IMG/VR virus record: IMGVR_UViG_3300043398_000189
Span: 1-42,730 of that record
Length of the DNA: 42,730 bases
Direction: 5' to 3' (one strand)
Origin: a virus
Part shown: positions 1 through 42,730 of the stretch, piece by piece
Position numbering within the stretch: position 1 is the first letter of the stretch
Layout of the letters: each line of letters opens with the position of its first letter
Program-made: the position numbers and the translations under genes
The notes under the pieces: model-generated
Seen by the model: the letters and a program-made list of their open reading frames with translations, nothing else
What the model was told of the DNA's origin: nothing
Database searches by the model: none

Positions 1-602
1 CCTGGTCTGTCCGGGATGGAGGGTTCCAATGCGCCGAGAGTTTCATATAGAGATCCGTAGTAGGCTCCTTCTGAAGCATGAACTATGGGTACTGTGCCGC
101 CGCGCCCGAAGGAAGTTGTTCCGGCTGTGGCTAGTGATATCCCAGAGTTGGTGTGTTCCCATACGAGTTCCATGCGTGAACTGCGGCTTAGTGGAAGTTG
201 TAACTCCACTGGCAGATTCTTCAGCATCAAGTGATACATCTGGAAAAGCTTCATCGTCCGCTCTTTCAGGTGCGCCATCACAATCGCATCGGTATTGTCG
301 TTATTGTAGACTTCGCTAAATACCAATCCGGCAGTCAGCGTGGTCATACCAACTTGTCTACCTTTGAGAAATATCAATCTAGCTGCATGGTCAGCGGCTA
401 GTTCTTCTTCGATATATTTCCAGGCAACTTCCTGTGATGGATTAAAACTCAAGCGCTGCATCTGTCTATCTTTATTCTTGATATACAAGAACGTCTCGAT
501 AAACTTACGCCGATTAGACCTGGCGCTACCGCGTACTTTTTGGATAACCTGGAGTTCAGCCTGAGTGATTACCTCAGGTCTGCCCTTCTTCGCTATTGTC
601 AT
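1..602 (-). CDS. terL: Terminase large subunit, N-terminal part (cut by window edge)
   Basis: This is the ATPase end of the motor that packages phage DNA into the prohead. The start ATG is at 602-600 and 200 codons are open down to base 3, where the window ends. Residues 79-88 (LKGRQVGMTT) match the terminase Walker A region, in the variant with RQ and without the usual lysine before Thr. Near residues 176-184 IVHASEGAYY fits the Walker B motif with its catalytic Glu. The coupling motif and nuclease are missing here but are found at the right end of the window (41477-42730), so the two pieces are halves of one gene. It overlaps the end of the upstream gene by 29 bases, as small and large terminase genes often do. 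The Shine-Dalgarno is weak, so coupled translation is likely. Confidence 0.9.
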   Translation of the reverse strand, partial: MTIAKKGRPEVITQAELQVIQKVRGSARSNRRKFIETFLYIKNKDRQMQRLSFNPSQEVAWKYIEEELAADHAARLIFLKGRQVGMTTLTAGLVFSEVYNNDNTDAIVMAHLKERTMKLFQMYHLMLKNLPVELQLPLSRSSRMELVWEHTNSGISLATAGTTSFGRGGTVPIVHASEGAYYGSLYETLGALEPSIPDRP

Positions 603-1212
603 TCTCAAGCGAGAGCAAGTAAGCATCCAGAGAGGTTGACACTGGTGTCGCCTCTGGAGTCTTGGCGGCTGGTATCACTGGCGCGGCTGGTGCCAGCTTT
701 GCTTCAAGTCCTAGCTTGATCATTTGTGGCGACACGTTGTTAGACTTGATAGATCTTTCTAAAGCTTCTAGCGCTAATAGTCTTATTCGATAAGTCCTGG
801 TTTCCTGTGACGCACCGAGTAGGTCTTTAAACCTTTCGTGGTGCGTCGGACTGGTTTTAAGCAGGGCTAGTAAGTCGAAAAGAAATCTCTCGTATAGATG
901 CGTTTCGCCCTTAGTGGCTACTTCTAGATAGACATCTAGATTGCCGCAGCATATCTGGAAGTCTTCTAGAACTTCATCTAGGGGCGGGAATTTCCAGCAC
1001 GAACTCGGGTTGCGTAGATAATCGTTCGGTCGAATATAGCGCAATTTGCCAACGCCCGGTCCCGCTCCCACCGCGGTTCTCGATAGCGACGGTAAAAGCC
1101 GATCCGAGATCGAGCTTTTCTTTGAGTTTCGGAAGCGGTTCTTCGACACAAACGGCTTTGAAACCGGGATAGAACTCTCGGAGGAACCATCTTGTAAGAT
1201 CTCTTCGGTCAT
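574..1212 (-). CDS. Putative terminase small subunit
   Basis: A 212-residue protein encoded directly upstream of the large terminase gene and overlapping its start. The N-terminal 50 residues are rich in Ser, Arg and Lys. The middle (residues 75-160) is predicted helical (DEVLEDFQICCGNLDVYLEV, RIRLLALEALERSIKS), and the tail is rich in Ala, Pro and Thr. Small terminase subunits are DNA-recognition oligomers with helical cores and occupy this position in most tailed phages. The call rests on position, size and helix content; I see no diagnostic motif. The start ATG overlaps the stop of the gene before it (ATGA), which suggests coupled translation. Confidence 0.5.
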   Translation of the reverse strand: MTEEILQDGSSESSIPVSKPFVSKNRFRNSKKSSISDRLLPSLSRTAVGAGPGVGKLRYIRPNDYLRNPSSCWKFPPLDEVLEDFQICCGNLDVYLEVATKGETHLYERFLFDLLALLKTSPTHHERFKDLLGASQETRTYRIRLLALEALERSIKSNNVSPQMIKLGLEAKLAPAAPVIPAAKTPEATPVSTSLDAYLLSLENDNSEEGQT

Positions 1213-1730
1213 AGCTCGGGGGCCGCATTTGAGACCGTTGGGGTTGGCAGGGCTGCTTGCTCGTCTCTAACGGTGGCGTGGTGTTTGACGGTGATATATT
1301 CCCGGTCGTCAGGTGATAACGATTGCAAGAATCTGATAGCAATAGATTCTCGCTGAGCCTGTTGCGTAGCCTGTCTCGATACGCCTGGAGTCCAGATTCT
1401 CGCTTTACCCCAGATGGCTTCGTGTATGCACGGCTCGCATATGTAATAGGCAAACGCCTGGCCTTTTTTAATATCGAGCCCAGGATAGGATTCGTGCGCC
1501 ATATGTATGCAGAATGCGTCATTGTTGGTTGGAACAACGACAGACTCGCAATCGACACAGAACCAGTTAGGCAACTCATACCTGAGTTGTTCCCTGGTCG
1601 GCTCATTACTATCCTGTTTCTCTACACGATACCCAGTTTCGTGCGGTAATTTGCGGCCATCGTGTCGGCCGGGTGTGTATTTATCGTGTAGGTCTTTCCA
1701 GGTTTGATAACCCTTAGGTAATATCAGCAT
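1209..1730 (-). CDS. Hypothetical protein with paired-cysteine (zinc-type) motif
   Basis: A 173-residue protein of unknown function. The middle holds FCVDCESVVVPTNNDAFCIH and, about 40 residues on, ICEPCIHEAIWG. That is two Cys-x-x-Cys pairs plus extra Cys and His, a pattern typical of a small zinc-binding fold. The rest is charged and probably soluble. The ATG has a clear Shine-Dalgarno (AGAGG, 7 bases upstream). Its start overlaps the end of the ribbon-helix-helix gene and its stop overlaps the start of the putative small terminase (ATGA), so it sits in a tightly coupled string leading into packaging genes. Its role is unknown. Confidence 0.7.
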   Translation of the reverse strand: MLILPKGYQTWKDLHDKYTPGRHDGRKLPHETGYRVEKQDSNEPTREQLRYELPNWFCVDCESVVVPTNNDAFCIHMAHESYPGLDIKKGQAFAYYICEPCIHEAIWGKARIWTPGVSRQATQQAQRESIAIRFLQSLSPDDREYITVKHHATVRDEQAALPTPTVSNAAPEL

Positions 1731-1914
1731 GGCCTAACCTCTCGCGCAGGACATTGCAGTAATTAGCCACCGCTCTCCTGACTAGCTCAGACCCTGTGAT
1801 AATAGACTTCTCTCTAATCGAGATAGAATCGGATTCGTCTTGAAGCAATTGCCAGTCTTCATCGTCTATCCTGATTACATGCGGAGTTTTATTCGGCCCT
1901 TTTTTTCTTGTCAT
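1714..1914 (-). CDS. Small ribbon-helix-helix type DNA-binding protein
   Basis: A 66-residue protein with a basic start (TRKKGPNK). It has a short strand HVIRIDDEDWQLLQ followed by two predicted helices (IITGSELVRRAVANYCNVLRE), the order seen in Arc/CopG-type dimeric repressors. Such proteins commonly repress their own promoter. The 54-base gap upstream, shared with the divergent PTH2-like gene, holds two TAACCTAC direct repeats 20 bases apart, a plausible operator. It is the first gene of the packaging segment downstream of two leftward terminators, so it may control late expression; this last point is inference. It could also be another small helical protein. Confidence 0.6.
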   Translation of the reverse strand: MTRKKGPNKTPHVIRIDDEDWQLLQDESDSISIREKSIITGSELVRRAVANYCNVLRERLGHADIT

Positions 1915-1930
1915 TGCTACCGTATCTTAG

Positions 1931-1958
1931 TAACCTACAGAAGCTTAGATTAACCTAC
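1931..1958. promoter_or_regulatory. Direct-repeat operator candidate between divergent genes
   Basis: TAACCTAC occurs at 1931-1938 and again at 1951-1958. Each copy is preceded by CTTAG, directly or with AT between. The 20-base spacing puts both on the same face of the helix. They fill the gap between the ribbon-helix-helix gene (minus) and the PTH2-like gene (plus), where a regulator of both would bind. I could not place a convincing sigma-70 promoter in either direction. Confidence 0.45.
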
Positions 1959-1968
1959 GAGGATCTGT

Positions 1969-2337
1969 ATGACAAGTGCCGCAGAAGAAACCAGATATGT
2001 ATACGTGTTCACCAGAATTGATATGCCTGTTCAAGATCAAGTATGTCAGGCTATACACGCGGGCATTGAAGCTGGAGCCCAATACGCGGACAAAAATACT
2101 AAACCCCATCTCGCATTCTGCACGGTTCCAGATGTTGCTGAACTGGTCAAAATTGAAGAAACTTGCCAGAAGAGAAATATCGCGTACGTTCTTATAGACG
2201 AGCCTGACGATAATCTCGGCTTCACAGCTATAGCCACAGAACCGATAGCTAAATCCCAGGGTAAGTATTTCATGCAGTACCCGCTCTGGAGGCCGATTAG
2301 GATGACGATATCGGCAGGAGATCTAGGCTGTATATAA
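1969..2337 (+). CDS. Peptidyl-tRNA hydrolase 2 (PTH2)-like protein
   Basis: A 122-residue protein resembling the PTH2 family, which cleaves the ester bond in peptidyl-tRNA and so recycles stalled tRNA. Visible features are an N-terminal strand YVYVFTRIDMP, the helix with QDQVCQAIHAG (His30 at the family's QxxHA position), PHLAFCTVPD in the middle and GFTAIATEPI near residues 83-92. The last is typical of the PTH2 core near the end of the fold. The start has GAGGA 7 bases upstream. It is the only plus-strand gene inside the leftward arm, and a tRNA-like element lies just beyond it on the other strand. Phage members of this family exist; whether this one hydrolyses peptidyl-tRNA is not shown by sequence alone. 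Confidence 0.75.
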   Translation: MTSAAEETRYVYVFTRIDMPVQDQVCQAIHAGIEAGAQYADKNTKPHLAFCTVPDVAELVKIEETCQKRNIAYVLIDEPDDNLGFTAIATEPIAKSQGKYFMQYPLWRPIRMTISAGDLGCI

Positions 2338-2373
2338 ATTGGGGGATCGGAACTTCTGAGCTAAAGACCCCAT

Positions 2374-2412
2374 AAAAATGGCGCCCCGGGAAGCTTTGAC
2401 ACCTTCCGGGGC
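2374..2412 (-). terminator. Rho-independent terminator, leftward
   Basis: On the minus strand a GC-rich hairpin (GCCCCGG plus AAG paired with CTT plus CCGGGGC, one bulged base, 9-base loop) is followed by GCCA and five T. It lies directly after the CCA end of the tRNA-like element and would end its transcript. It also lies just past the 3' end of the plus-strand PTH2-like gene. Confidence 0.75.
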
Positions 2413-2413
2413 A

Positions 2414-2509
2414 TGGAGCCAGACTTAGGATTTGCACCCAATTCACTGTATTACCAGTTCCGGCATCTAAAGCCCGGTGCCCCGAGCAGGCTCTCCACTT
2501 ATCTCTGGC
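2414..2509 (-). tRNA. tRNA-like element, class II (Leu-like, anticodon loop TTTAGAT), degenerate
   Basis: Read on the minus strand, 2509-2503 (GCCAGAG) pairs with 2424-2418 (GTCTGGC) at six of seven positions. It is followed by T and an encoded CCA at 2416-2414. The T-arm is TTGGG, loop TGCAAAT, CCTAA. A long variable arm (ACTG with CAGT) indicates class II. The anticodon arm is CGGGC, loop TTTAGAT, GCCGG with one G-G mismatch, which would give UAG (Leu, CUA codon). The D-arm is irregular: a GTG/CAC stem with an oversized 16-base loop and extra bases before it. It is either a decayed or highly diverged tRNA, or a tRNA mimic. A terminator follows immediately. Confidence 0.4.
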
Positions 2510-2608
2510 ATAGCCAGGGGTGGCAGGGGACGCCACTGGGATTCCGATTGAACAAACACACAGGACAGAGTTGGATTCGCAAATAATATCAGGTCCGAAC
2601 TAAAAGAC

Positions 2609-2637
2609 AACCCCCCCAGGGACAAGCTAGGGGGGTT
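2609..2637 (-). terminator. Strong hairpin terminator, leftward
   Basis: AACCCCCC pairs with GGGGGGTT across a 13-base spacer. On the minus strand it is followed by GTCTTTTAG. It sits about 70 bases beyond the stop of the last gene of the 5.0-2.7 kb leftward cluster and would end that transcript before the packaging genes. Confidence 0.75.
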
Positions 2638-2709
2638 AACTCACTGGAGGACGGGGCTTTTCACGACCCTATCGTATCTAGATATATCACACGGATATTT
2701 ATCGGGAGA

Positions 2710-2976
2710 TTAAACTTCATTGACCAGCTTCTGGTGCCATTTCTTTTGGGCTTCTTCCCAGTCTTTCTGGTTCAAGGCCTGGTTTTTCTTAGGTCTTACC
2801 CAGGCTGGCATGTATTCCCATACGCCTGGCTTCGACTTGACTATATAAATCTCAGTACAGTGAATACACCGAATGAAATTCCCAGGGCCTGAGAGTAACT
2901 CTGGGTATTGTTTATCGAAATTTAGACAGGTCTCGATGCAGCAATGCAAAAGATTACTGGACATGATGTCGGACAT
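2710..2976 (-). CDS. Small cysteine-rich hypothetical protein
   Basis: An 88-residue protein. Cys and His are concentrated in the first half (LLHCCIETCLNF at 9-20, then IRCIHCTEIYIV near 35-46), a likely zinc ribbon. A Trp/Lys-rich helical tail follows (NQKDWEEAQKKWHQKL). The start ATG overlaps the stop of the previous gene as TAATG, so translation is probably coupled. It is the last gene before the 2.6 kb terminator. No function recognised. Confidence 0.65.
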   Translation of the reverse strand: MSDIMSSNLLHCCIETCLNFDKQYPELLSGPGNFIRCIHCTEIYIVKSKPGVWEYMPAWVRPKKNQALNQKDWEEAQKKWHQKLVNEV

Positions 2977-3239
2977 TACTTACCACCGAATAAGTTGTTT
3001 AGCTTGCTCTCTATATTACTTGGGGTTTTCATACCGATGCTACCGAATAGAGCCTGAGTGCTAGCCTGGAAGTTCTGCACCGCCTGGTTCATTCGTTCAG
3101 TGGCTTTCTGTTTGATCTCAGTAAGTTCTTTTTGGTCTTGCCTGATTAATCTGCGTGTTCTTTCGATATCGAAGATACACGCAGCAGCGATTATCACCTG
3201 GATAGTTAAGATTATCTCGATATAAAGTATCTCGGTCAT
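2976..3239 (-). CDS. Small membrane-anchored coiled-coil protein
   Basis: An 87-residue protein with one hydrophobic segment at residues 4-22 (ILYIEIILTIQVIIAAACI). A charged helix with heptad-like spacing follows (DIERTRRLIRQDQKELTEIKQKATERMNQAVQNFQ). This is the outline of an inner-membrane spanin, but also of many small phage membrane proteins, and the lysis genes are far away at 21-22 kb. Its start is coupled to the upstream stop (ATGA) and its stop to the downstream start (TAATG). Function unknown. Confidence 0.65.
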   Translation of the reverse strand: MTEILYIEIILTIQVIIAAACIFDIERTRRLIRQDQKELTEIKQKATERMNQAVQNFQASTQALFGSIGMKTPSNIESKLNNLFGGK

Positions 3240-3730
3240 AGTAGAGTGTCTCTCCCTCCTGGTTGCATCATGATTTCTAGTAACCCATCTAAGGTATCTT
3301 CTTTCTTTCTTCTTTCTTCTTCGGCTTTTCGCTTAGCCTCTTCGTGTTTTAAGCGAGCCGCCTTGGCTTTTTTCTCAGCCAGCTTTGCTTTTTCCAACGC
3401 TTTCGTGCAGAAGACACGCTCATCTGTGGACCTCATCATCATTTGGGCTGGTGTTTGTTTACAAGCTGCGCATTCGTAAGATTCGGGCTGATCAGCAGGC
3501 ATCCCTATAATGGGTATGTATCTATGCCCATTTGGGATTTTTCCCCGGCGCACTGCCTCTTGATAGTCGTTAAATTTAAGTAGTGCCATAGTCTGTTCCG
3601 GTGCTTCTTTAGACTTAGGTTGAATTACTGGTGGATTAAACCGGGAGACTCCGTTTTTAAACATAGAGCTATCAATTCCCAGCGCTTTCGCCACTAGCTC
3701 CTGATACCTGTGATACCAGGTCAGAAGCAT
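3236..3730 (-). CDS. Hypothetical protein with Cys pair and long Lys/Glu/Ala helix
   Basis: A 164-residue protein if started at the ATG at 3730 (AGGGA 10 bases upstream). The frame is open to a TTG at 3769, which would add 13 residues. A YECAACKQTP motif with a later FCTKA could bind a metal. The C-terminal 55 residues form a strongly charged single helix (KAKLAEKKAKAARLKHEEAK, then RKAEEERRKKEDT). The gene overlaps the one upstream by 59 bases in a different frame. No family recognised; it may be a DNA- or RNA-associated scaffold protein. Confidence 0.65.
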   Translation of the reverse strand: MLLTWYHRYQELVAKALGIDSSMFKNGVSRFNPPVIQPKSKEAPEQTMALLKFNDYQEAVRRGKIPNGHRYIPIIGMPADQPESYECAACKQTPAQMMMRSTDERVFCTKALEKAKLAEKKAKAARLKHEEAKRKAEEERRKKEDTLDGLLEIMMQPGGRDTLL

Positions 3731-3962
3731 CACCACCTGTTCCCTGTGCAGATCTTCTGATTGCGTCAAGTGCCTGTGCCTCCGCTGTCATTTCTCTTAT
3801 TCTCGATTCGTATTTGAGAAACTGCTTGTCGCCCAAGACCCATTGCAAGATGCCTATGCCGCCAAGCAAAGCGGCTATCTCTGGCGATTTAGGGTCAGTA
3901 ATAGTATTAGCATGGTGCGCCAGTTCGTCTATCATGGCCAATACTTGTTTGTTTGATCTCAT
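3672..3962 (-). CDS. Hypothetical helical protein
   Basis: A 96-residue mostly helical protein (MIDELAHHANTI, IAALLGGIGILQWVLGDKQF) with a Gly/Ser-rich, probably disordered tail (QGTGGDASDLVSQVSGASGE). It starts right after a leftward hairpin terminator or attenuator. An AT-rich TATAAT-like stretch lies only three bases before the ATG, so either the start is later or the transcript is nearly leaderless. The tail overlaps the next gene out of frame. Function unknown. Confidence 0.55.
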   Translation of the reverse strand: MRSNKQVLAMIDELAHHANTITDPKSPEIAALLGGIGILQWVLGDKQFLKYESRIREMTAEAQALDAIRRSAQGTGGDASDLVSQVSGASGESAGN

Positions 3963-3984
3963 ATATATTATATATCTCGTGTAT

Positions 3985-4011
3985 GCAAAAAGCCGCCCGG
4001 GAAGAACGGCT
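3985..4011 (-). terminator. Leftward terminator or attenuator hairpin
   Basis: On the minus strand AGCCG, an 11-base loop and CGGCT are followed by TTTTG, the form of a rho-independent terminator. It lies between the genes ending at 4062 and starting at 3962, so transcription past this point needs read-through or a new promoter. Confidence 0.6.
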
Positions 4012-4061
4012 CTCTGCGCGGCATACAGAACATGACTCGCCTATAAGTGTATCTCAAAACA

Positions 4062-4313
4062 CTACGGTGTCAATGATTTAGCTTTGAGATTCTGGGTTCG
4101 ATGATCCCAGGTTTTCTCCGTGGTGCCTTGTTTGACTTTCCTCTCGGTGTGCCAGAAGCCCCCCGGATCGAGATACGTCAGATTCACGGTCCCGTCTTCG
4201 TTCACCCAGGCGATCACGGCCGCCAGAGATATTAACGGTGTTTCCGGGGAATGACGCCACAGATATTTCACAATCATTCCCACTTCGGGTGGGGGATTTA
4301 GTACATGGGCCAC
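4062..4313 (-). CDS. Small hypothetical protein
   Basis: An 83-residue protein starting with GTG at 4313. GGAG lies about 9 bases upstream, which supports this start. The sequence suggests a small beta-rich domain (MIVKYLWRHSPE, LAAVIAWVNEDGTVNLTYLD, GGFWHTERKV), the look of an SH3-like or OB-like fold common in small phage proteins. It lies almost entirely inside the 3' half of the gene that starts at 4488, in another frame. Of the two overlapping readings this one looks more protein-like. Confidence 0.6.
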   Translation of the reverse strand: MAHVLNPPPEVGMIVKYLWRHSPETPLISLAAVIAWVNEDGTVNLTYLDPGGFWHTERKVKQGTTEKTWDHRTQNLKAKSLTP

Positions 4314-4488
4314 GGAATAGTTCTCCTTCTAGTAATTCCAGTTTTGTCTCGAAGCCATATAAAGCCGTCGCTAAGTCAGCTACGTGGCGCCAGTCACGAG
4401 CTCCTGCTTGGCGCAGTAACGAACTTATATGGCGATCTCTTTCTTCTTTGATAGCGTGGATAAGCGCGGCTAAGTCTAGGGCATTCAT
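4078..4488 (-). CDS. Hypothetical protein overlapping the next gene out of frame
   Basis: The first about 58 residues from the ATG at 4488 are convincing (MNALDLAALIHAIKEERDRH, LATALYGFETKLELLEGELF): a helical domain. The start lies 5 bases after the stop of the gene before it. From about residue 59 the frame runs for 236 bases over the 4062-4313 gene. There it reads as low-complexity Arg/Ser/Gly sequence that looks like an out-of-frame shadow. Either the C-terminal tail is disordered, or the true product is a short protein whose reading frame was extended by loss of a stop. Confidence 0.5.
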   Translation of the reverse strand: MNALDLAALIHAIKEERDRHISSLLRQAGARDWRHVADLATALYGFETKLELLEGELFRGPCTKSPTRSGNDCEISVASFPGNTVNISGGRDRLGERRRDRESDVSRSGGLLAHREESQTRHHGENLGSSNPESQS

Positions 4489-4492
4489 GAAT

Positions 4493-4753
4493 TTACTCCG
4501 AGAGGGTTGGGTGCTTGGGCTTAAGAGACTTAAGCGAGTTTCCTTTTGTAGAGCGGGCGTAGATAGCCGGAAGAACAAAGGCGGGTTCGCCTCGTTGTTT
4601 GCGCTTAACCTGGATTTCTTTCAAAGCCGCACGTTTTATAAACTGGGCGAGAGTATCAAAATCCTGCTCTATTAATCTCTCTATCTCTGCACGCATTGCA
4701 TTAGGCAAAGCCAGCGGCAGGATCTTGCTATCTTTAGATATATTCAGACCCAA
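4493..4753 (-). CDS. Small DNA-binding-like protein (possible ribbon-helix-helix)
   Basis: An 86-residue protein. KILPLALPNAMRAEIERLIE followed by DFDTLAQFIKRAALKEI gives one strand then two helices, the order of ribbon-helix-helix regulators. A basic tail follows (VKRKQRGE). It overlaps the stop of the upstream gene by 20 bases. If it binds DNA, the nearby control region at 5.0-6.0 kb is a natural target; that is inference. Confidence 0.55.
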   Translation of the reverse strand: MGLNISKDSKILPLALPNAMRAEIERLIEQDFDTLAQFIKRAALKEIQVKRKQRGEPAFVLPAIYARSTKGNSLKSLKPKHPTLSE

Positions 4754-5030
4754 AGTCCCGACCTCGCATATCTCGTGGTGACATCTTAGTAACAGTCAGG
4801 CGCCTGGCAGGACAGTAATCGAAATGACACTGATGCACGCCTTGTTTATACACAGTATCTCCCTGGGTAAAAGACGTTAGCTGCACAGGGAGTTTCTTTC
4901 CATTTCTGGTAGTCATCCAGACTATTAATTCACCGCAGCCCCTACAGATAGTACTGGCCTCTCTGTTGTATCTAGGCCTGTTGCCGAGACCAGTGAAACT
5001 CTTCTTTCTTGCATAAGCAATATACGCCAT
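4734..5030 (-). CDS. Zinc-ribbon-like hypothetical protein, first gene of leftward arm
   Basis: A 98-residue protein with ICRGCGELIVWMTTRNGKKL (Cys29, Cys32) and HQCHFDYCPAR near residues 66-76. The two knuckles together suggest a zinc-ribbon fold. The ATG at 5030 is preceded by AGGAG 10 bases upstream. That Shine-Dalgarno is part of a copy of the CTCAGGAGT repeat that occurs three more times in the control region. It is the promoter-proximal gene of the leftward arm. Function unknown; a small nucleic-acid-binding role is possible. Confidence 0.7.
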   Translation of the reverse strand: MAYIAYARKKSFTGLGNRPRYNREASTICRGCGELIVWMTTRNGKKLPVQLTSFTQGDTVYKQGVHQCHFDYCPARRLTVTKMSPRDMRGRDFGSEYI

Positions 5031-5317
5031 ATATACGCAACTCCTGAGTGCCAGGTATAAATATAACGCACGTGGCTAGAAGACTAAAATATCCAGAGTG
5101 TAAAGATAATTACAGGCGAATATTTAAATTTATCATTGCCACAGGGAAGTTAATACCGGACTTAGAAATGCATATATAGAGATTCTCTTGAAACTGATCC
5201 ACTTGACCTGGTAGGTTTGAAGACGGAGCCCCTCCCCCACTCCGGGACTCCTTACCTTCAAGCTCACCGCAAGCGCTTCGCAACCAACCCACTCGGTACC
5301 CTCGTGTGTTACCAAGA

Positions 5318-5330
5318 CAGGGAAAACCGG
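5318..5330 (-). promoter_or_regulatory. GGTTTTCCCTG operator-like element facing the leftward arm
   Basis: On the minus strand CCGGTTTTCCCTG matches the elements at the two rightward promoters (GGTTTTCCCTAG at 8895-8906, GGGTTTCCCC at 5931 and 5952). It lies just downstream of TTATATATC, which could serve as a -10 for leftward transcription. I infer that one phage regulator binds all these sites. Confidence 0.4.
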
Positions 5331-5368
5331 GATATATAAGTTCTCAGAGAAAAAAGAGTTTTAAAAAA

Positions 5369-5512
5369 GCAGCCGAGCGCAGCGCCATGAACAGAGTCGA
5401 GACTCCTGAGTGGCCAGTGCCTGGCTATGCGAGACTCCTGAATAACCAGAGACTCCTGAGTGACATGTTACCAGTGCACTCGACTCCCCCCTCGCTGCGT
5501 TTATGCGGCTGC
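5369..5512. other. Nested inverted repeat with three iteron-like repeats (candidate replication origin)
   Basis: The outer arms are GCAGCCG-AG-CGCAGCG at 5369-5384 and CGCTGCG-TTTATG-CGGCTGC at 5493-5512. The inner arms are GAGTCGAG at 5394-5401 and CTCGACTC at 5479-5486. Between them GAGACTCCTG occurs at 5399, 5431 and 5449, each followed by ARTRAC or AGTGGCC. A fourth, shorter copy (ACTCCTGAGTGCCAG) lies at 5040. A-rich runs lie beside the outer arms (5350-5368 and 5520-5526). The position between divergent arms and the iteron-plus-palindrome layout fit a replication origin, but a regulatory array or RNA structure is also possible. Confidence 0.45.
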
Positions 5513-5930
5513 CGCGCTCTAAAAAAGAATTTGCCAGATCAGAAAATCTAGAATTTTCGGGCCAGCCAAAAATTCCAGAAATACTGGCTATAGGATGTTT
5601 AGGGATAACCAATATATTAAATTTCAATATATACCCCAAAACCGTGACCCTATTAATTCGCCTGAAACCCGCATGGGGACTGGGTTTCTCTCCCGTAGAT
5701 GCTGGATACTGCACAGTGCATACACCGCACAAGCCCTGCCTGCTGCCAGCTATCGTGTCCCTGATACATTCGTGTCCTACCGGTGCATGCAATCCACCTA
5801 TCTTGCTGCGTGCTATCGTGCAGGATTGGGATATACGCGTTCTCACACGTTCACGTTGCGTTCTCGTAAGCAGCGCCTGTGTTAAGCATAGCTATAACCA
5901 TTGGGGCGCTGTCTTAATCATGGGCGATTA

Positions 5931-6010
5931 GGGGTTTCCCCTAGTGTTTATCGGGTTTCCCCCAGCAAATACCCACAAATGCGGCGTTTTGCGGCATAAT
6001 TTTTGCATCG
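5931..6010 (+). promoter_or_regulatory. Rightward phage promoter P1 with two upstream elements
   Basis: TTTTGCGGCATAAT at 5987-6000 followed by CATCG at 6006-6010 matches a second site at 8922-8945. CATAAT would be the -10. No TTGACA-like -35 lies 17 bases upstream, which suggests activation by a phage or host factor. Two elements, GGGGTTTCCCCTAG (5931-5944) and CGGGTTTCCCCCAG (5952-5965), lie 21 bases apart just upstream. A GCCCC/GGGGC hairpin follows before the first gene at 6047. Confidence 0.5.
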
Positions 6011-6046
6011 ACCCAAATCGCCCCACCGGGGCACTGGAGCACTATC

Positions 6047-6274
6047 ATGAACGCACAAACCACCACCACCACCACCACCACCACCGCCCGCCAGTGTGAA
6101 GCACGCCGCTTTGGCGGTGGCAGTGTACGCCTTGGCGTATACACGCTGCGCCGATGGGCGCGGCTATCCTACCGAGACGGCGGTATTGCCGCCGTGATAG
6201 ATAACCCGTGGTACACATACACACGCCAGATCCCATGGAAGTGGGACCCGGCAGACCGTCGGGTACGCGTGTAG
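6047..6274 (+). CDS. Small protein with polythreonine run, first gene of rightward arm
   Basis: A 75-residue basic protein that begins MNAQ followed by nine Thr encoded by identical ACC codons. The rest is Arg/Trp/Tyr-rich (LRRWARLSYRDGGIAA, NPWYTYTRQIPWKWDP). The ATG has the leader CACTGGAGCACTATC, shared in form with genes at 6359 and 7159, which supports the start. No family recognised. As the first early product it could be a small host-takeover protein; this is inference from position only. Confidence 0.6.
   Translation: MNAQTTTTTTTTTARQCEARRFGGGSVRLGVYTLRRWARLSYRDGGIAAVIDNPWYTYTRQIPWKWDPADRRVRV
6059..6085 (+). repeat. In-frame ACC trinucleotide repeat (nine units)
   Basis: Nine ACC codons in a row encode Thr5-Thr13 of the first rightward gene. 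Length change by slippage would stay in frame and alter only the Thr count. Confidence 0.9.
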
Positions 6275-6291
6275 CACTCGATACCCGGTTC

Positions 6292-6354
6292 GCAGCCGTG
6301 TCTACGGGCACGGCTGCCTACCCGGTACGCGTGTACCGGTGTCCTGGAGGACAC
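6292..6354 (+). promoter_or_regulatory. Three stacked hairpins, the last enclosing the ribosome binding site
   Basis: Hairpin 1 is GCAGCCGTG paired with CACGGCTGC (6292-6317). Hairpin 2 is CCGGTAC, GCGT, GTACCGG (6322-6339). Hairpin 3 is GTGTCC, TGGA, GGACAC (6339-6354), which holds the GGAGG of the gene starting at 6359. Hairpins 2 and 3 share one base, so they may compete. The arrangement suggests control of translation of the downstream gene. Confidence 0.55.
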
Positions 6355-6358
6355 TATC

Positions 6359-7099
6359 ATGACAACTACAAACAACGACACACTCACAGCCAGGTTATTA
6401 ATCGACGCCGGTATCCCGGCACACAATCTGCCGGACACTGAGGCCACGGCTATACTCAACAGCCTGGGGATAGAGATATCCCCATGGCTGACTGAGCAGG
6501 GTGTGCCCTTGTGTGTGAATAATAATAGTGGGGACCTAGAACCCACGTTCAGGCTCACAAACGTGCCAGAGGGCCGTAACGGCGGGTTGCCCATACATTG
6601 GGCCAAAGCCGTACGCGCAACACGCGATGTGTTGTGCCACGCTTTAGGCGTGCCCAGCACTAAAGTCAAGGCGTCCAATGCCGCCGTCAGAAAAGCAGCC
6701 GCCAATCCGGCGCCTGTTAATCCGACAGCGGCGCCTGTAAGCCGCAACAAGAACGGCGTGATCACCACCCACAAGGGTGACGACGTGGCTGTTACGCCAC
6801 GTACGGAAATAGCACGCATGGAACAGTGCGTGAAGCGTAGCGAAGCTATGGTGCAAGAGCTTACCGGCGTGCTGCTCACGCTGGCAGATAGTAACGCCAA
6901 GCTGGCACAGTCACAGGCTAAGCTTAACGACGTGCTGGCTGACAGCATGGCTATGTTCTTCGTGGCACAAACGCGCCACACAGCAGCCGTGCAAGCCAGC
7001 CCTGTGGCTACACGCTTAGTCGAGCGCCTAGAAGATAGCAGCACAGTGGACGCGGAAATGGCGGAACTAGAGCGCTTGACAGCGCCTAATAACGCTTAA
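6359..7099 (+). CDS. Hypothetical protein with C-terminal coiled coil
   Basis: A 246-residue protein. The N-terminal about 95 residues look like a compact domain (LLIDAGIPAHNLPDTEATAI, IHWAKAVRATRDVLCHALGV). Residues 105-140 form an Ala/Pro/Val linker. Residues 145-245 are helical and probably coiled coil (EIARMEQCVKRSEAMVQEL, NAKLAQSQAKLNDVLADSMA). The start has GGAGG followed by ACACTATC. No membrane segment and no known family recognised. Confidence 0.7.
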   Translation: MTTTNNDTLTARLLIDAGIPAHNLPDTEATAILNSLGIEISPWLTEQGVPLCVNNNSGDLEPTFRLTNVPEGRNGGLPIHWAKAVRATRDVLCHALGVPSTKVKASNAAVRKAAANPAPVNPTAAPVSRNKNGVITTHKGDDVAVTPRTEIARMEQCVKRSEAMVQELTGVLLTLADSNAKLAQSQAKLNDVLADSMAMFFVAQTRHTAAVQASPVATRLVERLEDSSTVDAEMAELERLTAPNNA

Positions 7100-7129
7100 C
7101 GCACCGAGACACGAACGCAACACACACAC

Positions 7130-7145
7130 GCCCCCTTTTGGGGGC
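7130..7145 (+). promoter_or_regulatory. GC hairpin directly before a ribosome binding site
   Basis: GCCCCC, TTTT, GGGGGC forms a perfect 6-base-pair stem immediately followed by CACTGGAGGACACT and the ATG at 7159. There is no T-run, so it is more likely an mRNA-end or stability element than a terminator. Confidence 0.5.
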
Positions 7146-7158
7146 ACTGGAGGACACT

Positions 7159-7401
7159 ATGCGCAAGTTTAGATTCGTTAACGTACGCCGTCAACCCGTA
7201 ACCCGCGCCGAAGAACAGGCGTGGGCGCACTGGGAGTGGGCAGTACAACACAGCACGGCGCCGTACGAAGAACAGCACGCCGAGTACAAGCTGTGTATGC
7301 TCTACTGGACATTGGGCGATTACATTCGCAACCACAAGTGGTACGCGCCATGGCTCAAGCCACAATTGTTCGCCGAAGCCGAGCGTACGTGGCACAAGTA
7401 A
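7159..7401 (+). CDS. Small Trp-rich hypothetical protein
   Basis: An 80-residue basic, aromatic-rich protein (NVRRQPVTRAEEQAWAHWEW, YEEQHAEYKLCMLYWTLGD, NHKWYAPWLKPQLF) that should be largely helical. The ATG at 7159 is chosen because the strong leader CACTGGAGGACACT ends just before it. An in-frame GTG at 7138 would read through the hairpin and is not likely. No family recognised. Confidence 0.65.
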   Translation: MRKFRFVNVRRQPVTRAEEQAWAHWEWAVQHSTAPYEEQHAEYKLCMLYWTLGDYIRNHKWYAPWLKPQLFAEAERTWHK

Positions 7402-7450
7402 CACACACCACCAGATAGCTGGTTCGCTGCTATGTGTAACAGCATGGCAG

Positions 7451-7497
7451 CCTACCCGGTATCGAGTGACACCGGACACACAGAGGACAAGACTGTG
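7451..7497 (+). repeat. Duplicated 5' leader, copy 1
   Basis: CTACCCGGTA, a GAGTGACACCGGACAC block and CACAGAGGACAAGACTGTG occur here. They recur in the same order at 9384-9424, upstream of an unrelated gene. Small insertions separate the copies. Confidence 0.65.
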
Positions 7498-7704
7498 ATG
7501 AATAACCGCGCTGTAGCCGCCATGATGCGGCGTAATCTCATTGCTGTGTACGACTGTGAGGGAACAGACGAAGTCACCTTGCTGTTCTACGCAGCACAGT
7601 GGGACTCGCCCATGATGGGCGATGTGTACGACTATCCGTGTGATAGTCGTGCAGAAGAGCAGGACACTATCGTGTCCGATATCTACCGCCTGCTAGGCAT
7701 ATAG
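7498..7704 (+). CDS. Small hypothetical protein
   Basis: A 68-residue acidic protein (NNRAVAAMMRRNLIAVYDCE, PCDSRAEEQDTIVSDIYRLL). The leader CACAGAGGACAAGACTGTG lies directly before the ATG. A GTG at 7495 is also in frame, and by comparison with the gene at 9422, which has the same leader and starts at the GTG, 7495 may be the true start. Its last codon lies at the edge of a 17-base palindrome. Function unknown. Confidence 0.6.
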   Translation: MNNRAVAAMMRRNLIAVYDCEGTDEVTLLFYAAQWDSPMMGDVYDYPCDSRAEEQDTIVSDIYRLLGI

Positions 7705-7709
7705 CCTAG
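7693..7709. promoter_or_regulatory. Palindrome between two genes
   Basis: CTAGGC, ATATA, GCCTAG. The inverted repeat includes the stop codon of the gene ending at 7704 and ends one base before the RadC-like start at 7711. It could be an operator or a short mRNA hairpin that exposes or blocks the RadC-like start. Confidence 0.4.
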
Positions 7710-7710
7710 T

Positions 7711-8163
7711 ATGCGTAAGCCTAACATCCCCCGTATCAGCCTAAGGCTGGTGCGGGAGCCTAGGGGTAGTTATGTTCCTACCCCTATCACACACCCCATG
7801 GACGCTCATGAGTACGTAGGCTACCTGGGTGACATGCCCGAAGAGCATTTCGTGGTATTACACCTGACTACCAGACACGAAGTCTTGGCACTACACGAGA
7901 TATCCCACGGGACACTATCCGCCAGCCTGGTACACCCACGCGAGGTGTTCAAAGGCGCATTACTGGCTAATGCCCACGCGATTCTAGTCGCGCACAATCA
8001 CCCAGGGGGTAGTGTAACTCCCAGCCGGGAAGATTTGAAAACCACGGAGCAGCTACTCGCCGCTGGTAAGATCCTAGGCATAGGTGTAATCGACCACCTG
8101 ATCGTAGCGGGGGATCAGTGTGTGTCTATACGCGAATCACACCCGCATCTATGGGGGGACTAG
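7711..8163 (+). CDS. radC: RadC-like JAMM/MPN domain protein
   Basis: A 150-residue protein that is only the C-terminal metal-binding domain of RadC. Glu63 lies in LHEISHGTL, and His95-Asn-His97-Pro with Gly, Ser105 and Asp108 forms the HxH...S...D metal site (AHNHPGGSVTPSREDL). VIDHLIVAGD follows as usual for the family. All zinc ligands are present, so it may be an active isopeptidase-type or nuclease-like enzyme. RadC-type proteins are common beside anti-restriction genes on plasmids and phages, and a Dam-type methylase follows 1.5 kb downstream. The start at 7711 has no clear Shine-Dalgarno. An 8-base-pair hairpin lies inside the first codons (7764-7787). Confidence 0.85.
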   Translation: MRKPNIPRISLRLVREPRGSYVPTPITHPMDAHEYVGYLGDMPEEHFVVLHLTTRHEVLALHEISHGTLSASLVHPREVFKGALLANAHAILVAHNHPGGSVTPSREDLKTTEQLLAAGKILGIGVIDHLIVAGDQCVSIRESHPHLWGD

Positions 8164-8165
8164 CA

Positions 8166-8582
8166 ATGCGCCGCACAACAGACCTGGCCGATGGACACGT
8201 GTATTTAATCCAGCCAGGCGACATAGTGCGCTGGGATCAGCCAGCATGTTGCCCTACGTGTGGGCAAAATCTCACCGCAGTACGGTTATATCGCGTACTG
8301 GCATGTATCATCACGGACAATCAAGACGGCTGTTCGTGCTGTGGCAATCAGACCTATGACACCAGGCTCATGCTCTTGCGTGGCGACGTGGTGTATTACA
8401 TTAGGGCGACTGCTGTGCCTATGGGCGCTCGAACAGACGAAGAGCGCTTTCAAGTGCACTCACTGCACAAGTGTGAGCATAAATCCGGCAATTGCTTGTG
8501 CCCTATAGACTACGCGCTAGTAGATATCAGCGAGGCAATCACAGGCAAATACAAGCACAGACACATACAGGAGGGACCGTAA
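8166..8582 (+). CDS. Hypothetical protein with several Cys pairs
   Basis: A 138-residue protein. Cys-x-x-Cys and related pairs occur at CCPTCGQN (near 28-35), DGCSCCGNQTY (near 56-66) and HKCEHKSGNCLCPID (near 100-115). This suggests two zinc-binding sites. The ATG at 8166 is chosen for the GGGGGA 7 bases upstream. It ends as TAATG with the next gene. It may be a transcription or nuclease cofactor; no family recognised. Confidence 0.65.
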   Translation: MRRTTDLADGHVYLIQPGDIVRWDQPACCPTCGQNLTAVRLYRVLACIITDNQDGCSCCGNQTYDTRLMLLRGDVVYYIRATAVPMGARTDEERFQVHSLHKCEHKSGNCLCPIDYALVDISEAITGKYKHRHIQEGP

Positions 8583-8779
8583 TGTATATACACTGGACTA
8601 TCACGGACTATCAGTGCGCTGAGATACTCAGCGCGCTAAAGAAACGCGCACAATATCTACGGGGTAGTACGTCAACACGCCGCGGCGAATCAGACTGCCG
8701 GATTAAGCTTATATGCATAGAGGGCTTGATAGCTGAGCTTAATTACCTGCGCGAGCACACACGTGAACGTGACGCGTAA
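8582..8779 (+). CDS. Small helical hypothetical protein
   Basis: A 65-residue basic protein (YQCAEILSALKKRAQYLRGS, LICIEGLIAELNYLREHTRE) of two predicted helices. AGGAGG lies 7 bases before the ATG, which overlaps the previous stop as TAATG. It is the last gene before the second promoter region. Function unknown. Confidence 0.65.
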   Translation: MYIHWTITDYQCAEILSALKKRAQYLRGSTSTRRGESDCRIKLICIEGLIAELNYLREHTRERDA

Positions 8780-8833
8780 ATCACATACGCGCATACGTTC
8801 GCATACGTTAGAGAAGAAAGAGAAACTGCGAAA

Positions 8834-8945
8834 CTAGGGAAAACCCCTATCGAAATCGCCGAAACGCTGAACTGGCTTGGTTTTCGAGAACTATGGTTTT
8901 CCCTAGATTGCCAAAACCGAAGTTTGCGGTAAAATGCTGACATCG
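8834..8945 (+). promoter_or_regulatory. Rightward phage promoter P2 with inverted operator pair
   Basis: GTTTGCGGTAAAAT at 8922-8935 followed by CATCG at 8941-8945 matches P1 at 5987-6010. Upstream, CTAGGGAAAACC (8834-8845) and GGTTTTCCCTAG (8895-8906) are exact reverse complements 49 bases apart. A partial copy (TTGGTTTTC) lies between them near 8878. The paired sites could be bridged by a looping regulator. The nearer site lies 15 bases from the promoter box. Confidence 0.55.
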
Positions 8946-8992
8946 GGATTCGCACTGCCCATTACGTTCATGCGTATGCGCACACACGCGTA

Positions 8993-9042
8993 CGTTACGT
9001 AACGCGCAATGCAACATACACGCGCATGTATGTGCGCGTGTA
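8993..9042 (+). promoter_or_regulatory. Palindrome and hairpin in the P2 leader
   Basis: CGTTACGTAACG (8993-9004) is a perfect 12-base palindrome. TACACGCGCA (9017-9026) pairs with TGCGCGTGTA (9033-9042) as a 10-base-pair stem with a 6-base loop. Both lie in the long 5' leader between P2 and the gene at 9077; the hairpin ends about 20 bases before its ribosome binding site. Confidence 0.55.
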
Positions 9043-9076
9043 TATAAAACAAGACAACATATTGGAGTTATATATC

Positions 9077-9325
9077 ATGAGTAACACAGCCAAACTACAG
9101 GCAGTACAGACCGGCACGCGTGATGCACAGGCACCGGACCAGTTATACGCACACTTCGTGGACGCAGACGGGAATCTATGGGGCGTGTTCCAGGTAGAGA
9201 CGCGCACGTTCTCTACCGGTAGCGTGGGCTACTACGCGAACGGTAAGTTAAAGAACCCGCTTAACCAGGACGCGAAGTATCAGGTCGGTATCACAGCTAC
9301 ACTGTGTGGCAGTAAGCCACAGTAG
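9077..9325 (+). CDS. Small beta-rich hypothetical protein, first gene after P2
   Basis: An 82-residue protein (AHFVDADGNLWGVFQVETRT, VGYYANGKLKNP, KYQVGITATLCGSK). Its strand-rich pattern resembles small single-strand-binding or OB-like phage proteins, but no motif proves this. The ATG at 9077 has TTGGAG 12 bases upstream. An in-frame ATG at 9026 lies inside the leader hairpin and is unlikely. As the first gene behind P2 it may be made in large amounts. Confidence 0.65.
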   Translation: MSNTAKLQAVQTGTRDAQAPDQLYAHFVDADGNLWGVFQVETRTFSTGSVGYYANGKLKNPLNQDAKYQVGITATLCGSKPQ

Positions 9326-9408
9326 CATAATACGCTACACTAGCTGGTAACGGGGGAGTGTCGTTAGGCGCGGCACTCTCCACTACCCGGTAGTGTCAAC
9401 CCGGACAC
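9305..9408 (+). promoter_or_regulatory. String of hairpins between two early genes
   Basis: TGTGGC/GCCACA at the 3' end of the 9077 gene is followed by GTAGC/GCTAC (9321-9337) and GAGTG/CACTC (9356-9379). Then come the 15-base palindrome CACTACCCGGTAGTG (9381-9395) and GTGTC/GACAC (9393-9408). The last two overlap and are mutually exclusive, as in a switch. The next gene's ribosome binding site follows directly. Confidence 0.45.
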
Positions 9409-9424
9409 AGAGGACAAGACTGTG
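9384..9424 (+). repeat. Duplicated 5' leader, copy 2
   Basis: TACCCGGTA, GTGTCAACCCGGACAC and CACAGAGGACAAGACTGTG repeat the leader found at 7451-7497. The copy here ends in the GTG that starts the gene at 9422. Confidence 0.65.
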
Positions 9425-9640
9425 AATATTTTTGGTATACAGGAGCCCTTAGGCCCGTCTCCGTATAGCAACATACACATAGGGCACACTCCTGACGGAG
9501 AAGAACTGTGCATGGTGTTCTATGCGACTATCAGGTTTTTGCTAAATCAAGACAATGCCGATTTGCGCATGCGCGACCCTGTCTGGGTTAAGTGGTGCGC
9601 AAGTATGTGCGACGCCCTGGAGCAAGCCGACAATGACTAG
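9422..9640 (+). CDS. Small hypothetical protein, GTG start
   Basis: A 72-residue acidic protein (IHIGHTPDGEELCMVFYATI, NADLRMRDPVWVKWCASMCD, ALEQADND). The GTG start follows the duplicated leader with AGAGGA 7 bases upstream. Its end overlaps the methylase start by 8 bases, so the two are probably translated together. It might be a small partner of the methylase, but nothing in the sequence shows this. Confidence 0.65.
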   Translation: MNIFGIQEPLGPSPYSNIHIGHTPDGEELCMVFYATIRFLLNQDNADLRMRDPVWVKWCASMCDALEQADND

Positions 9641-10067
9641 TGAATGGCGCACGCCCACACACGTACGAGAGTTTATCTGTGTCCGCTGGGGTGTAACACC
9701 CTCTATAGATGTGTGCGCGGATAGCTTTAACACACAGTGCGATTTGTTTTTCGGAGAAGACCAGAACGCACTTGCACAAGATTGGGTACAGTGCGCCCAG
9801 GCGCTTAATGTAGAGCCAGTATTCTGGATGAACGCACCGTACACACAGCCAGCTATGACTGCCTTTATTAAAAAGGCGATTCACGAAGCGAAATACGGCG
9901 GAGTAACTGTGTTTCTACTGCCGTACTGGACAGATCAGGCGTGGTATCACGACCTGATAAAACAATATCCCCACGAACCAATGCGTGGGCGAGTTAAGTT
10001 CGAACCCCCACCTGGGGTTAAGCCTAGCTCGCCACGCTTTGGGAACATACATGGAGTGATCTCATGA
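9633..10067 (+). CDS. dam: Phage-type DNA N6-adenine methyltransferase (Dam family)
   Basis: A 144-residue protein with the layout of the small phage Dam family: EWRTP at 4-8, SIDVCAD at 24-30, ALAQDW at 46-51, the catalytic motif as NAPY at 67-70 (usually NPPY or DPPY), then VTVFLLPYWTDQAWYHD. Such enzymes methylate adenine in short sites and protect phage DNA from host restriction. The second position of the catalytic motif is Ala, not Pro, which is unusual and may lower or alter activity. The ATG at 9633 is chosen because homology to the family begins there. It ends in ATGA with the next gene. Confidence 0.85.
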   Translation: MTSEWRTPTHVREFICVRWGVTPSIDVCADSFNTQCDLFFGEDQNALAQDWVQCAQALNVEPVFWMNAPYTQPAMTAFIKKAIHEAKYGGVTVFLLPYWTDQAWYHDLIKQYPHEPMRGRVKFEPPPGVKPSSPRFGNIHGVIS

Positions 10068-10801
10068 ACCCGAAAATCCCAGAACAGAAAGGGCCTAAGA
10101 TGCCTAGTGCACAAACCGGCCCCAAGCTTAACTCAGGCCTGGTAAAAATGCCGTCGCTGAAAACTGAGCCGGTATCTACTGCCCAGCCAGCGCCTGTAGT
10201 GACCGAAGAACAGGTCGTAGCAGTGACCCAGAATCACAACTGGGTTGGCTATGACCCGACTAAAAACGAGTTCTTGTGTATATACAAACTTGCTGGTGCT
10301 AAGACTAGCGAGTACAGAAAGCCCAGCTTTACCGAGGTAGAGCGCTTTGTGAACATGATCTCAAAACAATGGGGCGCGCACGTACTTGTGAAACCGGAGG
10401 ATCAAGGATGGAAGCCAGCACCACAAGCGCAGACACCCCCACGGGTGAATGTGAACACTGTCGCAAAACCCGCACAGCCGCAGCCGCAGCCGGTGCCGCA
10501 GCTAATAAAAACATTACCTGTCCAACGGGCATCTGGGGCGCCCCTAAATACAATTTCTGGGTCTGCGCAGGCGTCAGTGACAAATCCTGCGGCAGCGTCG
10601 CCGTCCACGCAGACGGCAGTGGCACCTCAGGTAACGGTAAAAGCAGAAGACAAATCAATGGGTGTGACTACAAAGACTGTCCCGAGCAGCACTTCTGTCG
10701 TAAGCGAGATACCGCTAAGTGATCGGCTCGATAGATATCGAGCACAGACTAGATTGCTTGAGGCGATCACAAAATTACTGGAGTTAGTGCCACATGAGTG
10801 A
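10064..10801 (+). CDS. Hypothetical protein with Pro/Gln/Ala-rich linker
   Basis: A 245-residue protein. Residues 1-50 are disordered and rich in Lys, Pro and Ser. Residues 55-115 form a likely folded domain (NHNWVGYDPTKNEFLCIYKL, FTEVERFVNMISKQWGAHVL). Residues 120-215 are a long Pro/Gln/Ala/Thr linker, and a final helix (DRYRAQTRLLEAITKLLELV) may mediate self-association. The start overlaps the methylase stop (ATGA). No family recognised. Confidence 0.65.
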   Translation: MNPKIPEQKGPKMPSAQTGPKLNSGLVKMPSLKTEPVSTAQPAPVVTEEQVVAVTQNHNWVGYDPTKNEFLCIYKLAGAKTSEYRKPSFTEVERFVNMISKQWGAHVLVKPEDQGWKPAPQAQTPPRVNVNTVAKPAQPQPQPVPQLIKTLPVQRASGAPLNTISGSAQASVTNPAAASPSTQTAVAPQVTVKAEDKSMGVTTKTVPSSTSVVSEIPLSDRLDRYRAQTRLLEAITKLLELVPHE

Positions 10802-11099
10802 CGACTGCCCGCTATGCCAATCAGATAAGAGTCTGATTAAAACGCGACGAAATCGAGCCCTATTGCCAGTGTTAAATAAACAACCCAATCCACCAGATTG
10901 GTCGTATATGTTGTATATACCAGTAGGTGACCCGAGATTAAAGCAAATACCAGCAGGTAAACATGAGTGGGTCTGCCCGATTAACTGCGGCAAGGTCGCT
11001 CGCCATCAAGGCTGTGAAATTAACTGCACAAACCCGCTGTGCCTGTTGGAGCACTTTTGTGTTTATGACCCATCACACGGGTACGAGGACGAGTTATAA
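10794..11099 (+). CDS. Hypothetical zinc-binding protein
   Basis: A 101-residue protein with CPLCQSD at the N-terminus and WVCPINCGKVARHQGCEINC plus NPLCLLEHFC further on. This is enough Cys and His for two metal sites. The start overlaps the previous stop by 8 bases. A small hairpin (TGCCGCA, AAA, TGCGGCA at 11105-11121) follows its stop. Function unknown. Confidence 0.65.
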   Translation: MSDDCPLCQSDKSLIKTRRNRALLPVLNKQPNPPDWSYMLYIPVGDPRLKQIPAGKHEWVCPINCGKVARHQGCEINCTNPLCLLEHFCVYDPSHGYEDEL

Positions 11100-11104
11100 A
11101 GCGT

Positions 11105-11121
11105 TGCCGCAAAATGCGGCA
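11105..11121 (+). terminator. Short intergenic hairpin
   Basis: TGCCGCA, AAA, TGCGGCA makes a 7-base-pair stem just after the stop at 11099. It has no T-run, so it is a weak terminator or an mRNA-end stabiliser. Confidence 0.35.
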
Positions 11122-11155
11122 CCGTGTTAATCTAAGCTACAAACTGGAGGACAAC

Positions 11156-11560
11156 ATGATTCCTGATAGAGATAACTATCTCAAGTACGCCCGGACTAAA
11201 CCGGACGAGCAGACATTACGCGAAGCGGTAAATATCTTACTTACTGCTTTGCCCACCACGCACCCGAATAGCGAGATTTATACACATGCCGTACATGTGT
11301 TAGAGACGCTTTTGTGGGTACTTGGCGATCACGATACTAGCGAATGTTGTGCAAACGCCGAGTGCGACAGTGACTGTGTAGGTTGCCATAATCAGACGCC
11401 AGCACTTCTCGAAGGAGCTCGTCACTACGTAGGCAAGTCATCTCATTCTATACGTCGCAGCCAGCATGATACACAACGGGTTAAAAGGGAGCTTGTAGAT
11501 ATCTTGCGTGACACCCTTGCGCAGCGTCGCAATATCAAGCTCGTAGATCCAGAGCAATAG
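11156..11560 (+). CDS. Hypothetical protein with Cys cluster
   Basis: A 134-residue protein. The N-terminal half is helical (LREAVNILLTALPTTHP, AVHVLETLLWVLGDHD). A dense cluster CCANAECDSDCVGCHNQ (near 68-84) could bind one or two zinc ions or a cluster. The C-terminal half is basic and helical (QRVKRELVDILRDTLAQRRN). The ATG follows ACTGGAGGACAAC. A terminator hairpin follows 5 bases after the stop. Function unknown. Confidence 0.65.
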   Translation: MIPDRDNYLKYARTKPDEQTLREAVNILLTALPTTHPNSEIYTHAVHVLETLLWVLGDHDTSECCANAECDSDCVGCHNQTPALLEGARHYVGKSSHSIRRSQHDTQRVKRELVDILRDTLAQRRNIKLVDPEQ

Positions 11561-11565
11561 CTCTT

Positions 11566-11587
11566 GAGCGGCGAAAGCCGCTCTTTA
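11566..11587 (+). terminator. Hairpin terminator
   Basis: GAGCGGC, GAAA, GCCGCTC followed by TTTATGG. A 7-base-pair stem closed by a GNRA tetraloop with a short T-run. It separates the preceding gene from the structured leader of the AAA+ gene. Confidence 0.65.
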
Positions 11588-11588
11588 T

Positions 11589-11656
11589 GGCGGCATAGAG
11601 GTAAAGCGAACCTCGCTGTCTATACAGAGTAGCCGGTTGGATTCCGGCAGTCGCCT
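11589..11656 (+). ncRNA. Cloverleaf-like leader RNA upstream of the AAA+ ATPase gene
   Basis: The segment can fold as a small tRNA-like cloverleaf. The acceptor-like stem is GGCGGCA (11589-11595) with AGTCGCC (11649-11655), six pairs including one G-T. TA fills positions 8-9. The D-like arm is GAGG, TAAAGCGAA, CCTC. A short third arm is CTGT, CTAT, ACAG. The T-like arm is GCCGG, TTGGATT, CCGGC (5 pairs, 7-base loop). The anticodon arm is too short for a working tRNA and no CCA follows. It may be a tRNA mimic, a riboregulator of the ATPase operon or a processed small RNA. Confidence 0.45.
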
Positions 11657-11688
11657 TATTCCACTCACTGTGAGGACAACACACATAT

Positions 11689-12621
11689 ATGAGTACAGCT
11701 ATATTGAGCCCACCTGCTCTAAAAATCCCGTCTATTGTAGACCTAACGACAGTATTTAAAAACGTTGGGTACTACGCCCAGCGTGATGATATAAACGCCA
11801 TCAGATGGCTCTTGTATCTACCGCCCGAGTCTGGCGTAAAAGCGCTTCTTGTCCGGGGTTTGCCTGGTACAGGTAAGACATTCATGTGCGAGAGCATTAA
11901 AGCTGCCGGTGAAGATCTTTTTGGCAACAAGCGCGAAGTGGTCTATCTTTTCATGCTATGCAACGCCTGGGATAGCACAGAGCAAATGTTCCGCGGTATC
12001 GACGTATCCGCCGCTGTAAAAGGCGATCACGAAAACGTTGATACACCCGGGATACTCACACAAGCCTGTCTGTTATCGCTGGAAGGCAAGATCGTGATTG
12101 TCGTTTTCGACGAGATCGATAAGACCGAAGACCGCGCCCAGAATTTGACTCTGGATTTTTTGCAATACGCAAGAGCGCAATGGGCGCCTGGCCATTACGT
12201 GCAGGGTGACCCGAAAAACATCTTCTTCATAGCGACCAGTAACGATATGAAGCCGCTCTCTGGGGCATTGCAACGACGCTTTAGGGATTACGAGATGAAG
12301 CCACTACCCACTAAGCTACAAGTAGCAATAATCTCAGACGGATTAGGTATCGACAAAAATCTTACGGCTGGGATTATCGTAACGGCGCACAATCTCGCCA
12401 AGAAAGCCAGACGCGATCTCAGCTTGCAAGAACTGCGCAGCCTGGTGCAAGAGATTTATTATTGCAGTGACTGCCCGCACGATATCACAGCAATGCTGGC
12501 CGCCTGGGTATCTCGTTCGCACCGTTTCTACAACGAGACGAAAGCCGCTAGCGAAACTCTCGATAGTGAGATCAAAGCCTACAAGGCTAATGGTGAATTG
12601 CCTGCAAGCTGGAAACTCTAG
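11689..12621 (+). CDS. MoxR/CobS-like AAA+ ATPase
   Basis: A 310-residue AAA+ protein. Walker A is GLPGTGKT with Lys63, Walker B VIVVFDEID with Asp141-Glu142, sensor 1 FFIATSN with Asn185, and an arginine-finger segment RRFRD at 196-200. A helical lid follows. This is the layout of MoxR and CobS-type ATPases, which work with VWA-domain partners to remodel proteins or insert metals. The VWA partner is the next gene. It has its own leader with CACTGTGAGGACAACAC and a preceding structured RNA. All catalytic residues are intact, so an active ATPase is likely. What it remodels is unknown; a virion-assembly or host-takeover target is possible. Confidence 0.88.
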   Translation: MSTAILSPPALKIPSIVDLTTVFKNVGYYAQRDDINAIRWLLYLPPESGVKALLVRGLPGTGKTFMCESIKAAGEDLFGNKREVVYLFMLCNAWDSTEQMFRGIDVSAAVKGDHENVDTPGILTQACLLSLEGKIVIVVFDEIDKTEDRAQNLTLDFLQYARAQWAPGHYVQGDPKNIFFIATSNDMKPLSGALQRRFRDYEMKPLPTKLQVAIISDGLGIDKNLTAGIIVTAHNLAKKARRDLSLQELRSLVQEIYYCSDCPHDITAMLAAWVSRSHRFYNETKAASETLDSEIKAYKANGELPASWKL

Positions 12622-12638
12622 AAAGAGTAGAAGTAATA

Positions 12639-12666
12639 GGGGCACCATATACGGTGCCCCGCTTTA
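12639..12666 (+). terminator. Hairpin between the ATPase and VWA genes
   Basis: GGGGCACC, ATATAC, GGTGCCCC followed by GCTTTAT. An 8-base-pair stem with a weak T-run. It may be a partial terminator setting the ratio of the two products. Confidence 0.6.
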
Positions 12667-12685
12667 TACACTGTGAGGACAACAC

Positions 12686-14350
12686 ATGCCTATAGAATTA
12701 GACTACGAATTACTTAAAGAACTACTTGGTGATCACGGGCCCCAATGTGGGTGCAGTGCACACGAAGCGCTTGAACAAGAGCGCCAGCGGCAAGAGCAGG
12801 CTAAGGCGAAGCAAGGGCAAGAGCGACAACAAGCGCAAAACAAAGAGCCAGGGCTAACAAAGCCGTCAAATGATCCATCCGCCGAGCCAGACCAAGACCA
12901 GCCAGATAATAACCAGGGCGAGTCGGAGGATAAAGACGGCCAACAAGATCAAGAAAGCGGCCAGCAAGATCAAGAAAGCCAGGACCAGGATAGTCCCCAT
13001 TCACAAAGCCCTGAATCTGGCGAGGATCAAGACTCCAAGGATGGAGAGCAGGATAAGCCAGATAAGAGTGGTGAAACTTCCAGCGGGAAAGAGGGGGAGA
13101 AGAATAAGCCCGAGAAGCCCGGTGAAAAAGAGGGCGGTGATAAAACTCCGAGTGATAACTCTAAGCATGGCGGATCTCCAGGACGACCGGGACAACCAAG
13201 ACCCGATGATAACTCTAAGCATGGCAAAGGTGGTCAGAAAAAACAACCCGCGCTAAATAAACGGCTGCTTAATTCGCTAATCGAACCACCGTCAGAGAAG
13301 CGAATGAAGCAATACAGCGGCACACGGCAAGATCCTGAGCATTTTTTCAACACCAAGAATAACCAGGTTGGTGCTCTGGATTTAAACCAGTACGCACACC
13401 AAACCGCTCAGCTAAATATGATGCAGGTATACGACAGGTTTAATCCGCACGCCCAAGGCTCTGTGGGTTGGGGTTCGTGGGGTGGTAATGACCTGTCTGA
13501 CAGGGATGTAGCGGAGTTATACAACTCTCCTGACGTTGAGCAATTGTCTTACTGGATTTTAAAATTAGTCGAACACACCGTGGGATCTGGAATATACCAA
13601 TCGCCTCGTATTGACTACAAAAAGCTCATACACCAGATCTACAGTAAGAACATAAACCTGGAGCGCTGTGGACGGGAGGAAATGGAGAAGAAGCGACTGC
13701 TAATTATCTGCGATATCTCAGGTAGTACCAGCGCACTGTGTAATGCAATGGCGGCGGCGGCATATCGAGTCTTTGACAAAGACGACAGATGCACAATCAT
13801 GATGGTCTCTAATGAGACTATCTACCGGATCGTGGGCGGTGGTGTCACCAACGATGTTTTAAATATAGCCGAAGAGACAAACACTCGTATGGCCAACATG
13901 TATTCCGGGACATTCGGTGGTAATACCTCAAACGATAGAGCGCCTGAATTTGCAGCGATCTGGCGCGAATTACTTACGTATTTATCTACGAGATTCGTAG
14001 TGTCGTTTCACGATACCGATGGTGAGCAGGTAATGCGTGGTATCTGCGGCGCCGGTATTCCGCTTATCTGGATGCTAAACGCTTGCGCTACTAGTAGTGA
14101 GATGTCTGGCTTGAAAAACTATCGAGATTATATGCGCTACGCAGAAGAACAAAGACAACTTAATCGCCTGGATAAAGCGGCTGAATATGAGAAAAACGCT
14201 AACAATTGCAGGTCTTATGCACCGTCGCAAAAAATCCTAAACTGGGAGCGTCCGCCTATTGCTGTTATCCCAGGCGCAGACAAACCTGTTAATGCTATCG
14301 AGGCGATCAAGAAATATATATCGCACAACGAGGGGAGAATTATTTTGTGA
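12686..14350 (+). CDS. CobT-like VWA-domain protein with long acidic/Gln linker
   Basis: A 554-residue protein. The N-terminus has PQCGCSAHE near residue 20. About residues 30-190 are low-complexity Gln, Asp, Ser, Lys and Glu. Residues 210-320 are helical. The VWA domain begins near 335, with its metal site DISGS (Asp343, Ser345, Ser347), Thr414 in GGNTS and Asp443 in SFHDTDGE. The acidic linker followed by VWA is the layout of CobT, partner of the CobS ATPase, here encoded just upstream. VWA partners present substrates to MoxR-type ATPases. The Shine-Dalgarno leader is the same as that of the ATPase gene. It overlaps the small next gene as GTGA. Chelatase activity is not implied, since no large chelatase subunit is present. 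Confidence 0.82.
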   Translation: MPIELDYELLKELLGDHGPQCGCSAHEALEQERQRQEQAKAKQGQERQQAQNKEPGLTKPSNDPSAEPDQDQPDNNQGESEDKDGQQDQESGQQDQESQDQDSPHSQSPESGEDQDSKDGEQDKPDKSGETSSGKEGEKNKPEKPGEKEGGDKTPSDNSKHGGSPGRPGQPRPDDNSKHGKGGQKKQPALNKRLLNSLIEPPSEKRMKQYSGTRQDPEHFFNTKNNQVGALDLNQYAHQTAQLNMMQVYDRFNPHAQGSVGWGSWGGNDLSDRDVAELYNSPDVEQLSYWILKLVEHTVGSGIYQSPRIDYKKLIHQIYSKNINLERCGREEMEKKRLLIICDISGSTSALCNAMAAAAYRVFDKDDRCTIMMVSNETIYRIVGGGVTNDVLNIAEETNTRMANMYSGTFGGNTSNDRAPEFAAIWRELLTYLSTRFVVSFHDTDGEQVMRGICGAGIPLIWMLNACATSSEMSGLKNYRDYMRYAEEQRQLNRLDKAAEYEKNANNCRSYAPSQKILNWERPPIAVIPGADKPVNAIEAIKKYISHNEGRIIL

Positions 14351-14532
14351 ACAAAGGGCGCGACACAGACGAGTATTGGGGTATCTGTATCGATTCGCAG
14401 GTACGGATACCTGATACGGTCTCATACGGCAAGCTATTAAACGAAGTGGTGCGGCGTATGATCGGTAAGTACCCGGCGTCATTAGGGCAATTGTATACAG
14501 CGCTAGAGATGCGCTTTAAAACTACGCGGTAG
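14347..14532 (+). CDS. Small protein coupled to the VWA gene
   Basis: A 61-residue protein starting with GTG that overlaps the VWA stop (GTGA). The sequence RIPDTVSYGKLLNEVVRRMI followed by PASLGQLYTALEMRF suggests two helices. The tight coupling to the ATPase/VWA pair makes it a candidate third subunit or adaptor. No family recognised. Confidence 0.6.
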   Translation: MNKGRDTDEYWGICIDSQVRIPDTVSYGKLLNEVVRRMIGKYPASLGQLYTALEMRFKTTR

Positions 14533-14560
14533 AACACAACTCACAGAAGGGGTATCAAGC

Positions 14561-15007
14561 ATGACTAGAAAACCAGTGGTTAAAAAAAACAAGCCGGTGC
14601 CACCAGCCGGGGCGATAAAACCCAGGGTAACAAAACCTAGGGCAACAAGAATGAGGGGGGTTAGGACTGGAGAGAAAGTCACTATCTATCTAGACGAGGA
14701 TAATCTAGAGTGGCTTGATAAACAAACCGGGCCTAGCCGTAGCTGGAAGATTAGCCAGGCGGTGCGCAAGATGCGAGCCACAACTGGTAAGACAGATCTC
14801 GACCACCTATTGCTATGGTTGCTCAATCAAGAACAACAGTACGACACTATGTATGTCGTCGCTATGTTCGACGCTGTGGGCGCTACCAACAAAGGAGTGG
14901 TATCACTGACTAATCTACTGCGCACTTTCTTAAAGAGTGAGTTTAGAGGACGAATGAATACCATCGAACAGATGGCAGAGTTAGAAGGGAGTGTGGAAGA
15001 TGAGTGA
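14561..15007 (+). CDS. Putative DNA-binding protein (RHH-like segment)
   Basis: A 148-residue protein. The first 35 residues are very basic (Lys/Arg/Pro-rich, as in DNA-binding tails). Next comes EKVTIYLDEDNLEWLDKQTG with a helix SRSWKISQAVRKMRA, a strand-helix-helix order like ribbon-helix-helix proteins. The C-terminal half is helical (LDHLLLWLLNQEQQYDTMYV, TNLLRTFLKSEFRGRMNTI). AAGGGG precedes the ATG. It overlaps the next gene by 8 bases. A nucleoid-like or regulatory role is possible. Confidence 0.6.
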   Translation: MTRKPVVKKNKPVPPAGAIKPRVTKPRATRMRGVRTGEKVTIYLDEDNLEWLDKQTGPSRSWKISQAVRKMRATTGKTDLDHLLLWLLNQEQQYDTMYVVAMFDAVGATNKGVVSLTNLLRTFLKSEFRGRMNTIEQMAELEGSVEDE

Positions 15008-15605
15008 TCTAAGAACCTTACAGCGAGAGTGTTTCGAGTCAAGTGTTAGCTTTGCAAAGTCTTTAGTTGAGCGAACGCCTGAACCCCCTTTGATGGTGCT
15101 TGGTTTTAAAAAGCTTAGCGAGACAAACGAAGACACCACTATCGACATGTTTATATTCCCAGTGCGAGAAGCGATGGATCAAAATCCTGGCGCATCGCTA
15201 GACTATATACTCAAGAGCCTGGCGGTGAAGTTTCACACCGAGCAGATAGATTTCTACTCAGTGATACTTGGCGGCTATGCCGTGTGCGCCAGGGCGCAGC
15301 GCGTCCAGGGCGAGATCAAAAACATCAGACCAGAGGGTGACCCAGAGCCGGTAATTATGGTTGGTTTGTATGATCACACTGGTGGTATAGAAACCGCTGC
15401 GTATAAACCCCTGCTAGATTCAGAAGGTAGCGTGTATGACTTTCTCAAAAGCTCCGAAGTTGAGGGCCGGGCTAGTTTCGAGAATGGCATGTTCCATAAA
15501 TTACTCTCACTGCCTCGTGATAAACCAATTAGCGAGGACGTAAAGCAAGCGGTTGAAAACATGTGGGAAAGTGTCTCGATATCACCAGAAGAATTAGGAG
15601 AATAA
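15000..15605 (+). CDS. Hypothetical protein
   Basis: A 201-residue protein of mixed helix and strand (FAKSLVERTPEPPLMVLGFK, TIDMFIFPVREAMDQNP, DFYSVILGGYAVCARAQRVQ, EPVIMVGLYDHTGGIETAAY). It is acidic at the C-terminus. The ATG at 15000 lies within the end of the previous gene with GGGAGTG upstream. It forms an operon with the two genes around it. No family recognised; it looks like a soluble folded enzyme or binding protein. Confidence 0.65.
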   Translation: MSDLRTLQRECFESSVSFAKSLVERTPEPPLMVLGFKKLSETNEDTTIDMFIFPVREAMDQNPGASLDYILKSLAVKFHTEQIDFYSVILGGYAVCARAQRVQGEIKNIRPEGDPEPVIMVGLYDHTGGIETAAYKPLLDSEGSVYDFLKSSEVEGRASFENGMFHKLLSLPRDKPISEDVKQAVENMWESVSISPEELGE

Positions 15606-15606
15606 T

Positions 15607-15795
15607 ATGGCTAGGTTTGGACTGCCACCACGAGAAGATCTCATGAGGGCTATCGTGGAACATGCAGCGGCTATCGCACTACACGCCATCGGTGTTCGTA
15701 TGGAGGGCGGCGAAGAGATAGTGGCCACGGCAGAAGAACAGCTAGCTATGACCGGACAGAAGCTCACTCAGTTATTGGACGAGATATATAAATAG
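15607..15795 (+). CDS. Small helical hypothetical protein
   Basis: A 62-residue protein, almost all helix (LMRAIVEHAAAIALHAIGVR, EEIVATAEEQLAMTGQKLTQ). It follows the previous stop by one base with GGAG upstream. Two hairpins follow its stop. Function unknown. Confidence 0.6.
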   Translation: MARFGLPPREDLMRAIVEHAAAIALHAIGVRMEGGEEIVATAEEQLAMTGQKLTQLLDEIYK

Positions 15796-15796
15796 A

Positions 15797-15891
15797 GCCG
15801 GGGCATACGCCCCGGCCGCTATTCCCTGTTGCAGGAATAATTTAAGCACATGCCTGTTATCAGGATGTGTCATATGTGTTACTGTGTAACA
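15797..15891. promoter_or_regulatory. Cluster of four inverted repeats before the HTH gene
   Basis: In order: GCCGGGGC/GCCCCGGC hairpin (15797-15816, likely transcript end), TATTCC-C-TG/CAGGAATA (15820-15839), CCTG-TTAT-CAGG (15853-15864) and TGTTAC-TGT-GTAACA (15877-15891). The last is a typical operator for a dimeric helix-turn-helix protein and lies 24 bases before the start of such a gene. Autoregulation is inferred. Confidence 0.5.
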
Positions 15892-15914
15892 AGAACTGTA
15901 CATGAGGTTTATTT

Positions 15915-16208
15915 ATGGCAATCAAAAGACGGTTGCGCGTAAGGGCACCAGAGTGGCTGCTCTTTGCTATGAGAGCGCAGAAGTACGAGACGATTACTTG
16001 TTTGTGTAAGAGGCTGCGCACATCCCGGCAGTCTCTATATAGGTACCTGAGAGAGCCTGAGAACATGCCGCTAGGAAAAATGGAGGCGCTGGCAACGGCT
16101 CTAGGGATGTCACTAACACAACTCGGCACACACTTGAGAGGTAAGACGCATGATGGACAAGGCTGCGGCGGTACAACTATTGAGAATGCGACTAGACCAG
16201 GTGGATAA
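15915..16208 (+). CDS. Helix-turn-helix (Cro/CI-like) regulator
   Basis: A 97-residue protein. Residues 27-80 (ETITCLCKRLRTSRQSLYRY, then LGKMEALATALGMSLTQLGT) match the five-helix Cro/CI-type domain. The recognition helix is around TSRQSLYRYL. The N-terminus is basic, and the last 20 residues overlap the next gene and are Gly/Thr-rich. GAGG precedes the ATG. A palindrome upstream (15877-15891) is a plausible target. No integrase is present, so it is more likely a timing regulator than a lysogeny repressor. Confidence 0.75.
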   Translation: MAIKRRLRVRAPEWLLFAMRAQKYETITCLCKRLRTSRQSLYRYLREPENMPLGKMEALATALGMSLTQLGTHLRGKTHDGQGCGGTTIENATRPGG

Positions 16209-16425
16209 GAAAGTCAACTCGGCATTACAAGAGTTGCTTACGATCAGGTCGGTCATGTCAGAAGTTAATGAGCTATGCAATTCACTGAGAGAGGAAATTG
16301 AGAATGACGCAAGAGCTAGTAAAGATAGAGCAGCCTCAGATAATACTGAGACCGACGAACATCCAGGATCAGCTTCAACTGAGAGAGGATGTGAAAGCGA
16401 TAGTCGCGTCGAGATTAGTGCGTGA
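16150..16425 (+). CDS. Small coiled-coil protein overlapping neighbours
   Basis: A 91-residue protein. Residues 5-50 are a clear coiled coil (LRMRLDQVDKKVNSALQELL, VMSEVNELCNSLREEIENDA). The last 37 residues are Ser/Asp/Glu-rich and overlap the next gene by 122 bases in another frame. AGAGG lies 9 bases before the ATG. The helical part is convincing; the tail may be simply unconstrained. Function unknown. Confidence 0.55.
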   Translation: MMDKAAAVQLLRMRLDQVDKKVNSALQELLTIRSVMSEVNELCNSLREEIENDARASKDRAASDNTETDEHPGSASTERGCESDSRVEISA

Positions 16426-17443
16426 CGTTGACTATGGACTTATTCAAGGCTGTGGCAATAGAGACGTACTGTTTAAGCCAGGCGCGGAGAAACTATGCGA
16501 GGCGTTCTCTCTATATCCTGATCCCGAGATTCTCACTGAGACAGAGAACTGGGACCGCAATCCTCCGCTGTTCGATTACAAAGTTAAACTCACGCTACGT
16601 ACCATTGGTACAGATGTCGCTGTGGGTGTTGGACTTGGATCGTGCTCGTCTTACGAGAGCAAGTATCGATATCGGAATGCCACGCCACTGTGCCCAGAAT
16701 GCGGTATGGAAGTTCGTCGCAGTAAAGAAGGTGACGGGCATTATTGCTGGAAGAAACAAGGCGGTTGCGGTTGGACTGGCCGTGTTAATCAACCTTCTGG
16801 CAAGGTAGATAACCCAGATCTAGCCGACCAGAAAAACACCGTCTTGAAAATGGCAGTGAAGCGGGCTCTTGTTGCAGCCACTATTACTGCTATACATGCA
16901 AGCGATATGTTCACTCAGGATCTCGAAGACTACCGGGTGGTGGTATCAGAACCCCCAAAGCCTTCGAATACTACACAGAATACGGCTGTAACTGGTGCGG
17001 AAGTATCAATATCTTTCAAATCGACAGCGAGTACGACGACGAACCAACACCCCTCACCGCCTGCGCCGACTGCCTCTTCGTCTATTAACTGGGATGAAGT
17101 GGTGGCACAAGCAGAGACTGTTGCTGTCGAGGAATTTGTCGAACCAGGTGAAGACCCAGAGCTAGGCAACGGAGGATATGTCGAGTTACTTCGAGAGTTG
17201 AAAAGCAAAAAGTTAAAAGTGCATGGCGTTAGCTCTTGGCTAAGTGGTGTTTTAAATAGAATCGTTAATGATTTAGAACTAGAACAACAAGGCTTTGCTC
17301 CAGAGACAATCGCGATAAAGCTCATGCTAGAAGCATGGGGTGCGCAGATTACCGCAGGTCCTGATGGCAAGCCGCAAGTAACTGGCTTAACTCTATCGAG
17401 ATTCGAGGCTGGCATGAATGCAATTGCCATGCTGGCATCATGA
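16304..17443 (+). CDS. Conserved phage recombination-type protein with zinc ribbon (candidate single-strand annealing protein)
   Basis: A 379-residue protein. Residues 28-70 (VASRLVRDVDYGLIQGCGNR, DVLFKPGAEKLCEAFSL) resemble a widespread phage and prophage family marked by KPGAEKL. A zinc ribbon follows with Cys130, Cys133, Cys148 and Cys155. Then come LKMAVKRALVAATITA, a Thr/Ser/Pro-rich linker, and a helical C-terminal domain. The KPGAEKL family and the order before Gam-like and RuvC-like genes suggest a DNA annealing or recombination-mediator role; I am not certain of the family's biochemical function. The ATG at 16304 has GAGG upstream. The stop is coupled to a 17-codon frame. Confidence 0.6.
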   Translation: MTQELVKIEQPQIILRPTNIQDQLQLREDVKAIVASRLVRDVDYGLIQGCGNRDVLFKPGAEKLCEAFSLYPDPEILTETENWDRNPPLFDYKVKLTLRTIGTDVAVGVGLGSCSSYESKYRYRNATPLCPECGMEVRRSKEGDGHYCWKKQGGCGWTGRVNQPSGKVDNPDLADQKNTVLKMAVKRALVAATITAIHASDMFTQDLEDYRVVVSEPPKPSNTTQNTAVTGAEVSISFKSTASTTTNQHPSPPAPTASSSINWDEVVAQAETVAVEEFVEPGEDPELGNGGYVELLRELKSKKLKVHGVSSWLSGVLNRIVNDLELEQQGFAPETIAIKLMLEAWGAQITAGPDGKPQVTGLTLSRFEAGMNAIAMLAS

Positions 17444-17493
17444 CCGACTGGGATAAAAAGCCTGTAGCAAAATACGGAGGACTGAAAGAATGA
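17440..17493 (+). CDS. 17-codon micro-gene coupled at both ends
   Basis: The frame reads MTDWDKKPVAKYGGLKE. Its ATG overlaps the stop of the gene before (ATGA at 17440-17443) and its stop overlaps the start of the gene after (ATGA at 17490-17493). It spans the whole gap and carries the Shine-Dalgarno of the next gene (GGAGG) inside it. It could encode a tiny protein or act as a translation bridge that keeps ribosomes moving between the two large genes. Confidence 0.4.
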   Translation: MTDWDKKPVAKYGGLKE

Positions 17494-18803
17494 CACAAGA
17501 CATATTCTCAGGTCCACTGGTTGATACCAGTGGTGCCAAACAAGACATACCTACAGACGATCCGGTTAAGTTCGGCAATAAGCACGGCTTTGACATGGCA
17601 GATATCGAGGCTATGATCGCGCACTATGGCGGTGATAAAACCCTAGCTATCGAGTGGATGTCTTTGATACTTAAAGCCAAACTCGATGGTGGCATAGTCG
17701 TAGCGCCGATGCATCATTGTCCACCTAATCATACCGGATTGATATATCCAGACGGGCGAGTGATATACACCGAGTACGACTCCCAGGTGGCGACAATACA
17801 GGAGTTGCCTAAATGCCAAGACAATCAAACAACCACCGACTTGTCCAAGGCAGACCAGTCACAAGATCCTGTTGTTGCGAATATACCTTTGGACGCTGGC
17901 GATGTAGATACCCAGATAGCCACGGAACAAACACCGTCCGAGATAACTGGTGTATCGACTGCCACTGTGGGTACTGTTACGCACGTAGGGAGCAGGACTG
18001 TAATGGAGATGGCGAAAGAGAGAGCGCTCAAAATGACGAAGATCTTGACGCCTTTACAGGGGAGTGCCTCTGTTGTAAGCAATCCACCGTGGCGCCAAGA
18101 CCAGGAAGTGTCGTTACAAGAAGATGGTCAAGGTCAAGAACTAGCCTCGCATACATCTGTACAGGATGCACATACATTAACACAGTCAACCAGCCCGGGC
18201 TCCAAGAATTTGGCTGTTGCGAGTGTTGTCCAGGAACAGAACACAAACACCAAGACTTCCGATGAGATGGCGCTTACGCAGGATAAATACTATCCGCAAT
18301 TAAAAAACAAAGAGAAGTGGGTGCCCCAGACCGAAGACGACTGGGACTGGGTGGCGAATTTATTTGCCGAGTTAGAGTCTGAGCAATTTAGAGTAGACCA
18401 GCAGTACAAGCGGAGATGCGCAAGTATCGCTGAGCGGCGCCGGTTTCTCGAATGGAAATATCTCGATGCTTTAAAAGCTTGGACTACAAAAAATCTACCC
18501 AAGAACAAGCGCTACATAGACCTACCGTCTGCGCGATTAAAGTTCAGAAAAGTTGCTGCTCACTGGAAGATTGGCGACGAAGATCTACTCAGGGGATGGG
18601 CCGCGAAGCTACCAGCGCAAGTGCAAAACGTGCTCGGCATCTTTTCAGTCACGCTCTGGAAGTGGAACGACATCAAGCTAATCAAACAGTTTGCTGATCA
18701 GCTTAAGACAAGACAGCAGCCAACTCCACCAGGCTTAGCCTGGATAGACGAGGCTGAGACATTCAAGATCGAGGCCACCAGCCTTGATGGTGATGACGAC
18801 TAG
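17490..18803 (+). CDS. gam: Gam-like protein with long disordered N-terminal half
   Basis: A 437-residue protein. Residues 1-110 hold a small folded part (FDMADIEAMIAHYGGDKTLA, HTGLIYPDGRVIYTEYDSQV). Residues 110-265 are Gln/Thr/Ser-rich and look disordered. From about 275 (DDWDWVANLFAELESEQF) a long helix, then NKRYIDLPSARLKFRKVAAH and a helical end, match the Mu Gam and host-nuclease-inhibitor pattern. Gam proteins bind DNA ends and protect them from host RecBCD or stand in for Ku. The strong GGAGG sits 13 bases upstream. It is next to the candidate annealing protein, a usual pairing. The long N-terminal extension is unusual for the family. Confidence 0.6.
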   Translation: MTQDIFSGPLVDTSGAKQDIPTDDPVKFGNKHGFDMADIEAMIAHYGGDKTLAIEWMSLILKAKLDGGIVVAPMHHCPPNHTGLIYPDGRVIYTEYDSQVATIQELPKCQDNQTTTDLSKADQSQDPVVANIPLDAGDVDTQIATEQTPSEITGVSTATVGTVTHVGSRTVMEMAKERALKMTKILTPLQGSASVVSNPPWRQDQEVSLQEDGQGQELASHTSVQDAHTLTQSTSPGSKNLAVASVVQEQNTNTKTSDEMALTQDKYYPQLKNKEKWVPQTEDDWDWVANLFAELESEQFRVDQQYKRRCASIAERRRFLEWKYLDALKAWTTKNLPKNKRYIDLPSARLKFRKVAAHWKIGDEDLLRGWAAKLPAQVQNVLGIFSVTLWKWNDIKLIKQFADQLKTRQQPTPPGLAWIDEAETFKIEATSLDGDDD

Positions 18804-18836
18804 ACAACACAAAGGACAACACAGAGGACAACACGA
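18802..18836 (+). repeat. Triple tandem repeat of the GGACAACAC leader element
   Basis: AGACAACACAA, AGGACAACACAG and AGGACAACACGA follow one another with a period of 11-12 bases, just before the ATG at 18839. Single copies of the element form the ribosome binding site of several other rightward genes (11156, 11689, 12686), so this looks like local amplification of a ribosome binding site. Confidence 0.75.
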
Positions 18837-18838
18837 CC

Positions 18839-19810
18839 ATGACTATTAAAAGAAAACACAGCAAAGTAACCACTATAAACGTGGGTATCGAAGAAGTTAA
18901 GCGCCAGCAAAACACTTCAGGTTTACAGGCGCTAGCTCCGATAAGTTCTATGCAGTACGAAAACGTACACAGAGAACTAACTCTCGAAGAAATGAAAGCA
19001 ATCAACCATTATAGAGCTATCGATGGCGGCTATCAAAGATCCCTGTCGCTTACACGCGTGGCGAATATTAGGGAAGATCTCAAAAAGCGTGGTGTTAAAA
19101 CAAGCGACTATCCAGAGATAGTCATTGCGAATATAAACGGCAAGTTGCAATGCGTCGATGGACAGCACCGGTTAATGGGCCATATCGAAGCGGGCGTGTG
19201 TGTGTTTGCGCACATCCAGAGTATGACCCAAGCTGAAGCGGTCCAGAGATTTGTTAGAGACAACGCATTAGCCAAACCGCTCAAGCGTAAAGATCTAATC
19301 GCCGCTAGTAATAACCCGCTTGCTACTCAGATACGAGCTATCGCTAAGGGTTTTGATATGAGCCAGATGCAGGCGGCGGCCTTCGTGTCTGGGTTGATAA
19401 ACAAATCGACATTGCCGATACATGATCCCGGCTTTGAACTCGACGAGCGGCAACAACATGCTGTGACTACCGCTCTAAATATCTGGACGAAAGACAAGCG
19501 CTGGCGTAATAAGCTACCGGCAGATATACTCAATCTAAAATCGAGAAGAGAATTTAAAGAGCGCCCAGAGTGCGCCTTCTCAGGAGTGTTAGCCTGCTGG
19601 TTGGTTGGTAAAATCTGCCACCGGAATATCCACAACCTGAACAAAGTTCTGTCTGAAGTGAAGATGCTCCGTGACGCAGACTGGATAAAGAAAAACCTAG
19701 GGAGTCTGCGCACTCTGGCTAGTGGTTATTCCAGTGAGCACAAGGGTGAACTGTTAGAATACTTTGATCGCAAAGTTCTTCTACCGGCATACAAGGACAA
19801 GCTGAATTAA
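18839..19810 (+). CDS. ParB/sulfiredoxin-like (DGQHR) domain protein
   Basis: A 323-residue protein. Residues 60-145 contain GGYQRSLSLTRVANIREDLK and VDGQHRLMGHIEAGV (Asp107-Gly-Gln-His110-Arg111), the core of ParB-like and DGQHR nuclease/ATP-binding domains, followed by a helical region. Proteins of this type bind or cut DNA, or couple nucleotide hydrolysis to DNA positioning. There is no ParA partner, so plasmid-type partition is unlikely. It lies between Gam-like and RuvC-like genes and probably acts in DNA processing or transcription. The last 120 residues are basic and helical with no family recognised. Confidence 0.7.
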   Translation: MTIKRKHSKVTTINVGIEEVKRQQNTSGLQALAPISSMQYENVHRELTLEEMKAINHYRAIDGGYQRSLSLTRVANIREDLKKRGVKTSDYPEIVIANINGKLQCVDGQHRLMGHIEAGVCVFAHIQSMTQAEAVQRFVRDNALAKPLKRKDLIAASNNPLATQIRAIAKGFDMSQMQAAAFVSGLINKSTLPIHDPGFELDERQQHAVTTALNIWTKDKRWRNKLPADILNLKSRREFKERPECAFSGVLACWLVGKICHRNIHNLNKVLSEVKMLRDADWIKKNLGSLRTLASGYSSEHKGELLEYFDRKVLLPAYKDKLN

Positions 19811-19838
19811 CGTCCCAGACTCTTGATGGAGAGATGCT

Positions 19839-20411
19839 ATGAGCTTATCCTTAGCTAACAACAATCTGTGTTATGTCGGTATTGATGTAGGCGTTAAAGG
19901 CGCCGTCGCTGTAATCACCGGACGCCAGGTTGAGCTATTTGATACGCCCGCTTTTAAGACCAAGGAGAAGGGTAAATCTCGGAGCCAGTATTCACTATTA
20001 GAAATGGTGCCTATACTTCGAGACCTACCTGTAAGACCTACCGTAGTGGTGATAGAAGACCCTGGATTTATAACCGCTGGTAAATTAGCTCTAGCATCTC
20101 TCCAAAGAGGACTGGGATATTGGCAGGCAATATGCGCAACCTTGAATTATCCGGTCGATACAGTGAAGCCGTGGGGTTGGAAGAGCCGGATACTTGTAGG
20201 ACGTGTGCCTCAAGGACTGTTCGCCGATAAAGAGGCGATCAAGTACAGTGCGCACGAATTATTCCCAGAGATCGCACACCTCATCACCACACCAGACAGA
20301 GCAGAGGCGTTGTATATGGCGCTGTATGGCAAGCTTAAATGGGGTGAGGGTAATGTCCTTAGAAATTCTCAAGACGACGTTTCTAGAGCAAGTACAACAA
20401 CGGATACATAA
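19839..20411 (+). CDS. ruvC: RuvC-like Holliday junction resolvase
   Basis: A 190-residue RNase H-fold protein. Acidic residues are in the expected places: Asp16 in YVGIDVG, Glu73 in VVVIEDPG, and Asp153 and Glu156 in TPDRAEALYMA. These fit the four-carboxylate active site of RuvC. Phages use such enzymes to resolve branched replication intermediates before packaging, which matters for a phage with concatemeric, headful-packaged DNA. GGAGA precedes the ATG by 6 bases. Its 3' end overlaps the next gene by 59 bases. Confidence 0.82.
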   Translation: MSLSLANNNLCYVGIDVGVKGAVAVITGRQVELFDTPAFKTKEKGKSRSQYSLLEMVPILRDLPVRPTVVVIEDPGFITAGKLALASLQRGLGYWQAICATLNYPVDTVKPWGWKSRILVGRVPQGLFADKEAIKYSAHELFPEIAHLITTPDRAEALYMALYGKLKWGEGNVLRNSQDDVSRASTTTDT

Positions 20412-20925
20412 AGAATGCGGCAGCCTACCTAATACAATGGGGTGGCTGCCTTCTCTTAACTCAATGCAAGATCGCGGGATTAGCCAAGAAGATATACTTC
20501 GGGCTATCAACACAGCGCTAAGTGACGGATATCACAGGGCAAGATTCTTAGACCGGGGTTTACGGTATATAGAATCGAACTATAATCAGCTACGTGAAGC
20601 TGGTAAGTTCTCAGTGACGACCTCCAGTGTGAAGCGGAGAATAGTAATGGCCACACCTTTATCTATGCGGCGACAGTGGGAGATTGCTCTACACGAGTGG
20701 GAACATGGCTATGAGTCTACTCACAAGACAAAGCCAAGCAGCCAGGAATCGCACGAAGAACTCGAACGGATCTGTAACCGGATCGGTCCAGACTCTGACG
20801 AGTTACAAGACTATCAGTGCGCCCATTGTGAGTGGGGTACTGTCAGTAAGAAGTTCACACCACCCAAGCCTGAGCAGGTGCAACAGGTGGCAGCATTAGC
20901 ACAACTGGAGTTATTAGCATCATGA
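20353..20925 (+). CDS. Hypothetical protein (possible replication or recombination accessory)
   Basis: A 190-residue protein. The ATG at 20353 with GTGAGGG upstream is the best start, although the frame is open further left inside the RuvC-like gene, where the reading is Cys/Arg-rich shadow. The sequence has helical segments (ILKTTFLEQVQQRIHKECG, DILRAINTALSDGYHRARFL), then a likely metal site YQCAHCEWG near residue 155. It overlaps the next gene (ATGA). Function unknown. Confidence 0.6.
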   Translation: MSLEILKTTFLEQVQQRIHKECGSLPNTMGWLPSLNSMQDRGISQEDILRAINTALSDGYHRARFLDRGLRYIESNYNQLREAGKFSVTTSSVKRRIVMATPLSMRRQWEIALHEWEHGYESTHKTKPSSQESHEELERICNRIGPDSDELQDYQCAHCEWGTVSKKFTPPKPEQVQQVAALAQLELLAS

Positions 20926-21200
20926 GCAAGAAAGAAATCAAGAAAGAACCCCTTAGTGTCAGCGCCCCGCTCGATAATGAGCACGTCGCTGAACTGGCCA
21001 CGACTAAGCCAACCGTGGCCGAGATGGCGCTTCGGACTCTCGATATGATCGACGAGCTCTGGACTGCCGGGTATGCGCTTAGTTCTTTTGAGCGCGACAA
21101 AGTATTCTACGTGACTGCGACTAAACCAACGGGCGGGCGGTTCGTAGGCGATGGCCCCACGCTTATGGCAGCTATAGATAAACTCAGATCTAAACTTTAG
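20922..21200 (+). CDS. Small hypothetical protein, last gene of rightward arm
   Basis: A 92-residue protein. The N-terminus is basic and disordered (MSKKEIKKEPLSVSAPL). Then come a helix (VAEMALRTLDMIDELWTAGY) and a strand-rich end (KVFYVTATKPTGGRFVGDGP). Its start overlaps the previous stop as ATGA. The convergent terminator lies 40 bases past its stop. Function unknown. Confidence 0.6.
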   Translation: MSKKEIKKEPLSVSAPLDNEHVAELATTKPTVAEMALRTLDMIDELWTAGYALSSFERDKVFYVTATKPTGGRFVGDGPTLMAAIDKLRSKL

Positions 21201-21240
21201 GACGCAGACCAGACTTACCCGACCCGTGTTGTCTAGCGTC

Positions 21241-21274
21241 ACAGAACGCCCCGGTTTATCTGGGGCGTTTCTGT
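21241..21274. terminator. Bidirectional terminator between converging arms
   Basis: AACGCCCC (21245-21252) pairs with GGGGCGTT (21262-21269), extended past one bulged T by ACAG/CTGT. On the plus strand it is followed by TTTGG, on the minus strand by GACGC. It ends both arms. The TAA of the last leftward gene (21258-21256) lies in the loop, so the leftward mRNA ends almost at its stop codon. Confidence 0.75.
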
Positions 21275-21552
21275 TTGGCGTCTTTCAGCGCCTCAAAGAA
21301 CCAGCCAACAAGAGGGGAAATGATCAGGCCAAGTAGCCAGTCATGAATTACATAGGGTTTAGAGTTTACCTGCGCCCAAAAATCAAAAACGACAACAAAG
21401 AGAGCAAGGGTGTAACTAAGCGCGAGGGAGGTCTTGTACCCGAGCCGGATAAGATTGCCGCGCCGTGCGGTGCTGATTGTATCCAGTACATTGCCACCCA
21501 TGGTAGTAGGGCTATCGTCAGCGCCACTAGGAAGTGCATGATCTGCCTCCAT
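21256..21552 (-). CDS. Small membrane protein, holin candidate
   Basis: A 98-residue protein with two hydrophobic segments, residues 41-60 (TSLALSYTLALFVVVFDFWA) and 71-88 (DWLLGLIISPLVGWFFEA), and a basic C-terminus (KDAKQKRPR). Two membrane helices plus a charged tail near the lysin gene fit a class II holin, which forms the hole that lets the lysin or its activity reach the cell wall. GAGGG precedes the ATG. It is the last gene of the late operon, and its stop is in the terminator loop. Confidence 0.6.
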   Translation of the reverse strand: MEADHALPSGADDSPTTMGGNVLDTISTARRGNLIRLGYKTSLALSYTLALFVVVFDFWAQVNSKPYVIHDWLLGLIISPLVGWFFEALKDAKQKRPR

Positions 21553-21567
21553 TGATACCCTCTTTCA

Positions 21568-21834
21568 TTAGGCTACAGGCTCGGTGAACTCACCTGTATC
21601 AAATGCCACGTACTCGTCTTGCATATACTCAGCATCAGCCTTGAGTAGCTTCGCCTCTTTGGTAAACGCTTCGACGATCTCTTTACCGACAAGCACTAGG
21701 TCTTTAAATTCTTTCGCGAATCTTTCTAGCAAATCGCCATGCTTATCCAGGCCGCGCCTAACTGAGAGCATGATATGCAGGACTTTGGTAAGCGTATCGA
21801 TACCCTTGATGGCCTCGATTGGATTTAAGCTCAT
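21568..21834 (-). CDS. Small helical protein in the lysis cassette
   Basis: An 88-residue soluble helical protein (IEAIKGIDTLTKVLHIMLSV, LLERFAKEFKDLVLVGKEIV, EAFTKEAKLLKADAEYMQDE) with an acidic end. The start is coupled to the lysin stop (ATGA). It lies between lysin and holin candidates, so a lysis-timing or antiholin role is possible, but no motif shows it. Confidence 0.6.
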   Translation of the reverse strand: MSLNPIEAIKGIDTLTKVLHIMLSVRRGLDKHGDLLERFAKEFKDLVLVGKEIVEAFTKEAKLLKADAEYMQDEYVAFDTGEFTEPVA

Positions 21835-22448
21835 GAAATATACCCCTCTTGCTCTAGGTAATTCTCTATCTCTTTAGCCCGTTTGGCAACCGGTATACCG
21901 TATTTGTCATACACCTTTCCGCCAGGTTTAATACCAGGTCCTCCGTTATATCTGGCGAATGCCAGTGGCTTGTCCCCGCTGGCTCCTTTCATTAATGCAT
22001 CAAGATCTCCTGCTACGTATAGCAACTGGAGCGTGGCGTTGCCCATAAAATTCTTGATGAACGGCACCCACTCTGGTTTCGGTAGTTTATTAACTAGAAA
22101 CGGTGTCATCTTTTGGCCAAGCCCGAAAGAACACGAGAGCAATAACTTCTCTTCAGGGGTGGTGCCTTTGTTGTTCTTGTAGTAACCAGGCTCGCACCTA
22201 AACTTAGCCAGGAAGTTTTTGTATGCGCCTGCTTGGATCTGCATAACGGACAGGATCTCAACTTCTGGCAGCCCTGTGATTTTTACAGCGGCTTTCAGAT
22301 TATCCTTGAGCAATCGGTCGTTGCGATTGAAATATAAAACACCACCGCTTTCGTGCTCGACTACAGCCAACATGTCAGCTACCGATACAAACTTTCTGTC
22401 TATACGACCATGCACTTCTTGCGCTTTGCGTATAAGTGCTACGTCCAT
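21831..22448 (-). CDS. Lytic transglycosylase-type endolysin
   Basis: A 205-residue SLT-like enzyme that cuts the peptidoglycan glycan chain at the end of infection. Motifs are VVEHESGG near residues 29-36 with Glu33 as the likely catalytic acid, CSFGLGQKM (the GLxQ motif) and FARYNGGPGIKP (the YNGG motif). There is no signal peptide, so export needs the holin next door. The ATG at 22448 with AAGGA upstream is chosen over the TTG at 22451. Its stop overlaps the next gene. Confidence 0.82.
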   Translation of the reverse strand: MDVALIRKAQEVHGRIDRKFVSVADMLAVVEHESGGVLYFNRNDRLLKDNLKAAVKITGLPEVEILSVMQIQAGAYKNFLAKFRCEPGYYKNNKGTTPEEKLLLSCSFGLGQKMTPFLVNKLPKPEWVPFIKNFMGNATLQLLYVAGDLDALMKGASGDKPLAFARYNGGPGIKPGGKVYDKYGIPVAKRAKEIENYLEQEGYIS

Positions 22449-22458
22449 CAACCTATCC

Positions 22459-23196
22459 TTATGGCTTGTCGGCTAGTTTAATAGTGGTGCCGCCAGCCTC
22501 TTTGGCATACAGATCCCCATCGGCAGTGTTGGTGTATACAATCCAGCCAGTATCAGGGGCGCTTGGTGCTGTCTGTGGCGGGTATTTTGTACCTAGCGTA
22601 CTTGTTAGCACATCCGTCACTATCAACTTGCCTGTGAATGTAGCCTGGTTACTTGCCGCGCCGCCAGAACCAAGCAAGGTAGCGCCTTCCCAAAACGATA
22701 GGCCCATACCAGCACCGGCAAGTGCCACGTAATCACCGAGAATATTCAGGCGTTCCGTGCGCATATTGTAGTGATACAAATTAATACCGCTATCGACGTA
22801 CCCAACTAGGTAGTTATCGCTACCCCTGTGCCATTCCTGGATATTGGCGGTCTGGCTAGCACTGCCTTTTATATTCAGCCCGACCACATCCGAGCCAAGA
22901 ATAATCGAGTTTGCGCCGGTTAATCCTGATAAGGCTGTGATGTCCGAGTTAGCCCCGCTTGCAGCCGCCCCCATCGACGATCTGACAGTCGCCGCTGTCG
23001 TAAACGCTGGCGCTGCCGTGCTTCCCGTAAAATTTCCAAAGGCCGTATTAGCTGCGGCTGTCGCCGCGCCTGTGCCACCATTTGCAATGGACACTGGAGT
23101 CGCCACGCCACTTGATGCATATCCCGATGCATATGCTATAGGTATAGCGAACACAAACCATGCCAAGACTTGGACAAAATGCTTTCTACCTACCAT
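22459..23196 (-). CDS. Fibre-like protein with an N-terminal signal peptide
   Basis: A 245-residue protein. Residues 1-24 (basic MVGRKH, hydrophobic VLAWFVFAIPIAYA, small residues after) form a secretory signal. Then VSIANGGTGAATAAANTAFG and repeats rich in Ala, Gly, Thr and Ser follow, as in phage fibre and appendage proteins. The C-terminal part is beta-rich (TGWIVYTNTADGDLYAKEAG). A signal on a virion fibre is odd: it would send the protein to the periplasm or cell surface. It may be an adhesin-like or superinfection-exclusion protein, or a moron. Its start overlaps the gene before by 7 bases. Confidence 0.6.
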   Translation of the reverse strand: MVGRKHFVQVLAWFVFAIPIAYASGYASSGVATPVSIANGGTGAATAAANTAFGNFTGSTAAPAFTTAATVRSSMGAAASGANSDITALSGLTGANSIILGSDVVGLNIKGSASQTANIQEWHRGSDNYLVGYVDSGINLYHYNMRTERLNILGDYVALAGAGMGLSFWEGATLLGSGGAASNQATFTGKLIVTDVLTSTLGTKYPPQTAPSAPDTGWIVYTNTADGDLYAKEAGGTTIKLADKP

Positions 23197-23555
23197 GCCA
23201 TCACCGAGATTGTGCCGGTCGCCGTCGCGCCGATATAGTGAAACGTAGCCACAGGCTCACCCTCATAAGTGAGCGCACCGCCCGGCTCGATCCGAAAGTC
23301 GGCAGTGGTGGCAGTGCCCGAATTAAGATCGACATAGATAATCGCTGCGGCTGGATCGGTCTTGATAATCACATGGCGGCTGGCTTTCGTAAGGGTAATA
23401 GTCGTATCGCTATTAGCCACACTAGCTGTGGTATTCGTGAAGTTACCCTGCGGTTGCCCTGATGGCTGCGTCGATATCTGCCCTTGGACAGCCGGGCAAA
23501 ACCACAAGGCGCCAGCAATAAGACCACCTGTTAGGGCGCCGTATAGCTTTCTCAT
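23190..23555 (-). CDS. Small exported beta-rich protein
   Basis: A 121-residue protein. Residues 1-25 (MRKLYGALTGGLIAGALWFC, then PAVQGQ) are a signal peptide, with a possible signal peptidase I site after VQG. A Cys at 20 is not in a clear lipobox. The rest is strand-rich (TTITLTKASRHVIIKTDPAA, FRIEPGGALTYEGEPVATFH). Its start overlaps the previous stop (TAATG) and its end overlaps the other signal-bearing gene. The pair probably acts outside the cytoplasm. Confidence 0.6.
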   Translation of the reverse strand: MRKLYGALTGGLIAGALWFCPAVQGQISTQPSGQPQGNFTNTTASVANSDTTITLTKASRHVIIKTDPAAAIIYVDLNSGTATTADFRIEPGGALTYEGEPVATFHYIGATATGTISVMAW

Positions 23556-23755
23556 TAGTCGAGGGTTCCTTTGCGCAGCATAGCCCTGGAGCTACTAGAT
23601 CTACCGGAGGACATCTTTCGCCCGGAAGAAGACATAGATCTAGACACCGGCTTAACGCCACCACCGCTGAACATGAGCCGACCTTGGGGCTTGATAGGTC
23701 TACGTGCGGTAGATCTCACACCCCTTTTAATACTCATTAGACTAAATGCTTTCAT
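23555..23755 (-). CDS. Small Arg/Ser-rich basic protein
   Basis: A 66-residue very basic protein (SIKRGVRSTARRPIKPQG, RSMSSSGRKMSSGRSSSSRA) with almost no acidic residues. Such proteins bind nucleic acid or sit inside virions with DNA. AAAGG lies near the ATG. Its stop is coupled to the next gene as TAATG. It lies after the large ejection-type protein and may be co-packaged with it; that is inference. Confidence 0.55.
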   Translation of the reverse strand: MKAFSLMSIKRGVRSTARRPIKPQGRLMFSGGGVKPVSRSMSSSGRKMSSGRSSSSRAMLRKGTLD

Positions 23756-23814
23756 GGATACTTACCTTTACTGTACTGTGCCGCAGTCACTTGAAGTTTA
23801 CGCTAGACAGGTTA

Positions 23815-26800
23815 CTACGGCAAGCCCCGTCCTTTCTTCCAGGTCCCATCAGGCTGCCTAGTCCAACCCTTTCTGGCGGCATCTTTAATAACCCTCGCCG
23901 CCTTCATCTGGTTAAAGGCCTTCTCTTGACCCTCGTTATTAGTCACAGCGTGTAAGCCCCAGGTATCTAAACCATATCCACCAGGTACAGCAGGTACTGG
24001 CTTATCTTGGTTTAGTCCATCGCGCTGCATCTGTGGATTCCAGGGAGTGGAGAAGTGAGATGGCACTGTGCCCTTAGGTAGGAAAGCCTTGCTCTGCTCT
24101 CTAAGATACTTACCACCAAACTCAGTGGCAGTAATACCAGGAAGGCTGTGCCCGCCGCCCATTTTATTTGGCAAGTCTTCACCAGTACGGAGAGATTTCT
24201 CGGCATCATTAGGGTCGAAAGACTCCCCTCTTGATTGCATGTATTTTTCTTTATTGGCTATGTTATGACCCGCTGTATCTTTGCCGGATAGATATTCATA
24301 CCCGGTTGTGATTACAGGATTCATGAGCGCCATGCCGCGGTTCTCTCCTTCTATCAACATAGAGATAGCTTGTAGCGCATCCTGCCCACCTGTAATAAAC
24401 GGGGTGTGTTGCGCAAAGTTGGCATTAACCTGATAAGTCTTAGACCCATCAAGAGCTTTTACTGTCTTGCGAGAGCCGTCATAATTAAACGCTGGAATGT
24501 CGCCACGGTTTCTATCCTGGCTGCTCATATCTCTAAGCTCTGGATGAGCCGCGTATCTGCCACTATTAGCCCAGGTGCTGGCAGCTAACATAGTCATAGG
24601 GCGCTCTGAATAAAGCACGAGCCAGAGTCTTATCGCGTGCCTATCCCACTTCCACCAGGGAAGTAAAACATCAAGAGATTTACCCGCAAGCGTTTCTGTG
24701 GCCCGGTAATTACCAGTGTATCTATCAGTGCGGAGCTCGATCTCTTTCCACTTCTCTGGGTTCTTGCGTATCCATTCTTCAGCAAGCTCCATTCTCTTTT
24801 TGAGAAACCCATGCGGGTCTTTAAAGATCTCCTTTGCTGTAGAGATATCGCCAAGCATTCTCTTAGCGGCTGTATCTTTGCCTCCGTTAATCGCATACTC
24901 AGCCATAGCCCTGGATTGAAGGGGATCTTTTTTGAGCATGTCCTTAATCTCGGCGCCGCCTTTTAGCCACGATGTGACGTTGCTTTTAAATATAGGATTA
25001 GCTTCCCACGCCATCTCCACGAGAGTCTTGGATGCTATGTATTTACGAAAAACATTCTGGGAAGCATTCTCCGCTTCAAAGTGTTTGTTTATCGGCAGCG
25101 TGATTTTATCGATCACATCGTTGACTTTATCGCTAAATTCAAACGCTCTGAATGCGTGAGGCGAGTGCGCGTAATCTATAGTAGCGGGGAACAGTCCCTT
25201 TAGCTTAGGGTCTATAGCCATTCTCATAGCTATAACCGTGCGTAAAAACTCCATCGGATTAACGATAGAACCGCTAGCCTCTGCTGCCATGATTTGGATA
25301 TCCTGGACTCTTTGCCTTGGTATATATGTCATATCAAGGCCAAGTGTTAACATCTTGTAGACCATGTTAGGAACTTGAAGCGCGAAAATCAGCCCGTGCT
25401 TAGCGCTAGGCCCAGCCAGGAAATACTCGTTTATCCGCTTAGCCATTCTCGCAGGCAGCCAGATCTCTCCTTGTATTGGCTGTGTTCCAACCTTGCCACC
25501 AGTCAAATCTCTGAAAGATTTCCAGATCTTACCGGTCTCAACTTTGGCGTAGCCCTGCTTTATAAGTTCTTTCGGGTCGCCACCAGTCTTGCCACCTAGT
25601 GACTCGGTCATCTCTTGAAGTTCTTTGAGATATCTATGCGCTGTCGTGAATGTAAGTGCGCTGATTAGTTGAGATGTTTTTGCCACCTGGATATCGTCAG
25701 TGTGCGCACCTTCGCGCACACCAGCCCGTCTAGCTTGTTGCTCTAACGTAACCTGTTCTGTTTCTCTATCAGCACTCAAGCTCTTGCCTAAAAACGATGG
25801 CCGGTCGAGTGCGGTTCGCTTATTCGCATCTCGCTTAGCGAAACTAATAGGCAAGTAAGACGGTTTGTCGTGCGAGGGAGTAAGCGTGTCCCAAGCTTTT
25901 GCTTGTATATAGAACCTGTTCCGCTCAGCGCGAGAGCCTGTTATAGTCACGCCCTTGTCTTTGTATTTTGCAGCACCACTGTCTGAGAAGATAGCCTCGA
26001 AGCGCTCGTGTAGTGGTAGTTGTGCTATAGCTGGATCTTTTATCTCGCTATATACATACTTCTGCCCCCACGTAGCGGCGGCTATACCCTTGTCGTCGAT
26101 AATGCCAGCTTTCTTATAGATAGCTTGTTGCCACTTAGCCTGGGCGTCCAACTTTCTCTTGATAGCTAACAGTGTGTTATACGTCTCAGGGTCTGTAGCT
26201 TTAGCATGCCTGATTGTGTCCATCCAAGCGGCGCCACCATCCTCGAAGGTCAGCATCTGGAAAAGCTCACTCTTTCTAGGCCCGCGTATTGGATTAAGCT
26301 TGGCGAAAAGTTTCTCCATCTCTCGTTCGTGCTTAACAGTACGATTTAAAATCTCTTGCCGCATTTGCTTTAAGAGCTTGTCTTGCTTAGCGTAGTTTAT
26401 CTGCGCTTGTATTATTGGGATTTTTTGCAACTCAGCTTTAGCCGCACTGCCAGCGGCTTTTAGCGCAGCAACCTCTGCGGGGAATACTTTGGTCGCCGCT
26501 TGCCCCGCTATCCTGGCGCTACCCTTAAGTACATTGCCTGCGACTTTACCCACAGGCGCGGTCTCCATTGTTAGAGACACAGGCGTGCCAGTGGCTTTAG
26601 AAAATAGATCTGCTACCGCTGCCTTATTCCACTCGGATGACAGCAATGGGTACAGGGCGGGGTTTAGAGAAACAAGCCCGCGATAGTCATGGTACAGGCC
26701 GCCAGCGATACCACCAGCAACGTTTGCCGCAGCCGGGAGAGTCTTGCCTGAGACTATTCCTTTGGTGCCATGCGAGGGGTCGTCAAAGGTTAGTCCAAAT

Positions 26801-27396
26801 GGATCGATAACACGATGGAACATCAGCGCCTGGTTCTCTGGCTTAGATAAGTCTGCGTGTTTCGTTGGTAGTAAACCGCGAAGCCCCTCGCCAGCCATTG
26901 AAGTTACCGTGGCTATGCCACCAAGTTGCTGTTGTAAGTCAGGCACTATGTTGCGCGGTGTCGCTGCTAGAGGTTTAAGCGCACCTTCTACACTGGGTGT
27001 CTCTAAGAACTTAGCCCATTGATTACGCGCTTCTTGGCGCTGTGGTGAATCGAATGTGCCAGCCGCGGCCGGTTGAAACCCAGGAAGCTTCTGCCAGAGA
27101 TCGCTCCCTAAAAACTTCTGGGTTTGCTGCATAGCCGGTATCGACAGCCAGCCTGGCAGTGTTGGTGTCTGGTGTTTAACACCAGGATTTACGCCAGGGA
27201 ATTTACCACCACCAGCTAGCTCTATTTTTTTAGGCGTAATAGGTGGTGGTATTTTTACATCAGCCCACGGATCAGTATCTGGGGCGGGTGTTGGATCTGC
27301 CGCACCCGCTCCAGTAGTACCTGGATCTGCCCCTGTTTTCGCAGTACCAGTTAACGGTGGTGGTATTTTTACATCAGCCCACGGATCGTCTGCCAT
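23815..27396 (-). CDS. Large virion protein, probable internal or ejection protein
   Basis: A 1193-residue protein. The first 60 residues carry DPWADVKIPPPLT and DPWADVKIPPPIT, an exact DNA duplication of 32 bases. Most of the rest is helical (for example KQDKLLKQMRQEILNRTVKH, EMEKLFAKLNPIRGPRKS). There is a hydrophobic aromatic stretch near 950 (LLPWWKWDRHAIRLWLVLYS). Size, helical make-up and place among tail and late genes of a podovirus fit a DNA-ejection protein that leaves the capsid and forms a channel through the cell envelope, as T7 gp16 or P22 gp16 do. No enzyme motif is recognised. Confidence 0.55.
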   Translation of the reverse strand: MADDPWADVKIPPPLTGTAKTGADPGTTGAGAADPTPAPDTDPWADVKIPPPITPKKIELAGGGKFPGVNPGVKHQTPTLPGWLSIPAMQQTQKFLGSDLWQKLPGFQPAAAGTFDSPQRQEARNQWAKFLETPSVEGALKPLAATPRNIVPDLQQQLGGIATVTSMAGEGLRGLLPTKHADLSKPENQALMFHRVIDPFGLTFDDPSHGTKGIVSGKTLPAAANVAGGIAGGLYHDYRGLVSLNPALYPLLSSEWNKAAVADLFSKATGTPVSLTMETAPVGKVAGNVLKGSARIAGQAATKVFPAEVAALKAAGSAAKAELQKIPIIQAQINYAKQDKLLKQMRQEILNRTVKHEREMEKLFAKLNPIRGPRKSELFQMLTFEDGGAAWMDTIRHAKATDPETYNTLLAIKRKLDAQAKWQQAIYKKAGIIDDKGIAAATWGQKYVYSEIKDPAIAQLPLHERFEAIFSDSGAAKYKDKGVTITGSRAERNRFYIQAKAWDTLTPSHDKPSYLPISFAKRDANKRTALDRPSFLGKSLSADRETEQVTLEQQARRAGVREGAHTDDIQVAKTSQLISALTFTTAHRYLKELQEMTESLGGKTGGDPKELIKQGYAKVETGKIWKSFRDLTGGKVGTQPIQGEIWLPARMAKRINEYFLAGPSAKHGLIFALQVPNMVYKMLTLGLDMTYIPRQRVQDIQIMAAEASGSIVNPMEFLRTVIAMRMAIDPKLKGLFPATIDYAHSPHAFRAFEFSDKVNDVIDKITLPINKHFEAENASQNVFRKYIASKTLVEMAWEANPIFKSNVTSWLKGGAEIKDMLKKDPLQSRAMAEYAINGGKDTAAKRMLGDISTAKEIFKDPHGFLKKRMELAEEWIRKNPEKWKEIELRTDRYTGNYRATETLAGKSLDVLLPWWKWDRHAIRLWLVLYSERPMTMLAASTWANSGRYAAHPELRDMSSQDRNRGDIPAFNYDGSRKTVKALDGSKTYQVNANFAQHTPFITGGQDALQAISMLIEGENRGMALMNPVITTGYEYLSGKDTAGHNIANKEKYMQSRGESFDPNDAEKSLRTGEDLPNKMGGGHSLPGITATEFGGKYLREQSKAFLPKGTVPSHFSTPWNPQMQRDGLNQDKPVPAVPGGYGLDTWGLHAVTNNEGQEKAFNQMKAARVIKDAARKGWTRQPDGTWKKGRGLP
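27242..27387 (-). repeat. Exact 32-base direct repeat, two copies
   Basis: The same 32 bases (starting GGTGGTGGTATTTTTACATC on the plus strand) occur at 27242-27273 and 27356-27387, 114 bases apart. They encode the duplicated DPWADVKIPPP peptide at the start of the large virion protein. Perfect identity points to recent duplication or gene conversion. Confidence 0.9.
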
Positions 27397-27402
27397 TAGA
27401 GT

Positions 27403-29484
27403 TTAATACCCTGCCTGTTTTGCTAGCTCTTTTGCCTTTTTTAGAACGACCGATTCATCTTTTTCTGTCGGCAATAATGCCCGTGCTTTCCTCGCAAAAG
27501 AATCCCCCAACTCCTTGCTTAATACCTGAGGCGCGGATGTTGGTTTATTAACTGGCGCTGGCGTATACGCCGGTGTATACGCCGGTGTATACATAGACGG
27601 GATCTGGTATGGATTTGGAATGCTTGGCTGTATCGACGCGCCAAAATCCTGCATAGAATTTGCGATGGCATTAAGCTGATCCATGCTTGCCTGGGCAATA
27701 CCCACCTGCCCGGCCGCTTGCTCTGCTTTTATCCGTGCGTTGTTCGCTGCAACGAAAGCGCTTATCGCATTCTTCACATCAGCAGCGTGAGAGTTATGCG
27801 GGATGCTTGCAGCCTTTGTTAGCAGTAGTTGTATCGTCGCTTCTTTCATAGGCTTGCCAAACGATTTATTGAGATCGTTCATGATCTCTTTGCCAGCAAG
27901 AGAAGCTTGAAGTAACTTAAACTTAGTCGGCTCTGTATAAGCCTGCCATTGTTTAGTGTAAGACTCGGCTTCTATCGCTTTAATCTGAGCCTCTCTAGTC
28001 GCCTTGAGAAACGATTGCTTCGCTTTACCTGCGTCAAATAGAGCCTGCTTAGCCGGGTTGACGTTATCCCTCAGTTCGTCTTCGGGAGTCTCTGGTATAC
28101 CAAGAGCTTTTTCTTGCCTGTGGATTTTCTTGATCGCGATCTCCACTTGTCTCTTAGTTAACTCGCCATCGCGAGGCATGTTATACAAAGCGTTCTGGTC
28201 TTGCCGAAGATCTTCTATAGCGGCTAACTCTCGCGCTCGCTTGTCTGTTAATAGCGCATCGCTAGCGGTATTGAGGGCATTCATGTAATTACCCTCTCGG
28301 TGAATCTCAGCGCTGTAATTGCGCTCGGCTGCCGACCGATTTGCTTGTGCGTTTACATCCGCCTGGTGAACAGCCTTTTGCTCATAATCAGTTTCTTGCT
28401 TCCTTTGAGCCGCTGACATACCAGCTTGCATAAGTCTTCGCTTAAAACTCCCAGGCGGTCCCAGGTTTCTATTACGTATGTCTTCGCCTATCTGCCCGTT
28501 CTTGATGTAATCGATAGGCGCATAAGCCGCGCCTCTAGCTTGCTCGATGCCTTGAGCGCCAAAGCTTGGCGGCGGGTAACTCATCTCATCCAACCCTTCT
28601 TGGAAAGTTTTCGCATTACCCTGCACTTGGCTGAGTGGATTTAGCGGCGCCTTTGGTGGTGTTATAGGTGCTGGCGCAGGTGGTGGTGGCGCTACCGGCT
28701 GTCCAGTCGGTGCCGGTATACCCACTTGAGGTGGTGCGAAAACGGGCGGTGAGTAACCCCCGCCGCCACCATCTGTTGCAGTAGGTGGCTGAAAGTTTGG
28801 TGCCCACGGTTGTGTAGTATTGGGCGGCGCTTGTGCGATTAATCCTTGCGGGTTCCAAGAAGTCATAGGCGGTGGACTTACCGGAATAAACCCAGGGTTG
28901 TTAGTTGTCGGCATAGGACCGTTGCCTGTTAGCAAAGCTTTGATCACTTCGCCTACGGCTGCCGCCCTACCGCTATCATTGCTCTGGCTTTGCTCTTGAT
29001 TCACGTTGACATTAGTGACACCACCTTGAAGCATCGGAGGCACAGGCGGCGCTAGTGCGGGTACGCCCGCTGTATAACTAGGCGCGTTAACACCGACTTG
29101 GCCTTTAAGCATTGGTGTTTGTTGTGCGATAGCCTGCTCGGTCGCATACGGCAAGCCGGTAATCGGGTTATAACCACCACCAAACTTTATTACGTTAGTG
29201 CCAGTGCCCTGGTTGATGATCGTGCCATCATTACCAATTACGGGATTGATAAGCTGGCCTTTCAGTTTGTCACCAGCTACCCGGCTAAGCTCGGCGCCGA
29301 GAGTTCCGCCTTGAGCAAGAGACTGGTCACCTAGAACTTTGTAGTACATGTCCCAGGTCGCGCCAGGCATAGCTGAGATCATCCCGTTTCCAGGTTGTTT
29401 GATAGAGCTTATCGGAATAGCCGCAGGCTGTTGCTGTGGTGGCTGATAGTTATAGTCGTTGTAACTAGCATTTCCTATTAGCAT
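27403..29484 (-). CDS. Structural protein with Pro/Gln-rich N-terminal half and helical C-terminal half
   Basis: A 693-residue protein. The ATG at 29484 follows AAGGAGATCGAGTG; the frame continues upstream to a TTG, but the ribosome site would then be inside the gene. Residues 1-300 are rich in Pro, Gly, Gln and Ala. Residues 330-620 are helical and charged (RKQETDYEQKAVHQADVNAQ, AIEDLRQDQNALYN, RQVEIAIKKIHRQEKALGIP). Near residue 640 TPAYTPAYTPAP is encoded by a 12-base tandem repeat. It lies next to the ejection-type protein, so a second internal virion protein is likely. Confidence 0.6.
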   Translation of the reverse strand: MLIGNASYNDYNYQPPQQQPAAIPISSIKQPGNGMISAMPGATWDMYYKVLGDQSLAQGGTLGAELSRVAGDKLKGQLINPVIGNDGTIINQGTGTNVIKFGGGYNPITGLPYATEQAIAQQTPMLKGQVGVNAPSYTAGVPALAPPVPPMLQGGVTNVNVNQEQSQSNDSGRAAAVGEVIKALLTGNGPMPTTNNPGFIPVSPPPMTSWNPQGLIAQAPPNTTQPWAPNFQPPTATDGGGGGYSPPVFAPPQVGIPAPTGQPVAPPPPAPAPITPPKAPLNPLSQVQGNAKTFQEGLDEMSYPPPSFGAQGIEQARGAAYAPIDYIKNGQIGEDIRNRNLGPPGSFKRRLMQAGMSAAQRKQETDYEQKAVHQADVNAQANRSAAERNYSAEIHREGNYMNALNTASDALLTDKRARELAAIEDLRQDQNALYNMPRDGELTKRQVEIAIKKIHRQEKALGIPETPEDELRDNVNPAKQALFDAGKAKQSFLKATREAQIKAIEAESYTKQWQAYTEPTKFKLLQASLAGKEIMNDLNKSFGKPMKEATIQLLLTKAASIPHNSHAADVKNAISAFVAANNARIKAEQAAGQVGIAQASMDQLNAIANSMQDFGASIQPSIPNPYQIPSMYTPAYTPAYTPAPVNKPTSAPQVLSKELGDSFARKARALLPTEKDESVVLKKAKELAKQAGY
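27563..27592 (-). repeat. 12-base tandem repeat (GTATACGCCGGT)
   Basis: Two full units and a half unit of GTATACGCCGGT encode the TPAY repeats of the protein above. Slippage would change the repeat count in frame. Confidence 0.85.
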
Positions 29485-29523
29485 CACTCGATCTCCTTGC
29501 CGCAAATGTATGATACGACAGAA

Positions 29524-31032
29524 TTATTGGTTTATGTCGTCGCCGTATCGGGCAAACGGGTTGCTAATGCCAGGAGAAAGAAAGTTTGAAAGCGCTTGTT
29601 GTATTGGCCAGGCGCTAACTCGATCAACAGCAGAGAGGGGATTAAACCACCACGGCAGCGCTGACGAGCTAAGGTTCACTGATCCGTATACTGGCGCCCC
29701 GCTTCCATCTACGGGAATAAAAGCATCACCACCAGTGTATACCGGGCTAACTACTCGCTGATTCGCAAACCAAGGACGTTCGCCACCAAAGCCTTGACCG
29801 CCCAGGTTATAGCTACCCGATGCCATCTGCCCGCCTAAAGGCATCGCTCGCCCTGTGCCTGTTCCATGTTTAGCTGGTGGTGCTGTATTGCTCATACTTG
29901 TAGGACCACCACGTCTACCCCACGGATCGCTTGGTGTGGGCGCAGCCTCGTCTGGATATAACTGAGCTAACTCTGCGTCGGTAAGCGGCATCAAGCCTTT
30001 GCCGTAACCCACGTTTTGTCGAGGTAGTCCAGTAGATGTACCGCCATCGCTATTACTATTAGAGTAATCGTATCCACCGCCTGCACCACCCATCGCGTAG
30101 GCTGTCCCGGGCTGAATAGATCTCAGTCCGTAGAGCTCACCACTTCCGGTCTTTGTAACCGGCATCCCGTCCTCGGTCCAAGAGCCTGGCGTATTCTGAT
30201 TTGGCATTGGGATATACGAGTTAGATGGCGCCCATATGCCAGAGTGTGTATCCGGCTCCATTGCTTGGCGCTCACGCCTTACTGCGTCTGACAATCCAGC
30301 GTATGGCGCCTGATGCTGATAGACACCCGTTGGATTACCTAGACCGTATTGATCATATGGTGTGCTAAATGCTGTTGTGGCTGGATTGTTATAGCCAACA
30401 TAAGGGGCGTTAGTGCCGAAGCTATTAGAGCCACCACTGTTAGTGCCGAAGCTATTACTACCGCCACTGTTGCCCGCATACCCTGGGCTAGGAGTCTGGC
30501 TACCTTCACCACCGCCATAGTCGTCGTACCCGCCGCCACCGCCACCGCCACCGCCGCCAAGAGTAGCTACCGGTCCACCGAATATTAAAGGTGATCCAGA
30601 GCTAGTTACCCATGGCGTGTACCCGGCGCTAACCGAACCGCCGTAGTATGCCGCATTAGATGGCGCACCCTGTGGAGTGTACTGCGCGGCCGCCGCTGGT
30701 TGATTTACACTCTGGGCCCACTTCCCATAGTCTTGAAGGTATTGCCCGTACGCTTGATTGTAGGCAGCGTTATCGCCGTTTGCGTTATTTGATACTGAGA
30801 CTGATTGGGATTGAGTTTGGGTAGGACCGGCAAACGGATTTCCCCCGGCGCCAGACCCTTGGCCTGGGCTACCCCCAGAAGAAGCGCTTCCGCCTGGCGG
30901 GTTGCTTCCTCCAGTTGGCGGGCTTCCTCCAGTTGGATTGCCTGGAGGGCTAGGAGTTGGGCTGGGTGATCCAGGTAGTCCACTAGAGAAACATGCCCAC
31001 CAAACGAGCGAGCAAACCTCCTGCATCGGCAT
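29524..31032 (-). CDS. Gly/Ser/Asn-rich virion protein, possibly the frameshifted extension of the preceding gene
   Basis: A frame of 502 codons, mostly low complexity: Ser/Pro/Gly repeats at 20-70, a ten-Gly run near 165, and a duplicated SGGSNSFGTN near 190. The C-terminal part is more folded (PWFANQRVVSPVYTGGDAFI, WWFNPLSAVDRVSAWPIQQA). The only start near its beginning (31032) has no Shine-Dalgarno, and its first 17 residues (MPMQEVCSLVWWACFSS) look like a shadow of the gene before. A +1 frameshift from that gene would give a better protein. It may be a tail or fibre-attachment protein. Confidence 0.6.
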   Translation of the reverse strand: MPMQEVCSLVWWACFSSGLPGSPSPTPSPPGNPTGGSPPTGGSNPPGGSASSGGSPGQGSGAGGNPFAGPTQTQSQSVSVSNNANGDNAAYNQAYGQYLQDYGKWAQSVNQPAAAAQYTPQGAPSNAAYYGGSVSAGYTPWVTSSGSPLIFGGPVATLGGGGGGGGGGYDDYGGGEGSQTPSPGYAGNSGGSNSFGTNSGGSNSFGTNAPYVGYNNPATTAFSTPYDQYGLGNPTGVYQHQAPYAGLSDAVRRERQAMEPDTHSGIWAPSNSYIPMPNQNTPGSWTEDGMPVTKTGSGELYGLRSIQPGTAYAMGGAGGGYDYSNSNSDGGTSTGLPRQNVGYGKGLMPLTDAELAQLYPDEAAPTPSDPWGRRGGPTSMSNTAPPAKHGTGTGRAMPLGGQMASGSYNLGGQGFGGERPWFANQRVVSPVYTGGDAFIPVDGSGAPVYGSVNLSSSALPWWFNPLSAVDRVSAWPIQQALSNFLSPGISNPFARYGDDINQ

Positions 31033-31606
31033 TAACTTGATAGCCGCTTTGGTGTGTATTCTGATCGCCTGTCATTCCAGTCAGCGAAGTCTGATTCTGG
31101 CTTTGACCCACAGGATTAAAAGCTGTCGCCGCAGCGCCATTGATAGCGCCCATATAGTTAGACAATTGGTTTTGAGAACCCTGCGCTAAGAGATTCGCAA
31201 GCCCTTCTTGTAAGCCCGTCGAGATAGTTGGCGAGCCTTCGCCATACTGATAGGCCCTATTAGGTGCGACATATTTATTGTAGTTCGCAACGTATTGATC
31301 AATGACATTCTGAGGCACTCCAAAGTTTGTCGGTATCTGCCCGCCTTGAAGTAATCCCTGGTAACCCCCTAGCGCCTGGCCTTGCAAGGCCCGCTGCGCA
31401 TCGGTGTACGCATTCATATTATTCTGGTTCTGTGCACCAGTCTGATTTTGCTGCGTCTGCGTCTGTGTATTACCGGAGTAATACTGCGCAGTCAGTAGAT
31501 TGTCGAAACCTTCAGGAGCGAAACCTAGGCCACCGCTAGCAGCAGTGCCAGCGCCAGCACCTGTCGCGGTAGCGCCTCCTGGTAATGGTCCTAGTGGTGG
31601 TGGCAT
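30983..31606 (-). CDS. Small structural protein before the low-complexity frame
   Basis: A 207-residue protein (MPPPLGPLPGGATATGAG start; helical middle with YTDAQRALQGQALGGYQGLL and LQEGLANLLAQGSQNQLSNY; Gln/Asn/Thr-rich). A good Shine-Dalgarno (AAGGAGATAAGTA) precedes the ATG. It ends ...LLARLVGMFL in the 50-base overlap with the next frame. The last codons before the stop are TTT CTC TAG, and the next frame is +1. Whether it is a separate protein or the front of a fusion of about 700 residues is open. Confidence 0.65.
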   Translation of the reverse strand: MPPPLGPLPGGATATGAGAGTAASGGLGFAPEGFDNLLTAQYYSGNTQTQTQQNQTGAQNQNNMNAYTDAQRALQGQALGGYQGLLQGGQIPTNFGVPQNVIDQYVANYNKYVAPNRAYQYGEGSPTISTGLQEGLANLLAQGSQNQLSNYMGAINGAAATAFNPVGQSQNQTSLTGMTGDQNTHQSGYQVNADAGGLLARLVGMFL

Positions 31607-31617
31607 TACTTATCTCC

Positions 31618-33147
31618 TTAGATATACAGCCAGCCGACTTGCTTGGCTTCTTGTGTAGCTGTAGTCGGATGTGTTCCGTACCAAGTGTTAGTAGCAGAGT
31701 TGGTATCACGTATCTCCATGTTCTGAATGTAGTGATATCCGACAGCCGGGAAGCCTTGGTAGTCCACAACCGTGTGCTGACGCAACGCTGCTTGACCGTT
31801 ATGCACAGCGGCACTTGCGTAAGGAACGGTGGTGCTATCTAGTGCGATACCGGCAACACTGTTTGATGCAGCAGCGGTATTGGTATAAGTAGCATGATAA
31901 CTAGCTTTGACCATAGTGTCAGCAAAGCCTAGTACAAACTCGGTGCGAGCCACGCCTACTGTCGAAGATCCATTAGCTGCACGCCATGTAGCTGTGTTGT
32001 AGGTCCAAGACGCGGTAGTATCTTCAGCGTAAAGCGACTTTGGTACACGATTATAGAAGTTGTAGACACACCGTTGTGACGGAATGTCATTCATTTGTTT
32101 AGACCCATCCAGGTGGACCGTGCCAAGATAGAGTTTGGCTTTATTGCCATTTGGATACCAGTAGCCATTTGAATGGTAGACCAGGTTGGTTAACCGAGTT
32201 GTTGTACTACTCCACGCGGTATACGACAGAGTTGGTGTGCTTGAGCTAAGAGAGATAAAGATATCGTATGGAAGGCTTGCAGTAGTGAATGCTGGGTTTA
32301 CCGTAACAGTAAGCTCTGTGAACTCTCCAATCCAGATGTTGCCGTCTGTATCCGGTAATGCAATTTGGTTGTGATAGAACGGCGTGTAGTACAGACCGTA
32401 AGTAGCACTGCCATCGCCTACCGGTAATCCAGTAGTAAGACACAGCCTACCGCCTGGCGAAAACAAAGTACCGTTTAAAAAGCTGGGTTCTGTATAATCA
32501 CCGAGCGAATTGTAATTACCCGAGAGAACTAAGCGGTCCCCCCACGCGACACCGCCAAGCCCAGCGGGTTGCGCCAGAATATATGCACCGGCTGTATTAT
32601 TTCGGTTGATAAAAAAGCCATGGATCTCTTTATCTGTAGAGAGCACTGGAATGATGGCTTCTGTGGAAGATGCGTTCTTGGTATTGATACCAATAGTTTT
32701 ACTGCCCGCATAATTAGTGTTAATACCGACAGTGGCGATACTGGTGGAGCTTTGAAGCTTGAGACCACCCAGATGAAGGGTGCCAAATACAGTACCAGCG
32801 GTATCGGTTAAAGCCACAACCTGCGCTGCTGTTCTGGCAAACATGGTATCAGGTGCAGTAGCGCTACCAACTCCAAACTTTAATTCACCGTCTGATGTTT
32901 GCGTGACTCTCGGTTGTGTATCGCCGGTACGACCAGATCCAATGGTAAGATTCCCGGTCGCCATAAGCACTAAGAACTGTGCTGTTTTATCTAGCTTGCT
33001 CAGCGCGATGTTCGCTGCGCCCAGTATATTGTTGTTTGAGATATTGCCATTCGCCCATGTCACAACATCGGCAAAGTTCTGATTAACCTGCGCGGCTTGA
33101 GCTAGCGTATTAGCTACAAAAGTATTCGTGATTGAGAGAGTGCTCAT
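31618..33147 (-). CDS. Tail fibre or spike protein
   Basis: A 509-residue protein. The N-terminus (TNTFVANTLAQAAQVNQNFA, DVVTWANGNISNNNILGAAN) is the common virion-attachment start of phage fibres. The rest is beta-rich with many Thr, Ser, Ala and Gly (SGRTGDTQPRVTQTSDGELK, VTVNPAFTTASLPYDIFISL), fitting a trimeric fibre that binds the host surface. The start overlaps the previous stop (ATGA). The receptor cannot be read from the sequence. Confidence 0.72.
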   Translation of the reverse strand: MSTLSITNTFVANTLAQAAQVNQNFADVVTWANGNISNNNILGAANIALSKLDKTAQFLVLMATGNLTIGSGRTGDTQPRVTQTSDGELKFGVGSATAPDTMFARTAAQVVALTDTAGTVFGTLHLGGLKLQSSTSIATVGINTNYAGSKTIGINTKNASSTEAIIPVLSTDKEIHGFFINRNNTAGAYILAQPAGLGGVAWGDRLVLSGNYNSLGDYTEPSFLNGTLFSPGGRLCLTTGLPVGDGSATYGLYYTPFYHNQIALPDTDGNIWIGEFTELTVTVNPAFTTASLPYDIFISLSSSTPTLSYTAWSSTTTRLTNLVYHSNGYWYPNGNKAKLYLGTVHLDGSKQMNDIPSQRCVYNFYNRVPKSLYAEDTTASWTYNTATWRAANGSSTVGVARTEFVLGFADTMVKASYHATYTNTAAASNSVAGIALDSTTVPYASAAVHNGQAALRQHTVVDYQGFPAVGYHYIQNMEIRDTNSATNTWYGTHPTTATQEAKQVGWLYI

Positions 33148-34781
33148 CTACCCACCTGTTGTTTCCCGCGAGATATAAATTGCAACTCAAGAGAGTGAAG
33201 CTCGAAATGCTGACCAGAAGTTGTCTGGGTGATTCTTAGCTGATTGTTCTGCCCTTGAAGTGAATTACTCGGAAGGTTTGTGTTGGCGTGAGCCAGGCGG
33301 GTACGTTTTGTATAAACAGTATAAGCGGTAGGTAGGCTAGTTGTGCCCCAATTTGCTTCGTCCCAGTCGTCTATAGTCCAGTCTAAACCACCATCTGTTA
33401 CGGCAACCCCGGGCGCATCGATAGTTACGTAGTCGAAATCACCAGCCGCATTATTCACTATTGAGTACACACCCAGCCCTGTATTATCAGTAGCGTATTC
33501 AACTACGACAAACTTCCAGGACTTCCATTGAGTAGGCGACCCGCCATGTATGTACGGCGTGTTCCAGTACGGGGCTATAGCCGTCCCGTTATCTGTGGTG
33601 CCGCCTATTAAATTGAGCTTGGCATTAGTAGTATCAGCTACCCATAACTGTGGTGCGCCTACGCTATCTACAGCCTGGCACCAGTACCCAGAAGTCCAGC
33701 CTGCATATCTAGTCCAGGCTTTGTGCCCATAATCGTAGACGTATTGCCTATTTAAGCCAACGTCGAGAATGTATTGATTATCTTGCGAGTTAAGAGCCGC
33801 GGTGAACTTCTGCCTGTTGTTTAGCGTCAGTACATAGGTCAGATAATCGGATAATTCTTGCTGGAATTTCTGAGAGATCTGTCCAGACTCAACACCGTTT
33901 GTATACCAGACAGAGAAGTCTGTACCTAGAAACATCACAGCACCCCCACCGGAGGGTCCAGGTACGTACTTTACGGTAGCACCATCACGGACACCAGCCG
34001 TGATATTTAACAGCGCTTCTGAGAGCCCAGAGAGGGGCCCTGATAATGCGTAGCATCCGTTCTGAGATTTGCCTACGAATAAAGCTTTGAACGGAGATAC
34101 GCCTACGGAAGATATCCCGAAGGGCACCATTGAGTTTATATATCCGCCTTGGCCCTGACCGACTTGATATATATTCGTCCCGATCCAGCTATTCGGATTG
34201 TTCGTATCAGACCAGCGCAAGCCAGAGGGCTCTAGTACGCCGGTTGTTATACAGTTTCCGGCGAGTATAGCTCCGTTGTATGTGCACAAGACATTAGCCG
34301 CAGGTGGATTTACGTTACCCGCGGCAGTAGAAGTATTAGCAACAGCCTGCTCTATTCCAGTGGCTGGGTCCCATTGCCTAAGGGGGACGAGCCCATCTGA
34401 GTAGTAGAGAATATTGTTAAGAGTAGTATGTGCAATGCGGCGACCGGCAGTATACACAGCAGCAGCAGTCAGTACAGGGATGCTCAGAATAACGCGGTAA
34501 AGATTACCGTTAGCCCAGAGAGCCATTGCTGTATTGCCGTTGTCGTCATATAGAAAAGCTATTCCGTCCGCGTTAGCCGCAGTCGAACTCATTTGATAGA
34601 ACCCTTGCCTACCTATAACAGCGCCCGTCTTAGAGATCTTCACGTTCTGACAATCAGGCGACTCGTTTAATTCGAGATCTAACGGATCAGCATCTGAGTG
34701 CAAGCCGCCATGAAAACTATCAACGCGCACAATCTGGAGCGCGTCATCAAGGGCAGATTTAAGAGTCGGAGTTCTCGTCAT
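33144..34781 (-). CDS. Tail hub or stabilisation protein
   Basis: A 545-residue beta-rich protein. The start VRVDSFHGGLHSDADPLDLE and CQNVKISKTGAVIGRQGFYQ is typical of podovirus tail proteins that close the portal channel (P22 gp10-like or T7-like tail tube hub), in which a beta-propeller follows. Repeats such as NGNLYRV, NNILYYSDG and GTDFSVWYTNG fit propeller blades. It is coupled at both ends (ATGA) between the adaptor and the fibre gene, as expected for tail assembly order. Confidence 0.65.
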   Translation of the reverse strand: MTRTPTLKSALDDALQIVRVDSFHGGLHSDADPLDLELNESPDCQNVKISKTGAVIGRQGFYQMSSTAANADGIAFLYDDNGNTAMALWANGNLYRVILSIPVLTAAAVYTAGRRIAHTTLNNILYYSDGLVPLRQWDPATGIEQAVANTSTAAGNVNPPAANVLCTYNGAILAGNCITTGVLEPSGLRWSDTNNPNSWIGTNIYQVGQGQGGYINSMVPFGISSVGVSPFKALFVGKSQNGCYALSGPLSGLSEALLNITAGVRDGATVKYVPGPSGGGAVMFLGTDFSVWYTNGVESGQISQKFQQELSDYLTYVLTLNNRQKFTAALNSQDNQYILDVGLNRQYVYDYGHKAWTRYAGWTSGYWCQAVDSVGAPQLWVADTTNAKLNLIGGTTDNGTAIAPYWNTPYIHGGSPTQWKSWKFVVVEYATDNTGLGVYSIVNNAAGDFDYVTIDAPGVAVTDGGLDWTIDDWDEANWGTTSLPTAYTVYTKRTRLAHANTNLPSNSLQGQNNQLRITQTTSGQHFELHSLELQFISRGKQQVGR

Positions 34782-35518
34782 GACGGCAAGATAAACCTCG
34801 CGTCCATATCCAGACTGGTGTAGTCAGCCTCCCCAGGATTGGTCACGTGCGGGAAAGCTAAGTCTTGCCCGTCTAAGAACGTCGAGTTCTTTAGGGCCTC
34901 TGTATGGTCTCTAAATCTCTGTAAGAAAAGCTGACCTTCTTCGTAAGCCAGGTCTTTCTCTTTTGCTTTGCCGATAGCGTAAGCGCAAATACCATCATGA
35001 AATTCTTCTGGTATCTGTGGCTCTTGCGTGTCTACGTTTAAAAGCGTGTGCCTTGAAAAGTAATAGACCAGTAGGGTGCTGGCGCTTGATGGCACTGGTA
35101 GTAAGCCTAGAATTATCCTAGGCGCAGTCGGGTTGTTAGCATCTTGAGCCGCGGGTGTTATCCCTGTAGATGTCTGTGGCGCTAGCTGGGTTGTTCTGTT
35201 CTTGAGATAAAACGAAGACGGTATCCCGGTAATTAACGTACCGGGTTGTGCTTGCGCAAAGTCTGCCGGTCTAAGCCAGTAGACTATGCCGTTATAAAAT
35301 CCGACAGAGTACACGCGCACCACATCTTCAGGTAAGACATATTCTTGTATGCTTGCCGTAGTCGTAGTGCTATAGACAGCCTGAAGCGGTAAGGCTGTGG
35401 AACACATGATCCTTACCGCTTGGTTGAGCCATCTAGTTATCTCGGTATCAGTCCACATGCGAGCGGACTGATCATCGATTGCTGATCGAACTTCGAGAAT
35501 CATCTCCCGGAGGTTCAT
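34778..35518 (-). CDS. Head-to-tail adaptor protein
   Basis: A 246-residue protein. It starts with a long helix MNLREMILEVRSAIDDQSAR and MWTDTEITRWLNQAVRIMCS, the usual start of podovirus adaptors (P22 gp4-like, T7 gp11-like) that bind under the portal. Later come strand-rich segments and a final helical part (DGICAYAIGKAKEKDLAYEE, FLQRFRDHTEALKN). It lies between coat-associated genes and the tail hub. AGGGGG precedes the ATG. Confidence 0.75.
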   Translation of the reverse strand: MNLREMILEVRSAIDDQSARMWTDTEITRWLNQAVRIMCSTALPLQAVYSTTTTASIQEYVLPEDVVRVYSVGFYNGIVYWLRPADFAQAQPGTLITGIPSSFYLKNRTTQLAPQTSTGITPAAQDANNPTAPRIILGLLPVPSSASTLLVYYFSRHTLLNVDTQEPQIPEEFHDGICAYAIGKAKEKDLAYEEGQLFLQRFRDHTEALKNSTFLDGQDLAFPHVTNPGEADYTSLDMDARFILPS

Positions 35519-35536
35519 ATCAAACCCCCTGTGAGA

Positions 35537-35995
35537 TTACATCCCGAGTTGGATTAGCTTAGACACTGGGCCTGCTGCGCCATTTTGTAGCGCAACGCCG
35601 CAGACATGCACTCGCGCATCGTTGGCACCGCCAAGATCAAGCACACCATCGGCGGCAGTAGCAGATAACGGATTGCCCGCCACCGCTGTAGCTCCGATAA
35701 TGCAAGTGACCACTCCGCGAGTCGCAAGCCAGAAGTAATATTCATCAGTGACAGCTACTTGTGCGACACCTTGGACAAAGTCCGTGGTGTCAGTAGCTGG
35801 CCTGACTTTATTACCAGTGGTTGAAGCTGCGAAGTCAATCGAGCAAGCGTGATACTGCGTGATCGCATCATCAGCCTGGACATAGATATAATCTACGCCA
35901 TTCTCATGACGGCGAGTCCGCATTGGGTATAACTGCGTTGCACTGATATCAGTGACCTGGTCAATGAATGCAGTTCCTTGTGCTCCGAAAGCCAT
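35537..35995 (-). CDS. Small capsid-associated (decoration-like) protein
   Basis: A 152-residue beta-rich protein (MAFGAQGTAFIDQVTDISAT, VDYIYVQADDAITQYHACSI, EYYFWLATRGVVTCIIGATA, DGVLDLGGANDARVHVCGVA). It is encoded directly after the major coat gene. This size, place and strand content fit capsid decoration or cement proteins that bind the coat lattice. AGGAG precedes the ATG. The exact family is not certain. Confidence 0.6.
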   Translation of the reverse strand: MAFGAQGTAFIDQVTDISATQLYPMRTRRHENGVDYIYVQADDAITQYHACSIDFAASTTGNKVRPATDTTDFVQGVAQVAVTDEYYFWLATRGVVTCIIGATAVAGNPLSATAADGVLDLGGANDARVHVCGVALQNGAAGPVSKLIQLGM

Positions 35996-36034
35996 TTTGA
36001 TTCTCCTTTTGAAAGCGTGACTTACGGCAAGCCG

Positions 36035-37084
36035 TTAGGCAGGCGTCACAGCAGTAAGAACCCCTTGCAGGTTCGGGCGGTCACAAGTCATCTGTCCATC
36101 CCAGTAGATGAACTTAACCCGCATACGCTGGTTAGGCATGTTCTGGAAAGGTGTGGTGACGAAGTTCGATTGTCTGTGAGGACGCAAGAACAAGTGCTTG
36201 GTGTTCAAGAAGTACACCCGGGTGGCTGCGTCGATGTTGTCATCGGTAACCACAGGTACGCCGTTAAACAAGAGATACTTGAAGCCTACGCGGCCAAGTT
36301 CGTTGTCAGACGCTGTACGCTGCATAGCCTGTTGAAGTCCCCAGAATTTCTGGTACAGCGTTGGGTGCATAACAATCAAGTCGGGCGACTCGTTGTTAGC
36401 ACTGCAAGCTAGGAACATCATCTCCATTCTGGTGAGATCTAAGATCGTGTCAGCGTTAGAGAAGGTGAACGTACCGCGCCAGCCTGTGTAAGTGCCTGCG
36501 TTAATAGCAACGGTATTGCTATTCCAGAAGGCATTGCCAGTAGGCGAAGCTTTGGTCGAAGCGGTAGCGCCTACGCGGGTGATACCACCATAAGAACCCC
36601 CAGAGGGGTCTGAGGCTACAGTTATCACGGATTGCAGACCGTTCAATACTCTTGAACCGTCAGAGGCTACAGTGTTTGAGCCGTATACGTGAGTGCCCAT
36701 AGTGTCGCGCAGAGATTCTTCTGCGAGTTCCATCTGAGCTTTGAGCAGGTCAATAACCTTAGTGCCCGAACCAGAGTTTCTAAGCAACTCAGTTTCCGGC
36801 AGGGTCACATCGCAGTAATAATTCGACCAGTAAAACTCGGCCGCTGTGATGTGCTCTACGTATGTGGTCCGCAACGTACCAGCCTTACCAGGCCATGCAC
36901 CAGCGTTTGGATGGCTGGTATATGAGATAGGCTGCATGATCCGTTCCCCGCCATCGACGGGATCTTCGTTCTGCTTGAGCTTATAAAGCAAAGCTGAACT
37001 CAGAAAGAAGTTATCGATCAACTTCGGAATGAAATACTTCTCCGTGGTCGAATCGATATTCTTATAGGTAAGCGTGAAAGCCAT
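36035..37084 (-). CDS. Major capsid protein (HK97 fold)
   Basis: A 349-residue coat protein. It starts MAFTLTYKNIDSTTEKYFIP with helix IDNFFLSSALLYKLKQ. ERIMQPISYTSHPNAGAWPG, then VTLPETELLRNSGSGTKVID and AQMELAEESLRDTMGTHVYG, are typical of the N-arm and spine helix of coat proteins in podovirus-type phages. LIVMHPTLYQKFWGLQQ and FLNTKHLFLRPHRQSNFVTT near the end fit the P-domain and strand region. GGGAGG lies upstream. No protease gene or cleavable delta domain is seen, so the separate scaffold upstream must direct assembly. Confidence 0.87.
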   Translation of the reverse strand: MAFTLTYKNIDSTTEKYFIPKLIDNFFLSSALLYKLKQNEDPVDGGERIMQPISYTSHPNAGAWPGKAGTLRTTYVEHITAAEFYWSNYYCDVTLPETELLRNSGSGTKVIDLLKAQMELAEESLRDTMGTHVYGSNTVASDGSRVLNGLQSVITVASDPSGGSYGGITRVGATASTKASPTGNAFWNSNTVAINAGTYTGWRGTFTFSNADTILDLTRMEMMFLACSANNESPDLIVMHPTLYQKFWGLQQAMQRTASDNELGRVGFKYLLFNGVPVVTDDNIDAATRVYFLNTKHLFLRPHRQSNFVTTPFQNMPNQRMRVKFIYWDGQMTCDRPNLQGVLTAVTPA

Positions 37085-37090
37085 TGGTTA

Positions 37091-37918
37091 TTAACCTCCC
37101 ATCAAGGCTTCCCAGTCTTCCTTCGCTTGCCGTACCGCATCGGTATAGCCACGTCGAACAGAAGTACCGGTCTTCGGTTTTGCAGCCCGCTCTTGGTGGA
37201 CGGAGCCGCCAGAAGGGATGCGGCTCACATTCTTGGTTTCACGCTCGCGTTGTTCACGTTTACGCGCTACCTCGTCTGCTTCTCTCTGCTTGAGTTCTTT
37301 GTAGTGCCTGCTAGTGAATAGGGTTTGCAGTTGTGTCTGCCACCCCTGTTTACCAAAGGCATACTTCATCTCAAGAGAATTTCTATCAAGCCTGTCGGCG
37401 TCGTTGAGAAACGATTGCAGGATTCTCTGCCGATCTTCAGGCGGAACAACTTTATCGAAATCCCCACCGAACTCCTGGGCAAGCTGTCTCTCGGCATGTG
37501 CAAAGCGTTCGGCTTCCCTGTTCTTGAAAGACTGGTGCACTTCAACGTGAAGACCGCGCAACGTGGCGTTGTCTCGTTCAAGCTTCTCAAGTCGTACAAG
37601 CGGGTGGTCATCAGGTAACTGGTCTGGTCTAGGCTGGCTAGTCTGGGTTTGTTCGTATTGTTTATTTGTGGTTTGCGTATATCCGCCGTATAGCTGGCTC
37701 ACCATACCGCCGAGAATATTTACGTTCTCTTGTATAGACTTCGCCCATGTCGGCACTTCTTCCGCTGGTGATGCAGTCGTGGTGGCAGGTGTTTCCCCCG
37801 CGCTGCCACCGCCGCTGCCCGCATCAAACTCGTCGCTATCATCGCTAGATAGCTCTGGCTCATCGTCTTCGATGTCCATGTTCTCTAATTCTTCGAGGTC
37901 GTATCCGTTACGTGGCAT
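37091..37918 (-). CDS. Scaffolding protein
   Basis: A 275-residue protein. The first 65 residues are very acidic (LEELENMDIEDDEPELSSDD, SDEFDAGSGG). The middle is helical and charged (RLEKLERDNATLRGLHVEVH, RFAHAERQLAQEFGGDFDKV, ELKQREADEVARKREQRERE). The C-terminus is basic (RAAKPKTGTSVRRGYTDAVR). Acidic start, coiled coil and basic end just before the coat gene is the layout of scaffolds that guide prohead assembly and leave before packaging. Confidence 0.8.
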   Translation of the reverse strand: MPRNGYDLEELENMDIEDDEPELSSDDSDEFDAGSGGGSAGETPATTTASPAEEVPTWAKSIQENVNILGGMVSQLYGGYTQTTNKQYEQTQTSQPRPDQLPDDHPLVRLEKLERDNATLRGLHVEVHQSFKNREAERFAHAERQLAQEFGGDFDKVVPPEDRQRILQSFLNDADRLDRNSLEMKYAFGKQGWQTQLQTLFTSRHYKELKQREADEVARKREQRERETKNVSRIPSGGSVHQERAAKPKTGTSVRRGYTDAVRQAKEDWEALMGG

Positions 37919-37926
37919 AGCTTTCC

Positions 37927-38253
37927 TTATCCTTGGGACATCATTTGAGCAGCCTGCTGAGCCATCTGGTTGCTCTGTTCTTGCGCGTAGTTCTGTTCCG
38001 CGTCACCACGAAGGCGCCCTAAGTCATACGCCAGCTTGTCTAAGCCGGTCGCAATCTTCCCTGCGCCAGGTAGCGTCATAAGAGTTTGTGCACGCAGTCC
38101 GCGTATAGCGAGGTCTACTTTTTGGAAACTCTGCAAATAGGCTTCCCATGAATGGTTATTCAATCCGCCCGGGTTAGCGGCGCTCGGCTGCCCTTGTGCG
38201 GCATTAGCTACTCCTGGTGCCATTGGCGGGCCTTGCATCATTGAATAATCCAT
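37927..38253 (-). CDS. Small virion-associated protein
   Basis: A 108-residue protein started at the ATG at 38253, which has AAAGG 8 bases upstream (an in-frame ATG 24 bases earlier lacks a site). The N-terminus is Met/Pro/Gly-rich; the C-terminus is helical and Gln/Ala-rich (AYLQSFQKVDLAIRGLRAQT, DLGRLRGDAEQNYAQEQSNQ, MAQQAAQMMSQG). It lies between portal-side genes and the scaffold, so a minor scaffold or head protein is plausible. Confidence 0.6.
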   Translation of the reverse strand: MDYSMMQGPPMAPGVANAAQGQPSAANPGGLNNHSWEAYLQSFQKVDLAIRGLRAQTLMTLPGAGKIATGLDKLAYDLGRLRGDAEQNYAQEQSNQMAQQAAQMMSQG

Positions 38254-38347
38254 AGTGCATACCTTTGACTTCTGCATTACACAAGTCAGTAGATATCATA
38301 GATTCAAAGGTAAGTACAGTATTACAAGATGTAGCTTAAAACGCCAC

Positions 38348-38749
38348 CTAGCTCTGCGATCCGAGTATGCCTACTTCTGCATACGCTGATGCTGCGCCGC
38401 TTGGATTGGTTATAAACAAAGTCGGTGGTGTCGCGTTTCTGTTTTTAAATAGCAAAAATCCGTTCGCTGCAATCTGAAACTTAGCTGTCGCAGTGGCATC
38501 AAGCGCAACGTTTAAGCCGGTCCCGCCCAGGTCTCTCAAGTAAATCCAGGTTGCAGTAGTGCAGAACGTAGATAGATCTATCTGCTGGTCAGATGCAGAC
38601 GCTGCGTACTTTTTGTTAAAGCTCTGCCCCATATTACCAGTCGTAGAGCTCGCCTCGGTGAAGTTCAAGATATTCTCGGTTGACCCGTCAGTGTCGCCCC
38701 AGCCCACCCAGACCTGCACTCGTAGTTTTACTGCTGTCGGTGCCGCCAT
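38348..38749 (-). CDS. Small beta-rich structural protein
   Basis: A 133-residue protein (VKLRVQVWVGWGDTDGSTEN, CTTATWIYLRDLGGTGLNVA, AKFQIAANGFLLFKNR, PTLFITNPSGAASAYAEVGI). Its strand pattern looks like a jelly-roll, typical of decoration or appendage domains. GAGGTAAGTAAA precedes the ATG. It lies just after the portal gene. A capsid-surface role is possible; no family recognised. Confidence 0.6.
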   Translation of the reverse strand: MAAPTAVKLRVQVWVGWGDTDGSTENILNFTEASSTTGNMGQSFNKKYAASASDQQIDLSTFCTTATWIYLRDLGGTGLNVALDATATAKFQIAANGFLLFKNRNATPPTLFITNPSGAASAYAEVGILGSQS

Positions 38750-38759
38750 TTTACTTACC

Positions 38760-40664
38760 TCACAATTGCATATCGGGCGATGTTAAACCTGGTTTTCTAC
38801 CGGGCTGGCCGTCCATTTTTTCTCTTGGCCTACCAGGGCCTTTGCGAGATTTGCCTGCCGTTAATTCAGCCTCGAAGATAGCCGCTTCTATATCAGCCAT
38901 GCGCTTATCGATAGCCGCCGCATTGGGTATTCCGATAATTGCCAGCGCTGCTTTTCTATCTATCAAGTTGTTCTGGTAGAGAACTAAGGCTTGCTGTGCT
39001 GCGCCCTGTTTAGCGCCAGGCAGGCTACTCCCAGACTGTATCTGAATAGAGTAATCACCGTTTGCGTTATCCGGGTCCCATTGAATCGGGATCTGTTTTT
39101 GCGTAGCCGGATCTATGATGTTGAATGTCTGAGCCGGTTCGCCTGGGCCGGGACCATAGAACTGTCTGATAAGCCAGTGCATCTGGAATCCAAGATCTCG
39201 TAGACCCTGTTCAAGTAATCGAGCCTTGAGCCGCATTCTCGAAGTCGCCGTTCCTTGAAGCGCATCCACGGTAGCGGCGCTGACTTGAGACCCTTTCTGT
39301 AACTGCCCTCGCATGATTGCTTGAATGCCAAGAACGTCGTCGAACATTTCTTGTAGCCAATCGAGCAATGGAAGTACAAAAGATGGAATCTCGCCTGGAG
39401 GCAGTCTCTCTAGTCGCGTACCCGGGTTGGTGATAATAACTTCACCAGGCGTACTGGTGAGTTTCTTGTATAGCTCTCTCGAAGGAAATGTCTTAGTGTC
39501 TGTGACCCACGGCGCATTCATGTTTACCCGGGCGTTCTTAAGCAGATCTGTGTGTATGACATTGATCTTGTCTTCTATACGGCAAAGCACTTCGAGATCG
39601 CTGTGTGCCATAAGTCGAGATGCCAGCCTGGATGGAAAGAATACGTAAGGCGGTTGCTTGTGATGGTAGGGATTTGCGAAATCTGCAAGTAGCGTTTGCC
39701 CTGCCACAATGAGGCATCGTCCAGCCGGATACCGGCGAACCCACTCACCAATAGGCTCTCCGTTAGAATCGTACAGAACGTCTCCATTATCGTCTTGCGC
39801 AGGTATAAACTCTCTAGAGTCGTCGCGCAGCCATAGTTCTTTAACAAGCGCACGCTGCCGCTGCCCAATAACAAAACCTCCATCTGGTCTACCCATAGGA
39901 GACCACCACTGAGAAGAGCCACTAATATCTTCTTCTGGGTCTTGTCCATCTCGCCTATCTGAGTAGGCCTGCTCTGGAGTGACAGACTCGCCGCGGCCTG
40001 GATAGGTCTCGCGTATATCCGTGAGATCATATGGTTCCGCAACGATGAGATATCGCATATCTTCCCAGCGATAGGATCTTGCATACGGATCAAACCAAAC
40101 ATAGCGGGGGTCAACGTTCTTAATTACTATACGCCCTTGCTTACCCAAAGGCCCTGTTCGTCCCATGTCCATAGTGGTCTTCATGACACCCAGGAATAAT
40201 CGCTTTTGATTCCAGATGTTCTTACCCATGAGCAAATCGAAATCGTTTTGATCCATAGCTTCTTGCATAAAGTAAGTAAGCCCTGATGCAAAGTCATCCT
40301 GAGCCGCCTGTCTTGATGCAACACTAGGCCTGGGTAAATTCTCAACCAGGCATGACACCGCCTCTTCGATAGCATGATGCACGATAGGCAATCGAGATCT
40401 AGTAGGCGATGAGCCCACTCCGTTCACATCGCTATCGCGAATCTCCAGGCGTTTATCCGCCCACATCCAGCGGCGCTTTATGTCTTTCCAGGCTGTTCTA
40501 GATTCGTCGTATAAATCACCAACGAGCTTTACGAAATACTCTTCGTAGGCTTCATAGGTCTCAAACCCGTCTTTTTCCCAGTCTTCTCTTCCTGAATTTT
40601 TAGACTCGAAATTATAGTTAGCCGCTAGCTCTAGCGCCTCTTGCTCGTAGTACCGAACATCCAC
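38760..40664 (-). CDS. Portal protein
   Basis: A 634-residue protein starting with GTG at 40664 (AGGAAG 10 bases upstream). The twelve-subunit ring at the capsid vertex is the docking site for terminase and tail. Portal-type segments are DVNGVGSSPTRSRLPIVHHA, IVIKNVDPRYVWFDPYARSY with RWEDMRYLIVAEPYDLTDI, then PPYVFFPSRLASRLMAHSDL, INVIHTDLLKNARVNMNAPW and the helical QLQKGSQVSAATVDALQGTA. The length is in the range of P22-like portals (about 725) and larger than HK97-type ones. A basic C-terminus follows (RKGPGRPREKMDGQPGRKPG). It overlaps the membrane protein gene by 34 bases. Confidence 0.85.
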   Translation of the reverse strand: MDVRYYEQEALELAANYNFESKNSGREDWEKDGFETYEAYEEYFVKLVGDLYDESRTAWKDIKRRWMWADKRLEIRDSDVNGVGSSPTRSRLPIVHHAIEEAVSCLVENLPRPSVASRQAAQDDFASGLTYFMQEAMDQNDFDLLMGKNIWNQKRLFLGVMKTTMDMGRTGPLGKQGRIVIKNVDPRYVWFDPYARSYRWEDMRYLIVAEPYDLTDIRETYPGRGESVTPEQAYSDRRDGQDPEEDISGSSQWWSPMGRPDGGFVIGQRQRALVKELWLRDDSREFIPAQDDNGDVLYDSNGEPIGEWVRRYPAGRCLIVAGQTLLADFANPYHHKQPPYVFFPSRLASRLMAHSDLEVLCRIEDKINVIHTDLLKNARVNMNAPWVTDTKTFPSRELYKKLTSTPGEVIITNPGTRLERLPPGEIPSFVLPLLDWLQEMFDDVLGIQAIMRGQLQKGSQVSAATVDALQGTATSRMRLKARLLEQGLRDLGFQMHWLIRQFYGPGPGEPAQTFNIIDPATQKQIPIQWDPDNANGDYSIQIQSGSSLPGAKQGAAQQALVLYQNNLIDRKAALAIIGIPNAAAIDKRMADIEAAIFEAELTAGKSRKGPGRPREKMDGQPGRKPGLTSPDMQL

Positions 40665-40942
40665 TGGTTAAATGCTTCCTCGTCCATAGCCGGGTCTTCC
40701 ACGGCGGCATCTTCCTCTGGATTATTCACAACTACTTCGTAGTCCCCGTCTTGTCGTTGTATTAGCTTATACACGCCAGAGTTTATATCTCCAATCAAGA
40801 AACCCCTTGGTTTGTAATCTCGGAGTTTAATACCGTATTGGTATGCAAGGCAACCCCCTACGAGTGCGCAAAATACCGCACATATCGTAGCCGTTAGCGC
40901 TACAAATGCAGTAAGAAATAATACGGGTACGATGATTTCCAT
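40631..40942 (-). CDS. Small membrane protein between terminase and portal
   Basis: A 103-residue protein. Residues 3-34 are hydrophobic (IIVPVLFLTAFVALTATICA, VFCALVGGCLAYQYGI), one long or two short membrane segments. The rest is soluble and acidic near the end (VVVNNPEEDAAVEDPAMDEE). It is coupled to the gene before (3-base gap) and overlaps the portal start. A membrane protein inside the packaging cluster is unusual; function unknown. Confidence 0.65.
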   Translation of the reverse strand: MEIIVPVLFLTAFVALTATICAVFCALVGGCLAYQYGIKLRDYKPRGFLIGDINSGVYKLIQRQDGDYEVVVNNPEEDAAVEDPAMDEEAFNQWMFGTTSKRR

Positions 40943-40944
40943 AT

Positions 40945-41490
40945 TTAAAAAGCGTGCTTTGAGAGCGCCATAGCCACTCCAGCTTTAAGCGCGGCTAGAT
41001 TACTCACGTCCTGCTCTCTAGCTTTATCGCAGAGTTTCTCCCATAACGGATACGAGATTAGCTCGATTAATTGTGCCTGTGTTACGTCAGAGGCTTTGCT
41101 GTCTTCAGGCTTACGCTTCTCTCGGACAGCGTTAACCGCGTCGAAATCCCAGGACTCGAAGGCGAGATATAACCGCTCTTTGAAAAAGTGCAGCGCGTGC
41201 GCATGTCCGTGCCCGCGTGCTAGTTCTAGAACTCTTTGATAGCTAGTCTCGCCTATATAGTGCTTGAGTAGCTTCTCAAGCTGGTTGGTGTAGTCTTCAA
41301 ATCCCGGGCCGCCAAGCTTTGGATCGTAGAACGAGATATCTCTGCGCTCGACAGCGACACTCTTTGGGGTTGCCTTGGCGTCTGGTCTTCCGGGTATAGG
41401 TGATATCGGCTGGACGGCGTTGTCTTTTATGGCTGCCATCGCGGCGGCTCGTTCTTGCGGGCTAGGAAAGGGGGTCTTACCAGAGGTCAT
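40945..41490 (-). CDS. Hypothetical protein after the large terminase
   Basis: A 181-residue soluble protein. The ATG at 41490 is chosen because it lies just before the terminase stop, with GGAG upstream; an earlier ATG at 41565 would add 25 residues from inside the terminase gene. The sequence is helical (PQERAAAMAAIKDNAVQPIS, FEDYTNQLEKLLKHYIGETS, YQRVLELARGHGHAHALHFF, QLIELISYPLWEKLCDKARE). It might be a packaging or head-completion accessory. No family recognised. Confidence 0.6.
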   Translation of the reverse strand: MTSGKTPFPSPQERAAAMAAIKDNAVQPISPIPGRPDAKATPKSVAVERRDISFYDPKLGGPGFEDYTNQLEKLLKHYIGETSYQRVLELARGHGHAHALHFFKERLYLAFESWDFDAVNAVREKRKPEDSKASDVTQAQLIELISYPLWEKLCDKAREQDVSNLAALKAGVAMALSKHAF

Positions 41491-42730
41491 AGTCGTCACT
41501 TTCTCCAAAAGAACTGGGGCCGTAATCTGCATACTCCCAATCTTCTGATGCGCTGAGAGTTTCACCAGTCATAAAGTTAGTCGATGTACGCGACTTTATC
41601 AACTCGTCCTGAGATAGATTCATAGAGCCGCCGTAAATATCATCTGCCTTTAAAACACCAGGCATATCTAGATACTGAGATTCCTGGGCGCAGACTATTA
41701 GGCCAATCATCCAGGCCATAACTCTATCGTCATGGAAGCCTGCGCCTGCTTGCGCTTTCATGTCTAAGCCGGTGTAGACAAATCGCTGGATCTCTTCAAG
41801 CAAGAACTCATCAGGAATAAAATGCGGCGTGCTTACACTATTTGACCAGTTATATTTAGCGTTCGTGATCATGATCTTGCGGGAAGATATATTCGTCTCC
41901 CAGCCTAATTTATTCGTATCGACTATGGCGTGTCCGTCGAAGACTTTCCATTGATAGATGTTGTGGTATATGTCTCGTAGTTTCGCGAGCAGGGCAATGC
42001 CAACTCCGTGAATTTCAGGAGCAATGAGGGCGTGGTTATAGGCAACTCCAAGCTTAGCAAGTAGACGAGCGTACTCGTGAGGCTCAATTCGGCCATGCAC
42101 CACCGCAACAGGGGTTTGTTTGAGAGCATCGAAGATATACGCGCAAGAGTAATCGCCGCCGTCAACGCCTTCGGCAGTGTCTGCCGATATAATATATTTT
42201 CTACCGGTTGCAGGCGTGTTCCAGATTTCAACGTAAGCATCCCGGTAGGGCTCGATCTTATCGGGTTCTTTAGTAAATTCAGCAAAATCGGTCCAGGGTT
42301 TCCTTGCGTCATATCTTTTGCCCTTAATTACGCCCTTCTTGTAGTCTACCAATTGGCGCGGCGAGAACACTGGTGAGCCGGAAGAGATAAAGCATTCAAG
42401 GGCATCACAAGGAAACTCTTGCTGCATAAGTAAGTCGTCGCCATGGAGTTTATTCTTGCGATACCACCAGTACCAGTAGGTTTGGGCCAGGCTTAGCCCG
42501 TAGTGATTCATGCGAGATATGAGATCATCGTCTGTGTCGAGATATCTTTCGCGCCAGGTGTCTCGTTCTTGTGCGTTCCTGAATTTCTTTAAGTGCTGGT
42601 CGTCTACCATCCAAGGAATGAACACAGCCCTAAAGTCGTTATCGCCAGATACAGCCGCATTCCAGAGATGATGGAACTCGTTACCAACACCAGATGCAGT
42701 AGACTCGACTATAACAATAGAGCATGGTCT
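41477..42730 (-). CDS. terL: Terminase large subunit, C-terminal part (cut by window edge)
   Basis: The frame is open from base 42730, so the gene continues beyond the edge. The first codons read RPCSIVIVESTASGVGNEFH: the ATPase coupling motif (VESTASG) of large terminases. The nuclease (RNase H fold) follows, with KYIISADTAEGVDGGDYSCA (first acidic residue in SADTAEG), ALIAPEIHGVG and FHDDRVMAWMIGL (last acidic pair). It pairs with the N-terminal half at 1-602. The only joining problem is reading frame at the exact ends. An in-frame GTG at 42625 lies mid-domain and is not a real start. Confidence 0.9.
   Translation of the reverse strand, partial: RPCSIVIVESTASGVGNEFHHLWNAAVSGDNDFRAVFIPWMVDDQHLKKFRNAQERDTWRERYLDTDDDLISRMNHYGLSLAQTYWYWWYRKNKLHGDDLLMQQEFPCDALECFISSGSPVFSPRQLVDYKKGVIKGKRYDARKPWTDFAEFTKEPDKIEPYRDAYVEIWNTPATGRKYIISADTAEGVDGGDYSCAYIFDALKQTPVAVVHGRIEPHEYARLLAKLGVAYNHALIAPEIHGVGIALLAKLRDIYHNIYQWKVFDGHAIVDTNKLGWETNISSRKIMITNAKYNWSNSVSTPHFIPDEFLLEEIQRFVYTGLDMKAQAGAGFHDDRVMAWMIGLIVCAQESQYLDMPGVLKADDIYGGSMNLSQDELIKSRTSTNFMTGETLSASEDWEYADYGPSSFGESDDYDLW

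Follow-up and report, generated by a model that had tools for sequence, protein, structure and literature searches.

The leader of a MoxR-type AAA ATPase gene in the viral record IMGVR_UViG_3300043398_000189 carries a tRNA-like cloverleaf that lacks decoding parts, and that is very probably tRNA-derived or tRNA-shaped. We propose, with a probability of about 0.4, that it descends from a tRNA and now acts as the 5′ leader of an operon encoding the ATPase and a VWA-like partner. All 42,730 bases of the record (GC 0.50; hereafter the window) were analyzed; the right side has head, portal, and terminase genes and the left side early-type genes. The major capsid protein is a distant relative (~30% identity) of those of Myxococcus phages Mx8 and Mx9 and Stenotrophomonas phage BUCT555.

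The element lies wholly within the 128-nt gap between the end of a small gene at 11560 and the ATPase gene start at 11689, and the cloverleaf fills nearly the whole space from an upstream hairpin to the ribosome site, which is 15 nt downstream (Table 1). A preliminary description had placed it between a terminator and the ribosome site; this position is correct and the 7-pair GAAA hairpin is real, but the tail is only TTTAT and a terminator scan makes no call there, and the hairpin is at best a weak terminator. The small upstream gene has no PHROG or Pfam match, and the partner gene has no Pfam hit. The ribosome site of the ATPase gene falls in an 18-base repeat, CACTGTGAGGACAACACA, found identically at 11666-11683 and, before the partner gene, at 12669-12686; GAGGACA sites resembling this repeat are also present at 6344, 7147, 7478, 9405, 11144, and 18807-18845. 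The ATPase/partner pairing also occurs in plasmids of Gloeobacter, Thermovibrio, and haloarchaea, and we note that the pair (11689-14350) is here carried on a phage genome, the nearest pairs being plasmid and distant viral ones.

Table 1. Features of the ATPase leader and its flanking genes
Feature	Position	Strand	Basis or remark
Upstream gene, function unassigned	11156..11560	+	ORF opens 11114; likely start ATG 11156 after GGAGGACAAC
7-pair hairpin, GAAA loop, weak T tail	11566..11583	+	Sequence, folding; terminator role uncertain
tRNA-like cloverleaf	11589..11655	+	MFE fold; R3 23.4 bits; RF00005 18.4 bits
Acceptor-like stem, 5′ strand GGCGGC, then A7, T8, A9	11589..11594	+	Fold, sequence
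Second arm GAGGT-AAAGCGA-ACCTC, D-arm position	11598..11614	+	Fold, sequence
Third arm CTGT-CTAT-ACAG, without anticodon loop	11616..11627	+	Fold, sequence
T-like arm GCCGG-TTGGATT-CCGGC	11632..11648	+	Rfam alignment, sequence
Acceptor-like stem, 3′ strand GTCGCC, then discriminator-like T	11650..11656	+	Sequence
Shine-Dalgarno-like GTGAGGA	11670..11676	+	Within 18-base repeat 11666-11683
MoxR-type AAA ATPase gene	11689..12621	+	Pfam AAA_5 E 2.7e-12; MoxR family relatives
Partner gene, VWA-like	12686..14350	+	Synteny; weakly similar to MoxR partners

When positions 11589-11656 were read base by base, the four helices that had been described in tRNA order were all found, both in the sequence and in the minimum free energy (MFE) fold. 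The acceptor-like stem (11589-11594/11650-11655) has the six pairs expected from that description, one of them G-U, with an open A-A at pair seven, and is followed by the TA reported at positions 8 and 9. The second arm can be drawn with 4 pairs, GAGG(T)/(A)CCTC, and a 9-base loop, as had been claimed, but the MFE instead closes a fifth pair and leaves a 7-base loop. As in a tRNA, the acceptor, D, and T helices come in order, and T8 and a 7-base T loop are present. The third arm, correctly described as too short to decode, has 4 pairs and the tetraloop CTAT, rather than the 5-pair stem and 7-base anticodon loop of a tRNA. The T-like arm is perfectly paired (5 pairs, 7-base loop) and keeps T54, T55, G57, and A58, with C56 changed to G; CCA is absent in register 3′ of the element, again as first reported, the discriminator-like T being followed by TATTCCA.

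The preliminary description had named folding in favor of another structure as a refutation. The cloverleaf is the MFE of the 68-mer alone, at −27.6 kcal/mol and with 63% of the ensemble (z −2.93; 1 of 200 shuffles as good), and also of 11555-11700, which spans the leader and the upstream hairpin. Arm probabilities are 0.63 to 0.99 in native contexts of up to 260 nt and 0.23 to 0.98 in a 600-nt context, a drop that is usual in long folds; when the context is truncated to 11580-11660, the upstream hairpin is cut and a different fold is therefore preferred. At the elbow, as read from the sequence, G18 and U55 are present, and C19 and G56 could pair, such that the G19-C56 pair of tRNAs appears swapped. 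The tertiary signatures are incomplete (T14 rather than A14, A48 rather than a pyrimidine, and A11-T24 rather than Y-R), which counts against the leader reading.

Other parts of the window are also structured. Three plus-strand leaders (6268-6362, 7400-7482, and 9330-9432) are strongly folded, with z values of −5.1, −4.1, and −3.0, respectively, and have a common motif, in which GATA/CTA.C.GG is followed by a long variable hairpin, CTACCCGGTA, a CCGG farther downstream, and a GAGGACA-type ribosome site. The 53-mers at 6275-6327 and 7409-7461 are 75% identical. The outer stems of the motif seem to covary; the two of the three leaders that were searched have no Rfam match, and the motif is possibly a repeated leader element of the phage. 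In addition, positions 5040-5472 contain repeated ACTCCTGAGTG units (families D3 and D5), and a very stable hairpin at 21241-21275 (z −7.1) between convergent gene blocks is probably a two-way terminator.

The element is not a tRNA gene, because it scores below the Rfam cut-off, is not called by ARAGORN, and has neither an anticodon loop nor CCA. It matches the full length of the Rfam tRNA model (RF00005) below the gathering cut-off of 29 bits, and nothing reaches a gathering threshold; the E value of 0.14 applies to 181 bases searched with 4,227 families, and corresponds by arithmetic to ~0.008 for one family in one 42.7-kb window. Covariance models of tRNA-Cys (R1) and of other isotypes (R2) give 25.1 and 29.0 bits, respectively, but their training tRNAs were partly picked for likeness to the element, and we therefore relied on a third model (R3), built from 20 class-I tRNAs chosen independently of it. 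With R3, the element is the sole real match in the window (23.4 bits, E 1.7e-5), the next best reaching 7.2 bits. The best full-length background score in 124 kb of other loci is 11.2 bits, excluding tRNAs and special tRNA-like cases, and that in 134 kb of three phages is 9.2 bits, apart from a match in the Mx9 integrase gene, whereas real tRNAs in the compared loci mostly score 34 to 84 bits, with two class II cases near 25 to 26. The element thus scores between background and working tRNAs, in the range of degenerate tRNAs. A cloverleaf scanner, whose grammar was written after the element had been seen, found the observed score in 1 of 2,880 dinucleotide-shuffled strands. The earlier claim of a tRNA-like RNA in the ATPase gene leader is upheld, well above background and without decoding parts.

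Some features point to tRNA-Cys as a possible ancestor. Positions 1-10 and 66-73, comprising the acceptor strands, T8-A9-G10, and the discriminator, match common bacterial tRNA-Cys genes at 17 of 18 positions (GGCGGCATAG and GTCGCCT, the last base being U73), including U73 itself and, at the corresponding step, the G-U pair. The probability that a random acceptor stem is equally close to some tRNA of the set is 0.0004 to 0.001, a value flattered by the way in which the Cys set was retrieved. Moreover, the tRNA-Cys anticodon stem GAGGT/ACCTT resembles the second arm of the element, GAGGT/ACCTC, as would result from a deletion of the D arm, and this arm can equally be read as a Cys-type anticodon stem or as a D arm. 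The element differs from tRNA-Cys genes in having no GCA anticodon, no CCA, and G56 in the T loop. Given the higher score of the element with the non-Cys model, we treat descent from tRNA-Cys as a lead only.

How might such an element act? The most likely descent would be from a phage-borne tRNA gene to a non-decoding cloverleaf, which could then shield the ribosome site from upstream sequence and promote translation, as suggested by precedent in vitro: cis-tRNAs placed upstream of a Shine-Dalgarno sequence increase translation 2- to 6.3-fold, nearly independently of ACCA (PMC9142559). In addition, host RNase P may cut between U11588 and G11589, giving the operon mRNA its own 5′ end. Known RNase P substrates include phage C4 RNA, M3 RNA, and T4 gene 32 mRNA (PMC11143913), and the element has 6 + 5 stacked acceptor/T pairs, where a substrate has about 12, G11589-C11655 as the G1-C72 equivalent, and T11588 at −1; it has no 3′ RCCA, which argues against efficient cleavage. 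These cis-tRNA and RNase P precedents are why we favor a tRNA-derived structured leader, together with the autonomous fold, the tRNA character above background, the position, and the similar leader of the related virus G002 (below). The place upstream of an open reading frame is itself weak evidence for leader function, because phages often carry tRNA genes between open reading frames.

No close relatives were found by DNA and protein searches of a phage collection with the ATPase, the partner, and the leader, or by scans of viral contigs with four window proteins. A profile of three ATPases led to three viral contigs with best segments 31 to 38% identical, and no other route reached relatives; the MoxR/VWA relatives that were found are only ~26 to 38% identical in protein. 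The ATPase leaders of L011, L012, and L016 to L019 were folded and none forms a cloverleaf, that of L016 giving a hairpin and a 9-pair stem; this lack of a homologous leader among the relatives found counts against the leader reading. Of the three related viral contigs, two contain tRNA-like elements according to R3 scans of the whole records. One of these, virus G002, is distantly related to the window virus (ATPase 35% identical over the best segment) and has an element scoring 21.9 bits with a 7-pair acceptor, a perfect 5-pair T arm, no normal anticodon arm, and an ATG 38 nt on. It also has a near-canonical tRNA (L065:1501-1577; 56 bits), in which the acceptor, D, and T arms are canonical and which has an ATG 25 nt on; its anticodon stem, GGACAG-GCGGTATTACC-CTGTC, closes an abnormal 11-base loop, and ARAGORN calls it tRNA-Stop (tta). 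This tRNA is possibly an ochre suppressor or a non-decoding tRNA. Tyrosine and serine integrases (PF00589 and PF00239) were detected in neither the window nor G002.

The second contig, virus G001, has a degenerate element at L016:823-892 (26.1 bits with R3) that is enclosed by an outer helix, CCGTGTGGC/GCCACACGG, and is followed, after 173 nt, by a phage integrase gene. This is likely an attachment site (attP), and we set it aside as support for the leader reading on account of the integrase gene that adjoins it downstream. The R3 match in the Mx9 integrase gene (31.2 bits; L073:20170-20229, minus strand) is inside the coding sequence and is consistent with an attP inside int. The supporting comparison is one related virus, G002, not three. 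Pattern searches contributed no further examples: an exact T-arm pattern matched 8 contigs, with the contexts unrelated except for one tRNA-Pro call by ARAGORN; a tertiary-loop pattern gave three matches in one conserved sequence without a cloverleaf fold; and with a tRNA-Cys-like pattern with a free middle, all 18 matches were ARAGORN tRNAs (17 Cys and 1 Met) and none was a non-decoding relative. A broader proposal, that a phage group uses tRNA-like cloverleaves lacking an anticodon arm as mRNA leaders for particular genes, seems unlikely to us at present; such leaders, seen before the MoxR ATPase operon and before other genes in the related virus, would then serve naturally as cis-tRNA enhancers of translation or as signals for RNase P processing.

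The main rival to the leader reading is that the element is a functionless relic, a phage tRNA gene, perhaps for tRNA-Cys, that is degenerating in the gap between two genes after loss of its anticodon arm, which we consider possible though somewhat doubtful. Degenerate tRNA-like sequences with scores in the same range do occur near phage tRNA genes (L049:3385-3463, R3 21.0 bits), pseudo-tRNAs are annotated in S-CBWM1 and B23, and the acceptor and discriminator are those of tRNA-Cys at 17/18 positions. However, 19 of the 20 pairs in the stems (7 in the acceptor, 4 each in the second and third arms, and 5 in the T arm) are intact while the loops and anticodon arm have been rewritten. The probability of keeping at least 19 of 20 pairs is 0.003 or 0.0002 if each site has changed neutrally at 25% or 35%, respectively, values that are biased in that the element was noticed by its folding. 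That an ordinary structured leader resembles a tRNA by chance is improbable. The leaders at 6268-6362 (z −5.1) and 7400-7482 (z −4.1) are more stable than the element relative to shuffles, its z is surpassed in several stretches of the window, and many windows are scanned in projects of this type; against this, the T-loop letters TT.GA and the acceptor are tRNA-like beyond pairing alone, no ordinary background sequence has an R3 score comparable to that of the element (E 1.7e-5 in the window), and its cloverleaf score was reached by just one of the 2,880 shuffled strands.

The preliminary description had also offered a leader switch and a processed small RNA as interpretations. In a riboswitch-like leader, the cloverleaf would alternate with pairing of the acceptor 3′ strand to the Shine-Dalgarno sequence, much as the yjdF riboswitch acts (PMC9142559), and some partial transcripts (ends 11680-11692) do prefer pairing of CCUUA with UGAGG of the ribosome site. 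In the full leader, however, computed Shine-Dalgarno accessibility is the same (0.56 to 0.58) in folds that permit, enforce, or prohibit the acceptor stem, and this independence from the acceptor stem disfavors the switch, as does the lack of any Rfam riboswitch match at E ≤ 10 (4,227 families); we consider it very improbable. No more probable is a small RNA that RNase P and a 3′ nuclease would release and that would act in trans as a tRNA mimic on host tRNA enzymes or defense nucleases; the cloverleaf has G1-C72 and a U at −1, and mascRNA and menRNA are products of this kind in animals (PMC11693755), but the element has no CCA in register and does not match the mascRNA model. Least probable of all, and barely credible here, is an attachment site that contains part of a host tRNA gene. 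The G001 element 173 nt before an integrase gene and the Mx9 one inside its integrase gene speak for this, although the window has no tyrosine or serine recombinase (PF00589 and PF00239 are absent), which disfavors the idea. An attP normally contains the unbroken 3′ half of a functional tRNA gene, whereas this element has no anticodon arm and has G56 in its T loop.

By the tests applied, the element is outside the tRNA, yjdF, and mascRNA families, and among known systems it would appear to work, or at least to look, like a cis-tRNA leader. The yjdF riboswitch and engineered cis-tRNA leaders (PMC9142559) similarly have a tRNA-like four-way junction directly before a bacterial ribosome site, and tRNA-related sequence that is not used for decoding. 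Compared with yjdF, the element has no match to the family model (E ≤ 10, 4,227 families) and no purine-rich J1/2 pocket, which in yjdF binds azaaromatics, is in a phage operon, and in our computations occludes the Shine-Dalgarno sequence only transiently in partial transcripts, without coupling to the fold. Degenerate and pseudo-tRNA genes of phages share its score range, cloverleaf, and intergenic position, but it differs from them in its four intact stems, the 4-pair tetraloop arm at the anticodon position, and the adjoining ribosome site. The mascRNA and menRNA family (RF01684; PMC11693755) has in common with it the cloverleaf, tRNA-like acceptor and T arms, and a non-decoding arm at the anticodon position; these are animal nuclear RNAs from the 3′ ends of long noncoding RNAs, and the element does not match RF01684 at E ≤ 10. 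C4 antisense RNA, M3 RNA, and T4 gene 32 mRNA (PMC11143913) likewise have tRNA-like structure in a non-tRNA phage transcript, but are cleaved by RNase P, whereas the element has no RCCA and is a putative substrate.

If the fold is maintained, the ATPase leader would be a natural phage case of a cis-acting tRNA-shaped leader, examples of which have so far been mainly the yjdF riboswitch and engineered mRNAs. It would also suggest that phage tRNA genes can be converted to regulatory leaders, and that some annotated phage 'pseudo-tRNAs' may be working RNA elements.
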